A stretch of 64,000 nucleotides of DNA. Source: Nitrospiraceae bacterium (GTDB lineage: Bacteria; Nitrospirota; Nitrospiria; Nitrospirales; Nitrospiraceae). The stretch lies in contig JAHBWI010000009.1 of assembly GCA_019637075.1 (NCBI GenBank), positions 1 through 64,000 of the forward strand, in the 5' to 3' direction. Within the stretch, counting starts at the first letter, position 1. Each line of letters opens with the position of its first letter. The position numbers and the translations under genes are program-made. The notes under the pieces are model-generated. The model was not told the origin of the DNA. It worked only from the letters and a program-made list of their open reading frames with translations, and did not search any database. Shown one piece after another: positions 1 through 64,000 of the stretch.

Positions 1-161
1 TTTGTGACAATGACCTGGGCATTGGAAACGGCGTAGTTCCAGATCGTCTGGTCCGTTGCGAGGAGTATGCCTATTTCTTCGACGTGAACGGCTCCATGGC
101 CGAGAGATATGATAAGACGAGATAATGCTGGAGGGAGCTGAGCGTCAATCAGGAAGTTCAT
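1..161 (-). CDS. DUF5615 PIN-like toxin, C-terminus cut by window edge
   Basis: The first 53 residues are visible. They begin MNFLIDAQLPPALSRLI and continue through GHGAVHVEEIG, ATDQTIWNYA and AQVIVTK, the usual N-terminal half of DUF5615 (Mut7-C/PIN-like) proteins. The Asp in LIDAQLP is the first acidic residue of the predicted nuclease site. The ATG (159-161) overlaps the TGA of the DUF433 gene by 4 bp, the usual antitoxin-toxin coupling for this pair. DUF433/DUF5615 pairs are generally regarded as VapBC-like type II modules. The target is unknown and the C-terminal acidic residues lie outside the window. Confidence 0.8.
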   Translation of the reverse strand, partial: MNFLIDAQLPPALSRLIISLGHGAVHVEEIGILLATDQTIWNYAVSNAQVIVT

Positions 162-382
162 CCGGCCCGGAGCATGACGTGATCGGATTGGGCCGCCGCA
201 AATTCAAGGGCCGCCTGAATATCCTCTTTCTCAAGATAGGGGTAGTCCTCCAGGATGGTCTCCGTTGACACCCCAGCTGCAAGAAGGTCGAGGATGTCTT
301 TCACGCGAATCCGCATCCCACGAATACAGGGACGACCACCGCACTGGGCCGGATTGACAGTAATACGCGCCAGTATACTCAT
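158..382 (-). CDS. DUF433 antitoxin-like protein
   Basis: This 74-residue protein starts MSILARITVNPAQCGGRPCIRG and contains RIRVKDILDLLAAG and ETILEDYPYLEKEDIQAAL, matching the DUF433 winged-helix fold. The ATG at 382 is preferred because family members begin just before the RITVNP motif and are about 75 residues long. No strong ribosome binding site is visible; the frame stays open upstream into what seems to be a remnant of another gene (383-484), so expression may depend on read-through from the DUF1778 gene. Its stop overlaps the start of the DUF5615 gene. It probably neutralises that toxin and represses the operon. Confidence 0.8.
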   Translation of the reverse strand: MSILARITVNPAQCGGRPCIRGMRIRVKDILDLLAAGVSTETILEDYPYLEKEDIQAALEFAAAQSDHVMLRAG

Positions 383-484
383 GAGGATATGGTACCGCCG
401 TCTATTGCTGAAGATCAATGATATTTCTTGATCGAACGCCTCAACGGTGTGATGCCGCCGATGTTTTTCGATAGTCCAAGTCAA
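383..484 (-). pseudogene. stub of a TacT-type GNAT toxin, fused in frame to DUF433
   Basis: A TTG at 482-484 overlaps the TGA of the DUF1778 antitoxin, the arrangement used by tacA-tacT pairs. The first residues, MTWTIEKHRRHHTVEAFD, resemble the N-terminus of TacT/AtaT GNAT toxins (W-x-IE-x-L-x-x-x-H-x-x-x-x-FD). After FD the similarity stops and 16 unrelated residues lead into the DUF433 start. No acetyl-CoA binding motif remains. I infer that a deletion or insertion replaced the toxin body. The match is only about 18 residues, so the position carries much of the argument. Confidence 0.45.
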
Positions 485-789
485 TGTTTCTCTGCCATTG
501 CAGAAGAAGGATCAGCGTCAAAGAATCCCGGCTCGGTCAAGAGACGCTGTATACGGGGGTTGTGGCGAGTGGGAGCATCCAGAGCGGCTTGAAACTCAGC
601 CCACTTGGACTGACTCAAGAGGAACGTACGACGATCGGCCAGCATTTCATGAGTACGAGACAAGGCACTCTCCCGGACAAACTCATTCACGGAACGATTG
701 GACAAAGAGGCAGCGGCTTCCAAGATCCGCTTATCTGCCGGACTCAATCGAAGATCCAGCTTTTCCCTACGAACTGACCGGGCTGGCAG
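481..789 (-). CDS. DUF1778 (TacA-like) antitoxin, probable CTG start
   Basis: Translation from CTG at 789 gives 102 residues starting MPARSVRREKLDLRLSPADK, the typical N-terminus of TacA ribbon-helix-helix antitoxins. It continues with SNRSVNEFVRESAL and a C-terminal half (RTFLLSQSKWAEFQAALDAP) that normally wraps the GNAT toxin. CTG is preferred because a perfect AGGAGG lies about 8 nt upstream and the conserved KLDLRLS strand would be lost from the next candidate, TTG at 747. The partner toxin that should follow seems truncated, so this may be an orphan antitoxin, or one that now drives the downstream DUF433/DUF5615 genes. Confidence 0.8.
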   Translation of the reverse strand: MPARSVRREKLDLRLSPADKRILEAAASLSNRSVNEFVRESALSRTHEMLADRRTFLLSQSKWAEFQAALDAPTRHNPRIQRLLTEPGFFDADPSSAMAEKH

Positions 790-913
790 CCTCGTACCTC
801 CTAGTGGCAGTGAGGCTATCTCAATGAATTGATTGTATCAAGACATTGTCCTGACACACTCCATTGAAATCCTATTACATAGGGATCCAATGCTAATTGG
901 AGACAAGCAAAAT

Positions 914-937
914 GCAGGTGCCAGTACTGGCACCTGC
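914..937. repeat. 24-bp perfect palindrome
   Basis: The arms GCAGGTGCCAGT and ACTGGCACCTGC meet without a spacer (centre GTAC), giving exact twofold symmetry over 24 bp. No T-run follows on either strand, so it is a poor intrinsic terminator. It lies between the toxin-antitoxin genes and the tRNA-Phe fragment, in the gene-free stretch 790-1142, where nothing else besides that fragment is recognisable. It could be an operator, a recombination site or a cruciform. Confidence 0.7.
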
Positions 938-1030
938 TCCTGTAACTCATTGATTTTACATGACATGAAATGTCACTTTTTGCACTGCGTTTTCGTCGTA
1001 TCTATTTGATCTTGCTCGCTTTCTTTCAAT

Positions 1031-1076
1031 CCTGAAAAGGCTGGTGTCGACAGTTCGATTCTGTCCCTCGGCACCA
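1031..1076 (+). other. 3' fragment of tRNA-Phe (GAA), probable att site
   Basis: Reading + strand: anticodon loop CTGAAAA (GAA anticodon), 3' anticodon stem GGCTG, variable loop GTGTC, T-arm GACAG-TTCGATT-CTGTC, 3' acceptor strand CCTCGGC, then A and an encoded CCA. The matching 5' half (GCCGAGG acceptor, D-arm) is absent and the upstream sequence cannot complete the anticodon stem. A tRNA 3' end cut at the anticodon loop is the usual scar left by a tyrosine-recombinase element integrated into a tRNA gene. Its orientation places the element to the left of the window start, in agreement with the toxin-antitoxin genes there. Confidence 0.75.
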
Positions 1077-1142
1077 CATAATTTCCGCCAATCCTCCGCT
1101 GATCGAGAGCAAATCCTAACGCCCATCCCTTGCTGGGACAGT

Positions 1143-1946
1143 CTATTCTTCAATCGGAAGGCTTGACGCGTGATACAGCACGATCGCTGCTGCTGCTGCC
1201 ACGTTCAGCGACTCGACCCATTTGTTCAGTGGAATCGTGATGCTCAGGTGGGCATGGGAACGGACTGTGGGTGAGAGGCCTTCGCTTTCGCTTCCAATGG
1301 CTAGCAACGTCTTGGCATGTCTGCTTCTCCAGTTTCGGATTGGCTTGCTGCCAGTGGTTTGACTATCGGCGGTAACGACTGTCATGCCATCGGACAGAAG
1401 CGCTCCGAGTTCCGTTCGTTGAAAAATGGGAAGGTGAAACAACGTACCCGCCGTAGCCCGAACGACTTTCGGATTGAAGACATCGACGGAATTCGGTGAC
1501 AGCCAGAGGGCATCCAGCCCCAAACCAGCTGCTGTTCGAACAATCGTTCCCAGATTGGTGGGGTCCTGTAAGCGGTCCCCATACAGTCCTAGAATCGTTT
1601 TGCGGCTGAGAATTGCAGCCTCGTCCCAGTGAGGCTGCCGCACGATGGCTAGGATACCTGCCGGGGACTCCACATCGGACAACTGCGCAAAGCGTGTGTC
1701 TGGGCTCATATATGTCTGATATGGGCCGCTCAGCAAGCGATCTTGCATGGCTGGAGACTGGCGCTCGAGGAAGGTGGGTGAGAGAACGAGTGTGACAATT
1801 TTCTGAGGAACATGTTCGACCAGTTCGAGAATCGGCTTGGCACCTTCCAAGACGAAGACCCGCTCACGGTCCCGAGTGCGCCTGACCTTCAGGAGCTCAA
1901 GAATGTAGGAAGCTTGGGTACGTGGGATGGGGCGCAGGTCCGACAA
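1143..1946 (-). CDS. SpoU-family RNA 2'-O-ribose methyltransferase
   Basis: The protein has 267 residues. The C-terminal half carries the three SPOUT motifs: motif 1 LQDPTNLGTIVRTA, motif 2 LLAIGSESEGLS and motif 3 IPLNKWVESLNVAAAAAI. The N-terminal part (ASYILELLKVRRTRDRERVFVLEGAKPI) is the substrate-binding domain found in RlmB/TsnR-type rRNA methyltransferases. It should methylate a ribose 2'-OH in rRNA or tRNA using S-adenosylmethionine through the knotted fold. The exact target cannot be read from sequence, so no gene symbol is given. It is the first core-type gene after the att scar. Confidence 0.9.
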   Translation of the reverse strand: MSDLRPIPRTQASYILELLKVRRTRDRERVFVLEGAKPILELVEHVPQKIVTLVLSPTFLERQSPAMQDRLLSGPYQTYMSPDTRFAQLSDVESPAGILAIVRQPHWDEAAILSRKTILGLYGDRLQDPTNLGTIVRTAAGLGLDALWLSPNSVDVFNPKVVRATAGTLFHLPIFQRTELGALLSDGMTVVTADSQTTGSKPIRNWRSRHAKTLLAIGSESEGLSPTVRSHAHLSITIPLNKWVESLNVAAAAAIVLYHASSLPIEE

Positions 1947-2011
1947 GGGTTTTTCCAGGGAACGGAGGATGGGTCAGAGCAGAGGCGCGGTGTAGGGTTA
2001 TCCGAAATTGC

Positions 2012-2353
2012 TTATTTGCGCTTTTTCCCGGATGCCGCTTCGGCAGCCCTGATCCGCTGAGCACGTGCCTTCGCCCGCTTGAGGGCTGAGAGCTTACCTC
2101 TGGTTCGGTCTTGTTCGACGCGCAATTGTTCGAGCTGCGCGCGAAGATGGACACGTTCCTGTTTGTAGATGTTGGCGCATTCCGCTCGGGAAAGATTGGT
2201 CCAATCTCCAGTGGTTCGGGCACGCTTGATTCTTGCCTCGAGTGATTCGCGTAAGAGTCTCTCGCGCATGGACATCAGCGAACGTAGGGCTTCCTGCCGC
2301 CGTTGGACTTCCTCTTCCTCGGCCATGATGCCGCGAATATCGGTTCCTAACAT
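2012..2353 (-). CDS. small basic coiled-coil protein
   Basis: This 113-residue protein is highly charged and mostly helical, with long Arg/Lys/Glu/Gln-rich stretches (for example EEEEVQRRQEALRSL and HLRAQLEQLRVEQDRTRGK) and a basic end, SGKKRK. There is no signal peptide or membrane segment. AGGAGG lies 8 nt before the ATG. I do not recognise a family. The heptad-like spacing suggests a coiled coil, perhaps binding nucleic acid through the basic tail. It is divergent from the XRE gene at 2532 and shares its intergenic region. Confidence 0.6.
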   Translation of the reverse strand: MLGTDIRGIMAEEEEVQRRQEALRSLMSMRERLLRESLEARIKRARTTGDWTNLSRAECANIYKQERVHLRAQLEQLRVEQDRTRGKLSALKRAKARAQRIRAAEAASGKKRK

Positions 2354-2455
2354 CGGATGGTCCTCCTCGCTTCTTACGTTCCCGAAGGTACGGGGTCATT
2401 CTACCTGATTCATGTCGGTTTGTACTAGATAGACGGAGTGATTCTAACCTATTGA

Positions 2456-2470
2456 ATTCACGACGTGAAT
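2456..2470. promoter_or_regulatory. 15-bp palindrome, candidate operator of the XRE gene
   Basis: ATTCACG-A-CGTGAAT is an exact inverted repeat about 62 bp before the XRE regulator start, in the divergent intergenic region 2354-2531. HTH regulators often bind such sites to control themselves and a divergent neighbour. The assignment rests on position and symmetry only. Confidence 0.4.
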
Positions 2471-2531
2471 GTGTAATTGGCGGCAGGGAAGCCTGTTGCA
2501 GCACTAGGGGCGATACAGTAAGATGCGCCCC

Positions 2532-3002
2532 ATGTCGCACATTGGACCGTTGATTCGAGCCTGGCGTACCTCCCGCAACTGTGCGGAATCCGCTCTGGCG
2601 ATCCGTGCTGGCATGCCTCTTCCTCTTCTAGAAGAGATCGAGGGCGAACAGATCGATCCGCCCCATTCGCTTCTACAAGCGGTGGCGGACGGCCTTGGCA
2701 TACCGCTTTCCTGGCTATTCATTCATCCCTCTCAAATCGAGTTGTTATGTAAGGATGACGAGGATGATGCGGAATTTTTGGGGATGCTTGAAGGGGCGGA
2801 CCCTGTGATCGACCGCATGCTTCGTGCCGCCGGCCATGAGCGCACGCTGTTCGTTCTCGTCACAGCGCTGCTGCAGAGTGGCGATCCCAAGTTGCTGCGT
2901 GCGGCCGAAGTCAGTTTGCGAAGCCTCGTCAAACAGGCCAAGCAGGCGACCGTCCCATGGCAGTCGCGTCCACCGGGACATTTCGAACCGCCCAGCGACT
3001 AA
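2532..3002 (+). CDS. XRE-type helix-turn-helix protein
   Basis: The 156-residue product starts MSHIGPLIRAWRTSRN; an ATG three codons upstream (2523) is also possible. Residues about 5-65 look like a Cro/C1-type HTH: GPLIRAWRTSRNCAESALAIRAG, then PLPLLEEIEGEQIDPPHSLLQAVADGLGIP, where the last part resembles the family's fourth and fifth helices. The C-terminal region is helical without a recognised sensor domain and ends in a Pro-rich tail. It probably acts as a DNA-binding regulator. A palindrome at 2456-2470 is a candidate target. Confidence 0.7.
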   Translation: MSHIGPLIRAWRTSRNCAESALAIRAGMPLPLLEEIEGEQIDPPHSLLQAVADGLGIPLSWLFIHPSQIELLCKDDEDDAEFLGMLEGADPVIDRMLRAAGHERTLFVLVTALLQSGDPKLLRAAEVSLRSLVKQAKQATVPWQSRPPGHFEPPSD

Positions 3003-3024
3003 CCAACCATACTCCTCCCCCGAC

Positions 3025-5025
3025 TCATCCACGGTCAGTGGTTCGAGTATTCTCCAGGGCAGTTCTAATCAGCCAACCCGCGATCAGCAGCATGGCCAGC
3101 AAGCCGGGCCATCCGCTCAAGGGCGGCTCACGAAAGATCTGGAATGGGTCACCCGAGAGTGCGGGCCAAATACCAGCTAGAGCAATAGGAAGGGCCAGGA
3201 GAATACCGACCAACGCCTCCCCTGTCACCAGCCCCGCAGCAGCGAGCAAGCCAAGGTCTGCCTCCTCCCGTTCCTCTTCTCGTATAGCTCGACGTGTTCG
3301 GTATTCTGAAATGAGGCCACCGAGGACGATAGTGACGGATAGCTTGAACGGTAGGTACATTCCAAGCGCGACGGCCAGTACCGGCAGGCGAAACCGGCTT
3401 TCCTGTCCCTGCAAGCGCAGATCCACTGTAATCACCAGAATGCCGACCACGGCTCCGAAACCGACCAGGTGCCACGGGACGGAGCCACCAAAGACCCCTC
3501 GTGCCAGATTCGCCATTAATGTGGCCTGGGGGGCGCTGAGCGGGTGCGGGTGTGCATCGGTGACGTCTCCGATGCCGTATTTCGCTTGAAGCAATGAAAG
3601 GACTGGAACAATCACCACCGCTCCGGTGGCCACCCCAATCACTTGCATAATCTGTTGTTTCCAAGGTGTGGCGCCGACCAGATGGCCGGTCTTGAGGTCT
3701 TGAAGATTGTCTCCGCCCATCGCCGCGGCGCAACACACGACCGCCCCTACTAGGAGGGCTGCCGGCGGTCCCATGGGATTGCCTTGTCCCAGGAACAACA
3801 AAAGAAACAGCGAGGCCAGCATGATCGTGGCAATCGTGACCCCGGAGACCGGATTGCTCGAGCTGCCGACCAAGCCAGCCATGTAGCCGGCGACCGACGA
3901 AAAAAGAAATGCCGCCACTGCCATCACGAGTGCCAGCCCGAGTCCGCCCCAAAGATTCCCGAGGATGTGGCTGTAGAGCCAGATGAGCGGCAGAACAGAA
4001 AGAACGGTCAAGGTTGCGATCCAGCCGGCACCGGCATCCCGTTCGGTTCGGAGATCTGGTTCCTGGAAACCGCTTGAATTGGCCCTGCGGTACAGTCCGG
4101 CCAAGCTCCTTAAGCTTTCCATGACTGGGCTGCGGACTTGGATGAGGGTCCAGATCCCGCCTACGAGCATCGCCCCGATCCCAACATAGCGAATCTGTCC
4201 GCTCCACGTCGCTCGTGCCGAAGCGATTCCTGTCATTGTGTCCGGAGGAGGCGCAACCAGTTGATAGAATGGCAGGATCAGAAGCCAGCCGAGCACCCCA
4301 CCGAGGAATACGACTAGGGCTGTATTGAGACCGACAATGTATCCGACCGCGAGGAGCGCGGGAGATAGGTTCAATCCTCCATACCAGGTCGAACGGCCGA
4401 GTTGGACCACGCCTTCGAGCGAGTCGCTCCAAAGTTTGAGCCCGCCTTCCGCGAACTTAAACAACCCTGCGAGTCCCGCTGCGACCGCGAGGGTACGGAC
4501 TCGGCTGTCACTACCGGTATCGGTCTTGGCGCCGACTTTGAGCACCTCGGCGGTGGCAACCCCTTCCGGAAACTGTAGCCGGGCGTGCACGATCAAGGCG
4601 CGTCGCAATGGAATCGTGAAGAGCACGCCTAGCACCCCACCGACCAGCGAGACCATCGTTGTCTGCCAATAATCAAACGTCGTCCAATGGCCCACGAGCA
4701 CCAGGGCTGGGACGGTAAAAATGACGCCGGCGGCTAGGGCCTCGCCGGAGGAAGCTGCGGTTTGGACGATGTTGTTCTCTAGAATATTCGATTGCCGAAA
4801 GAGGCGGAGTACGGCCATGGAAACTACGGCCGCCGGGATCGAGGCAGATACGGTCATACCGGCAAACAGTCCCAAATAGGCATTCGCGCCGGCGAGCACG
4901 GCCGCCAGGATTACGGATAGGATTACGGCTTTGGGCGTGATTTCAGGCAGGTGCTCGGAGGCGGAAACCACGGGGCGGTTCGCCGGGCGGTCCGGTGGGT
5001 CGGTCACAGCCTTCGCATCCGGCAT
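3025..5025 (-). CDS. OPT family oligopeptide transporter
   Basis: A 666-residue polytopic membrane protein starting MPDAKAVTDPPDRP. The first membrane segment, LPEITPKAVILSVILAAVLAG, runs into NAYLGLFAGMTVSASIP, the hallmark N-terminus of OPT transporters, and the NxYxGLxxGxT motif is intact. Other hallmarks include SGEALAAGVIFTVPAL, FPEGVATAEVLK and GGDNLQDLKTGHLVGATP. The ATG at 5025 is preferred over longer frames because it lies 8 nt after the upstream rlmI-like stop and matches the family N-terminus. It is expected to import peptides or metal chelates by proton symport; the substrate is unknown. It is probably co-transcribed with the upstream methyltransferase. Confidence 0.92.
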   Translation of the reverse strand: MPDAKAVTDPPDRPANRPVVSASEHLPEITPKAVILSVILAAVLAGANAYLGLFAGMTVSASIPAAVVSMAVLRLFRQSNILENNIVQTAASSGEALAAGVIFTVPALVLVGHWTTFDYWQTTMVSLVGGVLGVLFTIPLRRALIVHARLQFPEGVATAEVLKVGAKTDTGSDSRVRTLAVAAGLAGLFKFAEGGLKLWSDSLEGVVQLGRSTWYGGLNLSPALLAVGYIVGLNTALVVFLGGVLGWLLILPFYQLVAPPPDTMTGIASARATWSGQIRYVGIGAMLVGGIWTLIQVRSPVMESLRSLAGLYRRANSSGFQEPDLRTERDAGAGWIATLTVLSVLPLIWLYSHILGNLWGGLGLALVMAVAAFLFSSVAGYMAGLVGSSSNPVSGVTIATIMLASLFLLLFLGQGNPMGPPAALLVGAVVCCAAAMGGDNLQDLKTGHLVGATPWKQQIMQVIGVATGAVVIVPVLSLLQAKYGIGDVTDAHPHPLSAPQATLMANLARGVFGGSVPWHLVGFGAVVGILVITVDLRLQGQESRFRLPVLAVALGMYLPFKLSVTIVLGGLISEYRTRRAIREEEREEADLGLLAAAGLVTGEALVGILLALPIALAGIWPALSGDPFQIFREPPLSGWPGLLAMLLIAGWLIRTALENTRTTDRG

Positions 5026-5032
5026 CGGTGCC

Positions 5033-6220
5033 TCAGAATACCTGGAGGATGTAGCATTTAAGGTAGCGCGTCTCGGGCATGCCGGCCAGAATCGGATGGT
5101 CCGGCGCTTGGCCACGTTGCTCGATCAAGCGCAGTTGCCGGCCCGCATCACGTGCGGCTGATTGGAGCATCGTCCAAAAGTCTTGATCGTCGATCGGGTG
5201 TGAGCACGAGCAACTCACGAGAAAACCTCCCGGCTCGAGCAGCTTCAATCCACGCAGGTTTACTTCCTTATAGCCGGCCAATGCGTGGGGAATCGCGTGT
5301 TTGCTCCGAGCGAACGCGGGTGGATCTAGAATGAGCATCTGGTAGCGGGTCTCGCTCCGCTCCAGCAGGCGGAGTTCTTCGAAGGCATCCGCCTGTCGGT
5401 AGCGGCACCGTTCCTCGACTCCATTGAGGGCCGCGTGTCGAGCAGCCAGTCCCACAGCGGCAGCGCTGACGTCGAGTCCCTCGACGGATCGGGCGCCGGC
5501 AAGCGCGGCCTGGATACCGAATGCGCCGGTATGGCTGAAGACCTCAAGTACGGTCCGGTCATGGGCAAGGGCGGCGGCGGCGATTCGGTTGTCGCGCTGG
5601 TCACAGAACCACCCCGTTTTCTGCCCTTCTGCGATATCGACCAAGAACCTGGCCGAACCCTCCCGGATTTTGATTGTAGTGTCGCATGAGCCGCGCAAGA
5701 ACCCTTTTCCAAGAGGGAGCCCTTCAAGGGTTCGGCTCTTTGCGTCGTTGCGCAGGTAGACGTGCTCGACCCCGCCTTCTTGCAGCAGGAGATCACCCAG
5801 CAGTTCCTTCCGTAGATCCATGCCGTACCCGAGCACCTGCATGACGGCCGTGTTACCGAAGCGATCCACCACGAGTCCCGGCAACAAATCGCTTTCTCCA
5901 TAGACCAGGCGGCAGGCCGTCGTCCCGGGGGCCACGATCCGGCGGAGGGCCACCGCAGTTTGTAATCGGGCGGCAAAGAAGGCCTCATCCAGAGGCTCCT
6001 CGCGGAAGGTCAACAGGCGAACGCGGATCTTCGAATTGGGGTTGTAGAACCCACGGCCGAGAAACTGCTTTCGGGCGGAGAACACGTCGACGACATCACC
6101 GGCGGCTGGTGAGCCCGATACCTCCGCTACCTGTCCGTCGAAGACCCACAGGTGGCCATGATATTTCGATGTGTCGCGTTGCGGGGAAAGACGAATGCGA
6201 GCGGTCGGTGTCGATTGCAA
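5033..6220 (-). CDS. rlmI: RlmI-like 23S rRNA (cytosine-C5) methyltransferase
   Basis: From TTG at 6220 the protein has 395 residues, almost the length of E. coli RlmI. AGAGGAGA lies just upstream, which supports TTG over the ATG at 6292. An N-terminal PUA-like domain (RIRLSPQRDTSKYHGHLWVFDGQV) is followed by an RlmI/RlmK-type linker (CRLVYGESDLLPGLVVDRFG), a class I SAM domain (VLEVFSHTGAFGIQAALAGA, with the GWFCDQRDNR segment before it), the LILDPPAFARSK motif IV and the catalytic Cys motif VSCSCSHPID. It should make m5C in 23S rRNA; the exact position is not provable here. Confidence 0.88.
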   Translation of the reverse strand: MQSTPTARIRLSPQRDTSKYHGHLWVFDGQVAEVSGSPAAGDVVDVFSARKQFLGRGFYNPNSKIRVRLLTFREEPLDEAFFAARLQTAVALRRIVAPGTTACRLVYGESDLLPGLVVDRFGNTAVMQVLGYGMDLRKELLGDLLLQEGGVEHVYLRNDAKSRTLEGLPLGKGFLRGSCDTTIKIREGSARFLVDIAEGQKTGWFCDQRDNRIAAAALAHDRTVLEVFSHTGAFGIQAALAGARSVEGLDVSAAAVGLAARHAALNGVEERCRYRQADAFEELRLLERSETRYQMLILDPPAFARSKHAIPHALAGYKEVNLRGLKLLEPGGFLVSCSCSHPIDDQDFWTMLQSAARDAGRQLRLIEQRGQAPDHPILAGMPETRYLKCYILQVF

Positions 6221-6407
6221 AGGGAATCTCCTCTTAGCCTGCTGCGGGGCGATTTGGGACGTGAGGGTGCCTGAAAATCCGGCGCGACGCAACCCGTCCG
6301 CATCGTTTGTGTCCAGGCTTGACCTTCCGTGACGCCTGTGGTTTCCTGCAGACAGTGACTGCGTTCAACAGGTGTTTTGCAATGATGACCTAACCATTCG
6401 AGGTGTC

Positions 6408-8060
6408 ATGACCACACGCACGATCGGGACCGCTGTTCTGGATCGGCTTCATCAACTGGGGGTACGGCACATCTTCGGAATCCCCGGTGACTATGTCCTC
6501 GGTTTCTATAAACTCTTGGAATCCTCTCCCATTCAACATATCGGCACGACCCGGGAAGACTGTGCGGGCTTTGCCGCGGATGCTTATGCGCGGATCAACG
6601 GGATCGGAGCCCTGTGCGTCACCTATTGCGTCGGCGGGCTCAATACGGTCAACGCGATCGCCTGCGCCTATGCGGAACGGTCGCCGGTGGTGCTCATTAC
6701 CGGATCGCCCGGACTCTCGGAGCGCGCGCGCAATCCCTATCTGCATCATATGGTGCGAGAGTTCTCCACCCAGCGCGAGGTATTCGAAAAAATGACCGTT
6801 GCGGCGGTCAGTCTCGAAGACCCCATCACCGCGCAACGGGAGATGGATCGAGCCTTTGCGGCCCTGTTGCGGTATCGCCGCCCCATCTATTTGGAGATCC
6901 CGCGAGACATGGTGCACGTGCCGCTGCCGGACCACACGGCGTCGAAAAGGCTGGAAGACGAACCGACGGATCCCGCCGCCTTGGCGGAGGCGATTGCCGA
7001 GGTGCGGACCATGCTGGAGAGTGCCAAACGTCCGGTGATTCTTGCAGGCGCCGAGGTCGGTCGATTTGGCCTGACCGATGAATTGATTCGTTTGGTCGAA
7101 CGACTCAACGTGCCTATTGCGTCAACACTCTTGGGCAAGTCTATTATTCACGAAGATCATCCGTTGTATGTCGGGGTCTACAGTGGGTTGGTGGCGCGCG
7201 AGGAAGTCAAAGAGTTTGTGAATCAAACCGACTGTCTCTTGATCCTTGGGTCGATTCTGTCCGACGTCGAAGACCTGGACGCGCACTCCTCGCTGTTCTC
7301 GGATGGCCATACGATCCATGCCACGGCAGATCGCGTGGCCATCAAGCACCACCGTTACGATTCCATTCGATTTGAAGACTTTGTGAAGGGGCTGGCCAAT
7401 GCTTCATTGAAATCCTTCCCCGCCCCGTCCCTGCCTGCTCCATCCAAGCCGGAGGAACCGCTTCCCCCTGCGCAGGCATCGGTCACCCTCAATGGGGTGT
7501 TTCGACATCTGGATACGGTGCTGGACGAGCATACGCTGGTCATTGCCGATGTCGGCGAATCCTTGTTCGCCTCGGTCGATCTTCACGTACATCGGCGATT
7601 CGAATTTCTTTCCCCCGCCTATTACACTTCCATGGGGTTTGCAGTGCCGGCTGCCATTGGGGCGGGATTTGCCGATGCCAGCCTCCGTCCGATTGTCCTT
7701 GTCGGCGACGGGGCATTCCAAATGACCGGGAGCGAACTGTCTACGGCTGTGCGATACCGGCAGGCTCCGGTTGTGATCGTACTGAATAATCGGGGCTATT
7801 CGACGGAACGCGAGATAATGGAAGGGCCTTTTAATGATATCCCCGATTGGCGGTATGAGCGTGTGTGCGAGTTGGTCGGCGGCGGCCAGGGGGTCCGCGT
7901 GGCCACCCAAGGAGAATTCGTCCAGGCCTTGGGGAAGGCCCTCGGGGATGCGACCCAACCCTATGTCATCAATGTGTTACTGGACCCGGCCGACCGTTCC
8001 CCTGCCATGACCAGACTAGCCAAACGCTTGGCGAAGCGACTTTCCACCGACCGGCCTTAG
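6408..8060 (+). CDS. thiamine-diphosphate 2-keto-acid decarboxylase (pyruvate/indolepyruvate decarboxylase family)
   Basis: The 550-residue product starts MTTRTIGTAVLDRLHQLGV after an AGGT box; an ATG at 6372 lies upstream in frame but the family N-terminus fits 6408. The three ThDP-enzyme domains are present. The catalytic Glu lies in TTREDCAGFAADAYAR, the decarboxylase-specific double His in NPYLHHMVREF, and the cofactor motif runs from VGDGAFQMTGSE to VIVLNNRGYSTE. The HH pair points to non-oxidative decarboxylation (pyruvate or a larger 2-keto acid to aldehyde) rather than acetolactate synthesis. It is cytosolic. Substrate choice cannot be decided from sequence. It stands alone, divergent from the rlmI-like gene. 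Confidence 0.88.
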   Translation: MTTRTIGTAVLDRLHQLGVRHIFGIPGDYVLGFYKLLESSPIQHIGTTREDCAGFAADAYARINGIGALCVTYCVGGLNTVNAIACAYAERSPVVLITGSPGLSERARNPYLHHMVREFSTQREVFEKMTVAAVSLEDPITAQREMDRAFAALLRYRRPIYLEIPRDMVHVPLPDHTASKRLEDEPTDPAALAEAIAEVRTMLESAKRPVILAGAEVGRFGLTDELIRLVERLNVPIASTLLGKSIIHEDHPLYVGVYSGLVAREEVKEFVNQTDCLLILGSILSDVEDLDAHSSLFSDGHTIHATADRVAIKHHRYDSIRFEDFVKGLANASLKSFPAPSLPAPSKPEEPLPPAQASVTLNGVFRHLDTVLDEHTLVIADVGESLFASVDLHVHRRFEFLSPAYYTSMGFAVPAAIGAGFADASLRPIVLVGDGAFQMTGSELSTAVRYRQAPVVIVLNNRGYSTEREIMEGPFNDIPDWRYERVCELVGGGQGVRVATQGEFVQALGKALGDATQPYVINVLLDPADRSPAMTRLAKRLAKRLSTDRP

Positions 8061-8235
8061 AGGGTCTCGACCTCCCGTTTCGCCCACCTGCGACACCCTG
8101 GTTTAGGGCCAGCCGCGACTTGTTGCAACCTGCGACAGGAGCGGCTTGTCCTGCCTTGGGGCATTGACCCTCCGTAGACAAATATGGTCTTCTATACCTC
8201 TACTTGTCGAATTGTCATTTGCCTTCGGAGTCGCC

Positions 8236-9201
8236 ATGATACAGGGAAAATCGCTCGAGGGAAAAACGCCGCGAGAGGGTCAATCGTTGTCTGCTCAATT
8301 GAATAGCGTTGTCTCCACAGAGCGGGACTTCGACGAGTTAGTCACCAAATCCTTGCCCGAATTGCTGGATCGGGCGACAAGTCAGACAAAGCGGTTTCTG
8401 CGGGAAACTGGTCAGTGGGTCGATGACATCACACATGAAAAATTGGCATTGCGCTGGGGCTATGAACTGGTGGAGCGGTTTGTCGTGTTTGGTCGGACTG
8501 AAGTTCCCTGCCGGCCGTTCTTCCTGCTCGATAGCCTAATTGCGAAGTCGTTCAGCCAGCCTGACCCGCTCTGTTATCACAAGGAATTGCTCTCCCCCGT
8601 GGGGCGATTCCTGGACGGGTTGGCGTCGCGGGCTGTCGTGAGCCGGGACGCCCTGATCGCACTCTTCTACCATTTCTACGGGCTTGGACAGGCCCATGTG
8701 GTGAAGCTCTTGGGATTGGGGCAGGCGGAAAGCCAGCGGGTCTATAAGAACTTTGAAAGGTGGCGGCAGACCGGGTGGCAGCGCACCATGGACGAGTCGG
8801 GATTGAGCGGTTCCGACCTCCAGTTGCTGGATGAAGAGCTGCGGGTGCGTCCCGATCACCTGCATCATGAAGTGAACCGGCTGATTCCCGTGCTGCAGTC
8901 GCACTATCGCAAGAGTGAACCGGAAAACTATCCCTGTCTCCCTGCCCACAAGTGGGGACAGCTATTTGAGGATGATTACGGCCACGATTACCGCGTGTGG
9001 CATTTGGCATTTTGCCGCGATTGTTTCTTGGAAGTCGCTGATCGCCGGCAAGCTGAGTGGCACGGTGGGGCAAAGCCGCAAATCAATCTCCATATTCACC
9101 CGTTGAAGAAAGGTGGCATCTTGGCGCTTTTCAGCGGGGATCGAGGAGGACGGCATCATGGAAGCACACGAGCTCAACGACTATCGCGAACATCTGCTTG
9201 A
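8236..9201 (+). CDS. uncharacterised protein with a sigma-region-4-like helical segment
   Basis: A 321-residue soluble protein with GGAG five bases before its ATG. I do not recognise a named family. Residues around 120-190 (DALIALFYHFYGLGQAHVVK, then LLGLGQAESQRVYKNFERWR) resemble a sigma-70 region 4-type helix-turn-helix. The C-terminal part has His and Cys (PCLPAH, CRDCFLEVADRR) that could bind a metal. The last 44 bases overlap the next gene in another frame, so the two are probably translationally coupled. The pairing of an HTH-like protein with a single-TM protein recalls sigma/anti-sigma pairs, but this is inference. Confidence 0.6.
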   Translation: MIQGKSLEGKTPREGQSLSAQLNSVVSTERDFDELVTKSLPELLDRATSQTKRFLRETGQWVDDITHEKLALRWGYELVERFVVFGRTEVPCRPFFLLDSLIAKSFSQPDPLCYHKELLSPVGRFLDGLASRAVVSRDALIALFYHFYGLGQAHVVKLLGLGQAESQRVYKNFERWRQTGWQRTMDESGLSGSDLQLLDEELRVRPDHLHHEVNRLIPVLQSHYRKSEPENYPCLPAHKWGQLFEDDYGHDYRVWHLAFCRDCFLEVADRRQAEWHGGAKPQINLHIHPLKKGGILALFSGDRGGRHHGSTRAQRLSRTSA

Positions 9202-10447
9202 TGCCCTGGAGGACCAGCCGCGTCGGGTAGCCGGGGAGCGACCGGGTCTTCTGCAGGTTCTCGTCAACCACGAGCGGGTCGGCACGTTGGACTGTGCCGG
9301 CGGCGATCCGTCATTCAACTTTACGACTCGCGAGCGCAGCATTCAAAACCTCGAGATCCGGAGCGAAGCCGGGATTCTCCTCGGCGGCTGTGTCGCACCC
9401 GAAGCCGGCTCCAAACGCGTACGCGTGTCCATCGGTAAGGATTCGCTCGAAGCCCAGATCCAGAATCGCTTCGACGGAGGGACGTTGCAGTTGCGATATG
9501 AGGCCGCTCCCCGCTGGTGGACGCAGATGACAGCCGGGTTGTTTCCTAGCACAACCGTACCTGCCGGCGCGCACCGTGGTTTTGCGATTGCGGGCGCGTT
9601 TGCCCAGGTGGTGTTGGCGATCGGTATCACGGCTCTGCTGGCCGAGCGGGTTCCTGCCTGGTTTGGATGGGATGACCGGCTGCATCAGGTCGAGGAAGAG
9701 CAGGCGGCTCGGGAGCTGAACGACCAGCAAATCGATCGACTCCATCAACAACTTGCACAATTGGCGGATGCCCAGTCGTCGGCCCTGGCGGCCTCTCGGA
9801 CAGGCCAGGAACAGTTGACCCAGCTGAGCCGTCTGGTGGACGGTTTGGCCCACGCGCAGCAGAAACTCACTGCCCAGGTCGTGACCGTCCAGGACGAACT
9901 GCAGACGGCCAAGACTGTCACGAGCCAGGAATTGCAGGAAGGTTTGCGTACGGCTGCGAGCAAGGCGGAGGCGGATCGCGCCCAGGTCACGCAGGACATT
10001 CATGCGGTAAAAACCGCGAATGAAACCCTCATCAAGCAAGTGGCGTTGCTCGAAAGCCGTAATCGGGAATTGCATGCGCGCTTGGCGCTGGCTTCGCTCG
10101 AAGTGGCGAAAGCGAACGCCGCAGCCTCCAAGCCGACCGTGGTGGCCAGTGCTGAACCTCCTAAGGAGGCCGCTATCCCTGTCTCGAATGCAGAGCCCCA
10201 TCGCGATACCGATCCTCAGGCCTTTATGTTCTGGGTCTCGTTCGAGGATGGGACGACGGACAGGAGCATCGAAGAATTGATCCAGGAGATTCATGGGACC
10301 AAGAAGGGGCCCGCGAAGTCAGGGTGGTACTCCGTGGAAGTGAATTTGCCGCAGCCGGAACCCCGGGATCGGTTCCTGGAGTCCGTGAAGCGCGCAAAGA
10401 TCGTGAAGGCGGTCGCGACCAGCAAAGTCATGCCTCCAGCCCAGTAG
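9158..10447 (+). CDS. single-pass membrane protein with long coiled coil
   Basis: The 429-residue product starts MEAHELNDYREHLLDALEDQ; AGGAGG lies about 8 nt upstream. Residues 1-150 are soluble and presumably cytoplasmic, with SIQNLEIRSEAGILLGG and VRVSIGKDSLEAQI. One membrane helix follows near residue 155 (GFAIAGAFAQVVLAIGITAL). The rest is a Gln/Ala/Glu-rich coiled coil of about 170 residues, then a Pro/Ala linker and a small conserved-looking C-terminal domain (FMFWVSFEDGTTDRSIEELI to the end). It has no recognised family. It lies between the HTH-like protein and a glycosyltransferase and probably forms a unit with them. Confidence 0.65.
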   Translation: MEAHELNDYREHLLDALEDQPRRVAGERPGLLQVLVNHERVGTLDCAGGDPSFNFTTRERSIQNLEIRSEAGILLGGCVAPEAGSKRVRVSIGKDSLEAQIQNRFDGGTLQLRYEAAPRWWTQMTAGLFPSTTVPAGAHRGFAIAGAFAQVVLAIGITALLAERVPAWFGWDDRLHQVEEEQAARELNDQQIDRLHQQLAQLADAQSSALAASRTGQEQLTQLSRLVDGLAHAQQKLTAQVVTVQDELQTAKTVTSQELQEGLRTAASKAEADRAQVTQDIHAVKTANETLIKQVALLESRNRELHARLALASLEVAKANAAASKPTVVASAEPPKEAAIPVSNAEPHRDTDPQAFMFWVSFEDGTTDRSIEELIQEIHGTKKGPAKSGWYSVEVNLPQPEPRDRFLESVKRAKIVKAVATSKVMPPAQ

Positions 10448-10580
10448 CTGAGGTCGTCCCCTCTCGCCACAGCGTCCGTGCCCGCTACTGCGTTTACCCG
10501 CTGCCCAAGTGGGTGCGGCGTCCGGTCGATCGAACACCACCGCTGGCGCTCTATTTCCCGGTTACAGTAGAGGAGGGGCT

Positions 10581-11843
10581 ATGTCGGATTTTCATCAAAA
10601 CGGGTTGGTTACCGTGCTCCACAGGCTCGGGAAGCCGAATCTCGAGCATTTGGAAAAGGAATTGGAGCGGCATGCCTCGGCCAATCCGATCGCACTGGTC
10701 CTCCCCTCCCTCTATTCGGAGTTGGAGAATCCTGCGCTCAAGCACATCGTCCAAGTCCTGAAAGACATCACCTACGTGAACGAGATCGTCGTCTCCTTGG
10801 ACCGGGCTTCGGCGCTGGAGTTTCGGCTGGCCAAGCAGTTCTTCTCCGTTTTGCCGCAGCGTGTCCGCATTGTCTGGAATGACGGCTCTCGGATCCAAAA
10901 TATCCTGAAACTGCTGTCTCTGAGTGAGATCGACACGGGTCTGCAAGGTAAGGGACGCGGCTGCTGGATGGCCTTCGGCTATGTCTTGGCGCGAGGCGAG
11001 AGCAACGTCATCGCCCTGCATGACTGCGACATCCTAAGTTACAACCGCGAATACCTCGCGCGACTTTGTTACCCGATCGTCAACACGAACTTAGGCTACG
11101 AGTTTTGCAAAGGGTATTACAGTCGAGTCACCGATCGTCTGCACGGCCGGGTGACGAGACTCTATCTCACCCCGCTGATTCGTAGCCTCCAGCAAGTGGC
11201 GGGTGCCCATCCTCTCCTGACCTTCCTCGACAGTTTCCGCTATCCGCTGGCGGGGGAATTCGCGATGGTGCGCGATTTGGCTTGGATCAACAGAATTCCG
11301 GGTGACTGGGGTTTGGAAGTCGGTGTGCTCTCGGAGGTCTACAGAAACTGTGCTCTCCGGCGGATTTGTCAGGCGGACATCGCCGATGCCTACGAACACA
11401 AGCATCAGATTCTGTCGCCGGACAACGCCGACCAAGGCCTCCAGAAAATGTGCGTGGACATTACGAAGTCCCTGTTCCGTAACCTGGCCAGTGAGGGCGT
11501 AGTATTGTCGGAAGCGGTGCTCAAGGCCTTGCGCGCCACCTACCTCCAAGCAGCGCAGGAGGCCATCACTCGGTATCAAAACGACGCGGCGATCAACAGC
11601 CTGCAGTTCGACCGGCACGAGGAACGCAGCGCAGTGGAGGTCTTTTTGAAAGGTATGAAGCTCGCGACCGAGAGCTTCCTGGAAGACCCCCTCGGGGTGC
11701 CGATGATTTCCAATTGGAGTCGTGTGACCGGCGCCATCCCGGACATCTTCGACCGTCTGATCGACGCAGTGGAGCGGGATTACGAATGGGATCCGGTCGG
11801 AAGCCGTACGGAGGCCGGCGGTCCCATCACGACCACTGTCTAG
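10581..11843 (+). CDS. GT81-like glycosyltransferase (glucosyl-3-phosphoglycerate synthase type)
   Basis: A 420-residue cytosolic enzyme, ATG preceded by AGGAGG at 4 nt spacing. The GT-A nucleotide-binding fold is visible: IALVLPSLYSELENP, then NEIVVSLDRA, GKGRGCWMAFGYVLARG, and the DxD-equivalent ALHDCDILSYNREYLARL. Downstream, FRYPLAGEFAMVRDLAW and GDWGLEVGVLSEVY match the acceptor and base region of GpgS/MpgS-like enzymes. Such enzymes transfer a sugar to 3-phosphoglycerate to build compatible solutes. No matching phosphatase gene is adjacent, so a different acceptor is possible. It is 133 bp downstream of the coiled-coil membrane protein gene. Confidence 0.75.
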   Translation: MSDFHQNGLVTVLHRLGKPNLEHLEKELERHASANPIALVLPSLYSELENPALKHIVQVLKDITYVNEIVVSLDRASALEFRLAKQFFSVLPQRVRIVWNDGSRIQNILKLLSLSEIDTGLQGKGRGCWMAFGYVLARGESNVIALHDCDILSYNREYLARLCYPIVNTNLGYEFCKGYYSRVTDRLHGRVTRLYLTPLIRSLQQVAGAHPLLTFLDSFRYPLAGEFAMVRDLAWINRIPGDWGLEVGVLSEVYRNCALRRICQADIADAYEHKHQILSPDNADQGLQKMCVDITKSLFRNLASEGVVLSEAVLKALRATYLQAAQEAITRYQNDAAINSLQFDRHEERSAVEVFLKGMKLATESFLEDPLGVPMISNWSRVTGAIPDIFDRLIDAVERDYEWDPVGSRTEAGGPITTTV

Positions 11844-11870
11844 GCGAGGCCGGTTCTCCCTGCTCCTTCA

Positions 11871-12071
11871 TCACGCTGAGGTCGGCTTTTTCGAGGCGAA
11901 CACCGTCGCGTCGCAGGATACGTACTTGATCTGTTTCATCGGGATAATGACGACTTCCTTCGCCGAGTCCACCTCGAGGACTTCCATGTCGTCGCTGATG
12001 GTGTGGCGAATCGCATCTTTTACCAGCAGTTCCTGATTGTCGACAAACACGACTTTCACCCAATATTGCAC
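11871..12071 (-). CDS. 66-residue uncharacterised protein
   Basis: A short beta-rich soluble protein starting MQYWVKVVFVDNQELLVKDA, with HTISDDMEVLEVD and KEVVIIPMKQIKYVSCDA. The pattern resembles small barrel-like domains, but I recognise no family. It lies 15 bp after the proC stop on the same strand, so it is probably read from the proC promoter. An AAGGAGATGAG box precedes the ATG. Confidence 0.65.
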   Translation of the reverse strand: MQYWVKVVFVDNQELLVKDAIRHTISDDMEVLEVDSAKEVVIIPMKQIKYVSCDATVFASKKPTSA

Positions 12072-12086
12072 GGTCTCATCTCCTTG

Positions 12087-12917
12087 TTAGTGGTTGGAAC
12101 TGCCCTGCCGGCCGAGTTCCTGTGATCGCCGCGTTGCCGCCTCCACGGCATTGATCAGCGTGGCGCGGAGCGCGCCCGCTTCGAGTGTGGCCAAGCCGGC
12201 TATCGTGGTGCCTCCGGGGGACGCCACATGATCCTTGAGGACCGCAGGATGGTCGCCGCGCTCCAGCACCATGTGGGCCGCACCGGCGACCGTTTGGGCG
12301 GCCAGCAGTAACGCGGTCTGCCGGGAAAGCCCCATTAAGACACCCCCGTCGGCCAAGGCTTCGATCATCATGAAGACATAGGCGGGGCCGCTGCCGCTTA
12401 GGCCCGTCACGGCATCCATGAGCCGTTCCTCGACGACACTTACCTTGCCAATGGACTCGAACAGCGCCACGGCCTGCGCCTGTCCCTGCGTGTCGACATG
12501 GTCGGAGCAGCAGAGCGCCGTGACGCCGGCTCTGATGCCGGAGGGTGTGTTCGGCATCGCGCGGGCCAACTTCGCTTGCTGGCCAAAGAATTGGGCGAGC
12601 CGGGCCAATGGATAGCCTGCCGCAACGGATATGATCAGTTGTTGGGGCGTGAACCGATGAGCCAGAGGCGTGAGCACGTCGTCCAGCACTTGCGGTTCTA
12701 CGCAGAGGCAAATGAGGGTGGAATGCTCGATGGCCTGCCTGTTGTCGGTCGAGGTGGCGATGCCGTAGGCCTTGCGTACAATGTCACAGCGGGCGGGCGA
12801 GATATCAGTAGCCGTGATTCTGTCTCGCGAGACCAGGCCTGCCGCCAGCAGACCGGAGATAATCGCTTCGGCCATTTGGCCCGCTCCGATAAACCCGATA
12901 CGACAGTCCTGAAGCAT
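12087..12917 (-). CDS. proC: pyrroline-5-carboxylate reductase
   Basis: The 276-residue enzyme starts MLQDCRIGFIGAGQMAEAII, the Rossmann dinucleotide motif (GxGxMA) of ProC. The family signature of the C-terminal dimerisation domain is clear: VTGLSGSGPAYVFMMIEALADG, then QTVAGAAHMVLERG and ASPGGTTIAGLATLE. It reduces 1-pyrroline-5-carboxylate to proline with NAD(P)H, the last step of proline synthesis. The ATG at 12917 places the dinucleotide fold at the N-terminus, as in all family members. No Shine-Dalgarno is visible; instead a -10 box ends 6 bp upstream (see promoter), so the mRNA may be leaderless. Confidence 0.95.
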   Translation of the reverse strand: MLQDCRIGFIGAGQMAEAIISGLLAAGLVSRDRITATDISPARCDIVRKAYGIATSTDNRQAIEHSTLICLCVEPQVLDDVLTPLAHRFTPQQLIISVAAGYPLARLAQFFGQQAKLARAMPNTPSGIRAGVTALCCSDHVDTQGQAQAVALFESIGKVSVVEERLMDAVTGLSGSGPAYVFMMIEALADGGVLMGLSRQTALLLAAQTVAGAAHMVLERGDHPAVLKDHVASPGGTTIAGLATLEAGALRATLINAVEAATRRSQELGRQGSSNH

Positions 12918-12923
12918 CGGCGG

Positions 12924-12953
12924 ATTATACTGACCGGCTTTCCGCCCTTGCAA
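12924..12953 (-). promoter_or_regulatory. sigma70-type promoter of proC
   Basis: On the minus strand, TTGCAA (12953-12948), an 18-bp spacer, then a perfect TATAAT (12929-12924). Only six bases separate the -10 box from the proC ATG, so transcription would start at or next to the A of the start codon. This predicts a leaderless message. Confidence 0.6.
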
Positions 12954-13172
12954 CGATTCGGAACGGCGCTTTAGAGTGGTCCGGGCCTTGGGGCTGTTGC
13001 CCGCAGGCGGGCCCATGAACCGTCGCTGCACTGCAGCAGTCTCTGTGCGATATGCGAACCAGCGATGGGTCGGCACAGGCCGGCAAGTTTTGGGAAGCGG
13101 CGAACTACAGCCTCAAACAGTTGGATGGGTTTGATCAGATCAATTAAACGGAGACGGGCCGACGTGATAGCC

Positions 13173-13694
13173 ATGCTGAATGAACACAGATCGTGGGCGG
13201 TGTTGTTGATACTATGCTGCTGGCTCCAGGCCGGGCCGACTCAGGCGCAGGTGATGGGCGATGAGGCCGAACTCGACCGGCTTAAGGGGAAGGCGGAGGA
13301 CGCCTTGGCTAACGAAGATGCGGAAGGTGCGGCCATGAGCATGGGACGGGCGGCGTTGATGGCCGCACACCTGGCGCGAAAGGAATCCGGATCAGAACGA
13401 GCCACGCTGTTCAAGGGACTCGAACACTTGTTCCGATCGCAGGAGCACGGCTACCGCGCGATGGCCTTATTTCGTCGCGCCGGTGGGAGCCTTCCCGCCT
13501 CCGCCGGCGTCTGCGGCAGCGTGCAGTTGGGAGAGCTCGAACTCCAACATACGAAGGTGTCGCTGGAACAGCTGAGCGTGGTACCGGAGTCTTCCCAGCC
13601 TGTTTCGGCGAAGGTCGCGGCGCTCAAGCAGGGTGTGGAGGAATGGGGAACGGTCCTGGCGGCCATCCGGGCCGACTATCAATGCGTGCAGTAG
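13173..13694 (+). CDS. exported protein of unknown function
   Basis: A 173-residue product with a signal peptide (hydrophobic core WAVLLILCCWLQAG, cleavage near TQAQ). A GTG three codons earlier (13164), with GGAG ten bases before it, is an equally good start. The mature part is helical and TPR-like (DELDRLKGKAEDALANEDAE-type repeats, GKAEDALANEDAEGAA) with one Cys in AGVCGSVQLGELELQH and one at the end (YQCVQ), which might pair in the periplasm. No family is recognised. A TTGATC-A-GATCAA palindrome at 13131-13143 lies 30 bp upstream. Confidence 0.65.
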   Translation: MLNEHRSWAVLLILCCWLQAGPTQAQVMGDEAELDRLKGKAEDALANEDAEGAAMSMGRAALMAAHLARKESGSERATLFKGLEHLFRSQEHGYRAMALFRRAGGSLPASAGVCGSVQLGELELQHTKVSLEQLSVVPESSQPVSAKVAALKQGVEEWGTVLAAIRADYQCVQ

Positions 13695-13695
13695 A

Positions 13696-13741
13696 ACGGC
13701 CGAGGCCGGGGGCCTGCGCATGTACCCTCGCCCTCGGCCGT
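13696..13741. terminator. bidirectional hairpin between convergent genes
   Basis: A perfect 10-bp inverted repeat (ACGGCCGAGG / CCTCGGCCGT) with a 26-base loop lies between the stops of the exported-protein gene (+) and the PIN gene (-). It has no T-run, so it is not a classical intrinsic terminator, but the position between convergent stops suggests a termination or 3'-end stabilising role. Confidence 0.45.
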
Positions 13742-13756
13742 CACCCGAACAATTGC

Positions 13757-14200
13757 TCAATCGTCTTCCGGATTGATGATGTGGAGTCCGGTCGGCCGGC
13801 AGGCGGCCAAGAGTTGCTTATCGGCACTCACGACCGTGAGGCGAAGCGGCTTCAATTCCAAGGCCAGCGCCAGGTGCAGCAACTGCATCGAGCGGAGCGC
13901 CGGGTAGTCCAGGAGCAACTCCTTCGCGGCCAGGTACGTCTGCATCGTCGGTGAGATAAATTGGTAGAGCCCCTGGGTCGATTCCATTTCAAACTTGTAC
14001 ATGACGGAATAGCAGTCGTCCCGGGTGATTTCTCCCTGTTGGGCCCGTACCGAGAGCGCCGAGTAAAACTCGGTCACAGTCCACATCGGGAGGATTGCGA
14101 CCTTTCCCCGCTTGACCATCAGTTTATTCACGACGCGGGTTCCGCGTTCCATGCTGTAGCGTTTCACCAACGCGGTAGAATCGAAGTAGTAGTACGGCAT
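13757..14200 (-). CDS. PIN-domain ribonuclease toxin (VapC-like)
   Basis: A 147-residue PIN protein. Acidic site residues are visible: Asp7 in YYYFDSTALVKRY, Glu44 in TVTEFYSAL and the later SADKQLLAA Asp; LLHLALALE occupies the place of the usual D-x-x-H-L-A-x-A, with the Asp replaced. Such proteins are Mg-dependent RNases, often cutting tRNA or rRNA. The gene starts one base after the stop of the small gene at 14202, which is probably its antitoxin. The departure at the third acidic position could reduce activity. Confidence 0.78.
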   Translation of the reverse strand: MPYYYFDSTALVKRYSMERGTRVVNKLMVKRGKVAILPMWTVTEFYSALSVRAQQGEITRDDCYSVMYKFEMESTQGLYQFISPTMQTYLAAKELLLDYPALRSMQLLHLALALELKPLRLTVVSADKQLLAACRPTGLHIINPEDD

Positions 14201-14201
14201 C

Positions 14202-14453
14202 CTATGCCCTCCCCTTCAAGAGGCTGTCGGCCAGCGGAGACTGCAGCTTCGACAGGCGATCCTGCAATTCGTCCAGCGGCAGCTCCTCGTAGTACCCTTG
14301 TTTGCGGAAGGTGCTGAGAATGCCGCTGCCGAGCACCTGTTGAGTGTCGGCGGTCAGGCGATCGCGCAATCGTTTTTTCATGACGCGGCTCGACACACGA
14401 GGGCCGGCCGTCGTGTCACGTCCGGAAGCTTTGCGAGTTCCTGTCTTACTCAT
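14202..14453 (-). CDS. probable antitoxin of the PIN toxin
   Basis: An 83-residue protein, AGGAGA before the ATG, starting MSKTGTRKASGRDTTAG. The N-terminus is basic and disordered; the C-terminal half (DTQQVLGSGILSTFRKQGYY and the ELPLDELQDRLSKLQSPLAD segment) is helical. It matches no antitoxin family I can name with certainty. The call rests on size, the basic N-terminal region, its position immediately upstream of the PIN gene and the near-overlap of the two genes. Confidence 0.55.
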   Translation of the reverse strand: MSKTGTRKASGRDTTAGPRVSSRVMKKRLRDRLTADTQQVLGSGILSTFRKQGYYEELPLDELQDRLSKLQSPLADSLLKGRA

Positions 14454-14484
14454 CCGCTCTCCTCTCTCCTGGGGTTGATGGGCC

Positions 14485-15609
14485 CTAGTTGGGCATCGGG
14501 TGTGGTGGGGCCTGGTCTCTCGGGCATCCGGGAGGTGTGCCTGAAGATGTCGGCAACTCAGCCTCGCCGTAGATGTAGCCCGCAATGGCATGTGCCAACT
14601 CGGACGAAAACTCCTGCTGCATCACGCGTACGGCCTTCGCCTGTGCTTCCTTTTCCGTAATGTGGCCTTCTTTGCCGCCCTTGGAGACGGCGCCGATCAG
14701 GCGCCGGGCCGGCAAGTCCTCGATCACGGCATCGGTGCACCAGCGGACGTACCGGAATTGGGGATCTTTCACATCGAGGGACCAGAGCCGGACGGTTCCC
14801 TTTATGAGCAGTTCCGGGGCGCCCGCATTGTCGCGTCCCACCATCGAGAAGCCTTCGCGGGCCAGTCCTTCGATGAGCGCGCGTTCGACGGGTTCTGCCT
14901 GGTCTCCGGTCATCTCGACCGCGAGACGAAGATTGGAGGCCAGGAACTGTTCCAACTCGCCGGTCAGTTCCGCCACACGAAACGATGCGGGGGTGCCCTG
15001 CCCGCTGGATCGAATCACCCGTAGATCGGTGTTATAGGCTTCACGCAGCACGAGATTCTTGGTGGCCCGTTTCAAATTTCGCACACGGGTGAGTTTGTCC
15101 TGGGCTTGGTGTGCATCGGTCACCTCCGTCTGGATGGTCCGGTCGAGCTCATTCAACCGTTCCACCATCGACGCTTCCGCTTGCGCGCGGTTCATCCCGG
15201 CCAGAGCATAATACTGTCGTTTCTTTTGGTCAAACCAGGTGTCGAGCACCAGGACATTTTCCAGGACCTTGTCCGTCGTGACCTGCGTGACGTTGTCGAG
15301 TGTCAGCCGTCGTTCCGTGCTGGTCTGTCCCCGCTGTTCGACCACCAGGTAGGATTCCCAGTCTTTAGCTTGGGCGGTGATTTCCGCTTTGAAGATCCGG
15401 GAGACGGCGGCATAGGCCTGCTCCGTGGCCTGTTGACGCGAATCTGCTTGGCCCAGGCCGATCAGATACTGGCTGCTTGGGAATTCGGCGCTCTGTCCAT
15501 CCACCCACGTTGGGCGCGGCTTGCCGCCGCAGCCTATCAGGAGCAGCGTTGAGGCCATCAGGCAGATCACCGCCAGGGTCAGTTTGTTGTGTGTGATGGA
15601 ATCCGTCAT
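14485..15609 (-). CDS. LPP20-like lipoprotein
   Basis: The 374-residue product has a lipoprotein signal peptide with lipobox LLIGC (Cys27). The mature protein starts GGKPRPTWVDGQSAEFP and SSQYLIGLGQADSRQQATEQ, the LPP20 pattern (P-x-W, YL-x-G-x-G-x-A, then a helix of Ala/Glu). A second half (EPVERALIEGLAREGFSMVG and APELLIKGTVRLWSLDVKDP) resembles the CsgG/LpoB-like domain in which subunits recognise short periplasmic folds. It ends in a Pro-rich tail. Its ATG overlaps the stop of the COG3014 gene by 4 bp. It is likely anchored in the outer membrane, facing the periplasm. Confidence 0.78.
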   Translation of the reverse strand: MTDSITHNKLTLAVICLMASTLLLIGCGGKPRPTWVDGQSAEFPSSQYLIGLGQADSRQQATEQAYAAVSRIFKAEITAQAKDWESYLVVEQRGQTSTERRLTLDNVTQVTTDKVLENVLVLDTWFDQKKRQYYALAGMNRAQAEASMVERLNELDRTIQTEVTDAHQAQDKLTRVRNLKRATKNLVLREAYNTDLRVIRSSGQGTPASFRVAELTGELEQFLASNLRLAVEMTGDQAEPVERALIEGLAREGFSMVGRDNAGAPELLIKGTVRLWSLDVKDPQFRYVRWCTDAVIEDLPARRLIGAVSKGGKEGHITEKEAQAKAVRVMQQEFSSELAHAIAGYIYGEAELPTSSGTPPGCPRDQAPPHPMPN

Positions 15610-17096
15610 TGCACCACCCGTTCGATGAGGAATTTGGTTTCGCCGGGACGAAGCGTCAACGATTGTGCCCGAGGGCTGGGCAGTGGGCCGCCTCCGCGAC
15701 CCACGCAACGAATCCGCGCTTCATATTCACCGGCCGGCACCCAGATCCGGTTGATCTGAATTTCGTCTGGCAATGTCCTCCAGCTTCGTTTGTCCGCCTC
15801 TTCCGACGCGATCGCCAGCCCGTGCGTCAACAAGCCCACGGCCAAGCCGACCCAGGGCGCGTCGTCCTTGTTGACCGCCTGTTGCGCGCCTCGCGTCGCG
15901 GCTTCGGCTGCTGCGAATTTCACGGCTGCTCGGGCTAAGGCCTTGGTGGTGATGCCGGCCATGCGTTCCGAGAGCGACTTCTCCGCCAGCGCCGTGCCGT
16001 TGTAGACGAGTTGCGAACTCTCGGAAATGGGAGCGCCCTCGCGCGGAACCAGCGTCACTTCTTCGTACTGTATCTGCGTCTTCTGCGGAACCAGCCTGGG
16101 TAGCGCCACTCGCACGACCCGGCCGTTCAACCCATAGAGCAGGCTGTCCGCCGCCCGGCGTTCTTTCCGGTTGGAGGCATGCGCGACGCCCCGGTTCAGT
16201 AGAACCAGTTGGAGCGCATCGAGGCTGATCGGAATGTCGAGGTAATTATCTTCCTTGTGCGGGGCGCGACCGTTGTAATTGATGACGACTACCTGGGCGA
16301 GATCCGCGTGATCGTTGCGCGAAACCCAGGGGACGTCCGGGAATTGGCGCCGGTATTCATCCAACTCGGTCGTCAAATGCAGGGCATCGCTCGTACGCAG
16401 CAGGTCGGCCTTGAGCATGAGCGGCATCGGAGTCTTTGCCCATCCGCGGGTCTCCTCAAAAATGTCGTAGGCTTTTCGGTAGGCCACGAAGGCATTGTTG
16501 ATATCCCCGGCCGCCTCATAGAGCACGCCGGTGAGGTAGCGCGCGAAGGCATCTTCCCGATAGGCCGCCTTGTCCGTGACCTTGTCCGAGAGCACATTCA
16601 GTCGGTGATCGATTTGCCTGGCCTCGACGAGGGACTCGTTGATCTGGCCGAGCACCGCATAGTCGAGCGCTTTGATGACGTTGATCATCACGTGCTCGTA
16701 GGGGGCGCCTTCGTAGGGCAGGACGTTGTCGTTGGTGAGGAAGGCCGTGGTTTCGGTCCTGATGGTTTTGGTGTACAGCCGTTCGACTTCCTGGTCGGCG
16801 CGCTCTAGAAAACCGATGCTCTTCGTGTATTCGCCGGCCAGATGGAGCGTCATACCGCGCTCCATGCTGTAGAGGAGCCGGTTGCGTGAGCCGTAATCGG
16901 ACTCAGCCTCTTCCATGATCGCGTCCGCGCGTTTGGGATCTCCGGCGGCAAGGCTCTGATCGATCAGGAGATAGTGATTACTGGAGAGGCTGCAGCCGCT
17001 CAGCAGGAGCAGGCTCCAAGCGAGCAACGTAGGGAGAGTGAACCGAAAGCGGCCTCCCTGCAGGGAGGCCGCGGTCGATGGGATTGGTCGTCTCAA
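15606..17096 (-). CDS. COG3014-type lipoprotein with TPR-like repeats
   Basis: A 496-residue lipoprotein with lipobox LLSGC (Cys35). The mature N-terminal half is TPR-like (AIMEEAESDYGSRNRLLYSM, ERGMTLHLAGEYTKSIGFLE, ARYLTGVLYEAAGDINNAFV). The C-terminal half is beta-rich with DLAQVVVINYNGRAPHKED and ITTKALARAAVKFAAAEAAT. This matches the uncharacterised COG3014 family, frequently found beside LpoB- and LPP20-type lipoproteins. It probably belongs to an envelope complex with its neighbours. The gene is followed at 4-bp overlap by the LPP20-like gene and lies 15 bp after the LpoB-like gene. Confidence 0.8.
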   Translation of the reverse strand: MRRPIPSTAASLQGGRFRFTLPTLLAWSLLLLSGCSLSSNHYLLIDQSLAAGDPKRADAIMEEAESDYGSRNRLLYSMERGMTLHLAGEYTKSIGFLERADQEVERLYTKTIRTETTAFLTNDNVLPYEGAPYEHVMINVIKALDYAVLGQINESLVEARQIDHRLNVLSDKVTDKAAYREDAFARYLTGVLYEAAGDINNAFVAYRKAYDIFEETRGWAKTPMPLMLKADLLRTSDALHLTTELDEYRRQFPDVPWVSRNDHADLAQVVVINYNGRAPHKEDNYLDIPISLDALQLVLLNRGVAHASNRKERRAADSLLYGLNGRVVRVALPRLVPQKTQIQYEEVTLVPREGAPISESSQLVYNGTALAEKSLSERMAGITTKALARAAVKFAAAEAATRGAQQAVNKDDAPWVGLAVGLLTHGLAIASEEADKRSWRTLPDEIQINRIWVPAGEYEARIRCVGRGGGPLPSPRAQSLTLRPGETKFLIERVVQ

Positions 17097-17111
17097 CGGA
17101 TGCCGTCGAAA

Positions 17112-17741
17112 CTAAAAAATCGTGCGTTTCTTTTCGATGACTTTCTTGATCTTCTTCTGGCCGAACCACGATTTGATGTTGTTTTCGAGGTCCACCATTT
17201 CCAAGTCGATCTGATAAAAAACCGCCTTGGTGCCGTCCTGTTCGTCCAGGATCGTCGAAATGCTGCCCCGCATCATGTAGTCCGCGCCGAGTTCCTTTCC
17301 CGGCGCTTTCTGCGTGTCCTCGCGCGCGTGGACGGCCTGCTCCCGCCGCTCCTCGCGCACTTCCTCACGTTCGCCCTTGCCGGCGACGAACATCACCCGT
17401 TGGGAATTCGTCAGCTCTCGTTCCAGGTCGCTGACGAAGGTTTGCACATTGATGTGTTCATGACTCTTGTTGATGACCGTGCCGACGATCACAACCGGCT
17501 GGCGCGACTTGGCTTTGGTGAAATTGTCGAGCCAAGGGCTTCCCACGGCTTCTTTCACCATGGTCTCCGCCACCATCCGTGAGTCCGTGTCGTTCCAGCG
17601 CCCGCTCAGGTCCGTGACGGTGCCGGTGTCGACGCGCGTTACTTTGTTTTCGTGCCCACAACCGCTCAAGAACGATGTCGTCCCGATTACAGCCAAGGCG
17701 GCCATCGCCCGTCCGATTGAACGACTCGACCACTCGATCAT
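17112..17741 (-). CDS. lpoB: LpoB-like penicillin-binding-protein activator
   Basis: A 209-residue lipoprotein, AGGAGGAGA before the ATG, lipobox FLSGC (Cys28). The mature part has the LpoB features TDLSGRWNDTDSRMVAETMV, PVVIVGTVINKSHEHINVQT, FVSDLERELTNSQRV and GADYMMRGSISTILDEQDG. In enterobacteria LpoB reaches from the outer membrane to stimulate PBP1b. Between the strands this copy has an inserted charged stretch (GKGEREEVREERREQAVHAR) also common outside enterobacteria. No PBP gene is near, so the partner is unknown. Confidence 0.82.
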   Translation of the reverse strand: MIEWSSRSIGRAMAALAVIGTTSFLSGCGHENKVTRVDTGTVTDLSGRWNDTDSRMVAETMVKEAVGSPWLDNFTKAKSRQPVVIVGTVINKSHEHINVQTFVSDLERELTNSQRVMFVAGKGEREEVREERREQAVHAREDTQKAPGKELGADYMMRGSISTILDEQDGTKAVFYQIDLEMVDLENNIKSWFGQKKIKKVIEKKRTIF

Positions 17742-17781
17742 GCCAATCTCCTCCTGGATGCGGCGGATGGGTTCTGCCTCG

Positions 17782-18348
17782 CTACTTCGTGGCCCGCTTG
17801 TCTTCTTCCTTTTCCAGCCGATCGAACAACCGGTCCGCGTTTTTTCGGACAAAGTCCCGCACTTGGCTGTTCAATTCCTTTGCCTGGTCTAGGTTGTTCT
17901 TCATGTCTTCCAAGCTGAGCTTGGTAAGGACATAATAGGTGCCGGACTTCTCGTCCTTATAGCGGTCGATCGGCTTCACGCCGTTGAGCGTGACGGCAGA
18001 GAAGGTCTTCACGGCTCGTTCGATATTCTGTTCTTCGCTGTTTCGGGAGAAATCGCCGGCCGTGGTGGAGGCCGCATAGTCGCGCATCAGGTAAGCCGTG
18101 TAGGTCTCGAAGGTCTTGGCGATCTCGGCGCGGCTACGATTTTCGGCCGTATCCCAGGCGAGCGGTTCGTTCCGCACTCCAACGACCGAGCCGACACCGT
18201 AAAAGGATTTGTCGTTCTTTTCATTGTACGCGCCTGAGCCCTTCTGTACCCAATTCGGGGGGCCGCCGCACGCCGCGAGACCGATCACGAGCACGAGCGC
18301 CAATGCGCTGCCGCTGATTTTCGAAAGAGCCCCCACTACTCTACTCAT
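17782..18348 (-). CDS. LPP20-family lipoprotein
   Basis: A 188-residue lipoprotein starting MSRVVGALSKISGSALALVL, lipobox GLAAC (Cys27), AGGAGG upstream of the ATG. The mature protein begins GGPPNWVQKGSGAYNEKNDK, then SFYGVGSVVGVRNEPLAWDT and NRSRAEIAKTFETYTAYLMR, the LPP20 pattern. It is the first gene of the four-lipoprotein run and its C-terminus is charged and helical (FVRKNADRLFDRLEKEEDKR). It shares the LPP20 layout with the gene at 14485 but is only half its length. It probably resides in the outer membrane facing the periplasm. Confidence 0.8.
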   Translation of the reverse strand: MSRVVGALSKISGSALALVLVIGLAACGGPPNWVQKGSGAYNEKNDKSFYGVGSVVGVRNEPLAWDTAENRSRAEIAKTFETYTAYLMRDYAASTTAGDFSRNSEEQNIERAVKTFSAVTLNGVKPIDRYKDEKSGTYYVLTKLSLEDMKNNLDQAKELNSQVRDFVRKNADRLFDRLEKEEDKRATK

Positions 18349-18580
18349 ACGAGTCCTCCTTGGTGTAATGCACGTCAGAGCTGTCGGCGGTGGAATGCGG
18401 GTGGCGAGAAACATTGAGGTGTTCGAGGCTCAGTCTGTGTGAAGACATAATTGCCCGAAAAGTCACGGGGTTATGCTAACATGCACCTCCGAGAGAGTCA
18501 ACGCATGGCGCGGGAGTTGGTTGACGGAACTCGATACGAATATTCAGACGGTCGGACATTTCATAGGTAAGGAGGCCTCT

Positions 18581-18751
18581 GTGGCGGACGTTCAGATTCA
18601 AGATGGGATCATTCGGATTGCGGAGCTCGACATTCAGGACCCCAAGGCGGCGGCTGTATTGGCCGAATATCCGCAGGTCCGATGGCCGGAAATCACCAGG
18701 CGCGCATTGAAAATCGGATTGGGATATCTCAAGGGCGGGGGGAAGGACTAA
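18581..18751 (+). CDS. 56-residue uncharacterised protein, GTG start
   Basis: A perfect AAGGAGG lies 5 bases before GTG at 18581, giving MADVQIQDGIIRIAELDIQD and then a helical end (WPEITRRALKIGLGYLKGGG). The size and hydrophobic/acidic pattern resemble small regulators or antitoxin-like proteins, but no family is recognised. It stands alone between divergent and convergent neighbours. The strong ribosome binding site is the main argument that it is real. Confidence 0.5.
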   Translation: MADVQIQDGIIRIAELDIQDPKAAAVLAEYPQVRWPEITRRALKIGLGYLKGGGKD

Positions 18752-18826
18752 GCGAGATCAAAGCGCACTGCCCGGCGAGGAGCGATTCAACCGATATCTG
18801 GTTCCGTCCTGGCGTTGAGTCTGCTC

Positions 18827-20203
18827 TTACGGACTCGCCGCAGGAGGAGCCTGCGGCCGGACCGCGCGCTGCGCACGCTCGCTCTGTCCGCCAAGTTCCA
18901 GATAGCGGCGGAACGCGTCGACCGATTTCACCGGTTCATTGAGGTGATCAGCGTAGAGGGTGCCGAGGGAGAAATACACGTCCGTATAGGCAGGGTTGAC
19001 GACGAGCGCCTGCTGCATGGCCCGTTCGGCCTCCTTGAATTGCCCCTGCTTTTCGAACACTAGCCCGAGCGTGTAATGGGAATCGGGATTCTGCGGCGCA
19101 TATTGCACGGCGGCTCTCGCGGCCACCAGGGCTTCTTCAACGTTCGGAAGGATTTCCAACCGCACATAGCTCTTCAATACATAGGCATCGCCGAAGGACG
19201 GGTCGTAAGCGATGGCGCGATTGAGCCGCTCCAGCGCTTCCTCGGCTGATTTCTGGTTTTGCAGGAGCGCGAACGCCTCTTCATATTGCGTACGGGCTGC
19301 CTTGGCTCGATCGGCTTGGCTGGTCGGTTCCTGTCCCATCTGGAAGGAGGCCTTCTTCCCCTCCACCAGGATCACGTCTCCATCGCCTTCCAGCTGGGCA
19401 AACTGCGGATGCTGTTTCGACTTCGTCCCTTCTAATTGCTGCTTTACAAAGGCACCCAACTCGCTGGCCATGATCCAGCCGTTCTTGTTGAGGTCGGCCG
19501 AACCCTTCATGCCGGAAACCAATGCCTGCACGAAGGGGTCAGCGCCGGCCGTGCGATCGATCGGCTCGTCTTTGCCGGCGGCCGTCAGGACCTGGACCGC
19601 GCGCTTCTCCGTCTCATCTTCAGGCGATAACCGGCCTTCGAGCGACAACTGTTGGGGCGCCGTCACTTCCCATCCCTGTAGGCCGGCGTCCAACAAGAGA
19701 AGCAGGTGCTTCGAGGCGGATCGGCGTGTGAACTCCTTGATATGGTCGAAGGTCACGGCCTTCGTGGCGTTGTTGACCTGTGCATCCCATGGGACAAGGT
19801 ACCCGAGCTCCTTGGCTTGAGCATCCTGGGTGGTCACGCCGTGGCCGGAGAAGAAAATCACCACGCGGTCTTGGCGTCCGACCTTGCGCGGCAGATAGTC
19901 GGACAGAATTTGCATCAGCCGTTTGGAACTGGCGTCCTTGTCGTAGAGCTCGATGACTTCGTCGAATCCCAATTCTCGCAGCGACGTCGCCACAGCCTTC
20001 GCCCCTTCGATCGCGCCGGGAGCCTTGGGCGCCACGAGATAATTTTCGATCCCGATGACCACGGCCCAGGATTTGTAATACAAGCCTTCGGGCTTGCCTA
20101 CCTGCGCATGGACGGTCGGGAGAAGGGTAAAGGAGCTGAGAACAGAAAGAGCGAGTGCGGCTGAAATCGAACGGAGGAACCGGCCTGTGACGTGGGAGCG
20201 CAT
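18827..20203 (-). CDS. secreted caspase-fold (C14-like) protein with TPRs; catalytic Cys lost
   Basis: A 458-residue protein with a signal peptide (cleavage near VHAQ, residue 34). Residues about 42-290 are a caspase-like domain: WAVVIGIENYLVAPKAPGAI, then ELGFDEVIELYDKDAS and RVVIFFSGHGVTTQD with the catalytic His121. The second catalytic site, normally D-x-C-x-S-G, reads LLLLDAGLQGW, so Gly174 replaces Cys. An EF-hand-like loop (ADLNKNGWIMASEL) follows. Residues about 310-440 form three TPRs. It should be a non-proteolytic scaffold in the periplasm. It lies beside the four lipoproteins, on the same strand. Confidence 0.85.
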   Translation of the reverse strand: MRSHVTGRFLRSISAALALSVLSSFTLLPTVHAQVGKPEGLYYKSWAVVIGIENYLVAPKAPGAIEGAKAVATSLRELGFDEVIELYDKDASSKRLMQILSDYLPRKVGRQDRVVIFFSGHGVTTQDAQAKELGYLVPWDAQVNNATKAVTFDHIKEFTRRSASKHLLLLLDAGLQGWEVTAPQQLSLEGRLSPEDETEKRAVQVLTAAGKDEPIDRTAGADPFVQALVSGMKGSADLNKNGWIMASELGAFVKQQLEGTKSKQHPQFAQLEGDGDVILVEGKKASFQMGQEPTSQADRAKAARTQYEEAFALLQNQKSAEEALERLNRAIAYDPSFGDAYVLKSYVRLEILPNVEEALVAARAAVQYAPQNPDSHYTLGLVFEKQGQFKEAERAMQQALVVNPAYTDVYFSLGTLYADHLNEPVKSVDAFRRYLELGGQSERAQRAVRPQAPPAASP

Positions 20204-20327
20204 AGAGTTGGGATCCGATGTGCGACCGAATCAGCCTACCCTCGTTTCCTCCTGACTGTCAAGGAAGCGAAACACGATTCATCCTTGTATCGCGCGGTGT
20301 TAGGGGCGATACCCGCATCGGCAAGGG

Positions 20328-20356
20328 TTGCAGTTCCTTGATCCTTTGCACATAAT
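20328..20356 (+). promoter_or_regulatory. sigma70-type promoter of acsA
   Basis: TTGCAG, a 17-bp spacer and CATAAT (5 of 6 bases of the -10 consensus) lie about 50 bp before the acsA ATG. The spacing is ideal and no other candidate stands out in the 203-bp gap 20204-20406. Confidence 0.5.
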
Positions 20357-20406
20357 GCCCCTGGCTCACGAAACGAAACGTCTCGACGACGGGAGGCTTT
20401 GGAGAC

Positions 20407-22296
20407 ATGGACGAAAAGATCGATACCTTGCTGAAAGAAGGCCGCGTCATTACCCCGACCGCCAAAACGAAGTCGGCGGCCCATATTCAAGATTACGAGG
20501 CAGCCTACCGGGCATCCATTGCAGATCCAGAAAAGTTTTGGAGCGGGGTAGCGCAGGAACTCGACTGGTTCACGCCCTGGCATCGCGTGCTGGAGTGGAA
20601 CTATCCTTGGGCCAAGTGGTTCGTCGGCGCAACCTGCAACATCGCCTACAACTGCCTGGATCGGCATGTCAAAACTTGGCGCCGCAACAAAGTGGCGGTC
20701 ATTTGGGTCGGTGAAAACGGCGAAGAGCGGGTCTTCACCTATGGCGAGCTCTATCGACAGGTGAACCGCTGCGCGAATGCGCTCAAGGGGCTCGGGCTCA
20801 AGAAGGGCGATCGGGTCACAATCTATCTGCCGAAGATCCCAGAGCAGATCGTGGCCATGCTGGCCTGCGCCAGGCTCGGACTCATTCACAGCGTAGTGTA
20901 TTCCGGCTTCAGCGCGCCCGCTCTATCCAGCCGCATCCAGGATGCGGAAGCGCGGCTCGTGATTACGGCCGACGTCGGGTACGACCGGGGCAAGACCATC
21001 AACCTCAAAGGCGTCGTGGATGATGCCGTGCAGACCTGCCCTTCCGTCGAGAAGGTCGTGGTGGTTCGCCGGGAGAAGATGGGCATTGCCCTTTCGGCTC
21101 CCAAGGAAATCGATTGGAATGACTGGCTGAAGGATCAAAAAGCAGTGTGCGAGGCCGAACAACTCGACGCCGAATCGCCGCTCTATATTCTCTACACCTC
21201 AGGGACAACGGGGAAGCCGAAGGGCGTAGTCCATGTGCATGGCGGCTATATGGTCGGCACCTATATCACGACCAAGTACGTCTTCGATCTCAAGGAAGAA
21301 GACGTATACTTCTGCGTTGCAGACCCAGGATGGGTAACAGGCCACAGCTATATCGTCTACGGGCCGCTCTTGAACGGTGCGACGATCCTGACCGCGGAAG
21401 GAAAGCCGGATTACCCCAACCCCGGCCGTTGGTGGGATCTCATCGAACGATACGGCGTCTCGATTTTCTACACGACCCCGACAGCCATCCGTCTCCTCAT
21501 GAAGTACGGCGAGGATTGGCCCAAGAAATACGACCTGTCCAGTCTGCGAATTCTCGGCAGCGTCGGCGAGCCGATCAATCCGGAAGCGTGGGAATGGTTC
21601 TTCCGGGTTACCGGCAGCGACAAACCGATCATGGATACCTGGTGGCAAACGGAGACCGGCTCCATCTTGGTCACGCCTCTGCCCTGCGTCCCGCTGAAGC
21701 CGGGGTCCGCCACAAGGCCGTTCCTCGGGATCGAAGCCGACGTGGTGGACAAGGAAGGCAACAGCCTGCCCGGTAATTCCGGGGGCTTCGCCGTGATCAG
21801 AAAGCCATGGCCTTCGATGATGCGGACCATCTACAAGGACCCGGATCGATACAAGGTGTACTGGAATACGATTCCGAACTGTTATACGGCGGGCGACGTG
21901 TGCCGAAAGGACGGCGACGGCTACCTGTGGTTCATGGGGCGCGCGGACGACGTCATCAAGGTGGCAGGCAACCGCATCGGCACGGCGGAGGTGGAGAGCG
22001 CGCTGGTGGGCCATGCCGCCGTCGCGGAAGCCGCGGTCATCGGCAAACCGCACCGCACCGCCGGCGAAGCCATCAAGGCCTTCGTCATCCTCAAGCAGGG
22101 CTATCAGGACTCGAAGGAACTGATTCAATCCCTCAAAGACCACGTCCTCAAAGAGTTGGGCAAGATCGCCGTCCCGCAGGAAATCGACATCGTGCCATCC
22201 CTGCCCAAAACACGATCGGGCAAAATCATGCGGCGGGTGCTCAAGGCCAAGGAATTGGGCCAAGACGTGGGAGACATCTCGACGCTGGAAGATTAG
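20407..22296 (+). CDS. acsA: acetyl-CoA synthetase (AMP-forming)
   Basis: A 629-residue adenylate-forming enzyme. Visible motifs: the Acs N-terminal domain (AAYRASIADPEKFWSGVAQE), the P-loop-like YTSGTTGKPKGVVHVHGGY, the acetate-pocket motif DTWWQTETGSI, YTAGDVCRKDGDGYLWFMGR, and the C-terminal PKTRSGKIMRRVLK whose Lys is the usual acetylation site. It converts acetate, ATP and CoA to acetyl-CoA. GGGAGG precedes the ATG. It has its own promoter and no operon partner. It may serve acetate assimilation. Confidence 0.94.
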   Translation: MDEKIDTLLKEGRVITPTAKTKSAAHIQDYEAAYRASIADPEKFWSGVAQELDWFTPWHRVLEWNYPWAKWFVGATCNIAYNCLDRHVKTWRRNKVAVIWVGENGEERVFTYGELYRQVNRCANALKGLGLKKGDRVTIYLPKIPEQIVAMLACARLGLIHSVVYSGFSAPALSSRIQDAEARLVITADVGYDRGKTINLKGVVDDAVQTCPSVEKVVVVRREKMGIALSAPKEIDWNDWLKDQKAVCEAEQLDAESPLYILYTSGTTGKPKGVVHVHGGYMVGTYITTKYVFDLKEEDVYFCVADPGWVTGHSYIVYGPLLNGATILTAEGKPDYPNPGRWWDLIERYGVSIFYTTPTAIRLLMKYGEDWPKKYDLSSLRILGSVGEPINPEAWEWFFRVTGSDKPIMDTWWQTETGSILVTPLPCVPLKPGSATRPFLGIEADVVDKEGNSLPGNSGGFAVIRKPWPSMMRTIYKDPDRYKVYWNTIPNCYTAGDVCRKDGDGYLWFMGRADDVIKVAGNRIGTAEVESALVGHAAVAEAAVIGKPHRTAGEAIKAFVILKQGYQDSKELIQSLKDHVLKELGKIAVPQEIDIVPSLPKTRSGKIMRRVLKAKELGQDVGDISTLED

Positions 22297-22339
22297 GCAG
22301 TGGTCAGAAGAAAAACTGTTTAGCAGGGAGCGGACACGC

Positions 22340-22999
22340 CTACGACAGCAGGCCGCGCTTGCGCAGGTAATCGCGATCGATGGTAGGGGCCGGTTTGGAC
22401 GGCAGGATGCCGCGTTCTTGCAGGAGCCGCTCGACGAACTTGCCGATGAGATCCGGTTCGAGATTCACCTGATCCCCTACTTGCTTGAGGCCAAGCGTGG
22501 TGACCTTGGCCGTGTGCGGGATGATGCAGACCGTGAAGGTCCGTTCCCCGATCTCGTTGATCGTCAGGCTGATGCCGTCCACCGTGATCGATCCCTTCGG
22601 CACGCAGTAGCGCAAGAGCTCCGGCTGCGCCTCGAACTCTAAAATCACGGCGTTGCCGTCTTGATGGCGGTTGCGGATCGCGCCCACGCCGTCGACGTGG
22701 CCCGATACCAAGTGGCCACCGATCCGTTCGTTCAATTTCATCGCGCGTTCGAGGTTGACGGGAGATCCAGCGGTGAGTGTGCCGAGCGTCGTCACCTGAA
22801 GCGTTTCGGGCGAGACGTCGACGGAGAAATCCTTCTCGCTCTTTGTGACGACCGTGAGGCAGGTGCCGTTCACGCTGACGCTGGCGCCGATGGTCATATC
22901 TTCCAGCACCGTCGAGGCCATGATGGTCAAACGGGTCCCACCCAACCCCTTGGTCAGGTTGGCGACAACCCCCATTTCTTCAACGATGCCGCTAAACAT
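22340..22999 (-). CDS. ribE: riboflavin synthase alpha chain
   Basis: A 219-residue enzyme with the typical start MFSGIVEEMGVV and two lumazine-binding half-domains: GASVSVNGTCLTVV with HLVSGHVDGVG, and KGSITVDGISLTINEIG with IPHTAKVTTLG. It dismutates two 6,7-dimethyl-8-ribityllumazine molecules to riboflavin. The gene starts two bases after the 35-residue microprotein and is the last gene of the long minus-strand run that also contains ribD. Confidence 0.95.
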   Translation of the reverse strand: MFSGIVEEMGVVANLTKGLGGTRLTIMASTVLEDMTIGASVSVNGTCLTVVTKSEKDFSVDVSPETLQVTTLGTLTAGSPVNLERAMKLNERIGGHLVSGHVDGVGAIRNRHQDGNAVILEFEAQPELLRYCVPKGSITVDGISLTINEIGERTFTVCIIPHTAKVTTLGLKQVGDQVNLEPDLIGKFVERLLQERGILPSKPAPTIDRDYLRKRGLLS

Positions 23000-23001
23000 G
23001 G

Positions 23002-23109
23002 TTAGGCCCGGTTCCTGGTTTTAACCAGGTATACGCAAAAGGCGATCAAGCCCATCGCTCCCACCGCGGCGATCGTTTTCTGCACGTTTTCCAGAAACTC
23101 GGTATCCAT
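23002..23109 (-). CDS. 35-residue single-TM microprotein
   Basis: The sequence starts MDTEFLENVQKTIAAVGAMG, continues LIAFCVYLVKT and ends in Arg-rich RNRA: a short acidic N-terminus, one membrane helix and a basic C-terminus (positive-inside would put the C-terminus in the cytoplasm). A purine-rich AAGGAAGA box precedes the ATG. It starts 4 bp after the other microprotein and ends 2 bp before ribE. No family is recognised. Its size and layout resemble accessory subunits of membrane complexes. Confidence 0.6.
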   Translation of the reverse strand: MDTEFLENVQKTIAAVGAMGLIAFCVYLVKTRNRA

Positions 23110-23113
23110 CGCG

Positions 23114-23233
23114 CTATTCTTCCTTTGGAAAGACTTGGCGGTACACCCACACGAAGACGTACATGAGCCCCACCACGCCGATGCTCGCCAGTACGCCGAT
23201 GATAATGTCTGAGGCTTCGTACGTCCCATTCAT
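23114..23233 (-). CDS. 39-residue single-TM microprotein
   Basis: The sequence starts MNGTYEASDIIIGVLASIGV, continues VGLMYVFVWVYRQVF and ends PKEE: one membrane helix with short polar ends. AGGA lies about 8 bases before the ATG. It is the first of two tiny membrane proteins between the MFS gene and ribE. The coding frame is intact and the tight spacing to its partner (4 bp) supports translation. No family is recognised. Confidence 0.6.
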   Translation of the reverse strand: MNGTYEASDIIIGVLASIGVVGLMYVFVWVYRQVFPKEE

Positions 23234-23274
23234 AACTCTGTCCTGATCAGCTCGAACGCGGCGGCATTATAGCA

Positions 23275-24450
23275 CTATCGGGCCCTGTTCCTCATCGTGG
23301 CCCAGAAGGAGACGGCCGCCAGCAGCTGAATCCCCGCGATGGCGACAAAGGCTTCCTGGTAGCTCAGGCGGGCTATCAGGATTCCCGCCAGCAGGGGGCC
23401 GCTCGCGTGTCCGATATCCATAATCGTGCCCTGCATCCCCATCCCCGCTCCCAGCCGTTTGAATTCGGAACTGTCCGCCACCAGCGCGGCAGAGGATGAG
23501 GAGACGACGGCTTCCCCGAACCCAAACCCAGCCGAGAGGAACAGCATCAGGCCGAAGCGGCTCATGTGCGGCATGCTCACGAAGGTGGCGGCGCAGATGA
23601 GCAGGCCGATCAGAATCAGCGGCTGTCGGCCGACTCGGTCGGAGATGCGGCCCATGATGGGTTTTGAAAAGAATGACGTAACGGCCTGGATACTGAACAG
23701 CAGGCCGACCTCGCCGGCATTCAGGCCGACCGACAGTCCATAGAGGGGCAGAAAGGCCATGAGCGCGCCGTTGGCGATCATCTTGGCCGCGTCGGTGGAA
23801 CTCGTGATCAAGACGCGATGGTTCCGGGCGACGGCTGAGAAGCCCTTGGCCATCTCGGTCAGGACCGGCCGAAATCCTCGTTCCCGCACGCGCGGGGGAG
23901 GCTCGTCCAGATGCAGGCTGAAGAAGATCAGGATTGCGATGCACCCGAAGATGCCGGCGGTGACGAATGCGGCGGAAAACCCGGCTTCATGCGCCAGCCA
24001 TCCCCCGAGAAACGGCCCCAGCAGCGAGCCGGACTGGGTGCAGGCCGTATACGTTCCCATCGCCGCACCGCGTCGTTCCCGGTACAGATCCGCGACGGTG
24101 GCGAGGGCGCTCGGCGCAAAAATCGCCGTCGCCAATCCGTGGAAAAATCGCAGTCCCGTCAGAACGTCGAGGTCCGTGACGAAAGGATAGGCAAACGGCG
24201 GCAACCCGAAGGCCAGGACGCCGACACGCAACAGCACTTTCCGGCCGTAAATGTCGGAGAGCGCGCCGGACGGTAGTTTCAGTAGAACTCCGGTGATCGT
24301 GGAGACGGAGACGATGAGGCCGATTCGCTCGGGGCCTGCGCCGAGCGACTCGGCGAACAGCGAAAGCACCGGCATACGAACGAGGTTGTAGCTGATAAAA
24401 CAAAACACGCCGAGCGTGCAGAGGAAGAAGAAGCTGCGGGAGGCTGTCAT
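23275..24450 (-). CDS. MFS transporter
   Basis: A 391-residue 12-TM protein. It starts MTASRSFFFLCTLGVFCFIS and shows the MFS loop 2-3 motif as LPSGALSDIYGRKVLLRVGV and its repeat in the second half, GRISDRVGRQPLILIG. The central loop is charged (DEPPPRVRERGFRP). It is a proton-driven exporter or importer of unknown substrate. Its ATG overlaps the stop of the upstream exported-protein gene by 4 bp. Confidence 0.9.
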   Translation of the reverse strand: MTASRSFFFLCTLGVFCFISYNLVRMPVLSLFAESLGAGPERIGLIVSVSTITGVLLKLPSGALSDIYGRKVLLRVGVLAFGLPPFAYPFVTDLDVLTGLRFFHGLATAIFAPSALATVADLYRERRGAAMGTYTACTQSGSLLGPFLGGWLAHEAGFSAAFVTAGIFGCIAILIFFSLHLDEPPPRVRERGFRPVLTEMAKGFSAVARNHRVLITSSTDAAKMIANGALMAFLPLYGLSVGLNAGEVGLLFSIQAVTSFFSKPIMGRISDRVGRQPLILIGLLICAATFVSMPHMSRFGLMLFLSAGFGFGEAVVSSSSAALVADSSEFKRLGAGMGMQGTIMDIGHASGPLLAGILIARLSYQEAFVAIAGIQLLAAVSFWATMRNRAR

Positions 24451-25262
24451 CGAGGTGCGGCCATAGGTTCGGATACCTGGGCCGGATTGTGCAGGTTTGC
24501 GAGCGCGCTTTTCAAGAAGGCGACGTCTTGCTCCTCCAACGGCGGAGGATCGGTGGCTTCGAACCAGACTCGTTGCGGGTCCTGCCGGATCGCTTCGCCG
24601 AGCCGCTGGGCCGCGGCGAATCCCTTGAGGATTTGTCTCGTGATCACCTTGCCCGCCAGGGGACGCACGAGGGACAGGAGGCCCGACAGCAGCCGGTTGT
24701 CCAACTTCGTATACGCGATCATGAGGGTTTCCATCTCTTCACGTCCATCGGTGCTCTTCACCGGTTTCATTCGAAGCAGGACGAGAGCCTTTCCCGTGAC
24801 GGCAGGGAGAAACGTGCCATCATGCCGTCCTTCGACGTAATAGACACGGGTGACGGGATCCCGGTGAAGAAGCTGGAGGGTGCCTTCAGTGCCCTCCCCG
24901 TCGCTGGCCCAATAGCGATCACCATCGACTCGCGCGGCCTTGTGCAGACCCAAATCCAGACGGTTGACCAGGGCTGCTGCCATGACCGGATGGTCCAGCA
25001 AGTAGTCGTACAGAAATTGTGGAAGCGGCGTGCGCAGCGGGCCGATCTTGTTCGCCGTGCTGTAGTTTTCCACGATGGGGAGGAGCAGGCAGGCATGGGA
25101 GGGATCGAGATCGGGCAGATAGAAGGTCACCCCGGCGTGAAGCGACGGCAGCCGGCACGCGGTCTCCTCCGCCATGGACGGCTCTCCCGCCGTCGCCAGC
25201 CAGAGTCCGGCGGCAAGGCAGCTGGTTCGTATGGCGGCGGCGTGATAGGAGCCACGGGTCAT
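24447..25262 (-). CDS. exported protein of unknown function
   Basis: A 271-residue protein with an N-terminal signal peptide (AAAIRTSCLAAGLWLATAGE, cleavage near SMAEE). The mature part has two Cys (ETACRLPSL, SHACLLLP) that may pair in the periplasm, and a conserved-looking core with LPQFLYDYLLDHPVMAAALV and YVEGRHDGTFLP. No family is recognised. It overlaps its upstream (esterase) and downstream (MFS) neighbours by 4 bp each, so the three are almost certainly co-translated. Confidence 0.7.
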   Translation of the reverse strand: MTRGSYHAAAIRTSCLAAGLWLATAGEPSMAEETACRLPSLHAGVTFYLPDLDPSHACLLLPIVENYSTANKIGPLRTPLPQFLYDYLLDHPVMAAALVNRLDLGLHKAARVDGDRYWASDGEGTEGTLQLLHRDPVTRVYYVEGRHDGTFLPAVTGKALVLLRMKPVKSTDGREEMETLMIAYTKLDNRLLSGLLSLVRPLAGKVITRQILKGFAAAQRLGEAIRQDPQRVWFEATDPPPLEEQDVAFLKSALANLHNPAQVSEPMAAPR

Positions 25263-26560
25263 GGTGTTGGTGCGGGAACCGAGAGCGACAGCTGCGCTGC
25301 GAATAGTTGCCCCGGATCGTGCCGTATCCTGGCCTGTTTCAATAAGGTCTCAACGGACGGCGTGACGATTCCGAAATCAGTGGTATGACCGTTTGCCACG
25401 ACGATGACGGGTTTGGAAAAGTCGATCAGATCCTGATTGAGGAACAGGGTGAATTGGCGGACATGGTCCGTACGGACTTCAATCCGGTTCGCCTCCGTGA
25501 CCTGTGCCGTCAGGCGAGCGTAGATGCGGCGGCGAATGGCGTCATCGCGTTTGTCCACCAGGTCCTCGGAGAACGACGCGATCTCGTCGGTCGCGTCGAT
25601 ACGCACCCAGCTGAACGGCAGCAAACGGCTGGCCTCGCGCACGACGGTCACGGCTTTAGGGGTTGCGACTCGGCGCTGACCATCGAACCAACCGACCAGA
25701 TCAGGCAGTTCCTCTCGGGGAAAGAAATGGCCTCCGGCCATGGGGTGTGTGCGATCATGTTCGCGGTACACGAAGGGGTAATTCAGGTTTTTCAATTCCG
25801 CCGCGAGCTTCCGGCTCAGGTCGACCGGCATGACCTGGTCATGTTTTCCATGGATGATATAGGTCGGTGTCGAACGGAGGTTCTCGAGAAAGGGAAAGAC
25901 GACATCATCGATGCCGCTGGCCATCGGTGCGAGTCCTGCGAACAGCGGCGCATGGTGCATGCCGATCAGCCAGGTTCCAATTCCACCGTTCGACATGCCG
26001 CTGAGGAAGATGCGGTCGGAGTCGATGTGGTAACGCTGGCGGACCGTATCGATTACCGCGAGGACCAGATCTTCCGCCTTCCGTGTAAACCAGGCTCCGG
26101 CCGGATAGGTTGGACAGGCCAGGATATAGCGCTCGCCGAGCCTCGGTTGCCATCGCTCGAGATATGCTTCGCCGGTGAACCCTGCGCCGTGGAGGCAGAG
26201 GATGAGCGGGTAGCTATTCGACGGCTGGTAGCTCTGCGGGACGTACAGGCTGTATTGGAATCGTTGGCCGCGCACCGTGAGCTGTTGATCGGGAAAGCTG
26301 CCGCCCGGCTGTACCGCATAGGCAGGACCCCGGCGCAGGATCTGCTGCACGGCGTCGACGGTGGCATCGGGCCGTTGGAGCAGTGCCGTGAGTTCAGTGC
26401 GAGCCTGTTCGCCGTTTTCGTTGTAGAGGTATTGCCACACCGCCGCCGCCAAATCCTGCGTTGGGGAGAACTCCGCGGCGTGTGAGAAAAGAGCGCACGA
26501 CATGACGAGGCACCAGCAGCATGCCACTACCCGCATGACGGCGGGATGCAAGTCCACCAT
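25259..26560 (-). CDS. secreted alpha/beta-hydrolase, PHB-depolymerase-like esterase
   Basis: A 433-residue exported protein (signal peptide VACCWCLVMSCALFSHAAEF; an internal ATG seven codons in is possible). The hydrolase core has the oxyanion strand YPLILCLHGAGFTGEAYLE, the nucleophile elbow FLSGMSNGGIGTW (Ser in G-x-S-x-G) and a His in THPMAGGHFFPREEL. An Asp of the triad is probable in YIIHGKHDQVMP. A helical region precedes the core and a beta-rich region follows it. It should cleave an ester outside the cytoplasm; the substrate is unknown. It follows ribD by 19 bp. Confidence 0.82.
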   Translation of the reverse strand: MVDLHPAVMRVVACCWCLVMSCALFSHAAEFSPTQDLAAAVWQYLYNENGEQARTELTALLQRPDATVDAVQQILRRGPAYAVQPGGSFPDQQLTVRGQRFQYSLYVPQSYQPSNSYPLILCLHGAGFTGEAYLERWQPRLGERYILACPTYPAGAWFTRKAEDLVLAVIDTVRQRYHIDSDRIFLSGMSNGGIGTWLIGMHHAPLFAGLAPMASGIDDVVFPFLENLRSTPTYIIHGKHDQVMPVDLSRKLAAELKNLNYPFVYREHDRTHPMAGGHFFPREELPDLVGWFDGQRRVATPKAVTVVREASRLLPFSWVRIDATDEIASFSEDLVDKRDDAIRRRIYARLTAQVTEANRIEVRTDHVRQFTLFLNQDLIDFSKPVIVVANGHTTDFGIVTPSVETLLKQARIRHDPGQLFAAQLSLSVPAPTP

Positions 26561-26579
26561 AGAGTCTCCTACCGGGTTG

Positions 26580-27707
26580 TCAGTGGGTGGAAAGATCGGC
26601 TGTGATCAGAATATCACGACCCAGCGGCGCCGTGCGGAGATTCTGAACGGAGAGAGCCTGTGCGAGATGGGCCGGCGATGTGCCACCGAGGACGCCTGTG
26701 GCGTCCCGGCCGCCGAGGAGGAGCGGCGCGACATAGAAGTGAATGCGCTGTGCGAGTCCGGCTCGCAGGACGGCGGCGTTGATGTCGCCGCCGCCTTCGA
26801 TCAGCAGATGAGTAATGCCGAGTTGTCCGAGTCTGGTCCAGAGGGCGGCCAAGTCCACCCGTCTCTTGCGCGTGGGCAGGATGAGGACGTCGATCCCTTG
26901 CCGTCGAAGCCGATCACGTTTTCGCGTCGACGAGGCGGAGGTGGTTGCGACCAGCGTATGGGATTCCGCCTGTCTCTGGAGGACTTTCGCGCCAAGCGGA
27001 ATCCGCAATCTGCTGTCGACGACAATTCGAAGAGGCTGCCGCAATGCGCGCGGCGCGTCGGAGACAGGAGGTCTCGCCGTCAACGAGGGATCGTCGTGTA
27101 GAACCGTGCCGATCCCGACGAGGATCGCGTCGACTTCGGCTCGAAGTCGATGGGCATGGCCTCTCGCCTCGTCGCCGGTGATCCAGCGAGACTCTCCGGC
27201 AGCCGTCGCAATTTTCCCGTCGAGCGTCATTCCGGCTTTTAGGGTGGTAAAGGGCCGGCCGGTTCGCACCCAATGGATGTAGGTTTCGTTGAGTTGTCCG
27301 GCCTCGGCCTGGCCGCAGCCGACTTCCACCGAGAGCCCCGCCCGTTTCAATTGGGCGATCCCCCTCCCCTTCACTTTGGGATTGGGATCGACCATGGCAA
27401 TGACGATGCGGCGTACGCCGGACTTGACGACGAGGGGCACACAGGGAGGCGTGCGCTTTTTGAGGTGGCTGCAGGGTTCGAGGGTGACGTAGAGGGTGCC
27501 GCCCTTGGCGCGGGATCCGGCTTGGCTCAGGGCGATGACTTCCGCATGGGGACCGCCGACTTTTCGGTGAGCCCCTTGGCCGACGATTCGGCCTCGGTTG
27601 ACGACCACCGCCCCGACCATCGGGTTTGGGCTAGTTGAGCCCCGGCCCCTCTCAGCAAGACGAAGGGCCAGGGTCATATAACGCCGGTCGGCCGGTGACT
27701 GACTCAC
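26580..27707 (-). CDS. ribD: bifunctional pyrimidine deaminase/reductase of riboflavin synthesis
   Basis: The 375-residue enzyme starts from a GTG whose last bases form the TGA of ppdK (GTGA overlap). This start gives SQSPADRRYMTLALRLAERG, the RibD N-terminus. The deaminase zinc site is intact (GGPHAEVIAL and TLEPCSHLKKRTPPC). The reductase half has GRPFTTLKAGMTLDGKIATA, SRWITGDEARGHAHRLRAEV and THLLIEGGGDINAAVL. It catalyses the second and third steps of riboflavin synthesis. ribE lies downstream on the same strand. Confidence 0.93.
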   Translation of the reverse strand: MSQSPADRRYMTLALRLAERGRGSTSPNPMVGAVVVNRGRIVGQGAHRKVGGPHAEVIALSQAGSRAKGGTLYVTLEPCSHLKKRTPPCVPLVVKSGVRRIVIAMVDPNPKVKGRGIAQLKRAGLSVEVGCGQAEAGQLNETYIHWVRTGRPFTTLKAGMTLDGKIATAAGESRWITGDEARGHAHRLRAEVDAILVGIGTVLHDDPSLTARPPVSDAPRALRQPLRIVVDSRLRIPLGAKVLQRQAESHTLVATTSASSTRKRDRLRRQGIDVLILPTRKRRVDLAALWTRLGQLGITHLLIEGGGDINAAVLRAGLAQRIHFYVAPLLLGGRDATGVLGGTSPAHLAQALSVQNLRTAPLGRDILITADLSTH

Positions 27708-30529
27708 CGTTTCGTACGCTTTGTCCTGGACTTGGTGCGGGCCGCGGGTTTGGCCGCCTTCGCGGCTTTCTTCGGTTTCGCGGCCTTCTTGGCTTTCGCA
27801 GTCTTCTTCGCCGGGCTCGCTTTCTTCATGTCTTCCTCCGCAATGGCGGCTTGCGCTGCGGCTAATCGGGCGATGGCTACACGATAGGGGGAACAGCTCA
27901 CATAGTCGAGGCCGAGCTGATGGCAGAACTCGACCGAGCTGGGATCGCCGCCGTGTTCTCCGCAAATGCCGAGCTTGATGTCGTTGCGCGTTTTCCGGCC
28001 CGCCGCAATCGCCGTCCGCATCAACGACCCGACGCCTTCCCGGTCCAGGACTGCGAACGGGTCGGTTTCGAGGATATTGACCGTCTTATAGTAATCGACG
28101 AACTTGGCGGCGTCGTCGCGGCTGAAGCCGAACGTCGTCTGTGTCAAATCGTTCGTGCCGAACGAGAAAAACTCCGCTTCCTCGGCGATGCGGTCCGCGG
28201 TCACGGCAGCGCGCGGCAACTCGATCATGGTGCCGACGAGGTACGAGAGCTTCGTGTTGTAGCGCTTCATGGTCTCGGCCGCCACCTCGCGAACCAAGTC
28301 CTTCTGCGCCTTCATTTCCGATACCATCCCGACGAGCGGGATCATGATTTCGGGAACGATCTTCTTGCCTTCCTTCGCCAACTCGCAGGCCGCTTCGATG
28401 ATGGCGCGCGCCTGCATGCGGGTGATCTCCGGCATCGTAATGCCCAAGCGGCAGCCGCGTAGGCCGAGCATCGGATTGAACTCGTGCAATTCTTCGACGC
28501 GGGCCAAGAGCCGCTTCTTTTCTTCGAGTACCGACGACTCGCCGCCGGTCAGTTCGAGCTGGGCGATCTCGACCATCAAATCTTCCCGCTTCGGCAGGAA
28601 TTCGTGGAGCGGCGGATCGAGCAGCCGGATCGTGACGGGGTACCCTTTCATCTCGCGGTAGAGCCCCATGAAGTCCTGCTTCTGGAGCGGCAGGAGCTGG
28701 TCGAGATACTTTTCCCGCTCTTCCCGCTGCTTGGCCAGAATCATCTTCTGCATGATCGGGATACGGTCTTCCGCGAAGAACATGTGCTCGGTACGGCAGA
28801 GACCGATGCCCTCGGCGCCGAAGCCGCGCGCAATCCGTGCCTGGTCCGGGACATCCGCGTTGGCCCGCACCTTGAGGTGGCGCACGTCGTCGGCCCACTT
28901 CAGGACGGTTTCAAACAGTTGGTACTTCTCCGACTTGGATGCATCGAGCTTCCCCTGCAGTACCTGGATCACTTCCGATTCGACGACGGGAATGTCCCCG
29001 CCGTAGACGTTGCCGGTGGACCCGTTGATCGAAAGGTAGTCGCCTTCACGGAAGGTCTGGGTGCCGATACGGACGGTCTGGGCATCCAGCACTTCGACGG
29101 CATCGCAGCCCGCCACGCACACCTTGCCCATTTGCCTGGCGACCACCGCCGCGTGGGACGTCATGCCGCCGCGGGCCGTCAGGAATCCGAGCGCCGCGTT
29201 CATGCCGTGGATGTCGTCCGGACTGGTTTCCTGCCGAACCAGCACCACCCGCGCACCGCCTGCCTTCATCTCGACCGCGCGATCGGGCGTCAAGGCGATT
29301 TTGCCGGCCGCGGCTCCGGGTCCCGCCGGGAGGCCCTTGCCGAGCGCCGTGCATTGCGATTCGTGTTTGCTGTCGAAAATCGGATAAAGGTATTGCGCCA
29401 ACTGATCCGGTCCGATGCGTTGGATCGCTTCCTTCTTGCTGATGACGCCTTCCTTAACCATGTCGACGGCGATGCGGACGGCCGCGATGCCGGTGCGTTT
29501 GCCTACCCGCGTCTGCAGCATGTACAGCTTGCCTTCCTGGATGGTGAACTCCAGGTCGAGCATGTCGCGGTAGTGACGCTCCAAGCGCTTATAGGTGTTT
29601 TCGAATTCCTTGTAGGCTTGCGGGACGAACTTCTCCAATTGCGCCACGGGCAGCGGCGTGCGGATGCCGGCCACGACGTCTTCGCCCTGCGCGTTCATCA
29701 GACATTCGCCGAACAATTTCCTCTGACCGGAGGCCGGATCGCGAGTGAACGCCACGCCGGTGCCGCTGGTCTCGCCCATATTGCCGAATACCATCGCCAC
29801 GACGTTGACCGCCGTGCCCCAGGAATCCGGGATGCTGTAGAGCCGTCGGTAGGTGACCGCGCGGGCTCCGTACCAGGAGGAGAACACCGCGTTGATCGCC
29901 ATGCGGAGCTGATCGAGGGGATCATCGGGGAAATCCCGCTTGGTTTCTTCCTTCACCAGTTCCTTGAAGCTGACGACGAGTTCCCTCAGCGCCTTGGCGT
30001 CGAGATGGGTGTCCTGCGTGACTCCGAGATCCTGTTTCTTGTGCTTGAGGATGTCTTCGAAGTGCTCGCGGCTCACACCCATGACGATGCTACCGAACAT
30101 GCCGATGAAGCGGCGATAGCTGTCCTGAGCAAAACGCTCGTTGCGGGTCTTGGCGGCCAACCCCTCGACGGTCTTGGTGGTCAAGCCGACGTTGAGGACC
30201 GTGTCCATCATGCCGGGCATGGAGGCGCGGGCGCCGGATCGCACGGAGACGAGCAGGGGATTCTTCGGATCGCCGAAGCCTGCGTTCATGGAACGTTCGA
30301 TGCGCTTGAGGGCCTGGAGAGCTTGGTCCATCATGGCGGGCGGATAGGCCTTGCCGCGGTTGTAGTACTCCACGCAGGCCTCCGTCGAAATCGTAAACCC
30401 CGGCGGCACCGAGACCTTGAGATTCGTCATCTCGGCCAGTCCTGCGCCCTTGCCGCCGAGCAGCTCTTTCATGTTGCCGGTGCCTTCGGCTTTTCCATCT
30501 CCAAAGTAATAGACGTATTTCTTGGCCAC
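27704..30529 (-). CDS. ppdK: pyruvate, phosphate dikinase with a basic C-terminal tail
   Basis: A 941-residue enzyme, about 60-70 longer than typical PPDK. N-terminal ATP-grasp: VYYFGDGKAEGTGNMKELLG, KGAGLAEMTNL. Catalytic His domain: LTARGGMTSHAAVVARQMGK. PEP-binding TIM barrel: GAEGIGLCRTEHMFF, with FGTNDLTQTTFGFSRDD and ending near DYVSCSPYRVAIARLAAAQA. The last 40 residues are unlike the family: repeats of AKKAAK and KPKK, rich in Lys, Ala, Arg, Pro, and resembling histone H1 tails. It interconverts pyruvate and PEP and in a nitrite oxidiser probably serves gluconeogenesis or the reductive TCA cycle. ribD overlaps its stop. Confidence 0.95.
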   Translation of the reverse strand: MAKKYVYYFGDGKAEGTGNMKELLGGKGAGLAEMTNLKVSVPPGFTISTEACVEYYNRGKAYPPAMMDQALQALKRIERSMNAGFGDPKNPLLVSVRSGARASMPGMMDTVLNVGLTTKTVEGLAAKTRNERFAQDSYRRFIGMFGSIVMGVSREHFEDILKHKKQDLGVTQDTHLDAKALRELVVSFKELVKEETKRDFPDDPLDQLRMAINAVFSSWYGARAVTYRRLYSIPDSWGTAVNVVAMVFGNMGETSGTGVAFTRDPASGQRKLFGECLMNAQGEDVVAGIRTPLPVAQLEKFVPQAYKEFENTYKRLERHYRDMLDLEFTIQEGKLYMLQTRVGKRTGIAAVRIAVDMVKEGVISKKEAIQRIGPDQLAQYLYPIFDSKHESQCTALGKGLPAGPGAAAGKIALTPDRAVEMKAGGARVVLVRQETSPDDIHGMNAALGFLTARGGMTSHAAVVARQMGKVCVAGCDAVEVLDAQTVRIGTQTFREGDYLSINGSTGNVYGGDIPVVESEVIQVLQGKLDASKSEKYQLFETVLKWADDVRHLKVRANADVPDQARIARGFGAEGIGLCRTEHMFFAEDRIPIMQKMILAKQREEREKYLDQLLPLQKQDFMGLYREMKGYPVTIRLLDPPLHEFLPKREDLMVEIAQLELTGGESSVLEEKKRLLARVEELHEFNPMLGLRGCRLGITMPEITRMQARAIIEAACELAKEGKKIVPEIMIPLVGMVSEMKAQKDLVREVAAETMKRYNTKLSYLVGTMIELPRAAVTADRIAEEAEFFSFGTNDLTQTTFGFSRDDAAKFVDYYKTVNILETDPFAVLDREGVGSLMRTAIAAGRKTRNDIKLGICGEHGGDPSSVEFCHQLGLDYVSCSPYRVAIARLAAAQAAIAEEDMKKASPAKKTAKAKKAAKPKKAAKAAKPAARTKSRTKRTKR

Positions 30530-30554
30530 GCGACGCTCTCCTTCTGCTATGAGG

Positions 30555-31073
30555 TCAATGAGTCGGAACCGAATGGCGGGCGGCGGCTTCCAGTCGCATG
30601 CGATAGCGGTTAACGACGTGGCTGGTCACGCGCATGCCGCTCAAGATGATGGCCGCGACGAACGCGACAACCGCGAACAACCGGTAGTCCACGAACGGCC
30701 CGTAGTCGAAATAAAACCTACCGTCGGCTCCTTGCTTGATCTGCGCGTCTTTTTCGAATGTATGGGTCTTGCCGGTGGAGTCGGAGAGGTTGATCCACTC
30801 CGAACAGAATTGCACCGGGTTTTGGGCGCCAGGGATGTTGCGGTAAGCCAGGCGCAGGCAGATGTCGTGTGCGGAGTCATAGATATCCGGGGTACGGACC
30901 AGTCGTTCGAAGTTGACACCGGTAACCCAAATACCGAACAGGAAGACGGCGTTGCAGACCACCATCAGCATGATGCTGACCGCGGAGGCGAACCGCCGAA
31001 TTTTCTTGTTCCTTAGCTCGGCGGCCTCGTCGGCTGCCGCCGATTCGAGAATGGTCGTGGGAGTGCGGTCCAC
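30555..31073 (-). CDS. two-TM membrane protein of unknown function
   Basis: A 172-residue protein with two membrane segments (residues about 28-52, SAVSIMLMVVCNAVFLFGIW, and about 133-150, FAVVAFVAAIILSGM) enclosing a periplasmic loop of about 80 residues with Cys in HDICLRLAY and QFCSEWINL that may pair. No family is recognised. It lies between glyS and ppdK on the same strand with short gaps (14 and 25 bp), so it is part of the same transcript. Confidence 0.65.
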   Translation of the reverse strand: MDRTPTTILESAAADEAAELRNKKIRRFASAVSIMLMVVCNAVFLFGIWVTGVNFERLVRTPDIYDSAHDICLRLAYRNIPGAQNPVQFCSEWINLSDSTGKTHTFEKDAQIKQGADGRFYFDYGPFVDYRLFAVVAFVAAIILSGMRVTSHVVNRYRMRLEAAARHSVPTH

Positions 31074-31087
31074 AGGCCCTCCATTCG

Positions 31088-33262
31088 CTATGTCCCTTGT
31101 ACCATAATCTGGGAGAAATCAGCGAATGACATGAACAAATCGTCCACGGCCTTGAGCAGGGAGAGCCGGTTACTCCGCACAGCCGGATCGTCGGTGTTTA
31201 CCATCACGGCGTTGAAGAAGTCGTCGATGGGGGCTTTCAGGCGAACGAGCGCATCGAGCGCGCCGGCGTAGTCTCCGCGGTCCATGGACGAACGGAACTG
31301 CTCGGTGCCCTGCCCCAGGGCTTGCGCCAGCGCGGACTCGGCCGCCTGTTGAAACTTCGTATGGTCCACGGGCCGGCGGTCCCATTGTTCCTTTTCCGTC
31401 AGGCGATGCGCCCGCTTGAACCCGACGATCAATGGATCGAATTCCGCCCTGGTCGTGATCGCCTGCAGGGCCGACATCTTTTCGAACAGATCCACGAGAT
31501 CGATCCGTTGCCGGTCCGCCGAACGGAGCACCGCCTCCATCACGTCGTCCCGTAACTGTTGGGCGCTCTTGCCGTAATACCGGACACGCTCGAACAGGAA
31601 GCCCACCGTGTCAGGCGCCCCACCCTTCCCGCCGGAGGCGGCGGGCGCGACCGATTGCTTCGCCAATTGCTCTTGGGCCAGGCCAATCACCTGAGCCAGG
31701 TCCAGCCTGAGCTTGCTTTCGATCAGGATCCGCACGATTGCGGTGGCGTGACGGCGGAGAGCAAAGGGATCCTCTGAGCCGCTGGGTACCAGGCCCACGT
31801 AGAAGAAGGCCGTCACCGTATCGAAGCGATCGGCTAACGATAAGACCTTTCCGGCCAGTGATTCCGGCAGATCCCCTTCCATCGCGCGGGGCATATATTG
31901 CTCGCGGATCGCTTGGCTGACGGCAGGTCGCTCGCCATCGTGCGCGGCATATTCTCCGCCCATAATACCCTGCAACGTCGGAAACTCCCCGACGATTCCG
32001 GTGAGGAGGTCGGTCTTGCAGAGTTCCGCCGCCCGGTGCGCATCCTCGACCAACGCTCCACCGCCGAGGCTTTCTGCGATGGCAGCGGCCAGGGCTACCA
32101 CGCGCGTGGTTTTTTGCCGTAAGCTGCCCAACTTTTGCTGGAACGTGACGGCCTGTTGTTTGTCCACCCGGGCGGACAGCGGCTGTTTGCGGTCTTCATC
32201 GAAAAAGAAGCGCGCATCGGCGAGTCTTGCAGCCAGCACCCGCTCGTTCCCCTCTCGGATAAGTTGCATGTTGGACAGCTTCATGTTGGTGACGGCCAGG
32301 AAGTTCGGCAAGAGCCCGCCCTTCTGGTCGATCAAGGCAAAGAATCCCTGATGTTCCTTCATGGAGGTCATCAGGATTTCTTTGGGCAGCGACAGGTAGT
32401 GCGGTTTGAAGGATCCGAGAATCGAATGCGGATACTCGACCATGTAGACCGCCTGCTCGATCAACTCCTCGTCGTGATGCAGGCTCCCTCGGCCTGATTT
32501 CGCCAGGGCCGCAAGCTGCGCCAGGATCATCTCCCGCCGTCGTGCTTGATCGACGATGACGCCGTGCCGTTCCGTGTCCTTAAGGTATTGCGCAATCGAG
32601 GTCACGGAGAACCCGCGCCCCTTGGCGGCGGCGGGACTCATGATGCGATGGCCGTACGTTTGATTGCCGGCTTTGATCGAGGCGAACGTGATCGGAAGGA
32701 TCTTGCCTCCGCACAGGACGACGAGCCAACGGATCGGCCGTGCGAAACGCAGTCCGGTCTCATTCCAATGCATGGCCTTCGGGAACGACAATTTGGCCAG
32801 CAGCGCCGGCACGAGCTGGGTCAGTACCGTGGCGACGGCCTGTCCCCTTTCCTGTTTGACGGCGAAAACATATTCTCCTTTCGGAGTCGCCCGAATCTGC
32901 AGGTCCTGCACTGCCACGCCCTGGCCTGTCGCAAACCCGATCGCAGCTTTGGTCGGCTGTCCGTCCGGGCCGAAGGCGACGGCTTTCGAGGGGCCCATGG
33001 CTTCCTTCACTGCCGAGGCCTGTTGTGTCGCGAGGCCGTCAATGAGCAGGGCCAGACGCCGAGGAGTGCCGAGGGCGCGAGCCGTACCGTAGGACAGGCG
33101 ATGGTCGATCAGCATGGCTTCCGCCGATTGCTGCAGCGCGTTCAGCGCCGGCGCGACGAACTGGTAGGGCAACTCCTCCGTTCCGATCTCGAGCAGCAGT
33201 TCCGTGGTGGCGGCAGTCTTGCGTGGCGGTGCGGATCTACGGGCTGTCGGCTTCCGTGCCAT
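31088..33262 (-). CDS. glyS: glycyl-tRNA synthetase beta chain
   Basis: A 724-residue subunit. The N-terminal start ELLLEIGTEELPYQFVAPAL is the family hallmark; further matches include FPKAMHWNETGLRFARPIRW, PHSILGSFKPHYLSLPKEIL and FFDEDRKQPLSARV. An HD-like region (LADRFDTVTAFFYVGLVPSG, ALRRHATAIVRIL) and the C-terminal DALR-type domain are present. The N-terminus has an extra basic/Thr-rich leader (ARKPTARRSAPPRKTAA). It forms the alpha2beta2 enzyme with GlyQ and is encoded 17 bp after glyQ. Confidence 0.96.
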   Translation of the reverse strand: MARKPTARRSAPPRKTAATTELLLEIGTEELPYQFVAPALNALQQSAEAMLIDHRLSYGTARALGTPRRLALLIDGLATQQASAVKEAMGPSKAVAFGPDGQPTKAAIGFATGQGVAVQDLQIRATPKGEYVFAVKQERGQAVATVLTQLVPALLAKLSFPKAMHWNETGLRFARPIRWLVVLCGGKILPITFASIKAGNQTYGHRIMSPAAAKGRGFSVTSIAQYLKDTERHGVIVDQARRREMILAQLAALAKSGRGSLHHDEELIEQAVYMVEYPHSILGSFKPHYLSLPKEILMTSMKEHQGFFALIDQKGGLLPNFLAVTNMKLSNMQLIREGNERVLAARLADARFFFDEDRKQPLSARVDKQQAVTFQQKLGSLRQKTTRVVALAAAIAESLGGGALVEDAHRAAELCKTDLLTGIVGEFPTLQGIMGGEYAAHDGERPAVSQAIREQYMPRAMEGDLPESLAGKVLSLADRFDTVTAFFYVGLVPSGSEDPFALRRHATAIVRILIESKLRLDLAQVIGLAQEQLAKQSVAPAASGGKGGAPDTVGFLFERVRYYGKSAQQLRDDVMEAVLRSADRQRIDLVDLFEKMSALQAITTRAEFDPLIVGFKRAHRLTEKEQWDRRPVDHTKFQQAAESALAQALGQGTEQFRSSMDRGDYAGALDALVRLKAPIDDFFNAVMVNTDDPAVRSNRLSLLKAVDDLFMSFADFSQIMVQGT

Positions 33263-33279
33263 GGTGAATTGATTTCCGG

Positions 33280-34191
33280 TTAGCGCCGAGAGGTCGACCG
33301 GGCCGAAGATTTCGCGGCGCCGGGTGTCTTGATCAGCGGATGTCCCATCGCTTCACGATCGGCCAGGTAACCTTCGGCGCAACGGCGCGCGAGGGCCCGG
33401 ACGCGGGCGATATACGCGGTGCGCTCGGTCACGCTGATGGCGCCCCGGGCATCCAGCAAGTTGAACATGTGAGAGGTCTTGATGCAGTAGTCGTAGGCCG
33501 GCAGCGTGAGTTGTTTATCCAGCAGCCGCTTGCATTCCGCCTCAAAGGATTGAAACGTCGCCATCAGCATGGCCACGTCGCCTTCCTCGAAGTTGTAGCG
33601 CGAAAACTCTACCTCCGTCCGGTGGTGCACGTCGCCATAGGTCACCCCGTTCGTCCAGGTCAGGTCGAAGACGTTGTCGACCTGTTGGAGGTACATGGCG
33701 ATGCGTTCGGTGCCATAGGTGATTTCGCCGGTGATCGGGTTGAGCGGTATGCCGCCGATTTCCTGGAAGTACGTGAACTGAGTGATTTCCATCCCGTCGA
33801 GCCGGACTTCCCAGCCCAGGCCCCAGGCGCCGAGCGTCGGAGACTCCCAGTCGTCCTGCACGAAACGGATATCGTGCCGCTTGGGATCGATACCCAATTC
33901 TTTCAAGCTGTCGAGATAGAGCTGTTGAATATCCGCCGGAGCCGGCTTCAGCACGACTTGGTACTGATAGTAATGCTGCATGCGGTTCGGATTTTCGCCG
34001 TACCGTCCGTCGGTCGGCCTGCGGCAGGCCTGCGGATAGGCGGAACGCCAGGGTTCCGGACCCAGCGAGCGCAAGAAGGTGGCGGGGTGAAAGGTCCCGG
34101 CCCCCATCTCAAGGTCATAGGGCTGGTGAATGACACAGCCGCGGTCTGCCCAGAATCGGTTGAGTGTGAGGATGAGGTCTTGGAAGGTCAC
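33280..34191 (-). CDS. glyQ: glycyl-tRNA synthetase alpha chain
   Basis: A 303-residue class II synthetase core: [60 protein letters not shown] (motif 2 region), [20 protein letters not shown] and [20 protein letters not shown]. It activates glycine and works with GlyS. The C-terminus ends in a short basic extension ([13 protein letters not shown]). It is the first gene of the long minus-strand run; a TTGACA promoter lies upstream. Confidence 0.96.
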
Positions 34192-34244
34192 CGAGTGTCC
34201 ATGTCGTGGAAGGCGTCAGGCCGTGCCGTGCATCGGCAGGGCTG

Positions 34245-34274
34245 AAGCTAGCAAGAATCCTCACGGGGTGTCAA
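34245..34274 (-). promoter_or_regulatory. promoter of glyQS
   Basis: On the minus strand, a perfect TTGACA (34274-34269), an 18-bp spacer and a poor -10 (TAGCTT, 34250-34245), about 55 bp before the glyQ ATG. The -35 is convincing; the -10 matches only 3 of 6 bases. Confidence 0.4.
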
Positions 34275-34373
34275 GAAAGTGGCCGTCCGATTTCAAGGGC
34301 TTGCACGAGCGATCCTGCAACGTCGGTCTGTCTATACGAGCCCGATATGGCGGTTGAACGGTGCGTTCTTGCC

Positions 34374-34403
34374 TTGAACCGAACCGCAAAATTGGAGTAT
34401 TGT
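34374..34403 (+). promoter_or_regulatory. possible promoter of the Rrf2-cys operon
   Basis: TTGAAC, 18 bp, TATTGT, about 50 bp before the Rrf2 ATG. The downstream segment (TTGTTGATTAACTCAC) would be a natural place for autoregulation, but no clear operator symmetry is visible. Confidence 0.35.
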
Positions 34404-34454
34404 CCGCATTGTTGATTAACTCACTAGAGAACCGGTGTCCGCGAACATCACCGC

Positions 34455-34919
34455 ATGAAATTTTCCAAAAAGAGCGAATACGGGCTTCGCGCGTTGCTGG
34501 AACTGTATGACACCTATGGTGGACGTGTCCTGCAGCGACAGGAGATCGCCGAACGGCAAAACATCCCTGTCGAATTCCTGGAACAGATTCTCCTGGCGCT
34601 CAAGCGAGCGGGTCTGTTGGCAAGCCGTCGCGGCCTCAGGGGAGGCTATCAGCTCATCAAGCCGCCGGATGAAATTACTCTGGGACAGGTCATTCGCATC
34701 CTCGACGGGCCGTTGGCCCCCATCGCCTGTGTCAGCAAGACCGCGTATCAGAAATGTGCCGACTGCCCCTACTCCCAGAAAGACTTCTGTCCCCTGCAAC
34801 ATGCGATGGGCGAAGTGCGAGACGCGATTGCCGATATTCTCGATCATTACACGTTGAGCCAGTTTGCTCATCCTAACGGAAAGAAGGAGAGACCGCATGC
34901 GCGCACAGATCGGACGTAG
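34455..34919 (+). CDS. Rrf2-family regulator, likely of sulfate uptake
   Basis: A 154-residue winged-helix protein starting MKFSKKSEYGLRALLELYDT, with the HTH at IAERQNIPVEFLEQILLALK and the wing at GLLASRRGLRGGYQLIKPPD. Residues about 92-112 hold four Cys (ACVSKTAYQKCADCPYSQKD, then FC), a richer set than the three of IscR/NsrR and suitable for sensing. Its gene overlaps the sulfate-binding-protein gene, and it shares the CymR layout, so I infer control of sulfate uptake. The ligand (Fe-S, cysteine synthase or other) cannot be read from sequence. Confidence 0.85.
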   Translation: MKFSKKSEYGLRALLELYDTYGGRVLQRQEIAERQNIPVEFLEQILLALKRAGLLASRRGLRGGYQLIKPPDEITLGQVIRILDGPLAPIACVSKTAYQKCADCPYSQKDFCPLQHAMGEVRDAIADILDHYTLSQFAHPNGKKERPHARTDRT

Positions 34920-35958
34920 CCTCACCGCCTGCTCGGTTTTGCTCCTTGCCCTCTTCTCGCTGTCGCTCTCTGATCGCAGCGCGGACGCGGCCGAGACGAG
35001 GGAGCTGATCTTGGCCGCCTACAGCGTGCCGAAGGAAGCTTACGAACGGTTGATCATCCCCGCGTTTCAACGGTCGTGGAAACAGAAGACCGGACAGGAT
35101 ATCAAGGTGCGCAGCTCCTACGGCGCCTCGGGTGCACAGGCTCGCGCAATCCTCGGCGGCTTCGATGCCGACGTCGCGGTGCTGTCGCTCGAAGGCGACG
35201 TGGATCAAATCGCCAAGGGCGGACTGATTACGCACGATTGGAGAAAGGGCCTGCACGGCGGCATGATCTCCGCGTCGGTCGTGGCGCTGGGCGTGCGGAA
35301 AGGCAATCCCAAGGGCGTGAAGGGGTGGGAAGACTTGGCGAAGCCCGGCGTCGAGGTGCTCTACCCGAATCCGAAAACCTCCGGCGGGGCGATGTGGGAC
35401 GTGATCGCGATCTACGGCGCGGGGTTGAAGCTTGCCGAACAGCGCACGGCGGGAAAACCGCTGGCGCCCGGTGCCGCCGATGCGCATGCCGTGGATCTGT
35501 TGAAAGGCATTCAAAAGAACGTGCGCGTCATGGACAAGAGCGGCCGTGAATCGGTGACGACCTTCGAGCGCGGCGTGGGCGACGTGATCATCACCTATGA
35601 AAACGAACTGCTGCCCCGCGTGAAGAGCCAGCGGCCCTATGAAATCATCGTTCCGAATGAAACGGTCTGGATCGAGAATCCGGCGGCGGTCGTAGACCGC
35701 TATGCGGATCGTCACAAAGTGCGGGACCTGGCAGAGGCTTTCGTGGCGTTCCTCCATGGCCCGGAAGCTCAGGCTGCCTTCTTGGAGTTAGGTTTCCGCC
35801 CGTTGGACAGGAACGACGCGAAACAAGCGACCTCCTTCCCCCAACCGGCGCGGCTCTTCACCGTGTCCGAGCTCGGGGGCTGGGATCAGATCAGCAACAA
35901 GTTATTCGGCACGACCGGCGTCTGGACGAAGGTCGTCGAGGATTTGGCTCGCCGGTGA
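34897..35958 (+). CDS. periplasmic sulfate-binding protein
   Basis: A 353-residue protein, AAGGAGA before its ATG, with a signal peptide (SLTACSVLLLALFSLSLSDR, cleavage near ADAAE). The mature part begins RELILAAYSVPKEAYERLII and contains SYGASGAQARAILGGFDADV, LYPNPKTSGGAMWDVIAIYG and DVIITYENELLPRV, matching Sbp/CysP. It delivers sulfate (or thiosulfate) to CysTWA. Its start overlaps the end of the Rrf2 gene by 23 bp. Confidence 0.92.
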   Translation: MRAQIGRSLTACSVLLLALFSLSLSDRSADAAETRELILAAYSVPKEAYERLIIPAFQRSWKQKTGQDIKVRSSYGASGAQARAILGGFDADVAVLSLEGDVDQIAKGGLITHDWRKGLHGGMISASVVALGVRKGNPKGVKGWEDLAKPGVEVLYPNPKTSGGAMWDVIAIYGAGLKLAEQRTAGKPLAPGAADAHAVDLLKGIQKNVRVMDKSGRESVTTFERGVGDVIITYENELLPRVKSQRPYEIIVPNETVWIENPAAVVDRYADRHKVRDLAEAFVAFLHGPEAQAAFLELGFRPLDRNDAKQATSFPQPARLFTVSELGGWDQISNKLFGTTGVWTKVVEDLARR

Positions 35959-35971
35959 ACGAGGTTGCGTC

Positions 35972-36853
35972 GTGACGCCCCACGGACTCGTCAGCCTCGC
36001 CCTTCGCTCCGCCACGGTCGGCTATGTGCTCGCGCTGATTTTCCTGCCGCTGGCAGCCCTGGCACAAAAGTCCATCGAGGCAGGGCTGGATCGGTTCATC
36101 CAGGATCTCACCACACCTCAGGCCACAGCGGCGCTGTGGCTGACGCTTGAAACCGCCGCAGTGGCTACGGTCATCAACGCGGTCTTCGGAACCCTCTCCG
36201 CCATCGTCTTGGTGCGGTATGAATTTCCGGGTCGGTGGCTGCTCAACGCGTTGGTCGATTTGCCCTTCGCGATTCCGACTCTGGTGGCCGGCCTGATGAT
36301 CGCCGCGATCTATGGACCCAACAGCGTGATCGGCACCTGGCTGCAACAGGGGGGCATGGCCGTTTTGTACAACAAGCCGGGGATCATCCTCGCCATGCTG
36401 TTCGTGACCATGCCCTTTACGATCCGTTCGCTGCAGCCCGTCCTGATGGGACTCGATCGGGATCAGGAGGAGGCAGCCTTCACGCTTGGGGCCGGCGCCT
36501 GGACGACGTTTTGGAAAGTCACCGTGCCGTCGGTGCTCCCGGGACTCCTGACCGGAGTCTTTCTCACCTTCGTGCGGGCGCTCGGCGAGTTCGGGTCGAT
36601 CGTGATCGTGGCGGGCAACATTCCGATGAAGACGCAGGTTGCGTCTGTCTATGTGTACGGTGAAATCGAAAGTTATAACCCGCAAGCCGCCACGTCCGTG
36701 TCGGTGTTGATTCTGTTGCTCTCCTTCCTGGCGTTGCTGCTGCTGGAGCGTCTGACTCGTCGGCCAGGCGAACGGCTCCCAAGTCGGCTGCGTTCGTTCG
36801 GCAACCGGTCGTCCCTGCAATCGGAACTGGCGCAACCCACGGTGCCCTCGTGA
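35972..36853 (+). CDS. cysT: sulfate ABC transporter permease CysT (CysU)
   Basis: A 293-residue permease from a GTG start 13 bp after the binding-protein gene. It has six membrane segments and the EAA loop near residues 160-185 (DRDQEEAAFTLGAGAWTTFW). Flanking motifs VDLPFAIPTLVAGLMIAAIY and VRALGEFGSIVIVAGNIPMK are typical of CysT. It pairs with CysW in the inner membrane to import sulfate. The C-terminus is Arg/Ser-rich. Confidence 0.93.
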   Translation: MTPHGLVSLALRSATVGYVLALIFLPLAALAQKSIEAGLDRFIQDLTTPQATAALWLTLETAAVATVINAVFGTLSAIVLVRYEFPGRWLLNALVDLPFAIPTLVAGLMIAAIYGPNSVIGTWLQQGGMAVLYNKPGIILAMLFVTMPFTIRSLQPVLMGLDRDQEEAAFTLGAGAWTTFWKVTVPSVLPGLLTGVFLTFVRALGEFGSIVIVAGNIPMKTQVASVYVYGEIESYNPQAATSVSVLILLLSFLALLLLERLTRRPGERLPSRLRSFGNRSSLQSELAQPTVPS

Positions 36854-36893
36854 GGCGGCAAGTGGTCGCGGCGAAGGTAAGAAGGTTTGGGGC

Positions 36894-37703
36894 ATGCGTC
36901 GCCTGATGATCGGCACGACATGGCTGTACTTTCTCGTGCTCTTGATGGGGCCGATGCTCTATCTCGTGAGCCAAAGCTTCGGCGAGGGGTTCGAGGCCTT
37001 CTGGCGGGAAGTCACGCGACCCGAGGCCTTGCATGGGTTCTGGCTGACGACCGAGATCACCCTGCTCGTTTTGGTAGTGAACCTCGTCTTCGGGACTGCG
37101 ACGGCTCTCGTGCTGGCGCGCCAGCAGTTCTGGGGGCGCACCTTGGTCAGCGGAGTCATCGACCTTCCGTTTGCGGTGTCGCCCGTCATCGCCGGCTTTA
37201 TGCTGATTCTTATGTTCGGCCCCGAGACGCTGCTGGGTACGCTGTTCGGAGAGGCGGGAGTCAAAGTCTTGTTCGCGCTTCCGGCGATGATTCTGGCCAC
37301 GCTCTTTGTGACGTTCCCGTTCATGGTCCGGGAGCTGTTGCCGCTCTTGCAGACGATCGGCACCGAAGAGGAGGAAGCTGCGCGCACGCTCGGCGCCAGC
37401 GAATGGCAGGTGTTCGTCAAAGTGACCCTCCCCGCGCTTCGGTGGGGATTGGTGTATGGAGCCACTCTGACGGTGGCCCGCGCCATCGGCGAGTTCGGCG
37501 CAGTCCTGGTCGTGTCCGGTAACATCCTCCTGCTGACGCAGACCGCGACCCTCCACATCTATCAAAGTTATGTCGACTTTAATTACGTTGCGGCGAATGC
37601 CGTCGCCCTGACACTCTTGGCCGTCTCATTCTTGATTCTGGTGCTGTTGGAGATTGCCAAGGCGAGGGCGGAAGGGGCCGTGGCGGAAGCGGGAGCCCGA
37701 TAG
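36894..37703 (+). CDS. cysW: sulfate ABC transporter permease CysW
   Basis: A 269-residue permease with six membrane segments. The EAA loop reads EEEEAARTLGASEWQVFVKV; VIDLPFAVSPVIAGFMLILM and ARAIGEFGAVLVVSGNI are CysW signatures. Its ATG follows AAGGTAAGAAGG. It lies 40 bp after cysT and 2 bp before cysA. Confidence 0.93.
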   Translation: MRRLMIGTTWLYFLVLLMGPMLYLVSQSFGEGFEAFWREVTRPEALHGFWLTTEITLLVLVVNLVFGTATALVLARQQFWGRTLVSGVIDLPFAVSPVIAGFMLILMFGPETLLGTLFGEAGVKVLFALPAMILATLFVTFPFMVRELLPLLQTIGTEEEEAARTLGASEWQVFVKVTLPALRWGLVYGATLTVARAIGEFGAVLVVSGNILLLTQTATLHIYQSYVDFNYVAANAVALTLLAVSFLILVLLEIAKARAEGAVAEAGAR

Positions 37704-37705
37704 CG

Positions 37706-38803
37706 ATGAAGATCGAAGTCCGCAATCTGACCAAAATGTTCGGCGCCGCGCTCGCGGTCGAAGACGTGTCGTTCGACGTCCGCGAAGGAGAATTGCTCGG
37801 CCTGCTCGGCCCCAGCGGCAGCGGCAAAACGACCGTGTTGCGCATGATCGCGGGATTGGAGACGCCGTCCTCGGGCGACATTTTCATCGACGGCAAACGC
37901 GTCAACGATGTCGCGGTGCAGGAGCGCAATATCGGGTTCGTGTTTCAGCACTATGCCCTCTTCAAGCATCTGCCGGTCTTCGACAACATCGCCTTCGGAC
38001 TCAAGATCAAAAAATGGAACCGCGGAGACATCGAACGGCGCGTGCACGACCTGCTGGCGCTTATGAGCCTGCAGGGGCTTGGCGGCCGCTATCCGCACCA
38101 ATTGTCCGGAGGCCAACGGCAACGAGTCGCGATCGCGCGGGCGCTGGCGCCCAAGCCCAGCGTCTTATTGCTGGACGAGCCGTTCGGCGCCGTGGATGCC
38201 AAAGTCCGTCAGGAATTGCGCGAATGGCTGATCCGCCTGCACACGGACCTCAACGTGACGAGCCTGTTCGTGACCCATGATCAGGAAGAAGCGATGGAAG
38301 TGTCCGGGCGAATCATCGTGTTCTCGAAGGGGCATTTGGAACAGGCCGGTACGCCCGCCGAGGTCTACGAGGAACCCGCGACGGAGTTCGTGGCGCGGTT
38401 CATCGGTTCAATGAATATTCTGGAAGGGACCGTCCGCAAAGAACAGGTGCAGGTCGGTGCCATGGAGTTTCCCGCTCCCGGCTTCACCGACGGCCTCGCG
38501 CTGCGGGTGGGATTCCGGCCGTACTATGTCAAGGTTGCGGAGGACCCGGCGCACTATCGCCTGCAAGCGAAGCTGCGCCACATCTATTTCTTGGGAGTCG
38601 CCTACCGGTTGGAAATTGAAACGTCCGACGGGCTGATTCTTCGGTCACGGATGAATAAGGAAGAATTTCGGCGGCACCGCTTCGAGGAGGGTCGCACCGT
38701 GTCGTTCGCCGTGACGCACTTCCGGTTCCTCCCGCAGGAAGGGATGCCGGCGTTGCCATCCACCGCGCCCGGTGCGCCAAGCTCCGGACCGCTGACTCCG
38801 TAG
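37706..38803 (+). CDS. cysA: sulfate ABC transporter ATP-binding protein
   Basis: A 365-residue ATPase. Walker A GPSGSGKTT, signature LSGGQRQRVAIARALAP, Walker B VLLLDEPFGAVD and the H-loop FVTHDQEEAME are intact. The C-terminal TOBE-like domain (MEFPAPGFTDGLALRVGFRP) fits CysA. It energises uptake through CysTW. The end is Pro/Ala-rich. It closes the five-gene sulfate operon. Confidence 0.94.
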   Translation: MKIEVRNLTKMFGAALAVEDVSFDVREGELLGLLGPSGSGKTTVLRMIAGLETPSSGDIFIDGKRVNDVAVQERNIGFVFQHYALFKHLPVFDNIAFGLKIKKWNRGDIERRVHDLLALMSLQGLGGRYPHQLSGGQRQRVAIARALAPKPSVLLLDEPFGAVDAKVRQELREWLIRLHTDLNVTSLFVTHDQEEAMEVSGRIIVFSKGHLEQAGTPAEVYEEPATEFVARFIGSMNILEGTVRKEQVQVGAMEFPAPGFTDGLALRVGFRPYYVKVAEDPAHYRLQAKLRHIYFLGVAYRLEIETSDGLILRSRMNKEEFRRHRFEEGRTVSFAVTHFRFLPQEGMPALPSTAPGAPSSGPLTP

Positions 38804-38850
38804 AGCCGGCGATCCGGAGAGACGGATGCCATGCAGACCCTGCGACGGCG

Positions 38851-39213
38851 CTAATACTTCACTTCGATGGTGACCGCGGATTCGGCCGCCAAGCCCTTGT
38901 GGTCATCGGTGGCGGCCACCACCTTGATCTCGTGTCTGCCGGCCGGCAAATTCGTAAAGGTCCCCTTGAAGCCCTTCTGGTATTGCCCGTCCAAGTACAC
39001 GTGCGCGTGGTGAGCCTTCCCGCCTTTGGTCAATTCGTACTTGAGATCCACACTCTCGCCGTTCACGACCGCCCCTTCCGCCGGGCTCGTGATGACGATT
39101 TTGGAGCCGTCATCACCGCGAGGCTCCTCCGCCCGCGCGGTCGACCAGGCAAGCGGCGCAAGCGCAAGACATACGATCAGTACGATTCTGTGGCCCAGAT
39201 AGGAACGCTTCAT
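38851..39213 (-). CDS. small exported protein with an Ig-like fold
   Basis: A 120-residue protein with a signal peptide (GHRIVLIVCLALAPLAWSTA, cleavage near ARAEE). The mature part (KIVITSPAEGAVVNGESVDL, KYELTKGGKAHHAHVYLDGQ, LPAGRHEIKVVAATDDHKGL) looks like a single Ig-like/DUF4399-like beta-sandwich with a His-His-x-His stretch that could bind metal. It is monocistronic and convergent with cysA. Role unknown. Confidence 0.7.
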   Translation of the reverse strand: MKRSYLGHRIVLIVCLALAPLAWSTARAEEPRGDDGSKIVITSPAEGAVVNGESVDLKYELTKGGKAHHAHVYLDGQYQKGFKGTFTNLPAGRHEIKVVAATDDHKGLAAESAVTIEVKY

Positions 39214-39291
39214 CGGCACCCCCTCAATGATGATTAAGTGAAATAAATGAGTCCGTCCAGCGCGAGTACGTATACTGGATTGACAATGTTG

Positions 39292-39304
39292 TTCTGTAAC
39301 AGAA
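39292..39304. promoter_or_regulatory. 13-bp palindrome between divergent genes
   Basis: TTCTG-TAA-CAGAA is an exact inverted repeat in the 258-bp gap 39214-39471, between the small exported protein (-) and transketolase (+). A TTGACA precedes it by 8 bp on the + strand. It could be an operator; nothing else stands out in this gap. Confidence 0.3.
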
Positions 39305-39471
39305 GGCGAAACGGCCTCGCAAGGGGCCCATTCGGACCTAGTCCGCCTTTCACTGTACGCAGTTGCCTTCATTGACTCCCCGAATGCCATTTGTTAGCCT
39401 CGTGCCGCATTCGTGTGTCCGCCACCCCGTGCCGAATCAGAACTCAAGCTACGATCGTGAAAGGATCCGTC

Positions 39472-41340
39472 ATGAGTGCATCGATTGCCGCAACGCCAGA
39501 TCTTGTTACCGCTCTGCACAATAAAGCGACGCAGCTCCGCATCGACAGCGTCAAATCCACGACCGAGGCCGGCAGCGGCCATCCGTCGAGTTGCTGTTCC
39601 GCCGCGGATATCGTGTCCGTGTTGTTTTTCTCCGTCATGCGCTACGACCCGAAGAATCCGAAGCTCCCGAACAGCGACCGATTCGTGCTTTCCAAGGGGC
39701 ACGCGGCTCCGCTGCTCTATGCCGCCTGGGCCGAAGCCGGATTGTTTCCCGCTTCCGAACTGCTCAAGCTCCGCACCCTGACTTCGGATCTGGAAGGTCA
39801 CCCCACGCCGCGGTTGCCCTTCGTGGACATGGCGACCGGCTCGCTCGGCCAGGGCTTGTCGGCCGGTGTGGGCCTGGCGGTCAATGCCAAGTCGCTCGAC
39901 AAAGGCGACTACCGGACATACGTGCTCATGGGTGACGGCGAGTCCGTCGAAGGATCGGTGTGGGAAGCGGTGGAAGTCGCGCGGCAGGCCGGCCTCGATA
40001 ACCTGTGCGCCATCGTCGACATCAATCGCCTGGGGCAAAGCGACCCAACTATGTTGCAGCATGACATGGAAGCCTACCGCTCCCGTTGGGCCGGGTTCGG
40101 CTGGCATGCCATCGTCGTCGACGGCCATGATATTCCCGCTTTGTTGGCGGCGTTCGATGAAGCCGCTCGCACGAAAGGGCGCCCAACCGTCCTCCTCGCC
40201 AAGACTTTCAAAGGCCGTGGGATTTCGTTCGTCGAAAACTCTCCGGACTGGCATGGAAAACCGCTCAAGAAGGGCGAGGAAAGCCAAAAGGCTCTCGATG
40301 AGTTGGCGAAGCAGATGAAGGGCCAAATCGCACCCGTGCAGGTGAAGAAACCGAATGCCGCGCCTGCGGCTGCCCCCGGCGCTTCTCCGATGGCTCCTTC
40401 TCCCTTCAAAGTGGGAGACTCGGCTGCGACGCGCGAAGCGTTCGGTACGGCACTCTTGGCCTTGGGAGAAGCGAATCCCCACGTCGTCGCTTTGGATGCC
40501 GACGTGAAGAATTCAACCTATACGGACAAGTTCGGCAAGCGCTTTCCGCACCGATTCCTTGAGAACTTCATCGCCGAGCAAAACATGGTCGGCGCGGCAG
40601 CGGGCCTTGCCGCCTGCGGAAAGATTCCTTTTGCCGCGACCTTCGCCTGCTTCCTCACACGCGCCTATGATTTCATTCGTATGGCGGCGATCAGCGGTTC
40701 GAACATCAAGCTGGTGGGGACGCACGTCGGGGTGAGCATCGGAGAAGACGGCCCCTCGCAAATGGGCCTCGAGGATCTTGCGATGATGGCGGTGCAGCCG
40801 GGTGTCACGGTCCTCTACCCATCCGACGCGACCGCGATGTACAAGCTGGTCGAAACGGCCGCGGCCCACAAGGGCATGGTGTATCTGAGAGCCGGGCGAC
40901 CGAAGAACCCCGTCATCTATGGACCGGAAGAGACCTTCCGCATCGGCGGCTCGAAGGTGGTGCGCCAGAGCGCTGCGGACAAACTGACGATCGTGGCGGC
41001 GGGCGTCACCTTGTTCGAGGCCTTAAAGGCCCACGACCAACTGAAGGCGGCGGGCATTGCGACGCGAGTCGTGGACTTGTACAGCATCGTTCCGGTGGAT
41101 CGGGCGACGCTGGTCGAGTGCGCCCGGGCGACGGGCGGGCGGTTCCTGACGGTTGAGGATCACTATGCGCACGGCGGCCTCGGGGATACGGTCCTCGACG
41201 CCCTTGCATCCGAAGGGGTGCGGGTGCGTAAATTGGCCGTCCGGGCCGTCCCTCATAGCGGAAAGCCGGACGAGCTCGTGGACCATTTTGGAATCGGAGT
41301 ACGCTCCATTGTCGAAGCGGCCAAAGACATCGTCGGATAA
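39472..41340 (+). CDS. tkt: transketolase, short form
   Basis: A 622-residue enzyme, near the length of animal-type transketolases rather than the 660-residue E. coli form. The ATG at 39472 follows AAAGGA. Features: TEAGSGHPSSCCSAADIVSV at the N-terminus, the ThDP motif MGDGESVEGSVWEAVEVARQ ending in an Asn (VDIN), the catalytic region FIAEQNMVGAAAGLAACGKI and the C-terminal domain. A Pro/Ala linker (residues about 285-310) joins the halves. It interconverts pentose and triose/hexose phosphates in the Calvin or pentose phosphate route. The following regulator gene starts inside its 3' end. Confidence 0.94.
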   Translation: MSASIAATPDLVTALHNKATQLRIDSVKSTTEAGSGHPSSCCSAADIVSVLFFSVMRYDPKNPKLPNSDRFVLSKGHAAPLLYAAWAEAGLFPASELLKLRTLTSDLEGHPTPRLPFVDMATGSLGQGLSAGVGLAVNAKSLDKGDYRTYVLMGDGESVEGSVWEAVEVARQAGLDNLCAIVDINRLGQSDPTMLQHDMEAYRSRWAGFGWHAIVVDGHDIPALLAAFDEAARTKGRPTVLLAKTFKGRGISFVENSPDWHGKPLKKGEESQKALDELAKQMKGQIAPVQVKKPNAAPAAAPGASPMAPSPFKVGDSAATREAFGTALLALGEANPHVVALDADVKNSTYTDKFGKRFPHRFLENFIAEQNMVGAAAGLAACGKIPFAATFACFLTRAYDFIRMAAISGSNIKLVGTHVGVSIGEDGPSQMGLEDLAMMAVQPGVTVLYPSDATAMYKLVETAAAHKGMVYLRAGRPKNPVIYGPEETFRIGGSKVVRQSAADKLTIVAAGVTLFEALKAHDQLKAAGIATRVVDLYSIVPVDRATLVECARATGGRFLTVEDHYAHGGLGDTVLDALASEGVRVRKLAVRAVPHSGKPDELVDHFGIGVRSIVEAAKDIVG

Positions 41341-42037
41341 GCGGACCGATGCGGAAATCCCCGGTCCGCTCAAGCAGATTCCTCTCCTGAACATTTTGAG
41401 CGCGCAGGATCGAGAACAGGTCCTGCGCGAACTCACCGAAACACGGTTCGGCAAAGACCAATTTATCTTTCGCGAGGGCGATCCCACCGAGTATTTCCAC
41501 ATCGTGAAAGAGGGATCGGTCAAGTGCGTCAAGTCTTCGCCGGACGGCAAGGAATGCACGTTGAAGGTCCTCATGCCGGGCGACCTCTTTTGTTGTGACG
41601 CGGCGGCCTTCGACGGAGCCTACCATCCCGGCACGGCCAAGCCGATCGGCGAGGTCAGTGTCCTTCGTATGAGCAAGAAGGCCTACTTCGAGATGCTGCG
41701 ACGGAGTCCCGACGCGGCCCTCGAGGTCATCAAGTACCTCGGCAACCGATTGAACGAGGCCCAGGAGAAAGCCAAGGTGTTGGCCTTGGACCGGGCCGAT
41801 CAGCGTCTCGCCTCCCTGCTCGTGAACCTGGCGGAACGTGGCGGAATTCAAGAACCAAGCGGCCTTCGGTTGGCGGTGCGCCTGACACGCCAGGACATGG
41901 CCAATATGGTTGGGGTGACGACGGAAACCGCGATCCGCATCATGGCCAAGTTCAAGAAGGATCGCCTGGTTTCCGGGACAGCAGCCCGGTTAGTCATACG
42001 CGACCTGCAGAAGCTCAAAATTCTCGCCTCAGCCTAG
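41309..42037 (+). CDS. Crp/Fnr-family transcription regulator
   Basis: A 242-residue protein if TTG at 41309 is used (GGAG nine bases upstream); the start is uncertain and overlaps the transketolase end by 32 bp. The effector domain is a cupin-like beta-roll (PLLNILSAQDREQVLRELTE, FIFREGDPTEYFHIVKEGSV) followed by a dimerisation helix and a winged HTH (RLTRQDMANMVGVTTETAIR, IMAKFKKDRLVSG). Cys residues lie in VKCVKSSPDGKECTLK and FCCDAAAF, not in the N-terminal FNR cluster arrangement. It probably recognises the palindrome at 42068-42087 upstream of nirK. Confidence 0.88.
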   Translation: MSKRPKTSSDKRTDAEIPGPLKQIPLLNILSAQDREQVLRELTETRFGKDQFIFREGDPTEYFHIVKEGSVKCVKSSPDGKECTLKVLMPGDLFCCDAAAFDGAYHPGTAKPIGEVSVLRMSKKAYFEMLRRSPDAALEVIKYLGNRLNEAQEKAKVLALDRADQRLASLLVNLAERGGIQEPSGLRLAVRLTRQDMANMVGVTTETAIRIMAKFKKDRLVSGTAARLVIRDLQKLKILASA

Positions 42038-42067
42038 TTTCTTAGGTTCTTTCCGAAATATCTTCAA

Positions 42068-42087
42068 AATATGACAATAGTCATATT
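42068..42087. promoter_or_regulatory. Crp/Fnr-type operator upstream of nirK
   Basis: AATATGAC-AATA-GTCATATT is a perfect 20-bp inverted repeat with a 4-bp spacer, resembling the TTGAC-N4-GTCAA layout of Crp/Fnr-family sites. The best -10 candidate (TAGAGT, 42108-42113) would put the transcription start near 42120, so the operator centre lies close to -41.5, the class II activator position. It is 30 bp after the regulator stop. Confidence 0.65.
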
Positions 42088-42198
42088 GTCGCATGCACTC
42101 CCTGTCGTAGAGTCTGCGCGTGCCTGATCCCTGGTCTGCAGGACCGGGATCGGCAAGACAGACCGCAGTCCACCGTGCTTTCACCACAGGAGGTCGCA

Positions 42199-43161
42199 AT
42201 GAATCGGATACGTACAGGACTGGATGCAGCGAGTCGATGGGGTCGGGTCGGCGCCGCAATGGGCTTGGCGCTCGGCTTGGTCGCCGGCGTCGCTGAGGCC
42301 AAAACTCACGAGATCAACATGACCGCGGTCGAGACGGATATCGTCATCGACGGCGGAGGGGAGAAATACGCGGCCTGGACCTTCAACGGCCAGTTCCCCG
42401 GACCGGTGGTGCGGGTCACTGAAGGCGACACGATCAAGTTCACCCTGACGAATCCGGCCACGAACAAACATCCGCACGCGATGGATTTCCATGCGGCGGA
42501 AATCGACTTCCTGAAAAACTACAAGGCCATCAACGCGGGCGAAACGATCACCTACACGTTCGTCGCCAAGAAGCCCGGCATCTTCTTCTACCACTGCGGC
42601 GCGCCCCCGATGATTCAGCATGTCGCCCGAGGCATGTTCGGCGCCGTCATCGTCGATCCCAAGAATCCCAAAGCCTGGCCGAAAGCCGATCGTGAGTATG
42701 TCCTCATCCAGTCCGAGTACTACAAGAACCCGGATGACGTGCAGGCCATGTTCGATCGGAAGTTCGACGGCATGATGTTCAACGGCGGCATCTTTAAGTA
42801 CCACCCGTTCGTCACCGGCGGCGGCAAGCTCGATGCCAAGCCGGGAGAGCGGGTCCGGATCTACTTCGTCAATGCCGGACCGAACGAATTTTCCGCATTC
42901 CACCCGATCGGCGAGATTTGGGACAATGTCTATGAGAGCGGCAACCCGGCCAACAACCTGAAGGGCGTGCAGACCTATGTGGTCGGGCCAGGCAGTGCGG
43001 CCACATTCGACGTGGTCGTGGAGTCCGCCGGTGCCTATCCGCTTGTGACGCACTCTCTCACCGGCGCGTTGCGGGGTGCGATCGCCGTGCTGTTGGCCGG
43101 TCCTGATGCGAAAGCGGCGCCCTTGATGCCGATGGTGCCGTGGGAGTTGCCCGCGAAGTAA
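42199..43161 (+). CDS. nirK: copper nitrite reductase, class II
   Basis: A 320-residue periplasmic enzyme; GGAGG lies 5 bases before the ATG. The signal peptide ends near VAEAKT. Two cupredoxin domains follow. Type 1 copper ligands: His93, Cys133, His141, Met146 (in HPHAMDFHAA and YHCGAPPMIQHVARGM). Type 2 ligands: His98, His132 and His285 (in LVTHSLTGALRG). The proton-shuttle residues Asp96 and His235 (in AFHPIGEIWDNVY) are also present. It reduces nitrite to NO. The short loop between Cys and Met fits the compact AniA/ammonia-oxidiser group. It heads a five-gene cluster. Confidence 0.93.
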   Translation: MNRIRTGLDAASRWGRVGAAMGLALGLVAGVAEAKTHEINMTAVETDIVIDGGGEKYAAWTFNGQFPGPVVRVTEGDTIKFTLTNPATNKHPHAMDFHAAEIDFLKNYKAINAGETITYTFVAKKPGIFFYHCGAPPMIQHVARGMFGAVIVDPKNPKAWPKADREYVLIQSEYYKNPDDVQAMFDRKFDGMMFNGGIFKYHPFVTGGGKLDAKPGERVRIYFVNAGPNEFSAFHPIGEIWDNVYESGNPANNLKGVQTYVVGPGSAATFDVVVESAGAYPLVTHSLTGALRGAIAVLLAGPDAKAAPLMPMVPWELPAK

Positions 43162-43180
43162 GAAGAATGGCGGGTCTTGC

Positions 43181-43210
43181 AGCCGGCCGGTCCCAACGGA
43201 TCGGCCGGCT
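43181..43210 (+). other. stem-loop between nirK and the next gene
   Basis: AGCCGGCCG and CGGCCGGCT form a perfect 9-bp stem around a 12-base loop. No T-run follows; the downstream ribosome binding site starts about 5 bases later. It may stabilise nirK mRNA, adjust the ratio of nirK to the downstream genes, or act as a partial terminator. Confidence 0.5.
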
Positions 43211-43225
43211 CCCCCAGGAGATTCT

Positions 43226-43609
43226 ATGCGGCATCTGAGCGATAGCTTTGGGGCGAGAGGGCGATGGATGCGCTGCGTGATTCTGACGCCGGTGATCTGG
43301 TGCGCCGCTTCGGTGGCGACCGGTGCTGAAACGGATCACTCGAGGGAACGGGTCGCCCTGATGCTCACAGGCGCCGGATGTCCGGTGCAGCGAGCCAGGA
43401 TGGCCGCAGTTCTGTCGGAGTTCCCGTCAGTGCGACACGTCGAATTCGACACGGTGCCCGACCATGTGCTGGTCGATGTCGAGTCCGGGAGCGTGGCGCC
43501 GGAGTCGCTGCGACAAGCCGTCCTCCGGAGTTTAGGAGAGACGAAGGGCTGTCAGGTCGAGGTCATGACATCATGCATCACCGCAAGCCCGGCGTTCCTC
43601 ACCCGTTGA
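43226..43609 (+). CDS. small secreted HMA-like protein
   Basis: A 127-residue protein with AGGAG before its ATG and a signal peptide (CVILTPVIWCAASVATGAET; an ATG at 43268 would also give one). The mature part resembles a heavy-metal-associated ferredoxin-like fold: VALMLTGAGCPVQRARMAAV, then FPSVRHVEFDTVPDHVLVDV. The usual MxCxxC is reduced to a single Cys (GAGC). It may carry copper to NirK or a partner, but the missing second Cys leaves this open. Its 3' end overlaps the next gene by 37 bp. Confidence 0.6.
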   Translation: MRHLSDSFGARGRWMRCVILTPVIWCAASVATGAETDHSRERVALMLTGAGCPVQRARMAAVLSEFPSVRHVEFDTVPDHVLVDVESGSVAPESLRQAVLRSLGETKGCQVEVMTSCITASPAFLTR

Positions 43610-44307
43610 CGGACGGGCCTCCGCCCAGGCCCAGCGACGGAGATCGCGGTCCTCCCACGCGTTGGCCGTTTCAGTCCGATTGTCGCGCGACGGCCGCTCG
43701 CCGTCTCCTGCGGTCGGTAGGCTATAGGGTCGCGCTCTTCTTCGCATTCCTGCTCTCCAATGGAACCTTGTGGGCACAGGAATCCATTCCGGAGATCTTT
43801 CCCCTGCGTCCTTTCAACGTCGATATCGCAATCCGCCAGCAAACGTTTGCGCCGGATGATCGAGAAATCGGCGTGCAGGTCGGGGTCACCGCATTTCGTT
43901 ACGGCCAGATCGAGGTGCGCACCACCTACCAATATTTCAGCATTCACACGCGAGAGTTTCAGACCGACCAACATTCGCTGTTCCTCAATCCCCGCTGGAA
44001 CAACTTCATCGACATTTTGGATTTTCCCAAGCACAAACCCTTGAACCGCACGATACGGCATCTCTTGTTCGGCCCTCTCGAGGATCGGGCGGTGCCGTAT
44101 ATCGGATTGTTGGCCGGAGGCGTCTTGCCGGGGCCGGGCAACAATGGGCCAGGACATTTGATAGGCGGACAATTGGGCGTTCGCTTCCCGGTTGCCCGGG
44201 GTCTGTCTGTCGACGTGGGCATGCAGTACACCCAGTATGGCGTGGATTTTCGGGGCGAAGCAGGACAGGCACAACAATGGGTATTCTTGACCGGCGTGCG
44301 ATTCTGA
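43573..44307 (+). CDS. predicted outer-membrane beta-barrel protein
   Basis: A 244-residue protein with an unusual Pro/Arg-rich leader of about 45 residues before a signal peptide (GYRVALFFAFLLSNGTLWAQ). The mature part has alternating strands (VDIAIRQQTFAPDDREIGVQ, VGVTAFRYGQIEVRTTYQYF, GGQLGVRFPVARGLSVDVGM) and ends in Phe (LTGVRF), typical of Bam-assembled barrels. It is probably an eight-stranded outer-membrane protein. It overlaps both neighbours, so it is translated with them. No family is recognised. Confidence 0.65.
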   Translation: MHHRKPGVPHPLTDGPPPRPSDGDRGPPTRWPFQSDCRATAARRLLRSVGYRVALFFAFLLSNGTLWAQESIPEIFPLRPFNVDIAIRQQTFAPDDREIGVQVGVTAFRYGQIEVRTTYQYFSIHTREFQTDQHSLFLNPRWNNFIDILDFPKHKPLNRTIRHLLFGPLEDRAVPYIGLLAGGVLPGPGNNGPGHLIGGQLGVRFPVARGLSVDVGMQYTQYGVDFRGEAGQAQQWVFLTGVRF

Positions 44308-45326
44308 TCCGGCGGATGTCGCAGGGAGTGGTCCTATGGGCTCTCTGCGTGGCCCTAACGGGCTGCGGCTTGCTCATCGATGCGGTCGAGCGGGTCATCC
44401 CCGTTGCAGCGAACGAAGTCGAAACGATCTGCGAGCGAGGACGGGTGCAGGTGGGTTTGGCGGTCGAGCCCTTTCGCCCCTTCGTCTTTCCCGCGATCTG
44501 GACCGACGAAGGCGCACGGGTGACGGGGCTGGACGTGGAGCTTGTCCAAGCGCTCAGCGAGGGACTGTCTCAACGCTGCGGCCGCCCCGTGACCCCGGTC
44601 TTGCACCTCGTCCGTTTCCGGGAACTCTTCCGGTTGCTCAACGAGTCGCAGCTGGATCTCTTCGTCTCAGCGGTCGTCGCCAATACCCCCGCGCCCGCGC
44701 GGGCCGGAGTCGCGTACTCCGTCCCCTATTTCTATGACGGCGGCATCAGTGGCATCACCAAGCGCGGAGAGGTTCGTCAGCAGGTCAGTCAGGCCATGCG
44801 GGCTGCTTCGTCGACACTCCCGTTTGCCTCGGCGGTGTCGGCGCTCCACGACCTGACCATCGCCGTGCAAAACGACACGGCCGCGCACCACTATGCGGTG
44901 GCGAATCTGACGGCGAATCGGCTCATCGTCTGTGATTCGTTGCCGGCGGCGTTCGAATATGCCGATGCGGCGGCAGACCGGCCGATCGACGTCATCCTGG
45001 GTGCCCAGCCCGTACTTGACCATATTGTTTCGCATGTGCGGAAAGATTGGAGTCTGCTGGCCTCGGAGGACGGACGCGTATGGCGGTTGACCAGGGACCA
45101 GTATGCCGTGGCCATGGCGGAGGAAAGCTATCATCTCCGGTGGCTGGTCAACGACGTGCTCTTCCAGTTGGATGAAGCCGGCCGTCTCGCACAGATGCGG
45201 CGGCGCTGGCTCGAGGAGGACTATGCCTTTCCCCGTCGCGCCTCGACGGAGGGGCTGACCTTCGATGTCGAGAAAATGGTGACCCACTATATGCAAGGGA
45301 CCTGTCGGGAGGAGTCTCCTCCCTGA
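44277..45326 (+). CDS. lipoprotein with periplasmic solute-binding (SBP_bac_3-like) fold
   Basis: A 349-residue lipoprotein (lipobox ALTGC, Cys30; an internal ATG at 44316 is possible). The mature domain follows the type II binding-protein pattern: ICERGRVQVGLAVEPFRPFV, VTGLDVELVQALSEGLSQRC, LLNESQLDLFVSAVVANTPA, and VAYSVPYFYDGGISGITKRG in the hinge region. The second lobe has LTIAVQNDTAAHHYAVANLT. Such proteins bind amino acids or small organic ions for a transporter or sensor. No transporter gene follows, so it may be a sensor or a scavenger. Confidence 0.75.
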   Translation: MGILDRRAILIRRMSQGVVLWALCVALTGCGLLIDAVERVIPVAANEVETICERGRVQVGLAVEPFRPFVFPAIWTDEGARVTGLDVELVQALSEGLSQRCGRPVTPVLHLVRFRELFRLLNESQLDLFVSAVVANTPAPARAGVAYSVPYFYDGGISGITKRGEVRQQVSQAMRAASSTLPFASAVSALHDLTIAVQNDTAAHHYAVANLTANRLIVCDSLPAAFEYADAAADRPIDVILGAQPVLDHIVSHVRKDWSLLASEDGRVWRLTRDQYAVAMAEESYHLRWLVNDVLFQLDEAGRLAQMRRRWLEEDYAFPRRASTEGLTFDVEKMVTHYMQGTCREESPP

Positions 45327-45349
45327 GACGGGACAACGGAGGTGGAGTG

Positions 45350-46108
45350 ATGCGGAATCGGTTTCGATTGGGCCTCGCGATGGGAGTGCTGGGCTGCCTG
45401 TGCTGTCCCCTCTTAGGCGTAGCGGCTGAACGTCCAGAGGCGGAAGAAACGGCTCGGCTTCTGGCGAAGCTCCTCGAGTCGGGACGAGCGGTCATCGAGC
45501 GCAATCAGACCTTGATCGACGACCCGCACAAGGGCGACAAGGGGTTCACCCCGGAGTCGTTCGAGCAGCAACTGGTCACGGAGTTTCGCGGGAGAACCGG
45601 GATCGATCTGGCGACCCTAGCGAAGCAGCCTCCGTCGCCGCTCTTGCCTGCCCTGGCGAAAGAATTGTTGCCGGCGCTGGTCGTGGCCAGCAAGGACGTG
45701 GTTGCCGCGGCTCAGGTCGTGATCAACCAGCGTGGGATTGCGTACAAGAACTTCATTCCCGCCACCTATGGGAGTCAGGCCTCGGCTCGCTTTTCCAAGA
45801 CCTCGCAGGTGCGGCTGAAGCAGACGACGTTGACGCCGAGAAATCCCAAGAACGAGCCGGACGAATATGAAGCATCTGTCCTCAAGTGGCTGTCTGGCAG
45901 GCCCAGAGCCGAAGCTTATGTGAGTGAATTGACGGAAGAAGGGAAAATGCTTCGCGTGGTCATGCCGATCTACTACGCGAAACCCTGTCTGGCTTGCCAC
46001 GGCGAGCCGAAGGGCGAACTCGACATCTCGGGCTATCCGAAAGAAGGGCACCGAGAAGGCGATTTGGCCGGCGCGATCACCGTGACCGCGCCCTTAACCG
46101 GACGGTGA
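45350..46108 (+). CDS. DUF3365 (Tll0287-like) c-type heme protein
   Basis: A 252-residue exported protein, signal peptide GLAMGVLGCLCCPLLGVAAE. The DUF3365 pattern is clear: VINQRGIAYKNFIPATYGSQ, ARFSKTSQVRLKQTTLTPRN, PDEYEASVLKWL, then PIYYAKPCLACHGEP where Cys213, Cys216 and His217 bind one heme c. It probably relays redox or NO/nitrite information, or carries electrons. It is the last gene of the nirK cluster, 23 bp after the lipoprotein gene. A weak inverted repeat at 46111-46157 follows. Confidence 0.82.
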   Translation: MRNRFRLGLAMGVLGCLCCPLLGVAAERPEAEETARLLAKLLESGRAVIERNQTLIDDPHKGDKGFTPESFEQQLVTEFRGRTGIDLATLAKQPPSPLLPALAKELLPALVVASKDVVAAAQVVINQRGIAYKNFIPATYGSQASARFSKTSQVRLKQTTLTPRNPKNEPDEYEASVLKWLSGRPRAEAYVSELTEEGKMLRVVMPIYYAKPCLACHGEPKGELDISGYPKEGHREGDLAGAITVTAPLTGR

Positions 46109-46110
46109 CG

Positions 46111-46157
46111 CCGGCAGGCAGCCGACCTCCCAAGTCACGACGTCGGCGTGTTACCGG
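46111..46157. terminator. weak hairpin between convergent genes
   Basis: Inner arms GCCGAC and GTCGGC with a 15-base loop, outer CCGG/CCGG pairing with mismatches. It lies between the DUF3365 stop (+) and the cupin stop (-). No T-run, so a terminator role is only suggested by position. Confidence 0.3.
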
Positions 46158-46171
46158 ATCACGGTTCCCCG

Positions 46172-46489
46172 TCAGGGATTGGGGGCCACGAAGACGAGTA
46201 CCTTGAGGCGGTGGTCGCTATCGTTTCTCACGCCGTGCTCTTCTCCGGCCGGCGCCATGGTCCCCTGCCCGGCCTTCAGCACCTGCTTGCTCGCGCCGAC
46301 CTGAAACGTGCCCTGCCCTTCCAGGACGATGTACACCTTGTCCTGCTCGCCGTGGATATGACCCTTCTGTTCCTGGCCGGGCTCGAAACAATAAACATCG
46401 CAAAAGAAGCGCTCCGTCTGAAAGAGATTATTCTTCTTCATCTTCTCGGCACTGAACTGCTGGTGATCGGACAGGGTGATGACGTTCAT
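46172..46489 (-). CDS. cupin-domain protein
   Basis: A 105-residue single-domain cupin: FEPGQEQKGHIHGEQDKVYI (metal-binding GHxH with a downstream Glu) then GQGTMAPAGEEHGVRNDSD with the second-motif His. Short cupins of this type bind a metal and can act as isomerases, dioxygenases or sensors. Its ATG overlaps the stop of the HdrB-like gene by 4 bp, so it may be its partner. Confidence 0.82.
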   Translation of the reverse strand: MNVITLSDHQQFSAEKMKKNNLFQTERFFCDVYCFEPGQEQKGHIHGEQDKVYIVLEGQGTFQVGASKQVLKAGQGTMAPAGEEHGVRNDSDHRLKVLVFVAPNP

Positions 46490-47406
46490 CTCATAGGCTC
46501 CGGTGACGGTGATGACAAGTTCTCGGTTGACTCAATACGTTTCACGATGCTGTCGAGGGAAATCAGGTGGCGCGACAGGCCCAGTTCCTTCGCCGGAATC
46601 CCCATGGCCAGTCCGAGCAACTGCGGCAGATGGAGAATCGGCAGGTTCAGCGTCGATCCGACGGCGCGACCGGCCCGTTCCTGGTAGATGTCCAAGCTCA
46701 TGTGGCAAAGCGGGCATGGCGTGACCATCACCTCCGCCCCATGGTCGCGGGCGTCTTTCATGTTGGTTCCCGACATGGCGACCGCGATGGCTTCCTTCTC
46801 GAGGATGATCGGAAAACCGCAACATTTGGTCCGCCCCGCGTAGCTGACCGGCTCACCGCCGACCGCGCGAATGACCCGTTCCAACGACGAGGGATTCTCG
46901 GGATCGTCGAAGCCCAAATCCCACGACGGCCTCAGCATGTAGCAGCCGTAAAACGGAGCAACGCGGAGGTTCGCAAGCGGATTGCGCACGGTGTCCGCCA
47001 GGCGCGTGAGACCGATGTCCCGCACGGCGATCCACAGCAGATGTTTGACCTGTACTCGTCCCTGGTAGGCGATGCCGTCCTGGGCCAATAGCGTATTGAT
47101 CCGTTCCAGCGTCCCCGGCTCTTGTTTGAAGCGGCGGTTCGCGGCGCTCATGACACCTTGGCAGGTGCCGCAGATAGTCATGATGTCGAGGCCAAGCCGC
47201 TCGGCTTGGGCAAAGGTCCGCGCGTTCAGGGCCAAGGCTACGTCGGGGTCTGCTTCGGCCACGACCCCGGCGCCGCAACAAGAAGCTGCGCCGAGTTCGA
47301 CGACCTCGATGCCCAGACGACCGATAATCGCCATCGTCGACTGGTAGAGTTCCGGTGTTGCGCCCTTGGCGGCGCAGCCTGTATAGAGGGCAAAGCGTAG
47401 CGGCAT
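46486..47406 (-). CDS. HdrB/SdhE-like double-CCG iron-sulfur protein
   Basis: A 306-residue protein with two CCG domains: Cys11, then Cys43-Cys44-Gly45, then Cys79-x2-Cys82 (spacing x31 and x33, as in the family), and a second set at FYGCYMLRPS, TKCCGFPIIL and TPCPLCHM. These ligate a noncubane cluster in HdrB. In non-methanogens such subunits belong to SDH-E-type succinate dehydrogenase or heterodisulfide-reductase-like complexes. The SdhB-like gene at 57706 is 10 kb away, so a partnership is only possible. It overlaps the cupin gene by 4 bp. Confidence 0.85.
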   Translation of the reverse strand: MPLRFALYTGCAAKGATPELYQSTMAIIGRLGIEVVELGAASCCGAGVVAEADPDVALALNARTFAQAERLGLDIMTICGTCQGVMSAANRRFKQEPGTLERINTLLAQDGIAYQGRVQVKHLLWIAVRDIGLTRLADTVRNPLANLRVAPFYGCYMLRPSWDLGFDDPENPSSLERVIRAVGGEPVSYAGRTKCCGFPIILEKEAIAVAMSGTNMKDARDHGAEVMVTPCPLCHMSLDIYQERAGRAVGSTLNLPILHLPQLLGLAMGIPAKELGLSRHLISLDSIVKRIESTENLSSPSPEPMR

Positions 47407-47551
47407 GGAAGGTCTGGGCTATGAACTATGGAAGGTAAGATACCTGATGCGGCGGGGCAATTGACAGCCCTGTTCGGCTCTAACCTTCCGGCCTGGGGCT
47501 CGAAGGGTGCCGTCAGCGCATCATGAACAGCAGAGGTCTCACGGCGATCGA

Positions 47552-48001
47552 TCAGGGGAGCTTGGAAACCGCATCGTTATAGCTTTTCTTTAAGTCATCG
47601 ATGGCTGATGCCACCCCGTCCCGCAGCTTGGTGAACGTCGAACTGGTCGTCTCATTGACCTCATCGAGCTTCTTCCGAGCCTCTTCCTTCTTTTTCTCCA
47701 AATCTTTGATTGTCCGATCGAACTCTACCCTGGCCTCCGCTGAGGCCGCTTCTGCCTTGCGCTGCAACTCTGAAATCTTGCTCTGCATTTCTTTGAGTTC
47801 TTGTTGAACTTTCTTGCTGAAGGCCTCTTTTTGTTGAATGGTGTATTGCTTGGTGGTCTCCACCGCTTCTTTCGTCTCCCGCAGGACATCCTGCGCATCC
47901 GGGCCTGGGGGTGGTGCCTCGCCTCCATGGCCGGGCAAGGCCGAAAAGCCAACCAGGATAAGCAGGAAGAGGCAAGCGATGCAATTCTTGAAGATTGGCA
48001 T
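47552..48001 (-). CDS. exported coiled-coil protein
   Basis: A 149-residue protein with a signal peptide (KNCIACLFLLILVGFSALPG, cleavage near HGGEA). The rest is a continuous, strongly charged coiled coil (KKVQQELKEMQSKISELQRK, DRTIKDLEKKKEEARKKLDE) ending in VSKLP. A Pro/Gly-rich hinge (APPPGPDA) follows the cleavage site. No family is recognised. It may be a periplasmic spacer or chaperone. Confidence 0.68.
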   Translation of the reverse strand: MPIFKNCIACLFLLILVGFSALPGHGGEAPPPGPDAQDVLRETKEAVETTKQYTIQQKEAFSKKVQQELKEMQSKISELQRKAEAASAEARVEFDRTIKDLEKKKEEARKKLDEVNETTSSTFTKLRDGVASAIDDLKKSYNDAVSKLP

Positions 48002-48170
48002 AGTTATAGGTTCTCCAGGTGCGGCGCAGAGCGGATCGCGCAGTATACCATCCCCGGCCAGGCTGCACCAATCAGCACGGACGGACATCTGGTTAAGGTT
48101 TCATGCGGAATTAGCCGACAAGACTCTACAACAACACCATTTGGGCACCCCACACACCTGAGAGCACCCT

Positions 48171-49040
48171 ATGAGCGTTGACGTCAGCCAATCCACCAAA
48201 GCGACCCCGACGGAACCCTTGGAACAGCTCCTCCTGAGTCGCATCCAAAAGGGTGCGATCGAGTTGCCGTTGCTGCCGCAGGTGGCAGCCCAGATTCTGG
48301 GGATGGTCTATGACCCCAACGCCGAATCCGCCAAACTTGCCGCCCTCATCCATCAAGACCAGGCCTTGGCCGCCCACGTGATCCGAATCGCCAATTCGCC
48401 AGCCTATATGACCAGAAATCCCGTGGTTTCGCTGCAACATGCCGTGACCATGCTGGGCATGAATTTGATGTCTGAAATCGCGTTTACGGCGTCCTTGAAG
48501 AGCAGCGTGTTCAAAGTCCCCGGATTCGAGGACGATGTGAAGCGGCTGTGGCAACAGTCGTTGGCCAGCGGGGCCTACGCAAAGGAAATCGCCAGACTCC
48601 GACGGTGCAACGTGGAAAGCGCCTATCTCTGCGGGCTGCTGCACGGCATCGGCCAGCCTGTGGTCTTGCAGACGGTCGCCACCTTGGCCAAGGAACTCAA
48701 GGTCACGCTCGAGCGCACGCTCCTGAAGCAACTCCTCGGCGGGTATCAGACGCAGGTCGGTCAGTTGGTTGCCGAGAAGTGGGGACTTCCGAAACAGGTC
48801 GCAGAGGTGATTGCCTTCTTTGAGCATTACGATCAATCGACGAACGCCAAACAAGAGTGCATGATCACCCATCTGGCCGATCGGCTCGCGCAGCACCACC
48901 TGGATCCCGAATCCTTGGACGAGCCTACCCTGCGAGAACTGCCGGTGTTGGCCGATTTGAATCTCTATGCGAAGGACGTCGACGCCCTCCTGGGCATGAA
49001 GGAAAAGGTCTCGAAGGCTGTGGAGGCGATGCCCTTGTGA
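48171..49040 (+). CDS. HDOD-domain protein
   Basis: A 289-residue protein with the HDOD layout: ELPLLPQVAAQILGMVYDPN, LAALIHQDQALAAHVIRIAN, VVSLQHAVTMLGMNLMSEIA and the HD-like half (LASGAYAKEIARLRRCNVES, AYLCGLLHGIGQPVV). HDOD proteins lack the metal-dependent HD activity and act as adaptors in signalling. It overlaps the transhydrogenase gene by 4 bp (GTGA). Confidence 0.88.
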   Translation: MSVDVSQSTKATPTEPLEQLLLSRIQKGAIELPLLPQVAAQILGMVYDPNAESAKLAALIHQDQALAAHVIRIANSPAYMTRNPVVSLQHAVTMLGMNLMSEIAFTASLKSSVFKVPGFEDDVKRLWQQSLASGAYAKEIARLRRCNVESAYLCGLLHGIGQPVVLQTVATLAKELKVTLERTLLKQLLGGYQTQVGQLVAEKWGLPKQVAEVIAFFEHYDQSTNAKQECMITHLADRLAQHHLDPESLDEPTLRELPVLADLNLYAKDVDALLGMKEKVSKAVEAMPL

Positions 49041-50455
49041 GCAACGCGATGCACTACGACATCATCGTGGTCGGCAGCGGGCCGGCCGGGCAGAAAGCCG
49101 CCATCCAGGCCGCCAAGGCTGGCAAGCGCGTGGCCCTGATCGAAAAGGAACAGGGAATCGGCGGCAACTGTGTGTACCGTGGGACAATTCCCAGCAAGAC
49201 GCTGCGCGAAAGCGCCCTTCAGCATGAACGGCTGAAACGCTCGAGCGAAGCGTTCGAAGGGCGGCTGCGTACTGACGTCTCGGTGCCTTCGTTGTTGCAT
49301 CGGTTGCAGGAGGTCATCAAGGCCCACGAAACCTTCATGACCAATCAATTGCAGCGCAACAACGTGATCTATCTGCACGGCTGTGCGCGCTTCGTGACGG
49401 ACCATGCGATCGAGCTGGAGTCGGTCGACGGCATGCGGCAGGTCCTGACGGCCGACCTGTTCGTGCTCGCGGCCGGATCGCGGCCGAAGTCCTCGCCCAA
49501 TATCGAAATCGATCATGAGTATGTGCTGGACAGCGACTCCATCCTGTCGATGATCTATCTCCCTCGCTCCTTGACGGTGGTGGGCGGCGGCGTGATCGCC
49601 TGCGAATATGCCTCGATGTTTTCGCTTCTTGGCGTCGAAGTCACGATAATCGACAAGGCCGACCGTCCGCTGGAGTTCCTGGATGCGGAGATCGTCGAAA
49701 TCTTCCAGCGCAACTTCGAGCGCAACGGAGGCCGTTTCTATTCTCGCCATACGGTCATGGATGTGGCGTGGGACGGCGTCTCCTCCGTAGTGGCGACGCT
49801 GGAAAACGGTATGGCTGTGAAGAGCGAAAAGATGCTCGTGGCGATCGGGCGACAGCCCAACGTCGAAGAGCTGAACCTGCCTGCGGTAGGGTTGCAATTG
49901 AATGAAAAGGGCCGGCTGACGATCAACGAATACGGTCAGACCATGGTGCCCCACATTTATGCGGCCGGCGATATGGCGGGACAAGGCGCGCTCGCCTCGC
50001 GGGCGATGGAGGAAGGGCGCCGTGCGGTGAGTCACGCCCTGGGGTTGGTGGTCGGCGAGTCTGCGAATCAGATGCCGCTGGGCATCTATACGATCCCCGA
50101 AATCGCCTCGATCGGGCTCGATGAGGCCCAAGCGCAAGCCCGCTTCCGTGGCCCCTTGATCGGTCGCGCTCGGTTCGATGAAATTGCCAAAGGGCAGATT
50201 ACCGGGGCCTGCAACGGTTTGCTCAAGCTCGTCGCCGATCCCGCGGGCGAACGGTTGTTGGGTGTCCAAATCGTCGGTGAGGATGCCACCGAACTGATCC
50301 ACCTCGGCCAGATGGCCCTGCAATCCGGCGCCACCATCGATCGCTTCATCGACACCATTTTCAACTTTCCGACCTTTGCCGAATGCTACCGCGTGGCGGC
50401 GCTCGATATCCTCGGGCAACGCCGAAAGCAGCAAGACCTGTCCGACGCCGCGTAG
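49037..50455 (+). CDS. sthA: soluble pyridine nucleotide transhydrogenase (Si-specific)
   Basis: A 472-residue flavoprotein from a GTG that overlaps the HDOD stop; GGAGG precedes it by about 10 bases, while the ATG at 49049 has no clear site. FAD motif YDIIVVGSGPAGQKAAIQAA; second Rossmann motif SLTVVGGGVIACEYASMFSL; C-terminal FAD motif HIYAAGDMAGQGALASRAME. The active-site segment reads GGNCVYRGTIPSKTLRE: only one Cys, as in SthA, so it lacks the CxxxxC disulfide of lipoamide dehydrogenase. It equilibrates NADPH and NADH. Lipoamide dehydrogenase is the main alternative. Confidence 0.85.
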   Translation: MSNAMHYDIIVVGSGPAGQKAAIQAAKAGKRVALIEKEQGIGGNCVYRGTIPSKTLRESALQHERLKRSSEAFEGRLRTDVSVPSLLHRLQEVIKAHETFMTNQLQRNNVIYLHGCARFVTDHAIELESVDGMRQVLTADLFVLAAGSRPKSSPNIEIDHEYVLDSDSILSMIYLPRSLTVVGGGVIACEYASMFSLLGVEVTIIDKADRPLEFLDAEIVEIFQRNFERNGGRFYSRHTVMDVAWDGVSSVVATLENGMAVKSEKMLVAIGRQPNVEELNLPAVGLQLNEKGRLTINEYGQTMVPHIYAAGDMAGQGALASRAMEEGRRAVSHALGLVVGESANQMPLGIYTIPEIASIGLDEAQAQARFRGPLIGRARFDEIAKGQITGACNGLLKLVADPAGERLLGVQIVGEDATELIHLGQMALQSGATIDRFIDTIFNFPTFAECYRVAALDILGQRRKQQDLSDAA

Positions 50456-50563
50456 CCCGCGCTTCTCCTTTCCCCTCCCCTCGCTATAGTTCTTTTTGAC
50501 CCGTACCCCCGGTCTACGGTACCCTGCTGTCCTGATCGTATCCTCAAGGCGGGGGACTGTACG

Positions 50564-52267
50564 ATGAATCGGGAGGAACGCCGGCGTCAGGAGAAGTTGG
50601 CATCGCGCGGTGGCGGCCACGCCGACGCCATGACCACTCGCGCATTGCTCGGCGAGGGCGCCGCCCATCACCAGGCCGGGCGATTGGACAAGGCGGAGCG
50701 GGCCTACCTGCTTGTGTTGGATGCGATGCCGGGGCAACCGGATGCGCTCCATGGACTCGGCCTGCTTGCCTACCGCCGCGGCGATGTGGCCCAGGCGGCG
50801 CAATTCCTCTCTCAAGCCTGCGCGCGCAACTCCCACAATCCGATGTTCCACTTCAATCATGGTGTGGTGCTGCAGCGGGCCGGTCGGCTAGACGAGGCCA
50901 TCATGGCGTATCAGCAGGCGCTTCGCGAGAACCCTCGCTATGTCGAAGCCCAGTCCAATCTGGGGAATGCCTTCAAGGAATCCGGCCGGCTGGCTGAAGC
51001 GGTGGCGGCCTACGAACAGGCCTTGGCGCTGCGGCCTGACTCGGCCGATGGGTTCAACAATCTCGGCGTCGCGCTGAAGGAGCAAGGCTTCCTGGAGCGA
51101 GCTGAGGACGCGTACCGCCGCGCGATCGCCATCAAGCCGGCACATGCCGAGGCCCACAACAATCTCGGGCTGGCGTTGCTCGAGGCAGGACGGACTACGC
51201 AAGCGATCGAGTCGTTTCAGAGCGCGTTGCGCATTCAGCCCGAGTACCTCACGGCGCTCTACAACCTCGGCATTGCCCACATTTGGGATGGAAACATTCC
51301 CGCAGCTCTCGAATGTTTTGCCCGGACCGCGGATGCGAAGCACAATCACGGTCGCCCGCCGAAGGAACCGTTCGTCTACCGCTCGCGTCTCAAACACGAT
51401 GCGGAGCAGGTTCAGTTATTACTCGAGCAAGGCCGTATCGTGGAAGGATGGCGTCCCTACCTAAACGCCTTGACCGACCTGCGCAATCGGGCCGAGGCGG
51501 CGGTCGGCACCTCGACCGCCAACCGGATGCCTATTGCCACCGCGGATCTGCAGACCATTGCGCCGTCCTTCAACCGCCTGCTCTACGTGGGGCCCTGTCC
51601 CGAGTTGCCCGATGGCGCACTGAATCCCGCGCTGGACTGTGCCGCCATTGAAGCGCGGTACCATGCCCGCCAGCCGGAGGTCACCTTCATCGACGGCCTC
51701 CTGACCGAAGAAGCCTTGAATCGGCTTCGAGACTTTTGTTGGCATTCCACGATTTGGAAGAAGGACTATGAGAACGGCTACATCGGCGCCTTCTTGGGCG
51801 ATGGGTTCGCTTCCCCGCTCCTCCTCCAGATCGCCGAGGAGTTGCGCGCACGTCTGCCAGGCATTTTCGGCAATCATCGGCTCACACAGGCCTGGGCCTT
51901 CAAGCATGACAGCGCCAGACGCGGGTTGAACATCCACGCCGACGCGGCGGCCGTGAATGTCAATTTCTGGATTACGCCGGACGAGGCGAACCTGAACCCA
52001 GACAGCGGCGGGCTGGTGGTGTGGGACAAGGAAGCGCCACGAGACTGGAATTTCCGGGCCTACAACAGCGATCAGAACAGAGGCAAGATCTACGAGTGGC
52101 TGAAGTCGGAGGGGGCGCAGGAAGTGAAGATCACGTACCGGGCCAACCGGGCCGTGTTGTTCAATTCAGATCTGTTTCACGAAACGGACGAGATTGCCTT
52201 CAGGGAGGGACTGACCAACCGTCGGATCAATATCACGCTGCTTTATGGGCATCGACACCGTGCCTGA
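50564..52267 (+). CDS. TPR protein fused to a 2-oxoglutarate/Fe(II) oxygenase-like domain
   Basis: A 567-residue protein. Residues about 30-260 hold about seven TPRs, each with the usual pattern (for example [40 protein letters not shown]). The C-terminal half resembles prolyl-hydroxylase-type oxygenases: the HxD in [17 protein letters not shown], the distal His in [15 protein letters not shown] and an Arg in [10 protein letters not shown]. Such enzymes hydroxylate proteins or small substrates. Its 3' end overlaps the converging GGDEF/EAL gene by 35 bp. No partner protein is evident. Confidence 0.82.
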
Positions 52268-54359
52268 GCATCTTCTCGAAGTCCGCCGCAGGAACAGGCC
52301 GGCTGAACAGATAGCCTTGTACCTCATCGCAGCCCTCTTCCCGTAACTTCTCCAGCTGCCCTTCCGTCTCGACTCCCTCAGCCAGCACCGACAGATTCAT
52401 GCTGTGCGCCATCGCGATGATGGCCTTGGTGATCTTGACGTTGTTCTCGTTCGTCAAGAGATCCCGCACGAACGATTGATCGATTTTCAGCCGGCTGAGC
52501 GGGAATCGCTGCAGATAGCTCAGCGAGGAATAGCCGGTTCCGAAGTCGTCGATCGACAGCCGCAGCCCCATCGAGCGCAGTTCTTCGAGCATCGTCACTG
52601 TGGCGTCCACATCGCGCATGGCGATGGATTCGGTCAATTCCAGCTCGAGTTGATCTGGAGAGATCCCGGTCTTCTGGAGCGCATCGGACGCCGTGGAAAT
52701 GAGCGTGCGCCCGTGAAACAGGGAGTTCGACACGTTCACCGATACGGTGATGGCCGAGAGTCCCGATTGTTCCCAGGCCCGCACCTGCCGGCAGGCTTCG
52801 CGCAGGACCCACTCATCCATCGGGCGAACCAGCCCCGTGTCCACCGCGGCGCTCATGAAGACGCCGGGTGCGAGGATTCCTCGTTTCGGATGGCGCCAGC
52901 GGACCAGGGCTTCGGCCCCGAGAATCGTTCGGGTATGGATGTTCAGCTTGGGTTGATAGTAGACCACGAATTCTTCGCGCTCCAGCGCGCGACGCAAGTC
53001 ACTTTCCAGATCGAGGCGTTCCGCCGCGGCGGCGTTCAAGCCGGACGAATAGTACTGACAGTTGTTCCGGCCCTGCTCCTTGGCGTGGTACATGGCCGTG
53101 TCGGCGTTCTTCAAGAGCGAGTCGACCGTGCGGCCGTCGTTGGGGAAGATCGAGATGCCGATGCTGGCGGAGATGAAGACTTCATGGCCTTCAATGTTGA
53201 AGGGCTGGGTCAGCGACTCGAGGATCCGGCGCGCGACTTTGCCGGCATCCTGCGGTTGCGAGAGATTCGTGATGAGAATCGTGAATTCGTCTCCGCCCAG
53301 ACGCGCAAGCGCGTGGGTCGGCTCATTCTCGCCATGCCGGCCGACCGAGTCGCTGTGGCGGACGGATTCGCTGAGCCGTTCCGCCACCTGCGTGAGCAGC
53401 AGGTCGCCGATCGTGTGGCCGAGCGTATCATTGATCATCTTGAAACGGTCCAGGTCGATGAACAGCGTGGCGAGATGTTGCCCGTACCGTTCGGCATTCG
53501 AAATGGCGGTCGAGAGGCGATCCTTGAAAAGCACGCGATTCGCCAGGCCCGTCAGGCTGTCGAAATACGCCAACCGATGAATGGCCCGTTCGGCCTGCTT
53601 CCGCTCGGTGATGTCCTGGGCCGTGCCGATGACGGTGAGCTCGTGCGTCTGCTCGTCGCGCACGCCTTCCGCCTGGAGATGAATCGAAAAGTCCGCCCCG
53701 TTCGGCAGGATGATCCGATGGTCGATGTCGCAGGGGGCATGGTGGCTGACGATTTTTTGCAGCGCGTCTCTGACGGCGCTCCGATCATCCGGATGCACAA
53801 GCATGAGAAACGCTTCCAACGTCCCGGCAAAATCCTGCGGTCTGATGCCCACGATCCGGCACAGTTCATTGGACATGCTGAAGCGCCCGGTGGCGGGTGT
53901 CCAGTCCCAGTTGCCGATGCGCGCGATGCGCTGGGCCAGCTCGAGCCGGGCCTCGCTCTTCACGAGGGCCTGAAGCACGTTGCTGGTCCTGAGCATGTAC
54001 CGGATATGGTGGCAGAGGATCATCGAATTGATGGGTTTGTTGACGAAGTCCGTTGCACCGTGTTCGTAGGCTTGCGCGATCGAGGCGGCATCCTCCAGCC
54101 CCGTCATGATCAGGATCGGAATGCGTTTCCCGCCGGGAAGGGACCGGATCTTGGTGCAAGTCATGAAGCCGTCCATCTCGGGCATGACCAGATCCAGCAC
54201 GATGAGGTCCGGCGGAGACTTCTCGAAGATCTTGATCGCCTCTCGCCCGTTGTCCGCTTCGGTGACATGCATCCCGGCCGGCTCCAGTGCGGACCGGACG
54301 AAGAGTCGAGCTGTAGGATCGTCGTCGACGACGAGAATCGAAGGTCGAGTGAAGGTCAT
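52233..54359 (-). CDS. response regulator with PAS, GGDEF and EAL domains
   Basis: A 708-residue protein. Residues 8-120 form a receiver domain (Asp12-14 pocket, phospho-acceptor Asp56 in [11 protein letters not shown]). A PAS domain occupies about 140-255. GGDEF lies at 355-359 ([10 protein letters not shown]), with intact active-site sequence; EAL follows with [11 protein letters not shown] at 483. Both c-di-GMP synthesis and degradation are possible in principle. The kinase partner is not adjacent. It overlaps the TPR-oxygenase gene at its 3' end. Confidence 0.92.
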
Positions 54360-54580
54360 GTTATTCGAAAACCGTCTCTGATGCTGTGTTGGTAGTCGTT
54401 GATTTCGTTCAGTTCGTGCCCACCCCGGCGCGGAGCGAACGCGCGATCCGCGGCTTGGAGGGAGTCTGCACGACTAGACTAGCAAAGTTCGGCGGAATGA
54501 CCAGAAAATAACGGCTTCCGGCAGCGGTCTGAAGATGCCCTGGCAGGGTGATCAGGTGGCGGATTCCCGAGCGTCACACA

Positions 54581-55312
54581 CTATCCCAGGCGGGGCATGC
54601 GCGAATCGGCGGCCTTGTCGATTTTGTGGGATTCGAAGGCCTCCATGATGACCTTCGCGATAGCCATCCGCACCTGCGAGAGCATTCCCCGCATGGCCAA
54701 CACGAGCAGCAGCGTGCTGAGCAGCAACAGCGGAAGCGTGTATATGGCCACCTGTGCCGCAAGGTCGTCTGCGGAACGCACCGTGGCATAATCCTGCGGC
54801 AACGCATAGACCACACGCACCCAGGCTACGACATGGTCCCGGTCACGGAGGGGCTCGACGACGACGACGGCCGGACGCCCCACTTCGATTCCCCGTGAGA
54901 CCACTTCACTTTGCGTCGTCCTGGCCGACATCCAGGCGCTGTCCTGAAGCCGCCGTCCTACTGCGTCGGGAGATTTGGCGGCGACAATGACGTTGTTTTC
55001 GGCAATCACGGCGGCATCGAGCACGCCGACTTCCCGCAAGTGGATGTCGATCGCGCGTTGCACATCGGTCAGGTTCTCGCCCAGGAGCATTTCGGTGAAC
55101 CAGGCAAAGGTGCGGGTGACGGCGCGGGCCTTCTCGTCGGCGGCGCGATCCAGCGCCTCGTTGTGCGTCGTCACAATGGCCAGGTCTTGCCGAGCCAACA
55201 GATAGTAGAGGGCTCCGGAGCACAACACGGACAGCGCGACGCTGATCAGGAGCGCCGGCAAAAATGTCTGAGGGAATTTCGATGCCGGATTGCGGGCACG
55301 CACCATATCCAT
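54581..55312 (-). CDS. two-TM membrane protein with a periplasmic sensor-like domain
   Basis: A 243-residue protein with TM segments near residues 17-40 (LPALLISVALSVLCSGALYY) and 188-208 (IYTLPLLLLSTLLLVLAMRG). The roughly 145-residue periplasmic part (AVTRTFAWFTEMLLGENLTD, AVIAENNVIVAAKSPDAVGR, VVVVEPLRDRDHVVAWVRVV) resembles double-Cache/sensor-type domains. The cytoplasmic tail is short and helical and carries no catalytic domain. It is an orphan sensor or partner of the REC-GGDEF-EAL protein. An ATG two codons in is an alternative start. The 221-bp gap to 54359 shows nothing recognisable. Confidence 0.68.
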   Translation of the reverse strand: MDMVRARNPASKFPQTFLPALLISVALSVLCSGALYYLLARQDLAIVTTHNEALDRAADEKARAVTRTFAWFTEMLLGENLTDVQRAIDIHLREVGVLDAAVIAENNVIVAAKSPDAVGRRLQDSAWMSARTTQSEVVSRGIEVGRPAVVVVEPLRDRDHVVAWVRVVYALPQDYATVRSADDLAAQVAIYTLPLLLLSTLLLVLAMRGMLSQVRMAIAKVIMEAFESHKIDKAADSRMPRLG

Positions 55313-55447
55313 GCCTCCTTAGAAAACCGAGCCTCGCCGGTACTAGGTCACCGGTTCAGCGTATCAGAAAATGCCGATCCCAACAGCAGATTCGAGATTT
55401 TGTTCGGGGGTGTTGGATCGACGGAGAACGCGGCGCTCCGACCGGGG

Positions 55448-55786
55448 TCAGGTCTCCTCGCCCTGCTCATAGGGTTGCTGCTCGAGCACCTTCACAGTCT
55501 GCTGGAGCCGGGCCCATTCATCCGGTTTGAGCGTGGAGAATTCGAGACCGAAGTGTTTGTCCCGGCACCAGCGGACGATGCCTTGGTCGATCGTGAGCGG
55601 AGGCGCGTTCTCAGACAGGTGCACCTGAAGTTGGAGCGTGGTTCCAGGCAGGACCGCGGTGGTGCTGAAGATGCGGCAGCCACGGAGGGACAGGTCGAGG
55701 AGACTCCCCTCCCCGCCGACCAGGTTGGCTGAGCTGAACGAACTGCGGAATTGGACAGCGAATCGAGGGTGCCGGCGATGATCCAT
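55448..55786 (-). CDS. PilZ-domain protein
   Basis: A 112-residue protein from ATG at 55786. c-di-GMP motifs are intact: RRHPRF at the N-terminus (RxxxR) and DLSLRGCRI (D/NxSxxG) later, followed by the PilZ strands TTLQLQVHLSENAPPLTIDQ and DKHFGLEFSTL. It should bind c-di-GMP and act on a partner. A TTG at 55801 would add five residues. It is one of the c-di-GMP genes in this region, along with the REC-GGDEF-EAL gene. Confidence 0.85.
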   Translation of the reverse strand: MDHRRHPRFAVQFRSSFSSANLVGGEGSLLDLSLRGCRIFSTTAVLPGTTLQLQVHLSENAPPLTIDQGIVRWCRDKHFGLEFSTLKPDEWARLQQTVKVLEQQPYEQGEET

Positions 55787-55814
55787 GACCGTCCGGAACA
55801 ATTCAGGGTCTGTG

Positions 55815-57266
55815 TCAGCCCTTTATATTGCCGATCGGTCGCAATTCCGCCACTTTTTTTGTGATTCCGGCGCGGTCGACGGTTTCCACCACTTCGGAAA
55901 TGTTCTTGTAGGCAAATCCCGCTTCTTCGGCGAGGCCCGACATAGAGACGGCCTTGACGAGAATCCCGCGCGATTTCATATCTTTCAGGAGTTGGTCGCC
56001 GCGAACGGCACGCTTCGCCTGCGCGCGCGACATCGTGCGTCCCGATCCGTGCATGGTGGAGCCGAATGTGTCGCGCATCGCCCGATCGGTGCCCACCAGC
56101 AGATAGGATCCTGTCTCCATCGAGCCGCCGCAAATCACAGGTTGCCCGGTACGGCGGTAGAGTTCCGGCAACTCCGGGCTGCCGGGACCGAAGGCTCGCG
56201 TCGAACCTTTGCGATGCACCAGTAACTCACCGTCCCGGTAGCGCTCGACCTTGGCGATGTTATGCGCGACGTCGTAGACGAGCTGCATCCCGAGCGCTTC
56301 GGCCGATTGCCCGAAGACGGCGCTGAAGGCCGCGCGAATCTGGTGCGTGATCACCTGGCGATTGGCAAAGGCAGTGTTGGCCGCGCAATTCATGCCGGCG
56401 AAGTAGTCACGTCCTTCGGGAGAACGAAACGGCGCGCAGGCCAGCTGTTGATCCGGCACGGTGATGCCGTACCGGCGCATGGCTTTCTCGAATACCTTCA
56501 AGTAGTCGCTTGCCACCTGATGCCCGAACCCCCGCGATCCGCAATGGACCATCACCACGATTTGGTTGCGACCGAACAGCCCCAAGGCGGCGGCGGTGTC
56601 GCGATCGAAAATCCGATCATCCGAGACGACCTGCACTTCCAGATAGTGGTTGCCCGATCCCAATGTGCCCAGCTGATTGATGCCGCGCTCGATCGCGTGG
56701 TCGCTGACGCACGCCGGATCGGCACCCTCCAAGCAACCGCCCTGCTCGATGCGTTCGAGGTCTTCGTGCCACCCGTAGCCCTTGGCGACGCACCAACGGG
56801 CGCCCTGCCGCATCACCTCGGGAAATTCTTGCCGCGACAGGTTGACGAAGCCGCGCGAGCCCACTCCCGCAGGGACTCGGTGGAAGAGTTCCGTCATCAG
56901 CGGTTCGATCTTGGGCTGCACGTCCTGCAGTGTCAGATCCGTGCGGATGAGCCGCATACCGCAGTTCACGTCATACCCGACCCCGCCCGGCGAGATCACG
57001 CCGGCCTCGAGATCGAACGCGGCGACGCCGCCGATGGGAAACCCATAGCCCCAATGGCCGTCCGGCATGCAGAGCGCGTAGCGCCTGATGCCGGGCAGAC
57101 AGGCGACATTCGTGACCTGGTCGAACACGCCGCTGTCCATCGCGGTCAGGATGCCCTCGGTCGCATAGATCCGGGCCGGCACGAGCATGCCGGCCTTTTC
57201 ACTCGGCGGGATTTCCCAAATCTGGTCGTCGATCTTGACGACCTTCATGCCGGTATTGAGTTTCAT
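55815..57266 (-). CDS. rtcB: RNA-splicing ligase RtcB
   Basis: A 483-residue enzyme. Signatures: GGVGYDVNCGMRLIRTDL (metal-binding Asp and Cys), VGSRGFVNLSRQEFPEVMRQ, GTLGSGNHYLEVQVV, VMVHCGSRGFGHQVASDYLK, VYDVAHNIAKVERY, GGSMETGSYLLVG and MHGSGRTMSRAQAKR, whose His accepts GMP. It joins 2',3'-cyclic phosphate or 3'-phosphate ends to 5'-OH ends in RNA repair. Its ATG overlaps the archease stop by 4 bp. Confidence 0.95.
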   Translation of the reverse strand: MKLNTGMKVVKIDDQIWEIPPSEKAGMLVPARIYATEGILTAMDSGVFDQVTNVACLPGIRRYALCMPDGHWGYGFPIGGVAAFDLEAGVISPGGVGYDVNCGMRLIRTDLTLQDVQPKIEPLMTELFHRVPAGVGSRGFVNLSRQEFPEVMRQGARWCVAKGYGWHEDLERIEQGGCLEGADPACVSDHAIERGINQLGTLGSGNHYLEVQVVSDDRIFDRDTAAALGLFGRNQIVVMVHCGSRGFGHQVASDYLKVFEKAMRRYGITVPDQQLACAPFRSPEGRDYFAGMNCAANTAFANRQVITHQIRAAFSAVFGQSAEALGMQLVYDVAHNIAKVERYRDGELLVHRKGSTRAFGPGSPELPELYRRTGQPVICGGSMETGSYLLVGTDRAMRDTFGSTMHGSGRTMSRAQAKRAVRGDQLLKDMKSRGILVKAVSMSGLAEEAGFAYKNISEVVETVDRAGITKKVAELRPIGNIKG

Positions 57267-57709
57267 ACGTCCAACACCACGCGGGCTCTCCAGGCCCCGC
57301 CTTCCTGCACGACCGCGTAGAGATGTTTCGTCACGCCCTTCACATCCGAGCGGAGCTCCTGCGTCGTCGCGTCGACCGGCGCGCCGGAAATCTGAGCCTG
57401 TAGCCGCCAGACGTGAGCGGTTTCCGGTCGTTCCAGGGACAGGCGTATCTCACGGAAGACGACCGCGCGCGCATCCTTCAGGTACACCAGTTGATTGAGC
57501 CAGTCAAACAGGAGGTCGGCGAGGTCCGCTGCTTCCAACGTGACGGATTCGTGCCAGAGCGGGAGGACTGTACAGGGATCGGCAAGGCTTTCGATGAGCG
57601 CCTGCGTGGCGGCCTCAAACAGTTGCTGGGGATCGTCTCCCGTGGCGTCGAAGGCCATGTCGGCCAAGGCGACGTCGTCGAGAAAGGTAAAGCCCGCGCC
57701 CATGGTCAC
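57263..57709 (-). CDS. archease, activator of RtcB
   Basis: A 148-residue protein from GTG (57709), whose bases overlap the sdhB stop (GTGA); an ATG at 57703 is the alternative. The N-terminal pattern FTFLDDVALADMAFDATG aligns with the archease YxxxxHTADxGxxxxG except that His-Thr is replaced, while the Asp after Ala is kept. The C-terminus (DVKGVTKHLYAVV and RVVLDV) matches the metal-binding end. Archease drives the RtcB guanylylation cycle. Adjacency and overlap with rtcB make the call firm despite divergence. Confidence 0.82.
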   Translation of the reverse strand: MTMGAGFTFLDDVALADMAFDATGDDPQQLFEAATQALIESLADPCTVLPLWHESVTLEAADLADLLFDWLNQLVYLKDARAVVFREIRLSLERPETAHVWRLQAQISGAPVDATTQELRSDVKGVTKHLYAVVQEGGAWRARVVLDV

Positions 57710-58680
57710 GCCCGGGGAGTACGCCGGCGAACGGTGGAGAAGAGCGCGCGGATCTGTTCGATTCCTGGAATGGTATGGCCGAAAGGAAAGGGCACTTTGC
57801 CCTTGAAGAACATGCGAATCCCGAGCGGTAACACATGCAGCAGCCGCTTCGGCTTCGTCCCCACCACCTTGAGCGGCATCAAAGCTTCATTCAAGCGGCC
57901 TTCATGGTGCACGAGGTCTACGAAGCCGGTGATGTGGCGCGCGCCCTCCTCGACTTTTAAGTTGTGCTGAAGGGAGGCCCGGCGCAAGCGGATGATCGCC
58001 TCCATGGGCTGCACGTCCTTCGGGCAGACCTGCACGCACATGTTGCAGCGCGTGCAATCCCAAATGCCGTCCTGGCCCTGCAGCGCGACGAGCCGCCGAT
58101 GTTTCGAGGGGCCTGGCTCGCGCGGATCGGCGAGGAACCGCTCCGACTTGGCCAAGGCCGCCGGCCCGAGGAATCCCGGCGACACGGCATGCGACGTACA
58201 GGCGCCGACGCAGGCGCCGCACATGATGCAGGCATCGACGTTATGGAAGTGATAGCTTTCCGGCTTGAGTCGCAGTTGACCGCTCGGCCCGTACCGCTTC
58301 GTGGGGTGCGAGGTCTCGCCCAGCCACGGAGTGACCGCCCGGATCTTCTCCCAGAAGTGGGACATGTCCACGACCAGGTCCTTGATCACCGGCAGGTTCG
58401 GGAGCGGCGCGATGGTGATCCGGCCGTGACGCTCGAGTTCTTTGCGGATCGAGGTGCGGCAGGCGAGTTTCTCCGAGCCGTTGATCTGCATCGCGCAGGA
58501 CCCGCAGATCGCCGACCGGCAGGAGTAGCGCAACGACAACGCGCCGTCCTGTTCGTTCTTGATGCGAATCAACGCTTCGAGGACCGTCATGCCGCGCCCC
58601 ACGTCGAGGCGATAGTCCTCTTCGTGCGGGTTGCGATCGGTCTCGGGATTGAATCGGCGAATGGTGAAGGTCAGGCGCAT
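57706..58680 (-). CDS. succinate dehydrogenase/fumarate reductase iron-sulfur subunit
   Basis: A 324-residue protein. The [2Fe-2S] ligands are Cys54, 59, 62 and 74 (SCRSAICGSCAMQI to LACRT). Two further motifs follow: CIMCGACVGAC (151-161) and CTRCNMCVQVC (209-219) with CP. The length exceeds the usual 240 because of an extra C-terminal region (GARHITGFVDLVHHEGRLNE and after) that resembles HdrC/SdhB-fused forms. The flavoprotein and anchor subunits are not in the window. The gene's stop overlaps the archease start. Confidence 0.85.
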   Translation of the reverse strand: MRLTFTIRRFNPETDRNPHEEDYRLDVGRGMTVLEALIRIKNEQDGALSLRYSCRSAICGSCAMQINGSEKLACRTSIRKELERHGRITIAPLPNLPVIKDLVVDMSHFWEKIRAVTPWLGETSHPTKRYGPSGQLRLKPESYHFHNVDACIMCGACVGACTSHAVSPGFLGPAALAKSERFLADPREPGPSKHRRLVALQGQDGIWDCTRCNMCVQVCPKDVQPMEAIIRLRRASLQHNLKVEEGARHITGFVDLVHHEGRLNEALMPLKVVGTKPKRLLHVLPLGIRMFFKGKVPFPFGHTIPGIEQIRALFSTVRRRTPRA

Positions 58681-58684
58681 GGTT

Positions 58685-58715
58685 ACGTGAAACGTGAAGC
58701 GTCAAACGTGAAACG
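58685..58715. repeat. short degenerate tandem repeats
   Basis: Four nine-base units in sequence (variants of CGTGAAACG: CGTGAAACG, CGTGAAGCG, CGTCAAACG, CGTGAAACG) sharing end bases, in the 54-bp gap between sdhB-like and M24 genes. It sits just upstream of the sdhB ATG on the minus strand, where a ribosome binding site would be expected. Confidence 0.6.
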
Positions 58716-58734
58716 CGAGGAAGCCGCCGAGTCG

Positions 58735-59892
58735 CTACCCGAGCTCGAACACTTTGGGATAGTTCGTCAGGTTGCGGCAACCGTCTTTGGTCACGAGGAC
58801 CATATCCTCGATACGCACGGCGCCCAATCCGGGATAGTAGAGACCCGGCTCCACCGTGACGACGTGTCCTTCCTGGAGGATCGAACCGGTTCGGCTGATG
58901 CGGGGCGCTTCGTGAATGTCGAGCCCTACTCCGTGGCCGGTTCCATGGAAATAGCCCTGCATGCGGCCGTTCACCGGGCCGGTGCGGTAGCCGGCTTTTT
59001 CGAACCGGTCGCAAATGCCTTGATGGATCTTGGCCCCGTCGGCGCCGTCGCGGATCTTGGTGATGGCCTCTTCCTGCGCATCCTTGACGGTCCGGTAGAG
59101 GCGCTTGAGTTCCGGCGAAACCTCACCGCGGATGACCGTGCGTGACATGTCGGCAAAATAGCGCGAACCGGCGGAGCGCGGGAACACGTCGAAGATGATG
59201 CTGCGATGGGCCGGTAAGGGGCCGCTTCCTTCATCGTGAGGATCGCAGGCCTGCTCCCCGCCAGCCACGATCGTGTGCTGGGCGACGCAGTTGCATTCCA
59301 TAAGCTTCACGTTGATGAGCTGCTTGACCCGTTCCGACGTGAGGACGGCCCCATCCAGCCACAGTTGATTGTTGCGGATCTCGGCCCGGCGGAGCGAGTC
59401 GTGCGCCGCTGCGACGGCCGATTCGGTGGCCCGCTGTGCCGCTTCGATGTGGCGGACTTCTTCGGCGGACTTCACGACGCGCTGTTCATAAAACGGTTCA
59501 CGCCTCGTGCGGAGTCTATAGCCGAGCTCCTGCAGGCGTTGCGCGTGCAGAAAGGGAAAGGTCGAGGGGACGAGAACCTCGGTGACTCCCGCCTGCTTTA
59601 AGAGCTGATGCACGACGTCCACCGTCCCGGGCTCCGCTACCCCCTCGGCTTTGGCTTGCCGCTCGATTTCGGAATAGCTGACGACCCGGTCGACCGTCGC
59701 CTGGTGCTTGGCTCGGTCCACCTCGAGGTCGCTCATGACCATCAGGCGCTCCCCTTTCAACTCAAGGTACACGAAGGGATCGGGCGCCATGAAGCGCGTC
59801 GCATAGAACAAATTGGAATCGCTCTCGCTGGCGGCGATGAAGAGGGTAGCGTCGGGTGATTGGTGTGCTGACGGCGATGGAGAGGTCGTCAT
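58735..59892 (-). CDS. M24 metallopeptidase (Xaa-Pro peptidase type)
   Basis: A 385-residue protein from ATG at 59892. The N-terminal creatinase-like domain starts ATLFIAASESDSNLFYATRF. The pita-bread C-terminal domain has metal ligands in IIFDVFPRS (Asp), FADMSRTVI (Asp), GTGHGVGLDIHE (His), VTVEPGLYYPG (Glu) and VRIEDMVLV (Glu), all intact. It should cleave X-Pro or related peptides; cytosolic, no signal peptide. Confidence 0.88.
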   Translation of the reverse strand: MTTSPSPSAHQSPDATLFIAASESDSNLFYATRFMAPDPFVYLELKGERLMVMSDLEVDRAKHQATVDRVVSYSEIERQAKAEGVAEPGTVDVVHQLLKQAGVTEVLVPSTFPFLHAQRLQELGYRLRTRREPFYEQRVVKSAEEVRHIEAAQRATESAVAAAHDSLRRAEIRNNQLWLDGAVLTSERVKQLINVKLMECNCVAQHTIVAGGEQACDPHDEGSGPLPAHRSIIFDVFPRSAGSRYFADMSRTVIRGEVSPELKRLYRTVKDAQEEAITKIRDGADGAKIHQGICDRFEKAGYRTGPVNGRMQGYFHGTGHGVGLDIHEAPRISRTGSILQEGHVVTVEPGLYYPGLGAVRIEDMVLVTKDGCRNLTNYPKVFELG

Positions 59893-59942
59893 AGATCTGT
59901 GCGGTCGTCTTGATCGGATGCTATCACGCGCCCTGAGGGTGG

Positions 59943-62900
59943 TCAAGGCGAGGCCGGCGCCGGCGCGCTCGGTTGCAACACTTGAGGAGGCGGAGCGGGC
60001 GGTGTCTTCAATTCCAACGACGGATCGAACAGCGGTTCTTTTTCTTCCTGCGGGCTGAGGATATCGACCGGGAGCATCACGGTATTCTTCAGCAGGTCGA
60101 ACGCCAATTGCGCGACGCCGGTGAGGCCGGTTGTGAACGACTTCATCGGCATGTACGTGACCTGCGGATCTTCGATCGGCCCCTTCACTTGGAAGAGCGC
60201 AGTCGCGAGCCCTTTGCGATCTCCCGCCACCAGCCGCCCGAACAGCGGAATTGATTTCAGAAATTGCGAATAGGACCCGAAGGGGCTGACCGCCCAGACC
60301 ATGTCGAGCTGATCGGTCGGCATGTCGTAGGTGCCGGCGGCGGAAATTTTCAGCACGGGACTGTCGATGATGAGGTTCTGCGTCTTCATCATCCCGTTTT
60401 GCATCGTGATCGTGGCGGTCATCCGGTTGTATTGCAGACCGTCTTTTTCGAGATCCACTTTGCCCTGCAGGACCGCCGGCAAATTCAGGATCGAGATGAT
60501 TTTCCAGATCGCGCGCTTTTCCGTTTTGAGAATGCGGCCTTCTTGCGCCACCAATTCCGTCTTGCCGTTCAGGGTGGGCAAGACGCCGTGTGGGTTGCGG
60601 CCGTGGCCGGTCAGCATGCCGGTCAATTTCACATCCCCCGTGACGGACCGATCCTGCGCGCCGAGCAACGGGAGCAGCGCATCGAAGGGAATCCCCGTCA
60701 TGCGCACCGACGATTCGGTTTCAGCCGGCTGGCCCTTGGGCAGCCGGACGACGAGGCGCCCGGCGATCTGTCCCGTGCCGGACTGGCCCACGACGCGATC
60801 CAGGTCGAGCATGCCGTCCTGAATCGTGAGGCGGCCGGACAGCGACCCGAAGCGCAGGTGTTTGTAGATGCCCTTTTCAATCGTCGCGGTGGCGCTGACT
60901 TGGCTGGTGGAGGCCAGCATCTCCAGGAACTCCCGCACCGGCGATCGTTCGCCCTTCGGGATCAGCAGGTCGATATCCATTTGCGAGGATTCGAGTTTGA
61001 CCGCGATCACCGGTTTGGTGGTCCAGTTTTTCATCGCGCCGGTCAAGCTGACGTCGCTGTCCTTGATACGGAACGAAAGCTGTTTGATGTCGGCAATGTT
61101 CTTCGAGAACTTCAAACGGAGATAAATGTCTTCGACCGGGCCGTCCACGCCCTTGGCCGTCATCAAGCCGTTGGTCAAGGCCAGCCAGCCGCCGGTGCGC
61201 CAGCTCTTCCAGTCCGCGTCGCTCCCCTTCACGTCCATGGAGATTTCGAGATTCCCTGCCTCGAGCCCGCCCTTGTAGATCCATTCCGGCAAGCTCGAGA
61301 GCGAGACGGTGCCGGAGGCCAGCTCCGCATCGATCGTGAACCGTTCGCCCAGCGTGATCCGGCCCTTGAGCGGTAAGCGCAGGGGCGGCACCAATAGTTC
61401 GAGGCGCGTGATGGTCATGCCGGCTCCGCGGGCGATGTCTCCCTCGATCTCCAACGCGGCCGGCGTGCCGGGCGGCTTCTCCCCGACGGAGGGCAGCACG
61501 AGCTTGGCCTCGTTCAGGTTGATGTCCCCCCGCACATGCGGAGCCCCCGAAGGGCCGGAGAGTTGCACCTTCGCGGCTAGAATGCCGGAGAGCAAATCAT
61601 CGGGGAATGTTCCCGCCGAGACCATTTGGCGAAGCTGGGCCGCGTTGCCCTTGGCCCTGATCACGAAATCCTCGAACAGGCTGGGGGTGCCGCCCGTGAT
61701 CATGCCGTTGAATTGGAGCTGCGTGTCGCCGAGGTTCGCCGTGACCTGATCGAACTGCGCCCCGCCCGTCTGCGAGAAGACGATCCGTCCCTGCAGCGCG
61801 GTGAGCCGTTGCGGCAGCGACGGATTGATGAGGCTGACCTGCGTGGCCGCGACCTCTCCTCCCGCGAAGGTGATGCCGCCGGGCTTGTCGAGCGGGCCGA
61901 CCAAACGGAAGGTGGGTCGCGCCTGTCCCTCGATGTCTCGAGATTGCGCCAGCAACGACGTCAAACGGTCGCCGCGAATGGTCTTGAGCAAGAACTTCAC
62001 GAGCTCGGCCGCCGTCATGTTGCCGGTCACGTCCAATTCCATCCAGGGACCGGTCTCCAAAAACGACACGACGGCCTTGCCGTCGGTGATTTGCAGCGCG
62101 CCGTAGGCTCCCGTCACCTTGCCGACGCGAATGCGTCCCGGTTCCACCGAAATCGTCGCGGACAGGTCCTGCGTCGGGACCCGATCGTCGCCGATCAACG
62201 CTCGGCCCTTTTCGACGCGAAAGTCGCCGGTCAGCGAGAGTTGCGGCGTTGGCTCGGTCGCCCCCGTGAGCGTCGCGGACAGGATTTCGACTGTGCCGCC
62301 GAGTTGGCGCTGCGCGACGATCGCGGGCAACTGGGGATGGACCCACTGGGCGGGAAACCGGTCGAAAAGACTTTCCAAATCGAGCGAGGGCGATGTGAAG
62401 GTCACGGAAAACGTCGGCTGTGAGGTGAGCAGCCCGGCGAGGTTGGCCTTGCCCGTCACCGCAAGTTGATCCACGTTGGCCGTCACATCCGACAAAACGA
62501 CGTCGTAGCCTGCGACACCGGGAGCGACCCTGATATGACTCTTGAGGTTCGCGCCCCCCTGCAATTGCGCCGGGACCGGTCTGGGACCGAAGAAATCGGC
62601 GAGTTCGCGGAGGCGCAAGTTGGCCGCCTCGATCGCGCCTTCGAATTGAAACGCCGGCCGTACCGAGTAGGGCTCCTCGGCCGAGAACGTGGAGGACGAT
62701 TCGCTGAGGGCGATCGTGCCGGTGAGGGAAAAGGCCGATGGGTCCTTGTCGGCGGGCAGCGAGGCCGACAGGTGGAGATCGCCCTGCGCCTTGCCGGGGT
62801 AGACCTTAAGCGCCACTTCCACCTGTTCCAGTTTCGCGGTCCGGATGCCGTCCGGTCTGGCCTCGTCGGTGACGGTGATGTGGCCGTTCTGAATCGTCGC

Positions 62901-63422
62901 CTCGCGGATTTGCAGCAGGCGGCTGAACATCAGATAGGCGGACTCATCTTTGGTCGAGGTCGGCAGGCCCGCCAGCACATTCCAATGGCCCGAGCGATTG
63001 CGGAGCAGCGTGACGGTCGGTTCTTCAATATAGAGCCGTTTCGCCACTACCTGGCGTTTCAGGAGGGGGAACAGGCGCAAGACGATGTCGATTTTCTTCG
63101 CTTCGAAGACTTGATGGGTCGGGTCGTCGTGACCGTAGATGCCGACGGAGGTTAGTTCCAGACGCAGGCTCGGCAGCAGCACGAGCTTGATCCGGTCGAC
63201 CTCGATCTTTCGGCGGAGGCTCGCCTCCAACTGCTGGAGGAAGAATTCCTTGAGGTAGTCGGTGCCGGTGAGCTCGCGGGAATAAAACAGGAACAGCACA
63301 CCCAGGATGAGAACCGCGAGAAGCGAGAGCACCAGCCAGCGGGGTCGAACCGTCACTCCACCTCCAGCAGCATAAGGGGTCGTAATTTTTGATAATACCG
63401 GATGGACTGCGGTGAAATCCAT
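59943..63422 (-). CDS. large AsmA-family envelope protein
   Basis: A 1159-residue protein with one N-terminal TM (RWLVLSLLAVLILGVLFLFY) and a long beta-rich periplasmic part containing the AsmA pattern near the start (LTSVGIYGHDDPTHQVFEAK, KIDIVLRLFPLLKRQVVAKR, LYIEEPTVTLLRNRSGHWNV) and the C-terminal AsmA-2-like domain (FDALLPLLGAQDRSVTGDVK, LTGMLTGHGRNPHGVLPTLN, AVSPFGSYSQFLKSIPLFGR). AsmA-like proteins are thought to bridge the envelope for lipid transfer. A GTG at 63356 (V23, before TVRPRW) is an alternative start. The tail is Pro-rich. Confidence 0.85.
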   Translation of the reverse strand: MDFTAVHPVLSKITTPYAAGGGVTVRPRWLVLSLLAVLILGVLFLFYSRELTGTDYLKEFFLQQLEASLRRKIEVDRIKLVLLPSLRLELTSVGIYGHDDPTHQVFEAKKIDIVLRLFPLLKRQVVAKRLYIEEPTVTLLRNRSGHWNVLAGLPTSTKDESAYLMFSRLLQIREATIQNGHITVTDEARPDGIRTAKLEQVEVALKVYPGKAQGDLHLSASLPADKDPSAFSLTGTIALSESSSTFSAEEPYSVRPAFQFEGAIEAANLRLRELADFFGPRPVPAQLQGGANLKSHIRVAPGVAGYDVVLSDVTANVDQLAVTGKANLAGLLTSQPTFSVTFTSPSLDLESLFDRFPAQWVHPQLPAIVAQRQLGGTVEILSATLTGATEPTPQLSLTGDFRVEKGRALIGDDRVPTQDLSATISVEPGRIRVGKVTGAYGALQITDGKAVVSFLETGPWMELDVTGNMTAAELVKFLLKTIRGDRLTSLLAQSRDIEGQARPTFRLVGPLDKPGGITFAGGEVAATQVSLINPSLPQRLTALQGRIVFSQTGGAQFDQVTANLGDTQLQFNGMITGGTPSLFEDFVIRAKGNAAQLRQMVSAGTFPDDLLSGILAAKVQLSGPSGAPHVRGDINLNEAKLVLPSVGEKPPGTPAALEIEGDIARGAGMTITRLELLVPPLRLPLKGRITLGERFTIDAELASGTVSLSSLPEWIYKGGLEAGNLEISMDVKGSDADWKSWRTGGWLALTNGLMTAKGVDGPVEDIYLRLKFSKNIADIKQLSFRIKDSDVSLTGAMKNWTTKPVIAVKLESSQMDIDLLIPKGERSPVREFLEMLASTSQVSATATIEKGIYKHLRFGSLSGRLTIQDGMLDLDRVVGQSGTGQIAGRLVVRLPKGQPAETESSVRMTGIPFDALLPLLGAQDRSVTGDVKLTGMLTGHGRNPHGVLPTLNGKTELVAQEGRILKTEKRAIWKIISILNLPAVLQGKVDLEKDGLQYNRMTATITMQNGMMKTQNLIIDSPVLKISAAGTYDMPTDQLDMVWAVSPFGSYSQFLKSIPLFGRLVAGDRKGLATALFQVKGPIEDPQVTYMPMKSFTTGLTGVAQLAFDLLKNTVMLPVDILSPQEEKEPLFDPSLELKTPPAPPPQVLQPSAPAPASP

Positions 63423-63481
63423 ACAGTCGATCCCTTGGGGCGGTCAAACGGCGACGGCTGGAGACCGCGGCGTGAGCCGTC

Positions 63482-63487
63482 TATAAT
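63482..63487 (+). promoter_or_regulatory. TATAAT -10 box of the MFS gene
   Basis: A perfect TATAAT 84 bp before the GTG start at 63572. No good -35 hexamer lies 17-18 bp upstream (CTGGAG is the nearest), so it may need an activator or be a chance match. Confidence 0.35.
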
Positions 63488-63571
63488 GCCGCTTCGCCTT
63501 CCCGCGCGGCGCAGAGGCGGCGAGCGATCGAACCGCCGCGCAGTGCAGCGGTTCAGGGAGTCACAGATCGA

Positions 63572-64000
63572 GTGACGGACGGACAGCAGAACAGTCGCGG
63601 CAGCTGGGCGGTGGTCGGCCTGCTGTTCGTCATCAGCGTCGTGACGTACGTCGACCGCGTGAATATCTCGGTAACGGCGCGGCAGATGATGCCGGCCTAC
63701 GGGCTGACCGACCAGGACATGGGCTACGTGTTTTCAGCCTTCGTCTTCGGGTATGCCCTCTGCCAAATCCCCGGCGGCTGGTTGGGGGACCGCTGGGGCG
63801 CGCGAGTCGTCCTGACCGGGGCCTTGATCTGGTGGTCGATCTTCACCGCCATGACCGCGACCGCCGCGACCTTCGGAATCGTATCCTGGCTCGGGACCGC
63901 CGGCACCTTCGCGCTGGTGCGCTTTCTGCTTGGCGTGGGCGAAGCGGTCGCCCTTCCCAACTTTAATCGCGCGGTGGCCGACAGGATTCCGCCCGAGCAC
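63572..64000 (+). CDS. MFS transporter, N-terminal part only
   Basis: The first 143 residues are visible from GTG at 63572 (TDGQQNSRGSWAVVGLLFVI). TM1 carries YVDRVNISVTARQMM, and the loop 2-3 motif GYALCQIPGGWLGDRWGARV follows. TM4 and the next segment give FLLGVGEAVALPNFNRAVAD. The pattern fits the anion:cation symporter (ACS) group (glucarate/phthalate-type). The substrate is unknown and the C-terminal half lies outside the window. Confidence 0.85.
   Translation, partial: MTDGQQNSRGSWAVVGLLFVISVVTYVDRVNISVTARQMMPAYGLTDQDMGYVFSAFVFGYALCQIPGGWLGDRWGARVVLTGALIWWSIFTAMTATAATFGIVSWLGTAGTFALVRFLLGVGEAVALPNFNRAVADRIPPEH

Follow-up and report, generated by a model that had tools for sequence, protein, structure and literature searches.

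What can a caspase-fold protein do once its catalytic cysteine is gone? The question is raised by one gene in the 64,000-nucleotide stretch of Nitrospiraceae DNA analyzed here (the window). This gene, at 18827–20203 on the minus strand, starts with ATG and encodes 458 residues; the protein is named PC1 here and reads as an exported pseudo-caspase with TPRs. Residues 1–33 (20105–20203, minus strand) were identified by eye as a putative signal peptide, in which a basic start is followed by a hydrophobic run and a cleavage site between VHA and Q34. The latter residue is invariant in 40 PC1 rows. A caspase p20 domain occupies residues 39–283 (19355–20089, minus strand), as indicated by PF00656, an AlphaFold2 model and a fold match to MALT1. 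The Pfam caspase profile PF00656 covers residues 45–270 with 47.7 bits against a cut-off of 21.4, which places PC1 in Peptidase_C14 by the curated threshold. No separate p10 family was reported by Pfam on PC1, and the model contains one caspase domain, over residues 39–283. The TPR region spans residues 294–445 (18869–19324, minus strand), with Pfam TPR families matching at about residues 355–441.

Two more specialized caspase profiles were compared with the protein. The EACC1-associated caspase NF047832 scored 48.9 bits, under the NCBIfam cut-off of 140, so that PC1 falls outside this family. The PADLOC caspase defence profile matched the PC1 domain with 46.3 bits, and none of the four neighboring genes scanned matched a PADLOC family. 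One promoter-like and four terminator-like sites were found, which is no excess over shuffles.

An AlphaFold2 model of PC1 was calculated from 40 family rows, with a mean pLDDT of 81.7 and a pTM of 0.56. The closest solved fold (Foldseek, VIA-align) is that of the MALT1 paracaspase, in 3uo8 and other entries; 3uo8_C aligns with the model over 204 residues within 40–282 (Z 23.1, rmsd 2.5), yet at 17% identity. MALT1 is an active protease. Metacaspases and caspase-3 and -7 come next, with Z values of about 20–21, while the TPR part matches the TPRs of SPINDLY and OGT with Z of about 20. The caspase fold was not revealed by a PDB sequence search with PC1, in which the 60 matches listed cover TPR residues only.

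The family alignment comprises 132 PC1 rows, including copies of some genomes, and holds 120 distinct domain sequences. His121, the catalytic-base position (19841–19843, minus strand), sits within FFSGHG and is His in 132 of 132 rows. The position of the nucleophile is taken by Gly174 (codon GGC; 19682–19684, minus strand), within LLLDAGLQGW. Across the 132 rows this column holds Pro (41), Ala (40), Asn (30), Gly (17) or Ser (4), and never Cys. Among 24 remote C14 relatives used as a control, 21 have both dyad residues, H and C, at these positions. The three others are L186, where Cys is missing from the column through an alignment shift and the motif reads DVCYGG, L204, which truly has Phe at the nucleophile column, and L002, which is not aligned there. 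As judged from these sequences, the loss of Cys in PC1 exceeds chance. With His kept and Cys in none of the 132 rows, PC1 lacks the His–Cys dyad that defines an active orthocaspase; as a bacterial p20 protein with a substituted dyad, it belongs with the pseudo-orthocaspases.

The original prediction held that the catalytic His (FFSGHG) and the caspase fold are kept and that the nucleophile is gone, its motif reading DAGLQG. The alignment and the structure model bear out both statements. Gly at position 174, whose conservation was to be checked, turned out not to be a conserved replacement, as it occurs in only 17 of the 132 rows. A Cys elsewhere that might occupy the active site was sought, and none was found: PC1 of the window has no Cys along the whole protein, the mature chain is Cys-free in 98 of 101 family members, and the remaining three have a single Cys elsewhere. 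With Cys missing from this column throughout the family as well, a misread base in codon 174 is not a plausible explanation.

Over 99 rows, the entropy of column 174 is above that of 82% of the domain columns, and H121, W178, R110, D237 and E248 show no variation. Trp178 (19670–19672, minus strand) stands beside the dead site and is predicted to be located in the cleft. Together with W243, it is present in all 132 PC1 rows versus none of 20 dyad-bearing relatives. R110 is likewise found in every PC1 row, compared with 1 of 21 dyad-bearing relatives. Aspartate D172, which we take to be a substrate-pocket acid, is replaced by Asn in 32 of the 132 rows; the classical basic-peptide pocket is thus not strictly kept in PC1.

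A further conserved element is an EF-hand-like loop, DLNKNGWIMASE, at residues 237–248 (19460–19495, minus strand), which lies between two helices in the model. It was recognized by the relaxed pattern D-x-[DNS]-x-[DNSEG]-G-x-hydrophobic-x-x-x-E, which shuffling of the window's domain yields at 0.1%. The relaxed pattern is present in all of the 120 distinct PC1 rows and in 16 of 24 remote C14 proteins, as well as in two further families described below, PC2 (37 of 37 rows) and PC3 (33 of 33). The strict PROSITE-like EF-hand pattern occurs in 2 of the 120 distinct PC1 rows, 37 of 37 PC2 rows and 24 of 33 PC3 rows, so that the PC1 family does not qualify as a Ca2+-binding EF-hand by this pattern. 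Retention of the loop while the dyad is lost fits a retained role in binding or stability. Nevertheless, its relaxed form in most remote relatives and the near-absence of the strict form from PC1 mean that it may simply be structural.

Nitrospira bacteria are nitrite oxidizers. Of 110 genomes belonging to the same family, 108 contain a PC1 orthologue with E ≤ 1e-95, and G181 and G234 gave only weak matches. Among 33 genomes of the same order outside the family, no match reached the orthologue level, the best being 2e-23. A scan of named genomes identified 80 PC1 loci, almost all of which bear the label Nitrospira or Nitrospirae, including Candidatus Nitrospira defluvii and Nitrospira moscoviensis. 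A second PC1 copy was observed in N. moscoviensis and in UBA5699 (L108:6648-9347 and L109:6588-9287), immediately following a gene that encodes five CxxCH haem motifs. A tree built from 52 C14 domains separates 28 dead rows, with support of 100/99, from 24 others; this second group includes L204 and L002 and is therefore not purely dyad-bearing, and L198 and L204 sit on long branches.

The dead p20 domain is under strong purifying selection. For full-length PC1 genes, its median dN/dS is 0.091 (478 pairs, dS 0.1–1.5), and that of the TPR part is 0.108 (474 pairs). Several PC1 lineages are without TPRs, and the dead domain is equally constrained there: 17 TPR-less genes gave a median of 0.102 for p20 (41 pairs). 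These belong to a short clade of 18 loci, of which L174 escaped the selection motif, leaving 17 for the dN/dS and TPR-loss analyses. Parsimony requires five changes for the loss of TPRs, at least two of them forced by supported branches. The L180 gene has a stop codon beyond which 45 TPR residues can still be read at 87% identity to a relative; this loss is young. TPRs have been lost more than once, so the constrained core of PC1 is its dead domain, to which the TPRs are an accessory. The prediction of a signal peptide with C-terminal TPRs therefore applies to the protein of the window, the former as read by eye, and not to the several lineages lacking TPRs. Similarly, a periplasmic TPR binding platform agrees with a protein that is exported, as its sequence suggests, and best read as non-catalytic; it cannot be the core function of PC1, because several lineages do without the TPRs.

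PC1 is followed in the window by a run of lipoprotein genes, all on the minus strand: an LPP20-type lipoprotein, LPP20a (17782–18414; PF02169, 26.1 bits against a cut-off of 25.9), an LpoB-family lipoprotein (17112–17852; PF13036, 138.8 bits), a lipoprotein that we labelled COG3014-like (15606–17096; sub-threshold TPR only in Pfam) and a second LPP20-type lipoprotein, LPP20b (14485–15708; PF02169, 41.9 bits). Between PC1 and the run lies a conserved small gene on the plus strand (18581–18751, about 56 residues, GTG start by eye), on which no Pfam family scored above cut-off. Divergent from PC1 is a gene at 20407–22296 on the plus strand, presumably encoding an acetyl-CoA synthetase-like protein (acs). 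The order in named loci is acs, PC1, the opposite-strand small gene, LPP20a, LpoB, COG3014-like, LPP20b, a small gene and a PIN-like gene. The last two (13757–14591, minus strand; PF01850 at 15.1 bits, below cut-off) follow LPP20b in 68 of 70 testable loci. They look like a toxin–antitoxin-type pair inherited as a fixed neighbor.

This arrangement is widely kept. PC1 and all four lipoprotein genes were present in 81 of 100 loci examined. Among the places that could be tested, LPP20a followed PC1 in the same orientation in 82 of 91, the small opposite-strand gene lay between PC1 and the run in 85 of 91, and divergent acs was upstream in 86 of 92. The six places without acs include two overlap artefacts of stop-to-stop reading (L081 and L166), a gap of about 3.4 kb (L039), the second copy of a tandem pair (L089) and extra copies located elsewhere (L108 and L109).

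Nevertheless, the link between PC1 and the lipoproteins is syntenic and not obligate, since sister families have the run without PC1 and one genome has PC1 without the run. In 14 loci from the same order (L146–L156 and L158–L160), the LPP20–LpoB–COG3014-like–LPP20 run is present and PC1 is absent. Ten of these belong to family f2, and in the loci inspected the PC1 slot holds other genes. For most f2 loci inspected (L146–L151, L154), an ORF of about 525–550 residues on the other strand was observed in the slot, and a different, nucleotidyltransferase-looking ORF in L149. In two f3 loci acs directly adjoins the small gene with no PC1 between them; the small gene is kept also in sister families without PC1. 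Conversely, genome G105 (99% complete) keeps PC1, acs and the small gene and has lost the run: it gave no COG3014-like or LPP20 match and 20 bits only for LpoB, and its contig continues from PC1 and the small gene to a 41-residue PIN remnant. Nor does the run follow PC1 in L096, L101 and L090. An obligate partnership with the neighboring lipoproteins, as originally proposed, is contradicted by these loci; the run is a long-standing neighbor of PC1 and not a required partner.

A possible role of PC1 as regulator of an active caspase prompted a search of 20 genomes with a profile (A2) built from 13 rows of dyad-bearing relatives, all with Cys in the nucleophile column. The genomes were chosen for having at most one PF00656 match each. 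PF00656 is an incomplete guide to genomes, as it gave five matches in the window's genome in one run and four in another, and none in some genomes that hold a PC1 orthologue. The A2 search revealed two further families, PC2 and PC3, represented in the window's genome at G000:C2:38887-40749 (L212:5888-7750) and G000:C3:583122-585086 (L213:6123-8087), respectively. Their members have about 620–700 residues, a C-terminal caspase-like domain and weak CARDB or LptE-like signals. A loose pattern found a lipobox-like motif in 26 of 40 PC2 rows and 29 of 33 PC3 rows. PF00656 is above cut-off in some members (P0002, 37.3 bits; L218, 29.9; L219, 21.8) and below it or absent in others, including both copies of the window's genome. 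Profile comparison with A2 over the domain gave E values of 9.7e-49 for PC1, 2.3e-25 for PC2 and 5.8e-21 for PC3. For the caspase-like domain of PC2, a model calculated from three nearly identical rows reached a pLDDT of 45 and was set aside.

Both dyad positions are substituted in these families. In 41 PC2 rows the His column holds Q (36), L (3) or H (2), and the Cys column T (27), M (6), I (3) and five single others, never Cys. In 34 PC3 rows the His column reads R in 33 and L in one, the Cys column S in 33 and T in one. No PC2 or PC3 row has a Cys within ten columns of the dyad Cys column. At E 1e-20, PC2 was matched in 105 and PC3 in 104 of 108 genomes of the same family; the two queries cross-match, so these are joint upper figures. 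Relatives in the sister families f2 and f3 are mostly without Cys, several in f2 keep His, and L299, a relative of lipoprotein type, has both H and C. PC2 is directly beside PC1, in convergent orientation, in three genomes (L096, L101 and L090); in L096 and L101 the pair is followed by one further gene, which we take to be HtrA/DegP-like. The PC3 copy of the window's genome adjoins genes that presumably encode a bd-like oxidase and an NxrC-like subunit. For 15 of the 20 genomes, all A2 matches were to PC1, PC2 or PC3, and the remaining five each had one or two unclassified matches; G288 has PC1 alone. Four other C14 proteins are clustered in the window's genome (G000:C2:196381-227882), and in the alignment three of them (L001, L003 and L004) retain both H and C.

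We consider PC1 probably to be a pseudo-orthocaspase of the Nitrospira envelope: an exported, soluble protein whose caspase fold serves to bind or sense and does not cut. The clade-wide loss of Cys, the retained fold and His, purifying selection, the invariant R110, W178 and W243 and the dispensable TPRs argue for this non-catalytic reading. The binding or sensing surface, which could be Ca2+-responsive, may be made up of the remodelled cleft, the EF-hand-like loop and the conserved stretch Q34–W46 near the N-terminus; the TPRs, where present, would add a second docking site. PC1 belongs to a set with the lipoprotein-type PC2 and PC3 of the same genomes, in which the dyad is lost and the loop kept. 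A wider version, put forward tentatively and rather doubtful, is that Nitrospira might have an envelope sensing system made up of three or more dead caspases in parallel, among them the soluble PC1 and the lipoprotein-type PC2 and PC3, with the loop-bearing fold as sensor of ligand or stress and proteolysis given up independently in each family.

Other roles for PC1 have to be weighed against binding or sensing. The five genes found together in 81 of 100 loci and the same-strand LPP20a downstream (82 of 91) would suit a scaffold of the adjacent LPP20/LpoB/COG3014-like lipoprotein complex, perhaps tuning peptidoglycan synthesis. Such a scaffold is unlikely, given the 14 loci with the run and no PC1, the reverse situation in G105, and the small opposite-strand gene, which argues against simple co-transcription of PC1 and the run. 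PC1 might instead regulate an active caspase by pairing with it, for which we take cFLIP and animal pseudo-caspase partners as the analogy, and in the window's genome three of the four other C14 proteins, with their H and C, could serve as partners. Nevertheless, an active partner is not needed in the 15 genomes whose A2 matches are of dead families only, G288 has PC1 alone, and any partner would have to be periplasmic too; pairing seems very unlikely.

Retention of H121, D112, R113, K165, H166 and W178 in all or nearly all of the 132 rows could also reflect another chemistry, catalyzed through H121 and family-specific residues. This is highly improbable where the nucleophile position drifts freely (column 174, above), where 98 of 101 chains offer no other Cys and where PC2 and PC3 have lost the His too. 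Finally, the lost nucleophile and the stop codons that remove the TPRs in some lineages might mark PC1 as a decaying relic of an active caspase. The selection result leaves this next to no credit: dN/dS is about 0.09–0.10, the TPR-less group included, and 108 of 110 genomes keep the gene.

Pseudo-orthocaspases, dead p20 domains with TPRs and His–Ala dyads are already known. In the main text of a survey of these proteins, they are described as caspase p20 without p10 and with a substituted HC dyad; 90% are from Alphaproteobacteria and Cyanobacteria and are tied to photosynthesis, FS variants of Rhizobiales carry C-terminal TPRs, and HA variants, in which His is kept, are listed as common (PMC6426788). 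PC1 resembles the proteins of this main text in its p20 domain, substituted dyad, retained His and TPRs; PC1–PC3 differ from them in being near-universal in a nitrite-oxidizing family, and the word Nitrospira is absent from the main text (PMC6426788). According to its abstract, SyOC of Synechocystis is a studied bacterial pseudo-orthocaspase whose knock-out tolerates oxidative stress better; it is cyanobacterial, is likened to PC1 here by description and not by sequence, and export and TPRs are unmentioned in that abstract (PMC7889975). A 2012 survey of prokaryotic caspase homologues reports, in its passages on Nitrospirae, 57% intact C–H dyads, which is consistent with the PC1 finding; unlike the present analysis, these passages contain no families, export, synteny or selection (PMC3501461). 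The words caspase, peptidase C14, lipoprotein and LpoB are absent from the main text of a 2025 ISME J comparison of Nitrospirales, and nothing relevant was found among the papers listed for LpoB, LPP20 or COG3014 together with a caspase. A lineage-wide, three-family set of dead envelope caspases was not found in the literature searched, which was largely outside subscription papers.

A non-photosynthetic nitrifier family thus keeps three separate, near-universal families of dead caspases in its envelope. As their hosts are nitrite oxidizers, the published link between pseudo-orthocaspases and photosynthesis is weakened. The natural variants of PC1 without TPRs suggest that function resides in the dead domain itself, and the set as a whole suggests a caspase fold used for binding or sensing and not for cutting. 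With exported proteins, known synteny and invariant residues as a starting point, PC1–PC3 make such a non-cutting role of the caspase fold testable.

What the first reader, a model, noticed from the sequence alone, without database searches (positions are those of the whole stretch)
42199..46108. nirK cluster with four uncharacterised envelope proteins
nirK is followed by a single-Cys HMA-like secreted protein, a beta-barrel protein, a solute-binding-type lipoprotein and a DUF3365 c-heme protein; the last four overlap or nearly touch. Together they could deliver copper, pass NO or nitrite through the outer membrane, sense a ligand and relay electrons. I know of no described system with this set.
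Basis: inference. Interest (0 to 1): 0.7.

Follow-up and report, generated by a model that had tools for sequence, protein, structure and literature searches.

The report
Nitrospira nirK plus two separable modules
The five genes are really there, but they are two separate units from Nitrospira-type bacteria: a nitrite-reductase gene with a small copper-binding-type secreted protein, and an undescribed three-gene outer-envelope module (barrel, ligand-binding lipoprotein, haem protein) that sits behind this gene in about half of the genomes that carry it and elsewhere in the rest.

Summary
In detail: nirK (42199-43161) is followed on the same strand by an HMA-fold secreted protein, a small outer-membrane-barrel-type protein, a family-3 solute-binding lipoprotein and a DUF3365/Tll0287 c-haem protein. 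The 'single five-part system' reading is only partly supported. Barrel, lipoprotein and haem protein form a tight trio found only in Nitrospiraceae among the genomes searched. In 85 trio-bearing genomes the barrel gene lies directly behind nirK in 43 and elsewhere in 42. Which state holds follows the NirK type: 43/44 linked with the CRP-adjacent type, 0/40 with the other. Trio copies away from nirK occupy at least four other chromosomal sites. The HMA protein is a separate nirK-side gene: it persists where the trio is lost and is absent in some loci where the trio stays. It is not single-Cys; three cysteines are invariant. A CRP/FNR-type palindrome lies upstream of nirK in 59/61 loci and upstream of none of the four other genes. 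The hairpin after nirK is a U-tract terminator in 10/13 loci lacking HMA and in 0/39 with it, so nirK-HMA read-through is likely. Best guess: HMA is a periplasmic Cu(I) protein co-expressed with NirK; the trio is an outer-membrane-anchored ligand/NO-or-redox module. Function is inferred, not shown.

The parts
41333..42037 (+). CRP/FNR-family regulator next to nirK (start codon uncertain; ORF opens at 41153)
   Evidence: PF00027 E 1.3e-17 and PF13545 E 2.7e-17; adjacent to nirK in most type-A loci
42072..42083 (.). CRP/FNR-type palindrome TGACAATAGTCA, probable operator of nirK
   Evidence: TGAYnnnnRTCA upstream of nirK in 59 of 61 CRP-nirK loci, background 0.047 per 300 bp; on its own in the window not above chance (4 seen, 3.2 expected)
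42199..43161 (+). nirK, copper nitrite reductase
   Evidence: phmmer to PDB 4kns E 4.8e-104; Cu-ligand motifs present
43181..43210 (+). GC-rich hairpin after nirK, no U-tract here
   Evidence: a stem in 52 of 54 loci; U-tract in 10/13 HMA-less and 0/39 HMA-bearing loci
43226..43609 (+). secreted HMA-fold protein with C52, C109, M114, C117
43573..44307 (+). small outer-membrane beta-barrel-type protein (trio gene 1)
   Evidence: OMP_b-brl weak
44277..45326 (+). family-3 solute-binding-fold lipoprotein (trio gene 2); the start at 44316 fits the lipoprotein signal better
   Evidence: SBP_bac_3 E 5.9e-10; AF2 model aligns to amino-acid-binding proteins at Z 21-24
45350..46108 (+). stand-alone DUF3365/Tll0287-like (sCache_heme) c-haem protein (trio gene 3), CLACH motif
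   Evidence: PF11845 E 3.7e-25

Best explanation
Two functional units abut here. Unit 1 is NirK with an HMA-fold periplasmic protein, switched on by the neighbouring CRP/FNR (NnrR-like) regulator; the HMA protein most likely holds or hands over Cu(I) in the periplasm, using Cys52 of the old metal loop and probably Cys109 just before the last strand. Unit 2 is a Nitrospiraceae-specific trio: an outer-membrane barrel, an outer-membrane-anchored solute-binding-fold lipoprotein and a periplasmic haem-c Cache protein. The trio most likely works as one envelope device in which the lipoprotein binds a small ligand near the barrel and the haem protein reads or buffers NO or redox state. It is not dedicated to NirK; in one NirK lineage it lies behind nirK and probably shares its transcript where HMA is present. 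Shown: gene content, linkage pattern, conserved motifs, conserved palindrome and hairpins. Inferred: localisation, co-transcription, regulation by the neighbouring CRP protein, Cu(I) binding, ligand and haem function.
For: Trio genes stay together in nearly all loci, on one strand with short gaps, and only in Nitrospiraceae. Linkage follows NirK type: 43/44 type A linked, 0/40 type B. The SBP tree groups trios by chromosomal site, with nearly all nirK-site copies in one supported branch of 46 rows (42 nirK, two contig-cut, two moved away). HMA remains after trio decay in L046 and is absent with the trio present in L118, L052, L054, L058. Palindrome upstream of nirK in 59/61 loci and none upstream of HMA, barrel, SBP or Tll. 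Hairpin with U-tract 10/13 without HMA, 0/39 with it. HMA profile hits Cu chaperones. sCache_heme domains are reported to bind c-haem, and a signalling member without the axial Cys binds NO with slow release (PMC12889525); no Cys other than the CxxCH pair is conserved in this protein family.
Against: The same preprint finds the stand-alone sCache_heme protein it tested to be redox-like with weak NO binding, also after loss of its axial Cys. No ligand for the lipoprotein is known. HMA homologues with the same C-terminal motif also lie away from nirK and near no obvious cuproenzyme. The barrel assignment is weak. No transcript data were examined. The loci are related, and several are the same genome fetched twice (for example L038/L096), so counts overstate independence.
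Confidence: 0.45

Rival explanations
1. One NirK-dedicated five-protein system: copper delivery, solute passage, sensing and electron relay all serve NirK.
For: The five genes are contiguous in many type-A NirK genomes of Nitrospiraceae; the barrel is linked in 43 of 44 trio-bearing type-A genomes.
Against: Half of trio-bearing genomes keep the trio away from nirK; 10 type-A genomes lack it; in L046 nirK and HMA are intact while the trio has decayed; no shared palindrome at off-nirK trios.
Confidence: 0.12
2. The trio is a generic redox or electron-transfer accessory (haem-c shuttle plus envelope partners) with no sensing role; its position behind nirK is a genomic accident kept by descent.
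For: The stand-alone sCache_heme protein tested so far looks redox-like (PMC12889525); trio sites are clade-specific and inherited; one copy lies before a cbb3-type CcoN-CcoO-cytochrome c fusion.
Against: At that site and in L078 the haem gene is replaced by an unrelated SHOCT-domain lipoprotein-like gene, so barrel and SBP can do without the haem protein; an SBP fold is not expected in a pure electron shuttle.
Confidence: 0.3
3. The lipoprotein and barrel form an uptake or scavenging route for a small nitrogen compound.
For: SBP fold at Z 21-24 to amino-acid-binding proteins; one trio site lies beside an arginase-family hydrolase and an amino-acid permease.
Against: No ABC permease or ATPase was recognised among the recurrent neighbours (read by eye); by alignment the acidic residue that holds the alpha-amino group in GlnH/HisJ-type proteins (recalled, not tested) is replaced by A, K, Q or N, and the carboxylate Arg is kept only in part.
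Confidence: 0.13

Closest known systems
N. europaea-type copper nitrite reductase NirK (PDB 4kns; organism from memory)
   Same: Closest solved sequence; Cu-site motifs kept.
   Different: In the Nitrospira loci it is followed by HMA and/or the trio; a CRP gene and palindrome are adjacent.
HMA copper chaperones (CopZ, Atox1/ATP7 domains)
   Same: Fold and first metal-loop Cys.
   Different: Secreted, second loop Cys missing, new invariant C109 and a C-terminal MxSC motif.
sCache_heme / DUF3365 / Tll0287 proteins
   Same: PF11845 match and CxxCH.
   Different: No conserved Cys outside CxxCH, so the axial Cys reported for Tll0287 and the P. putida protein is missing; encoded in a fixed trio.
Family-3 solute-binding proteins (ArgBP, GlnH)
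   Same: Fold and profile match.
   Different: Lipoprotein without transporter partner, conserved C-terminal extension ending QGxCR, four further invariant Cys, amino-acid clamp residues not kept.

Membership tests
Copper nitrite reductase (NirK) | two cupredoxin domains with T1 and T2 Cu ligands | tested here: met
   alignment to 4kns over residues 35-304; motifs
Copper nitrite reductase (NirK) | nitrite reductase activity | not testable with these tools
   needs the purified enzyme
HMA copper chaperone | ferredoxin-like HMA fold | tested here: met
HMA copper chaperone | CxxC metal-binding loop | tested here: not met
   only C52 is kept; C109 and C117 invariant elsewhere
HMA copper chaperone | binds Cu(I) | not testable with these tools
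   inference from fold and cysteines
sCache_heme (DUF3365) | PF11845 domain with CxxCH | tested here: met
sCache_heme (DUF3365) | axial Cys of the Tll0287-like stand-alone group | tested here: not met
   no conserved Cys besides CxxCH in 18 sequences; the N-terminal half was not aligned to 5b82, so the replacing ligand is unknown
SBP_bac_3 transporter component | SBP_bac_3 fold | tested here: met
SBP_bac_3 transporter component | neighbouring ABC permease and ATPase | tested here: not met
   none recognised among recurrent neighbours
Outer-membrane beta-barrel | recognised barrel profile | tested here: inconclusive

The most novel reading that the evidence does not exclude
The trio is a previously undescribed outer-membrane NO or redox-sensing device in which a solute-binding-fold lipoprotein and a barrel work with an NO-binding haem Cache protein, placed by one Nitrospira lineage under nirK control.
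Probability: 0.2. Interest if true: 0.75.

Novelty: new variant of a known kind. Interest (0 to 1): 0.5.

Why it matters
Nitrospira are major nitrite oxidisers, yet the role of their NirK is unsettled (PMC6606698) and no NO reductase was identified in the Nitrospira MAGs discussed in PMC8510549. A conserved CRP-type palindrome and HMA gene at nirK, and a lineage-specific haem/SBP/barrel trio, give concrete genes to delete or express in order to ask how these cells handle NO and copper. The link to the 2026 report of NO-binding DUF3365 domains makes one step directly testable.

Tried and rejected
Axial-ligand comparison of the haem protein with Tll0287 (5b82) covered only the C-terminal half, and the Tll0287 crystal paper is not held, so the distal ligand stays unknown. 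Porin-cytochrome electron conduit: rejected by reasoning, since there is a single haem and a barrel of about 180-200 residues. ABC importer: rejected, no permease or ATPase neighbours recognised. MxaJ/XoxJ-like role: considered from memory only; no such NCBIfam model appeared at E<1 for the lipoprotein, which does not exclude it. Plasmid carriage: no tblastn match of the barrel in PLSDB. Separate sigma-70-type promoter before HMA or the trio: none found in the window, but the scan covers one promoter type only and finds none before nirK either. Paper searches for a described nirK/HMA/trio set in Nitrospira found none. A first hairpin script misjudged U-tracts by extending stems into A-U pairs; one search replaces it.

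Full report
Observation. The window lies in a 4.06-Mb genome of 22 contigs whose relatives, by the record titles of related loci, are Nitrospira/Nitrospiraceae. Downstream of a transketolase gene and a CRP/FNR-family gene lie nirK (42199-43161), an HMA-like gene (43226-43609), a barrel-type gene (43573-44307), a solute-binding lipoprotein gene (44277 or 44316 to 45326) and a DUF3365 gene (45350-46108), all on the + strand. Profile searches support NirK, the SBP_bac_3 fold and the DUF3365 domain clearly, the HMA fold through its homologues, and the barrel only weakly.

Correction on the HMA protein. Thirteen homologues share three invariant cysteines, C52, C109 and C117, and M114. C52 is the first Cys of the usual metal loop; the second is missing. 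By the topology of the fold (inference), C109, just before the last strand (E110-114 in the model), should lie near C52. The PDB matches are copper chaperones and copper-ATPase domains.

Two modules. In 61 genomes NirK occurs in 51, the barrel in 19 and the SBP in 20, one of the latter a fragment. Barrel, SBP and haem gene form a block with short gaps. Of these, L088-L126 carry nirK or nirK-site flanks and most of the rest carry the trio without nirK. Recurrent other sites are: beside lgt and a UvrD-like helicase gene; beside tadA and an anti-sigma-like gene with a chlorite-dismutase-like gene nearby; beside an arginase-family hydrolase and an amino-acid permease; and beside a cbb3-type oxidase fusion, where in L083 (and at another site in L078) a SHOCT-domain protein replaces the haem gene. 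Names of these neighbours not scanned against Pfam are by eye.

Linkage by NirK type. Among 396 Nitrospirota genomes the barrel profile hits 86, of which 85 are in the window's own family; the other is a short hit at E 7e-7. Cross-tabulating barrel and NirK places for genomes searched with both: with NirK at 82% identity or more, 43 linked, 1 unlinked, 10 without barrel; with NirK at 70-75%, 0 linked, 40 unlinked, 6 without barrel; one genome with only a distant NirK-like match is unlinked. The genomes without a barrel are those the tool listed, not all. The SBP tree puts nearly all nirK-site copies in one supported branch of 46 rows, which also holds two contig-cut copies and the L078/L083 pair that moved away.

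HMA and trio behave independently. In L046 nirK and HMA are intact, barrel and SBP are gone and the haem gene is decayed. L040, L045, L047 and L061 have HMA without the trio; L052, L054, L058 and L118 (N. moscoviensis) have the trio without HMA. HMA homologues also occur away from nirK.

Regulation. A palindrome TGAYnnnnRTCA precedes nirK in 59 of 61 CRP-nirK loci, with 0.047 expected per 300 bp, and precedes none of HMA, barrel, SBP or Tll, at nirK or elsewhere. Some of these loci are duplicates of one genome. A published analysis assigned an NnrR-type CRP/FNR protein to a Nitrospira MAG (PMC8510549); whether it is this gene was not tested. A GC-rich hairpin follows nirK in 52 of 54 loci; it carries a U-tract in 10 of 13 loci without HMA and in none of 39 with HMA (Fisher p 1.8e-8, not corrected for relatedness). 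The simplest reading is nirK-HMA read-through where HMA is present, and termination after nirK in several HMA-less loci, so that a trio there needs its own promoter.

Haem protein. The DUF3365 family was recently redefined as a Cache domain with covalent haem c; a signalling member without the axial Cys binds NO with slow release, a stand-alone member with Cys/His ligation does not (PMC12889525). The trio protein is stand-alone and has no conserved Cys besides CxxCH. Its NO chemistry is therefore open. A 43%-identical paralogue elsewhere in this genome, of the same subtype, also lacks that Cys.

Lipoprotein. The model aligns to amino-acid-binding proteins, but the alignment shows no acidic residue at the place that, from memory, holds the ligand amino group in GlnH/HisJ, and only partial retention of the carboxylate Arg. 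The residue after the lipobox Cys is Gly, which in E. coli favours the outer membrane (established rule, not tested here). A conserved C-terminal extension (EGL...HYxQGxCR) suggests a partner surface (inference).

Noticed in passing
G000:C2:91934-92842 (L068): A second NirK copy in the same genome, 62% identical to the window NirK; none of the window-cluster query genes was found beside it.
   Followed up: partly
window 42072-42083 and relatives: CRP/FNR-type palindrome conserved upstream of nirK in nearly all CRP-linked loci, absent in the four nirK loci L062-L064 and L067, which lack the CRP gene nearby.
   Followed up: yes
L083:3146-4027 and L078:9878-10795: A SHOCT-domain lipoprotein-like protein replaces the haem gene behind barrel and SBP.
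   Followed up: partly
L045:6663-7565 and L047:7661-8620: A FocA/NirC-type channel gene (by eye) lies downstream of HMA on the nirK strand where the trio is absent.
   Followed up: no
L081:10609-11757 and L081:6346-7854: Trio beside an arginase-family hydrolase and an amino-acid permease.
   Followed up: partly
L172:5974-6399 and L173:5905-6333: HMA homologues with a similar C-terminal GCISA motif beside an SBP-like gene, away from nirK.
   Followed up: no
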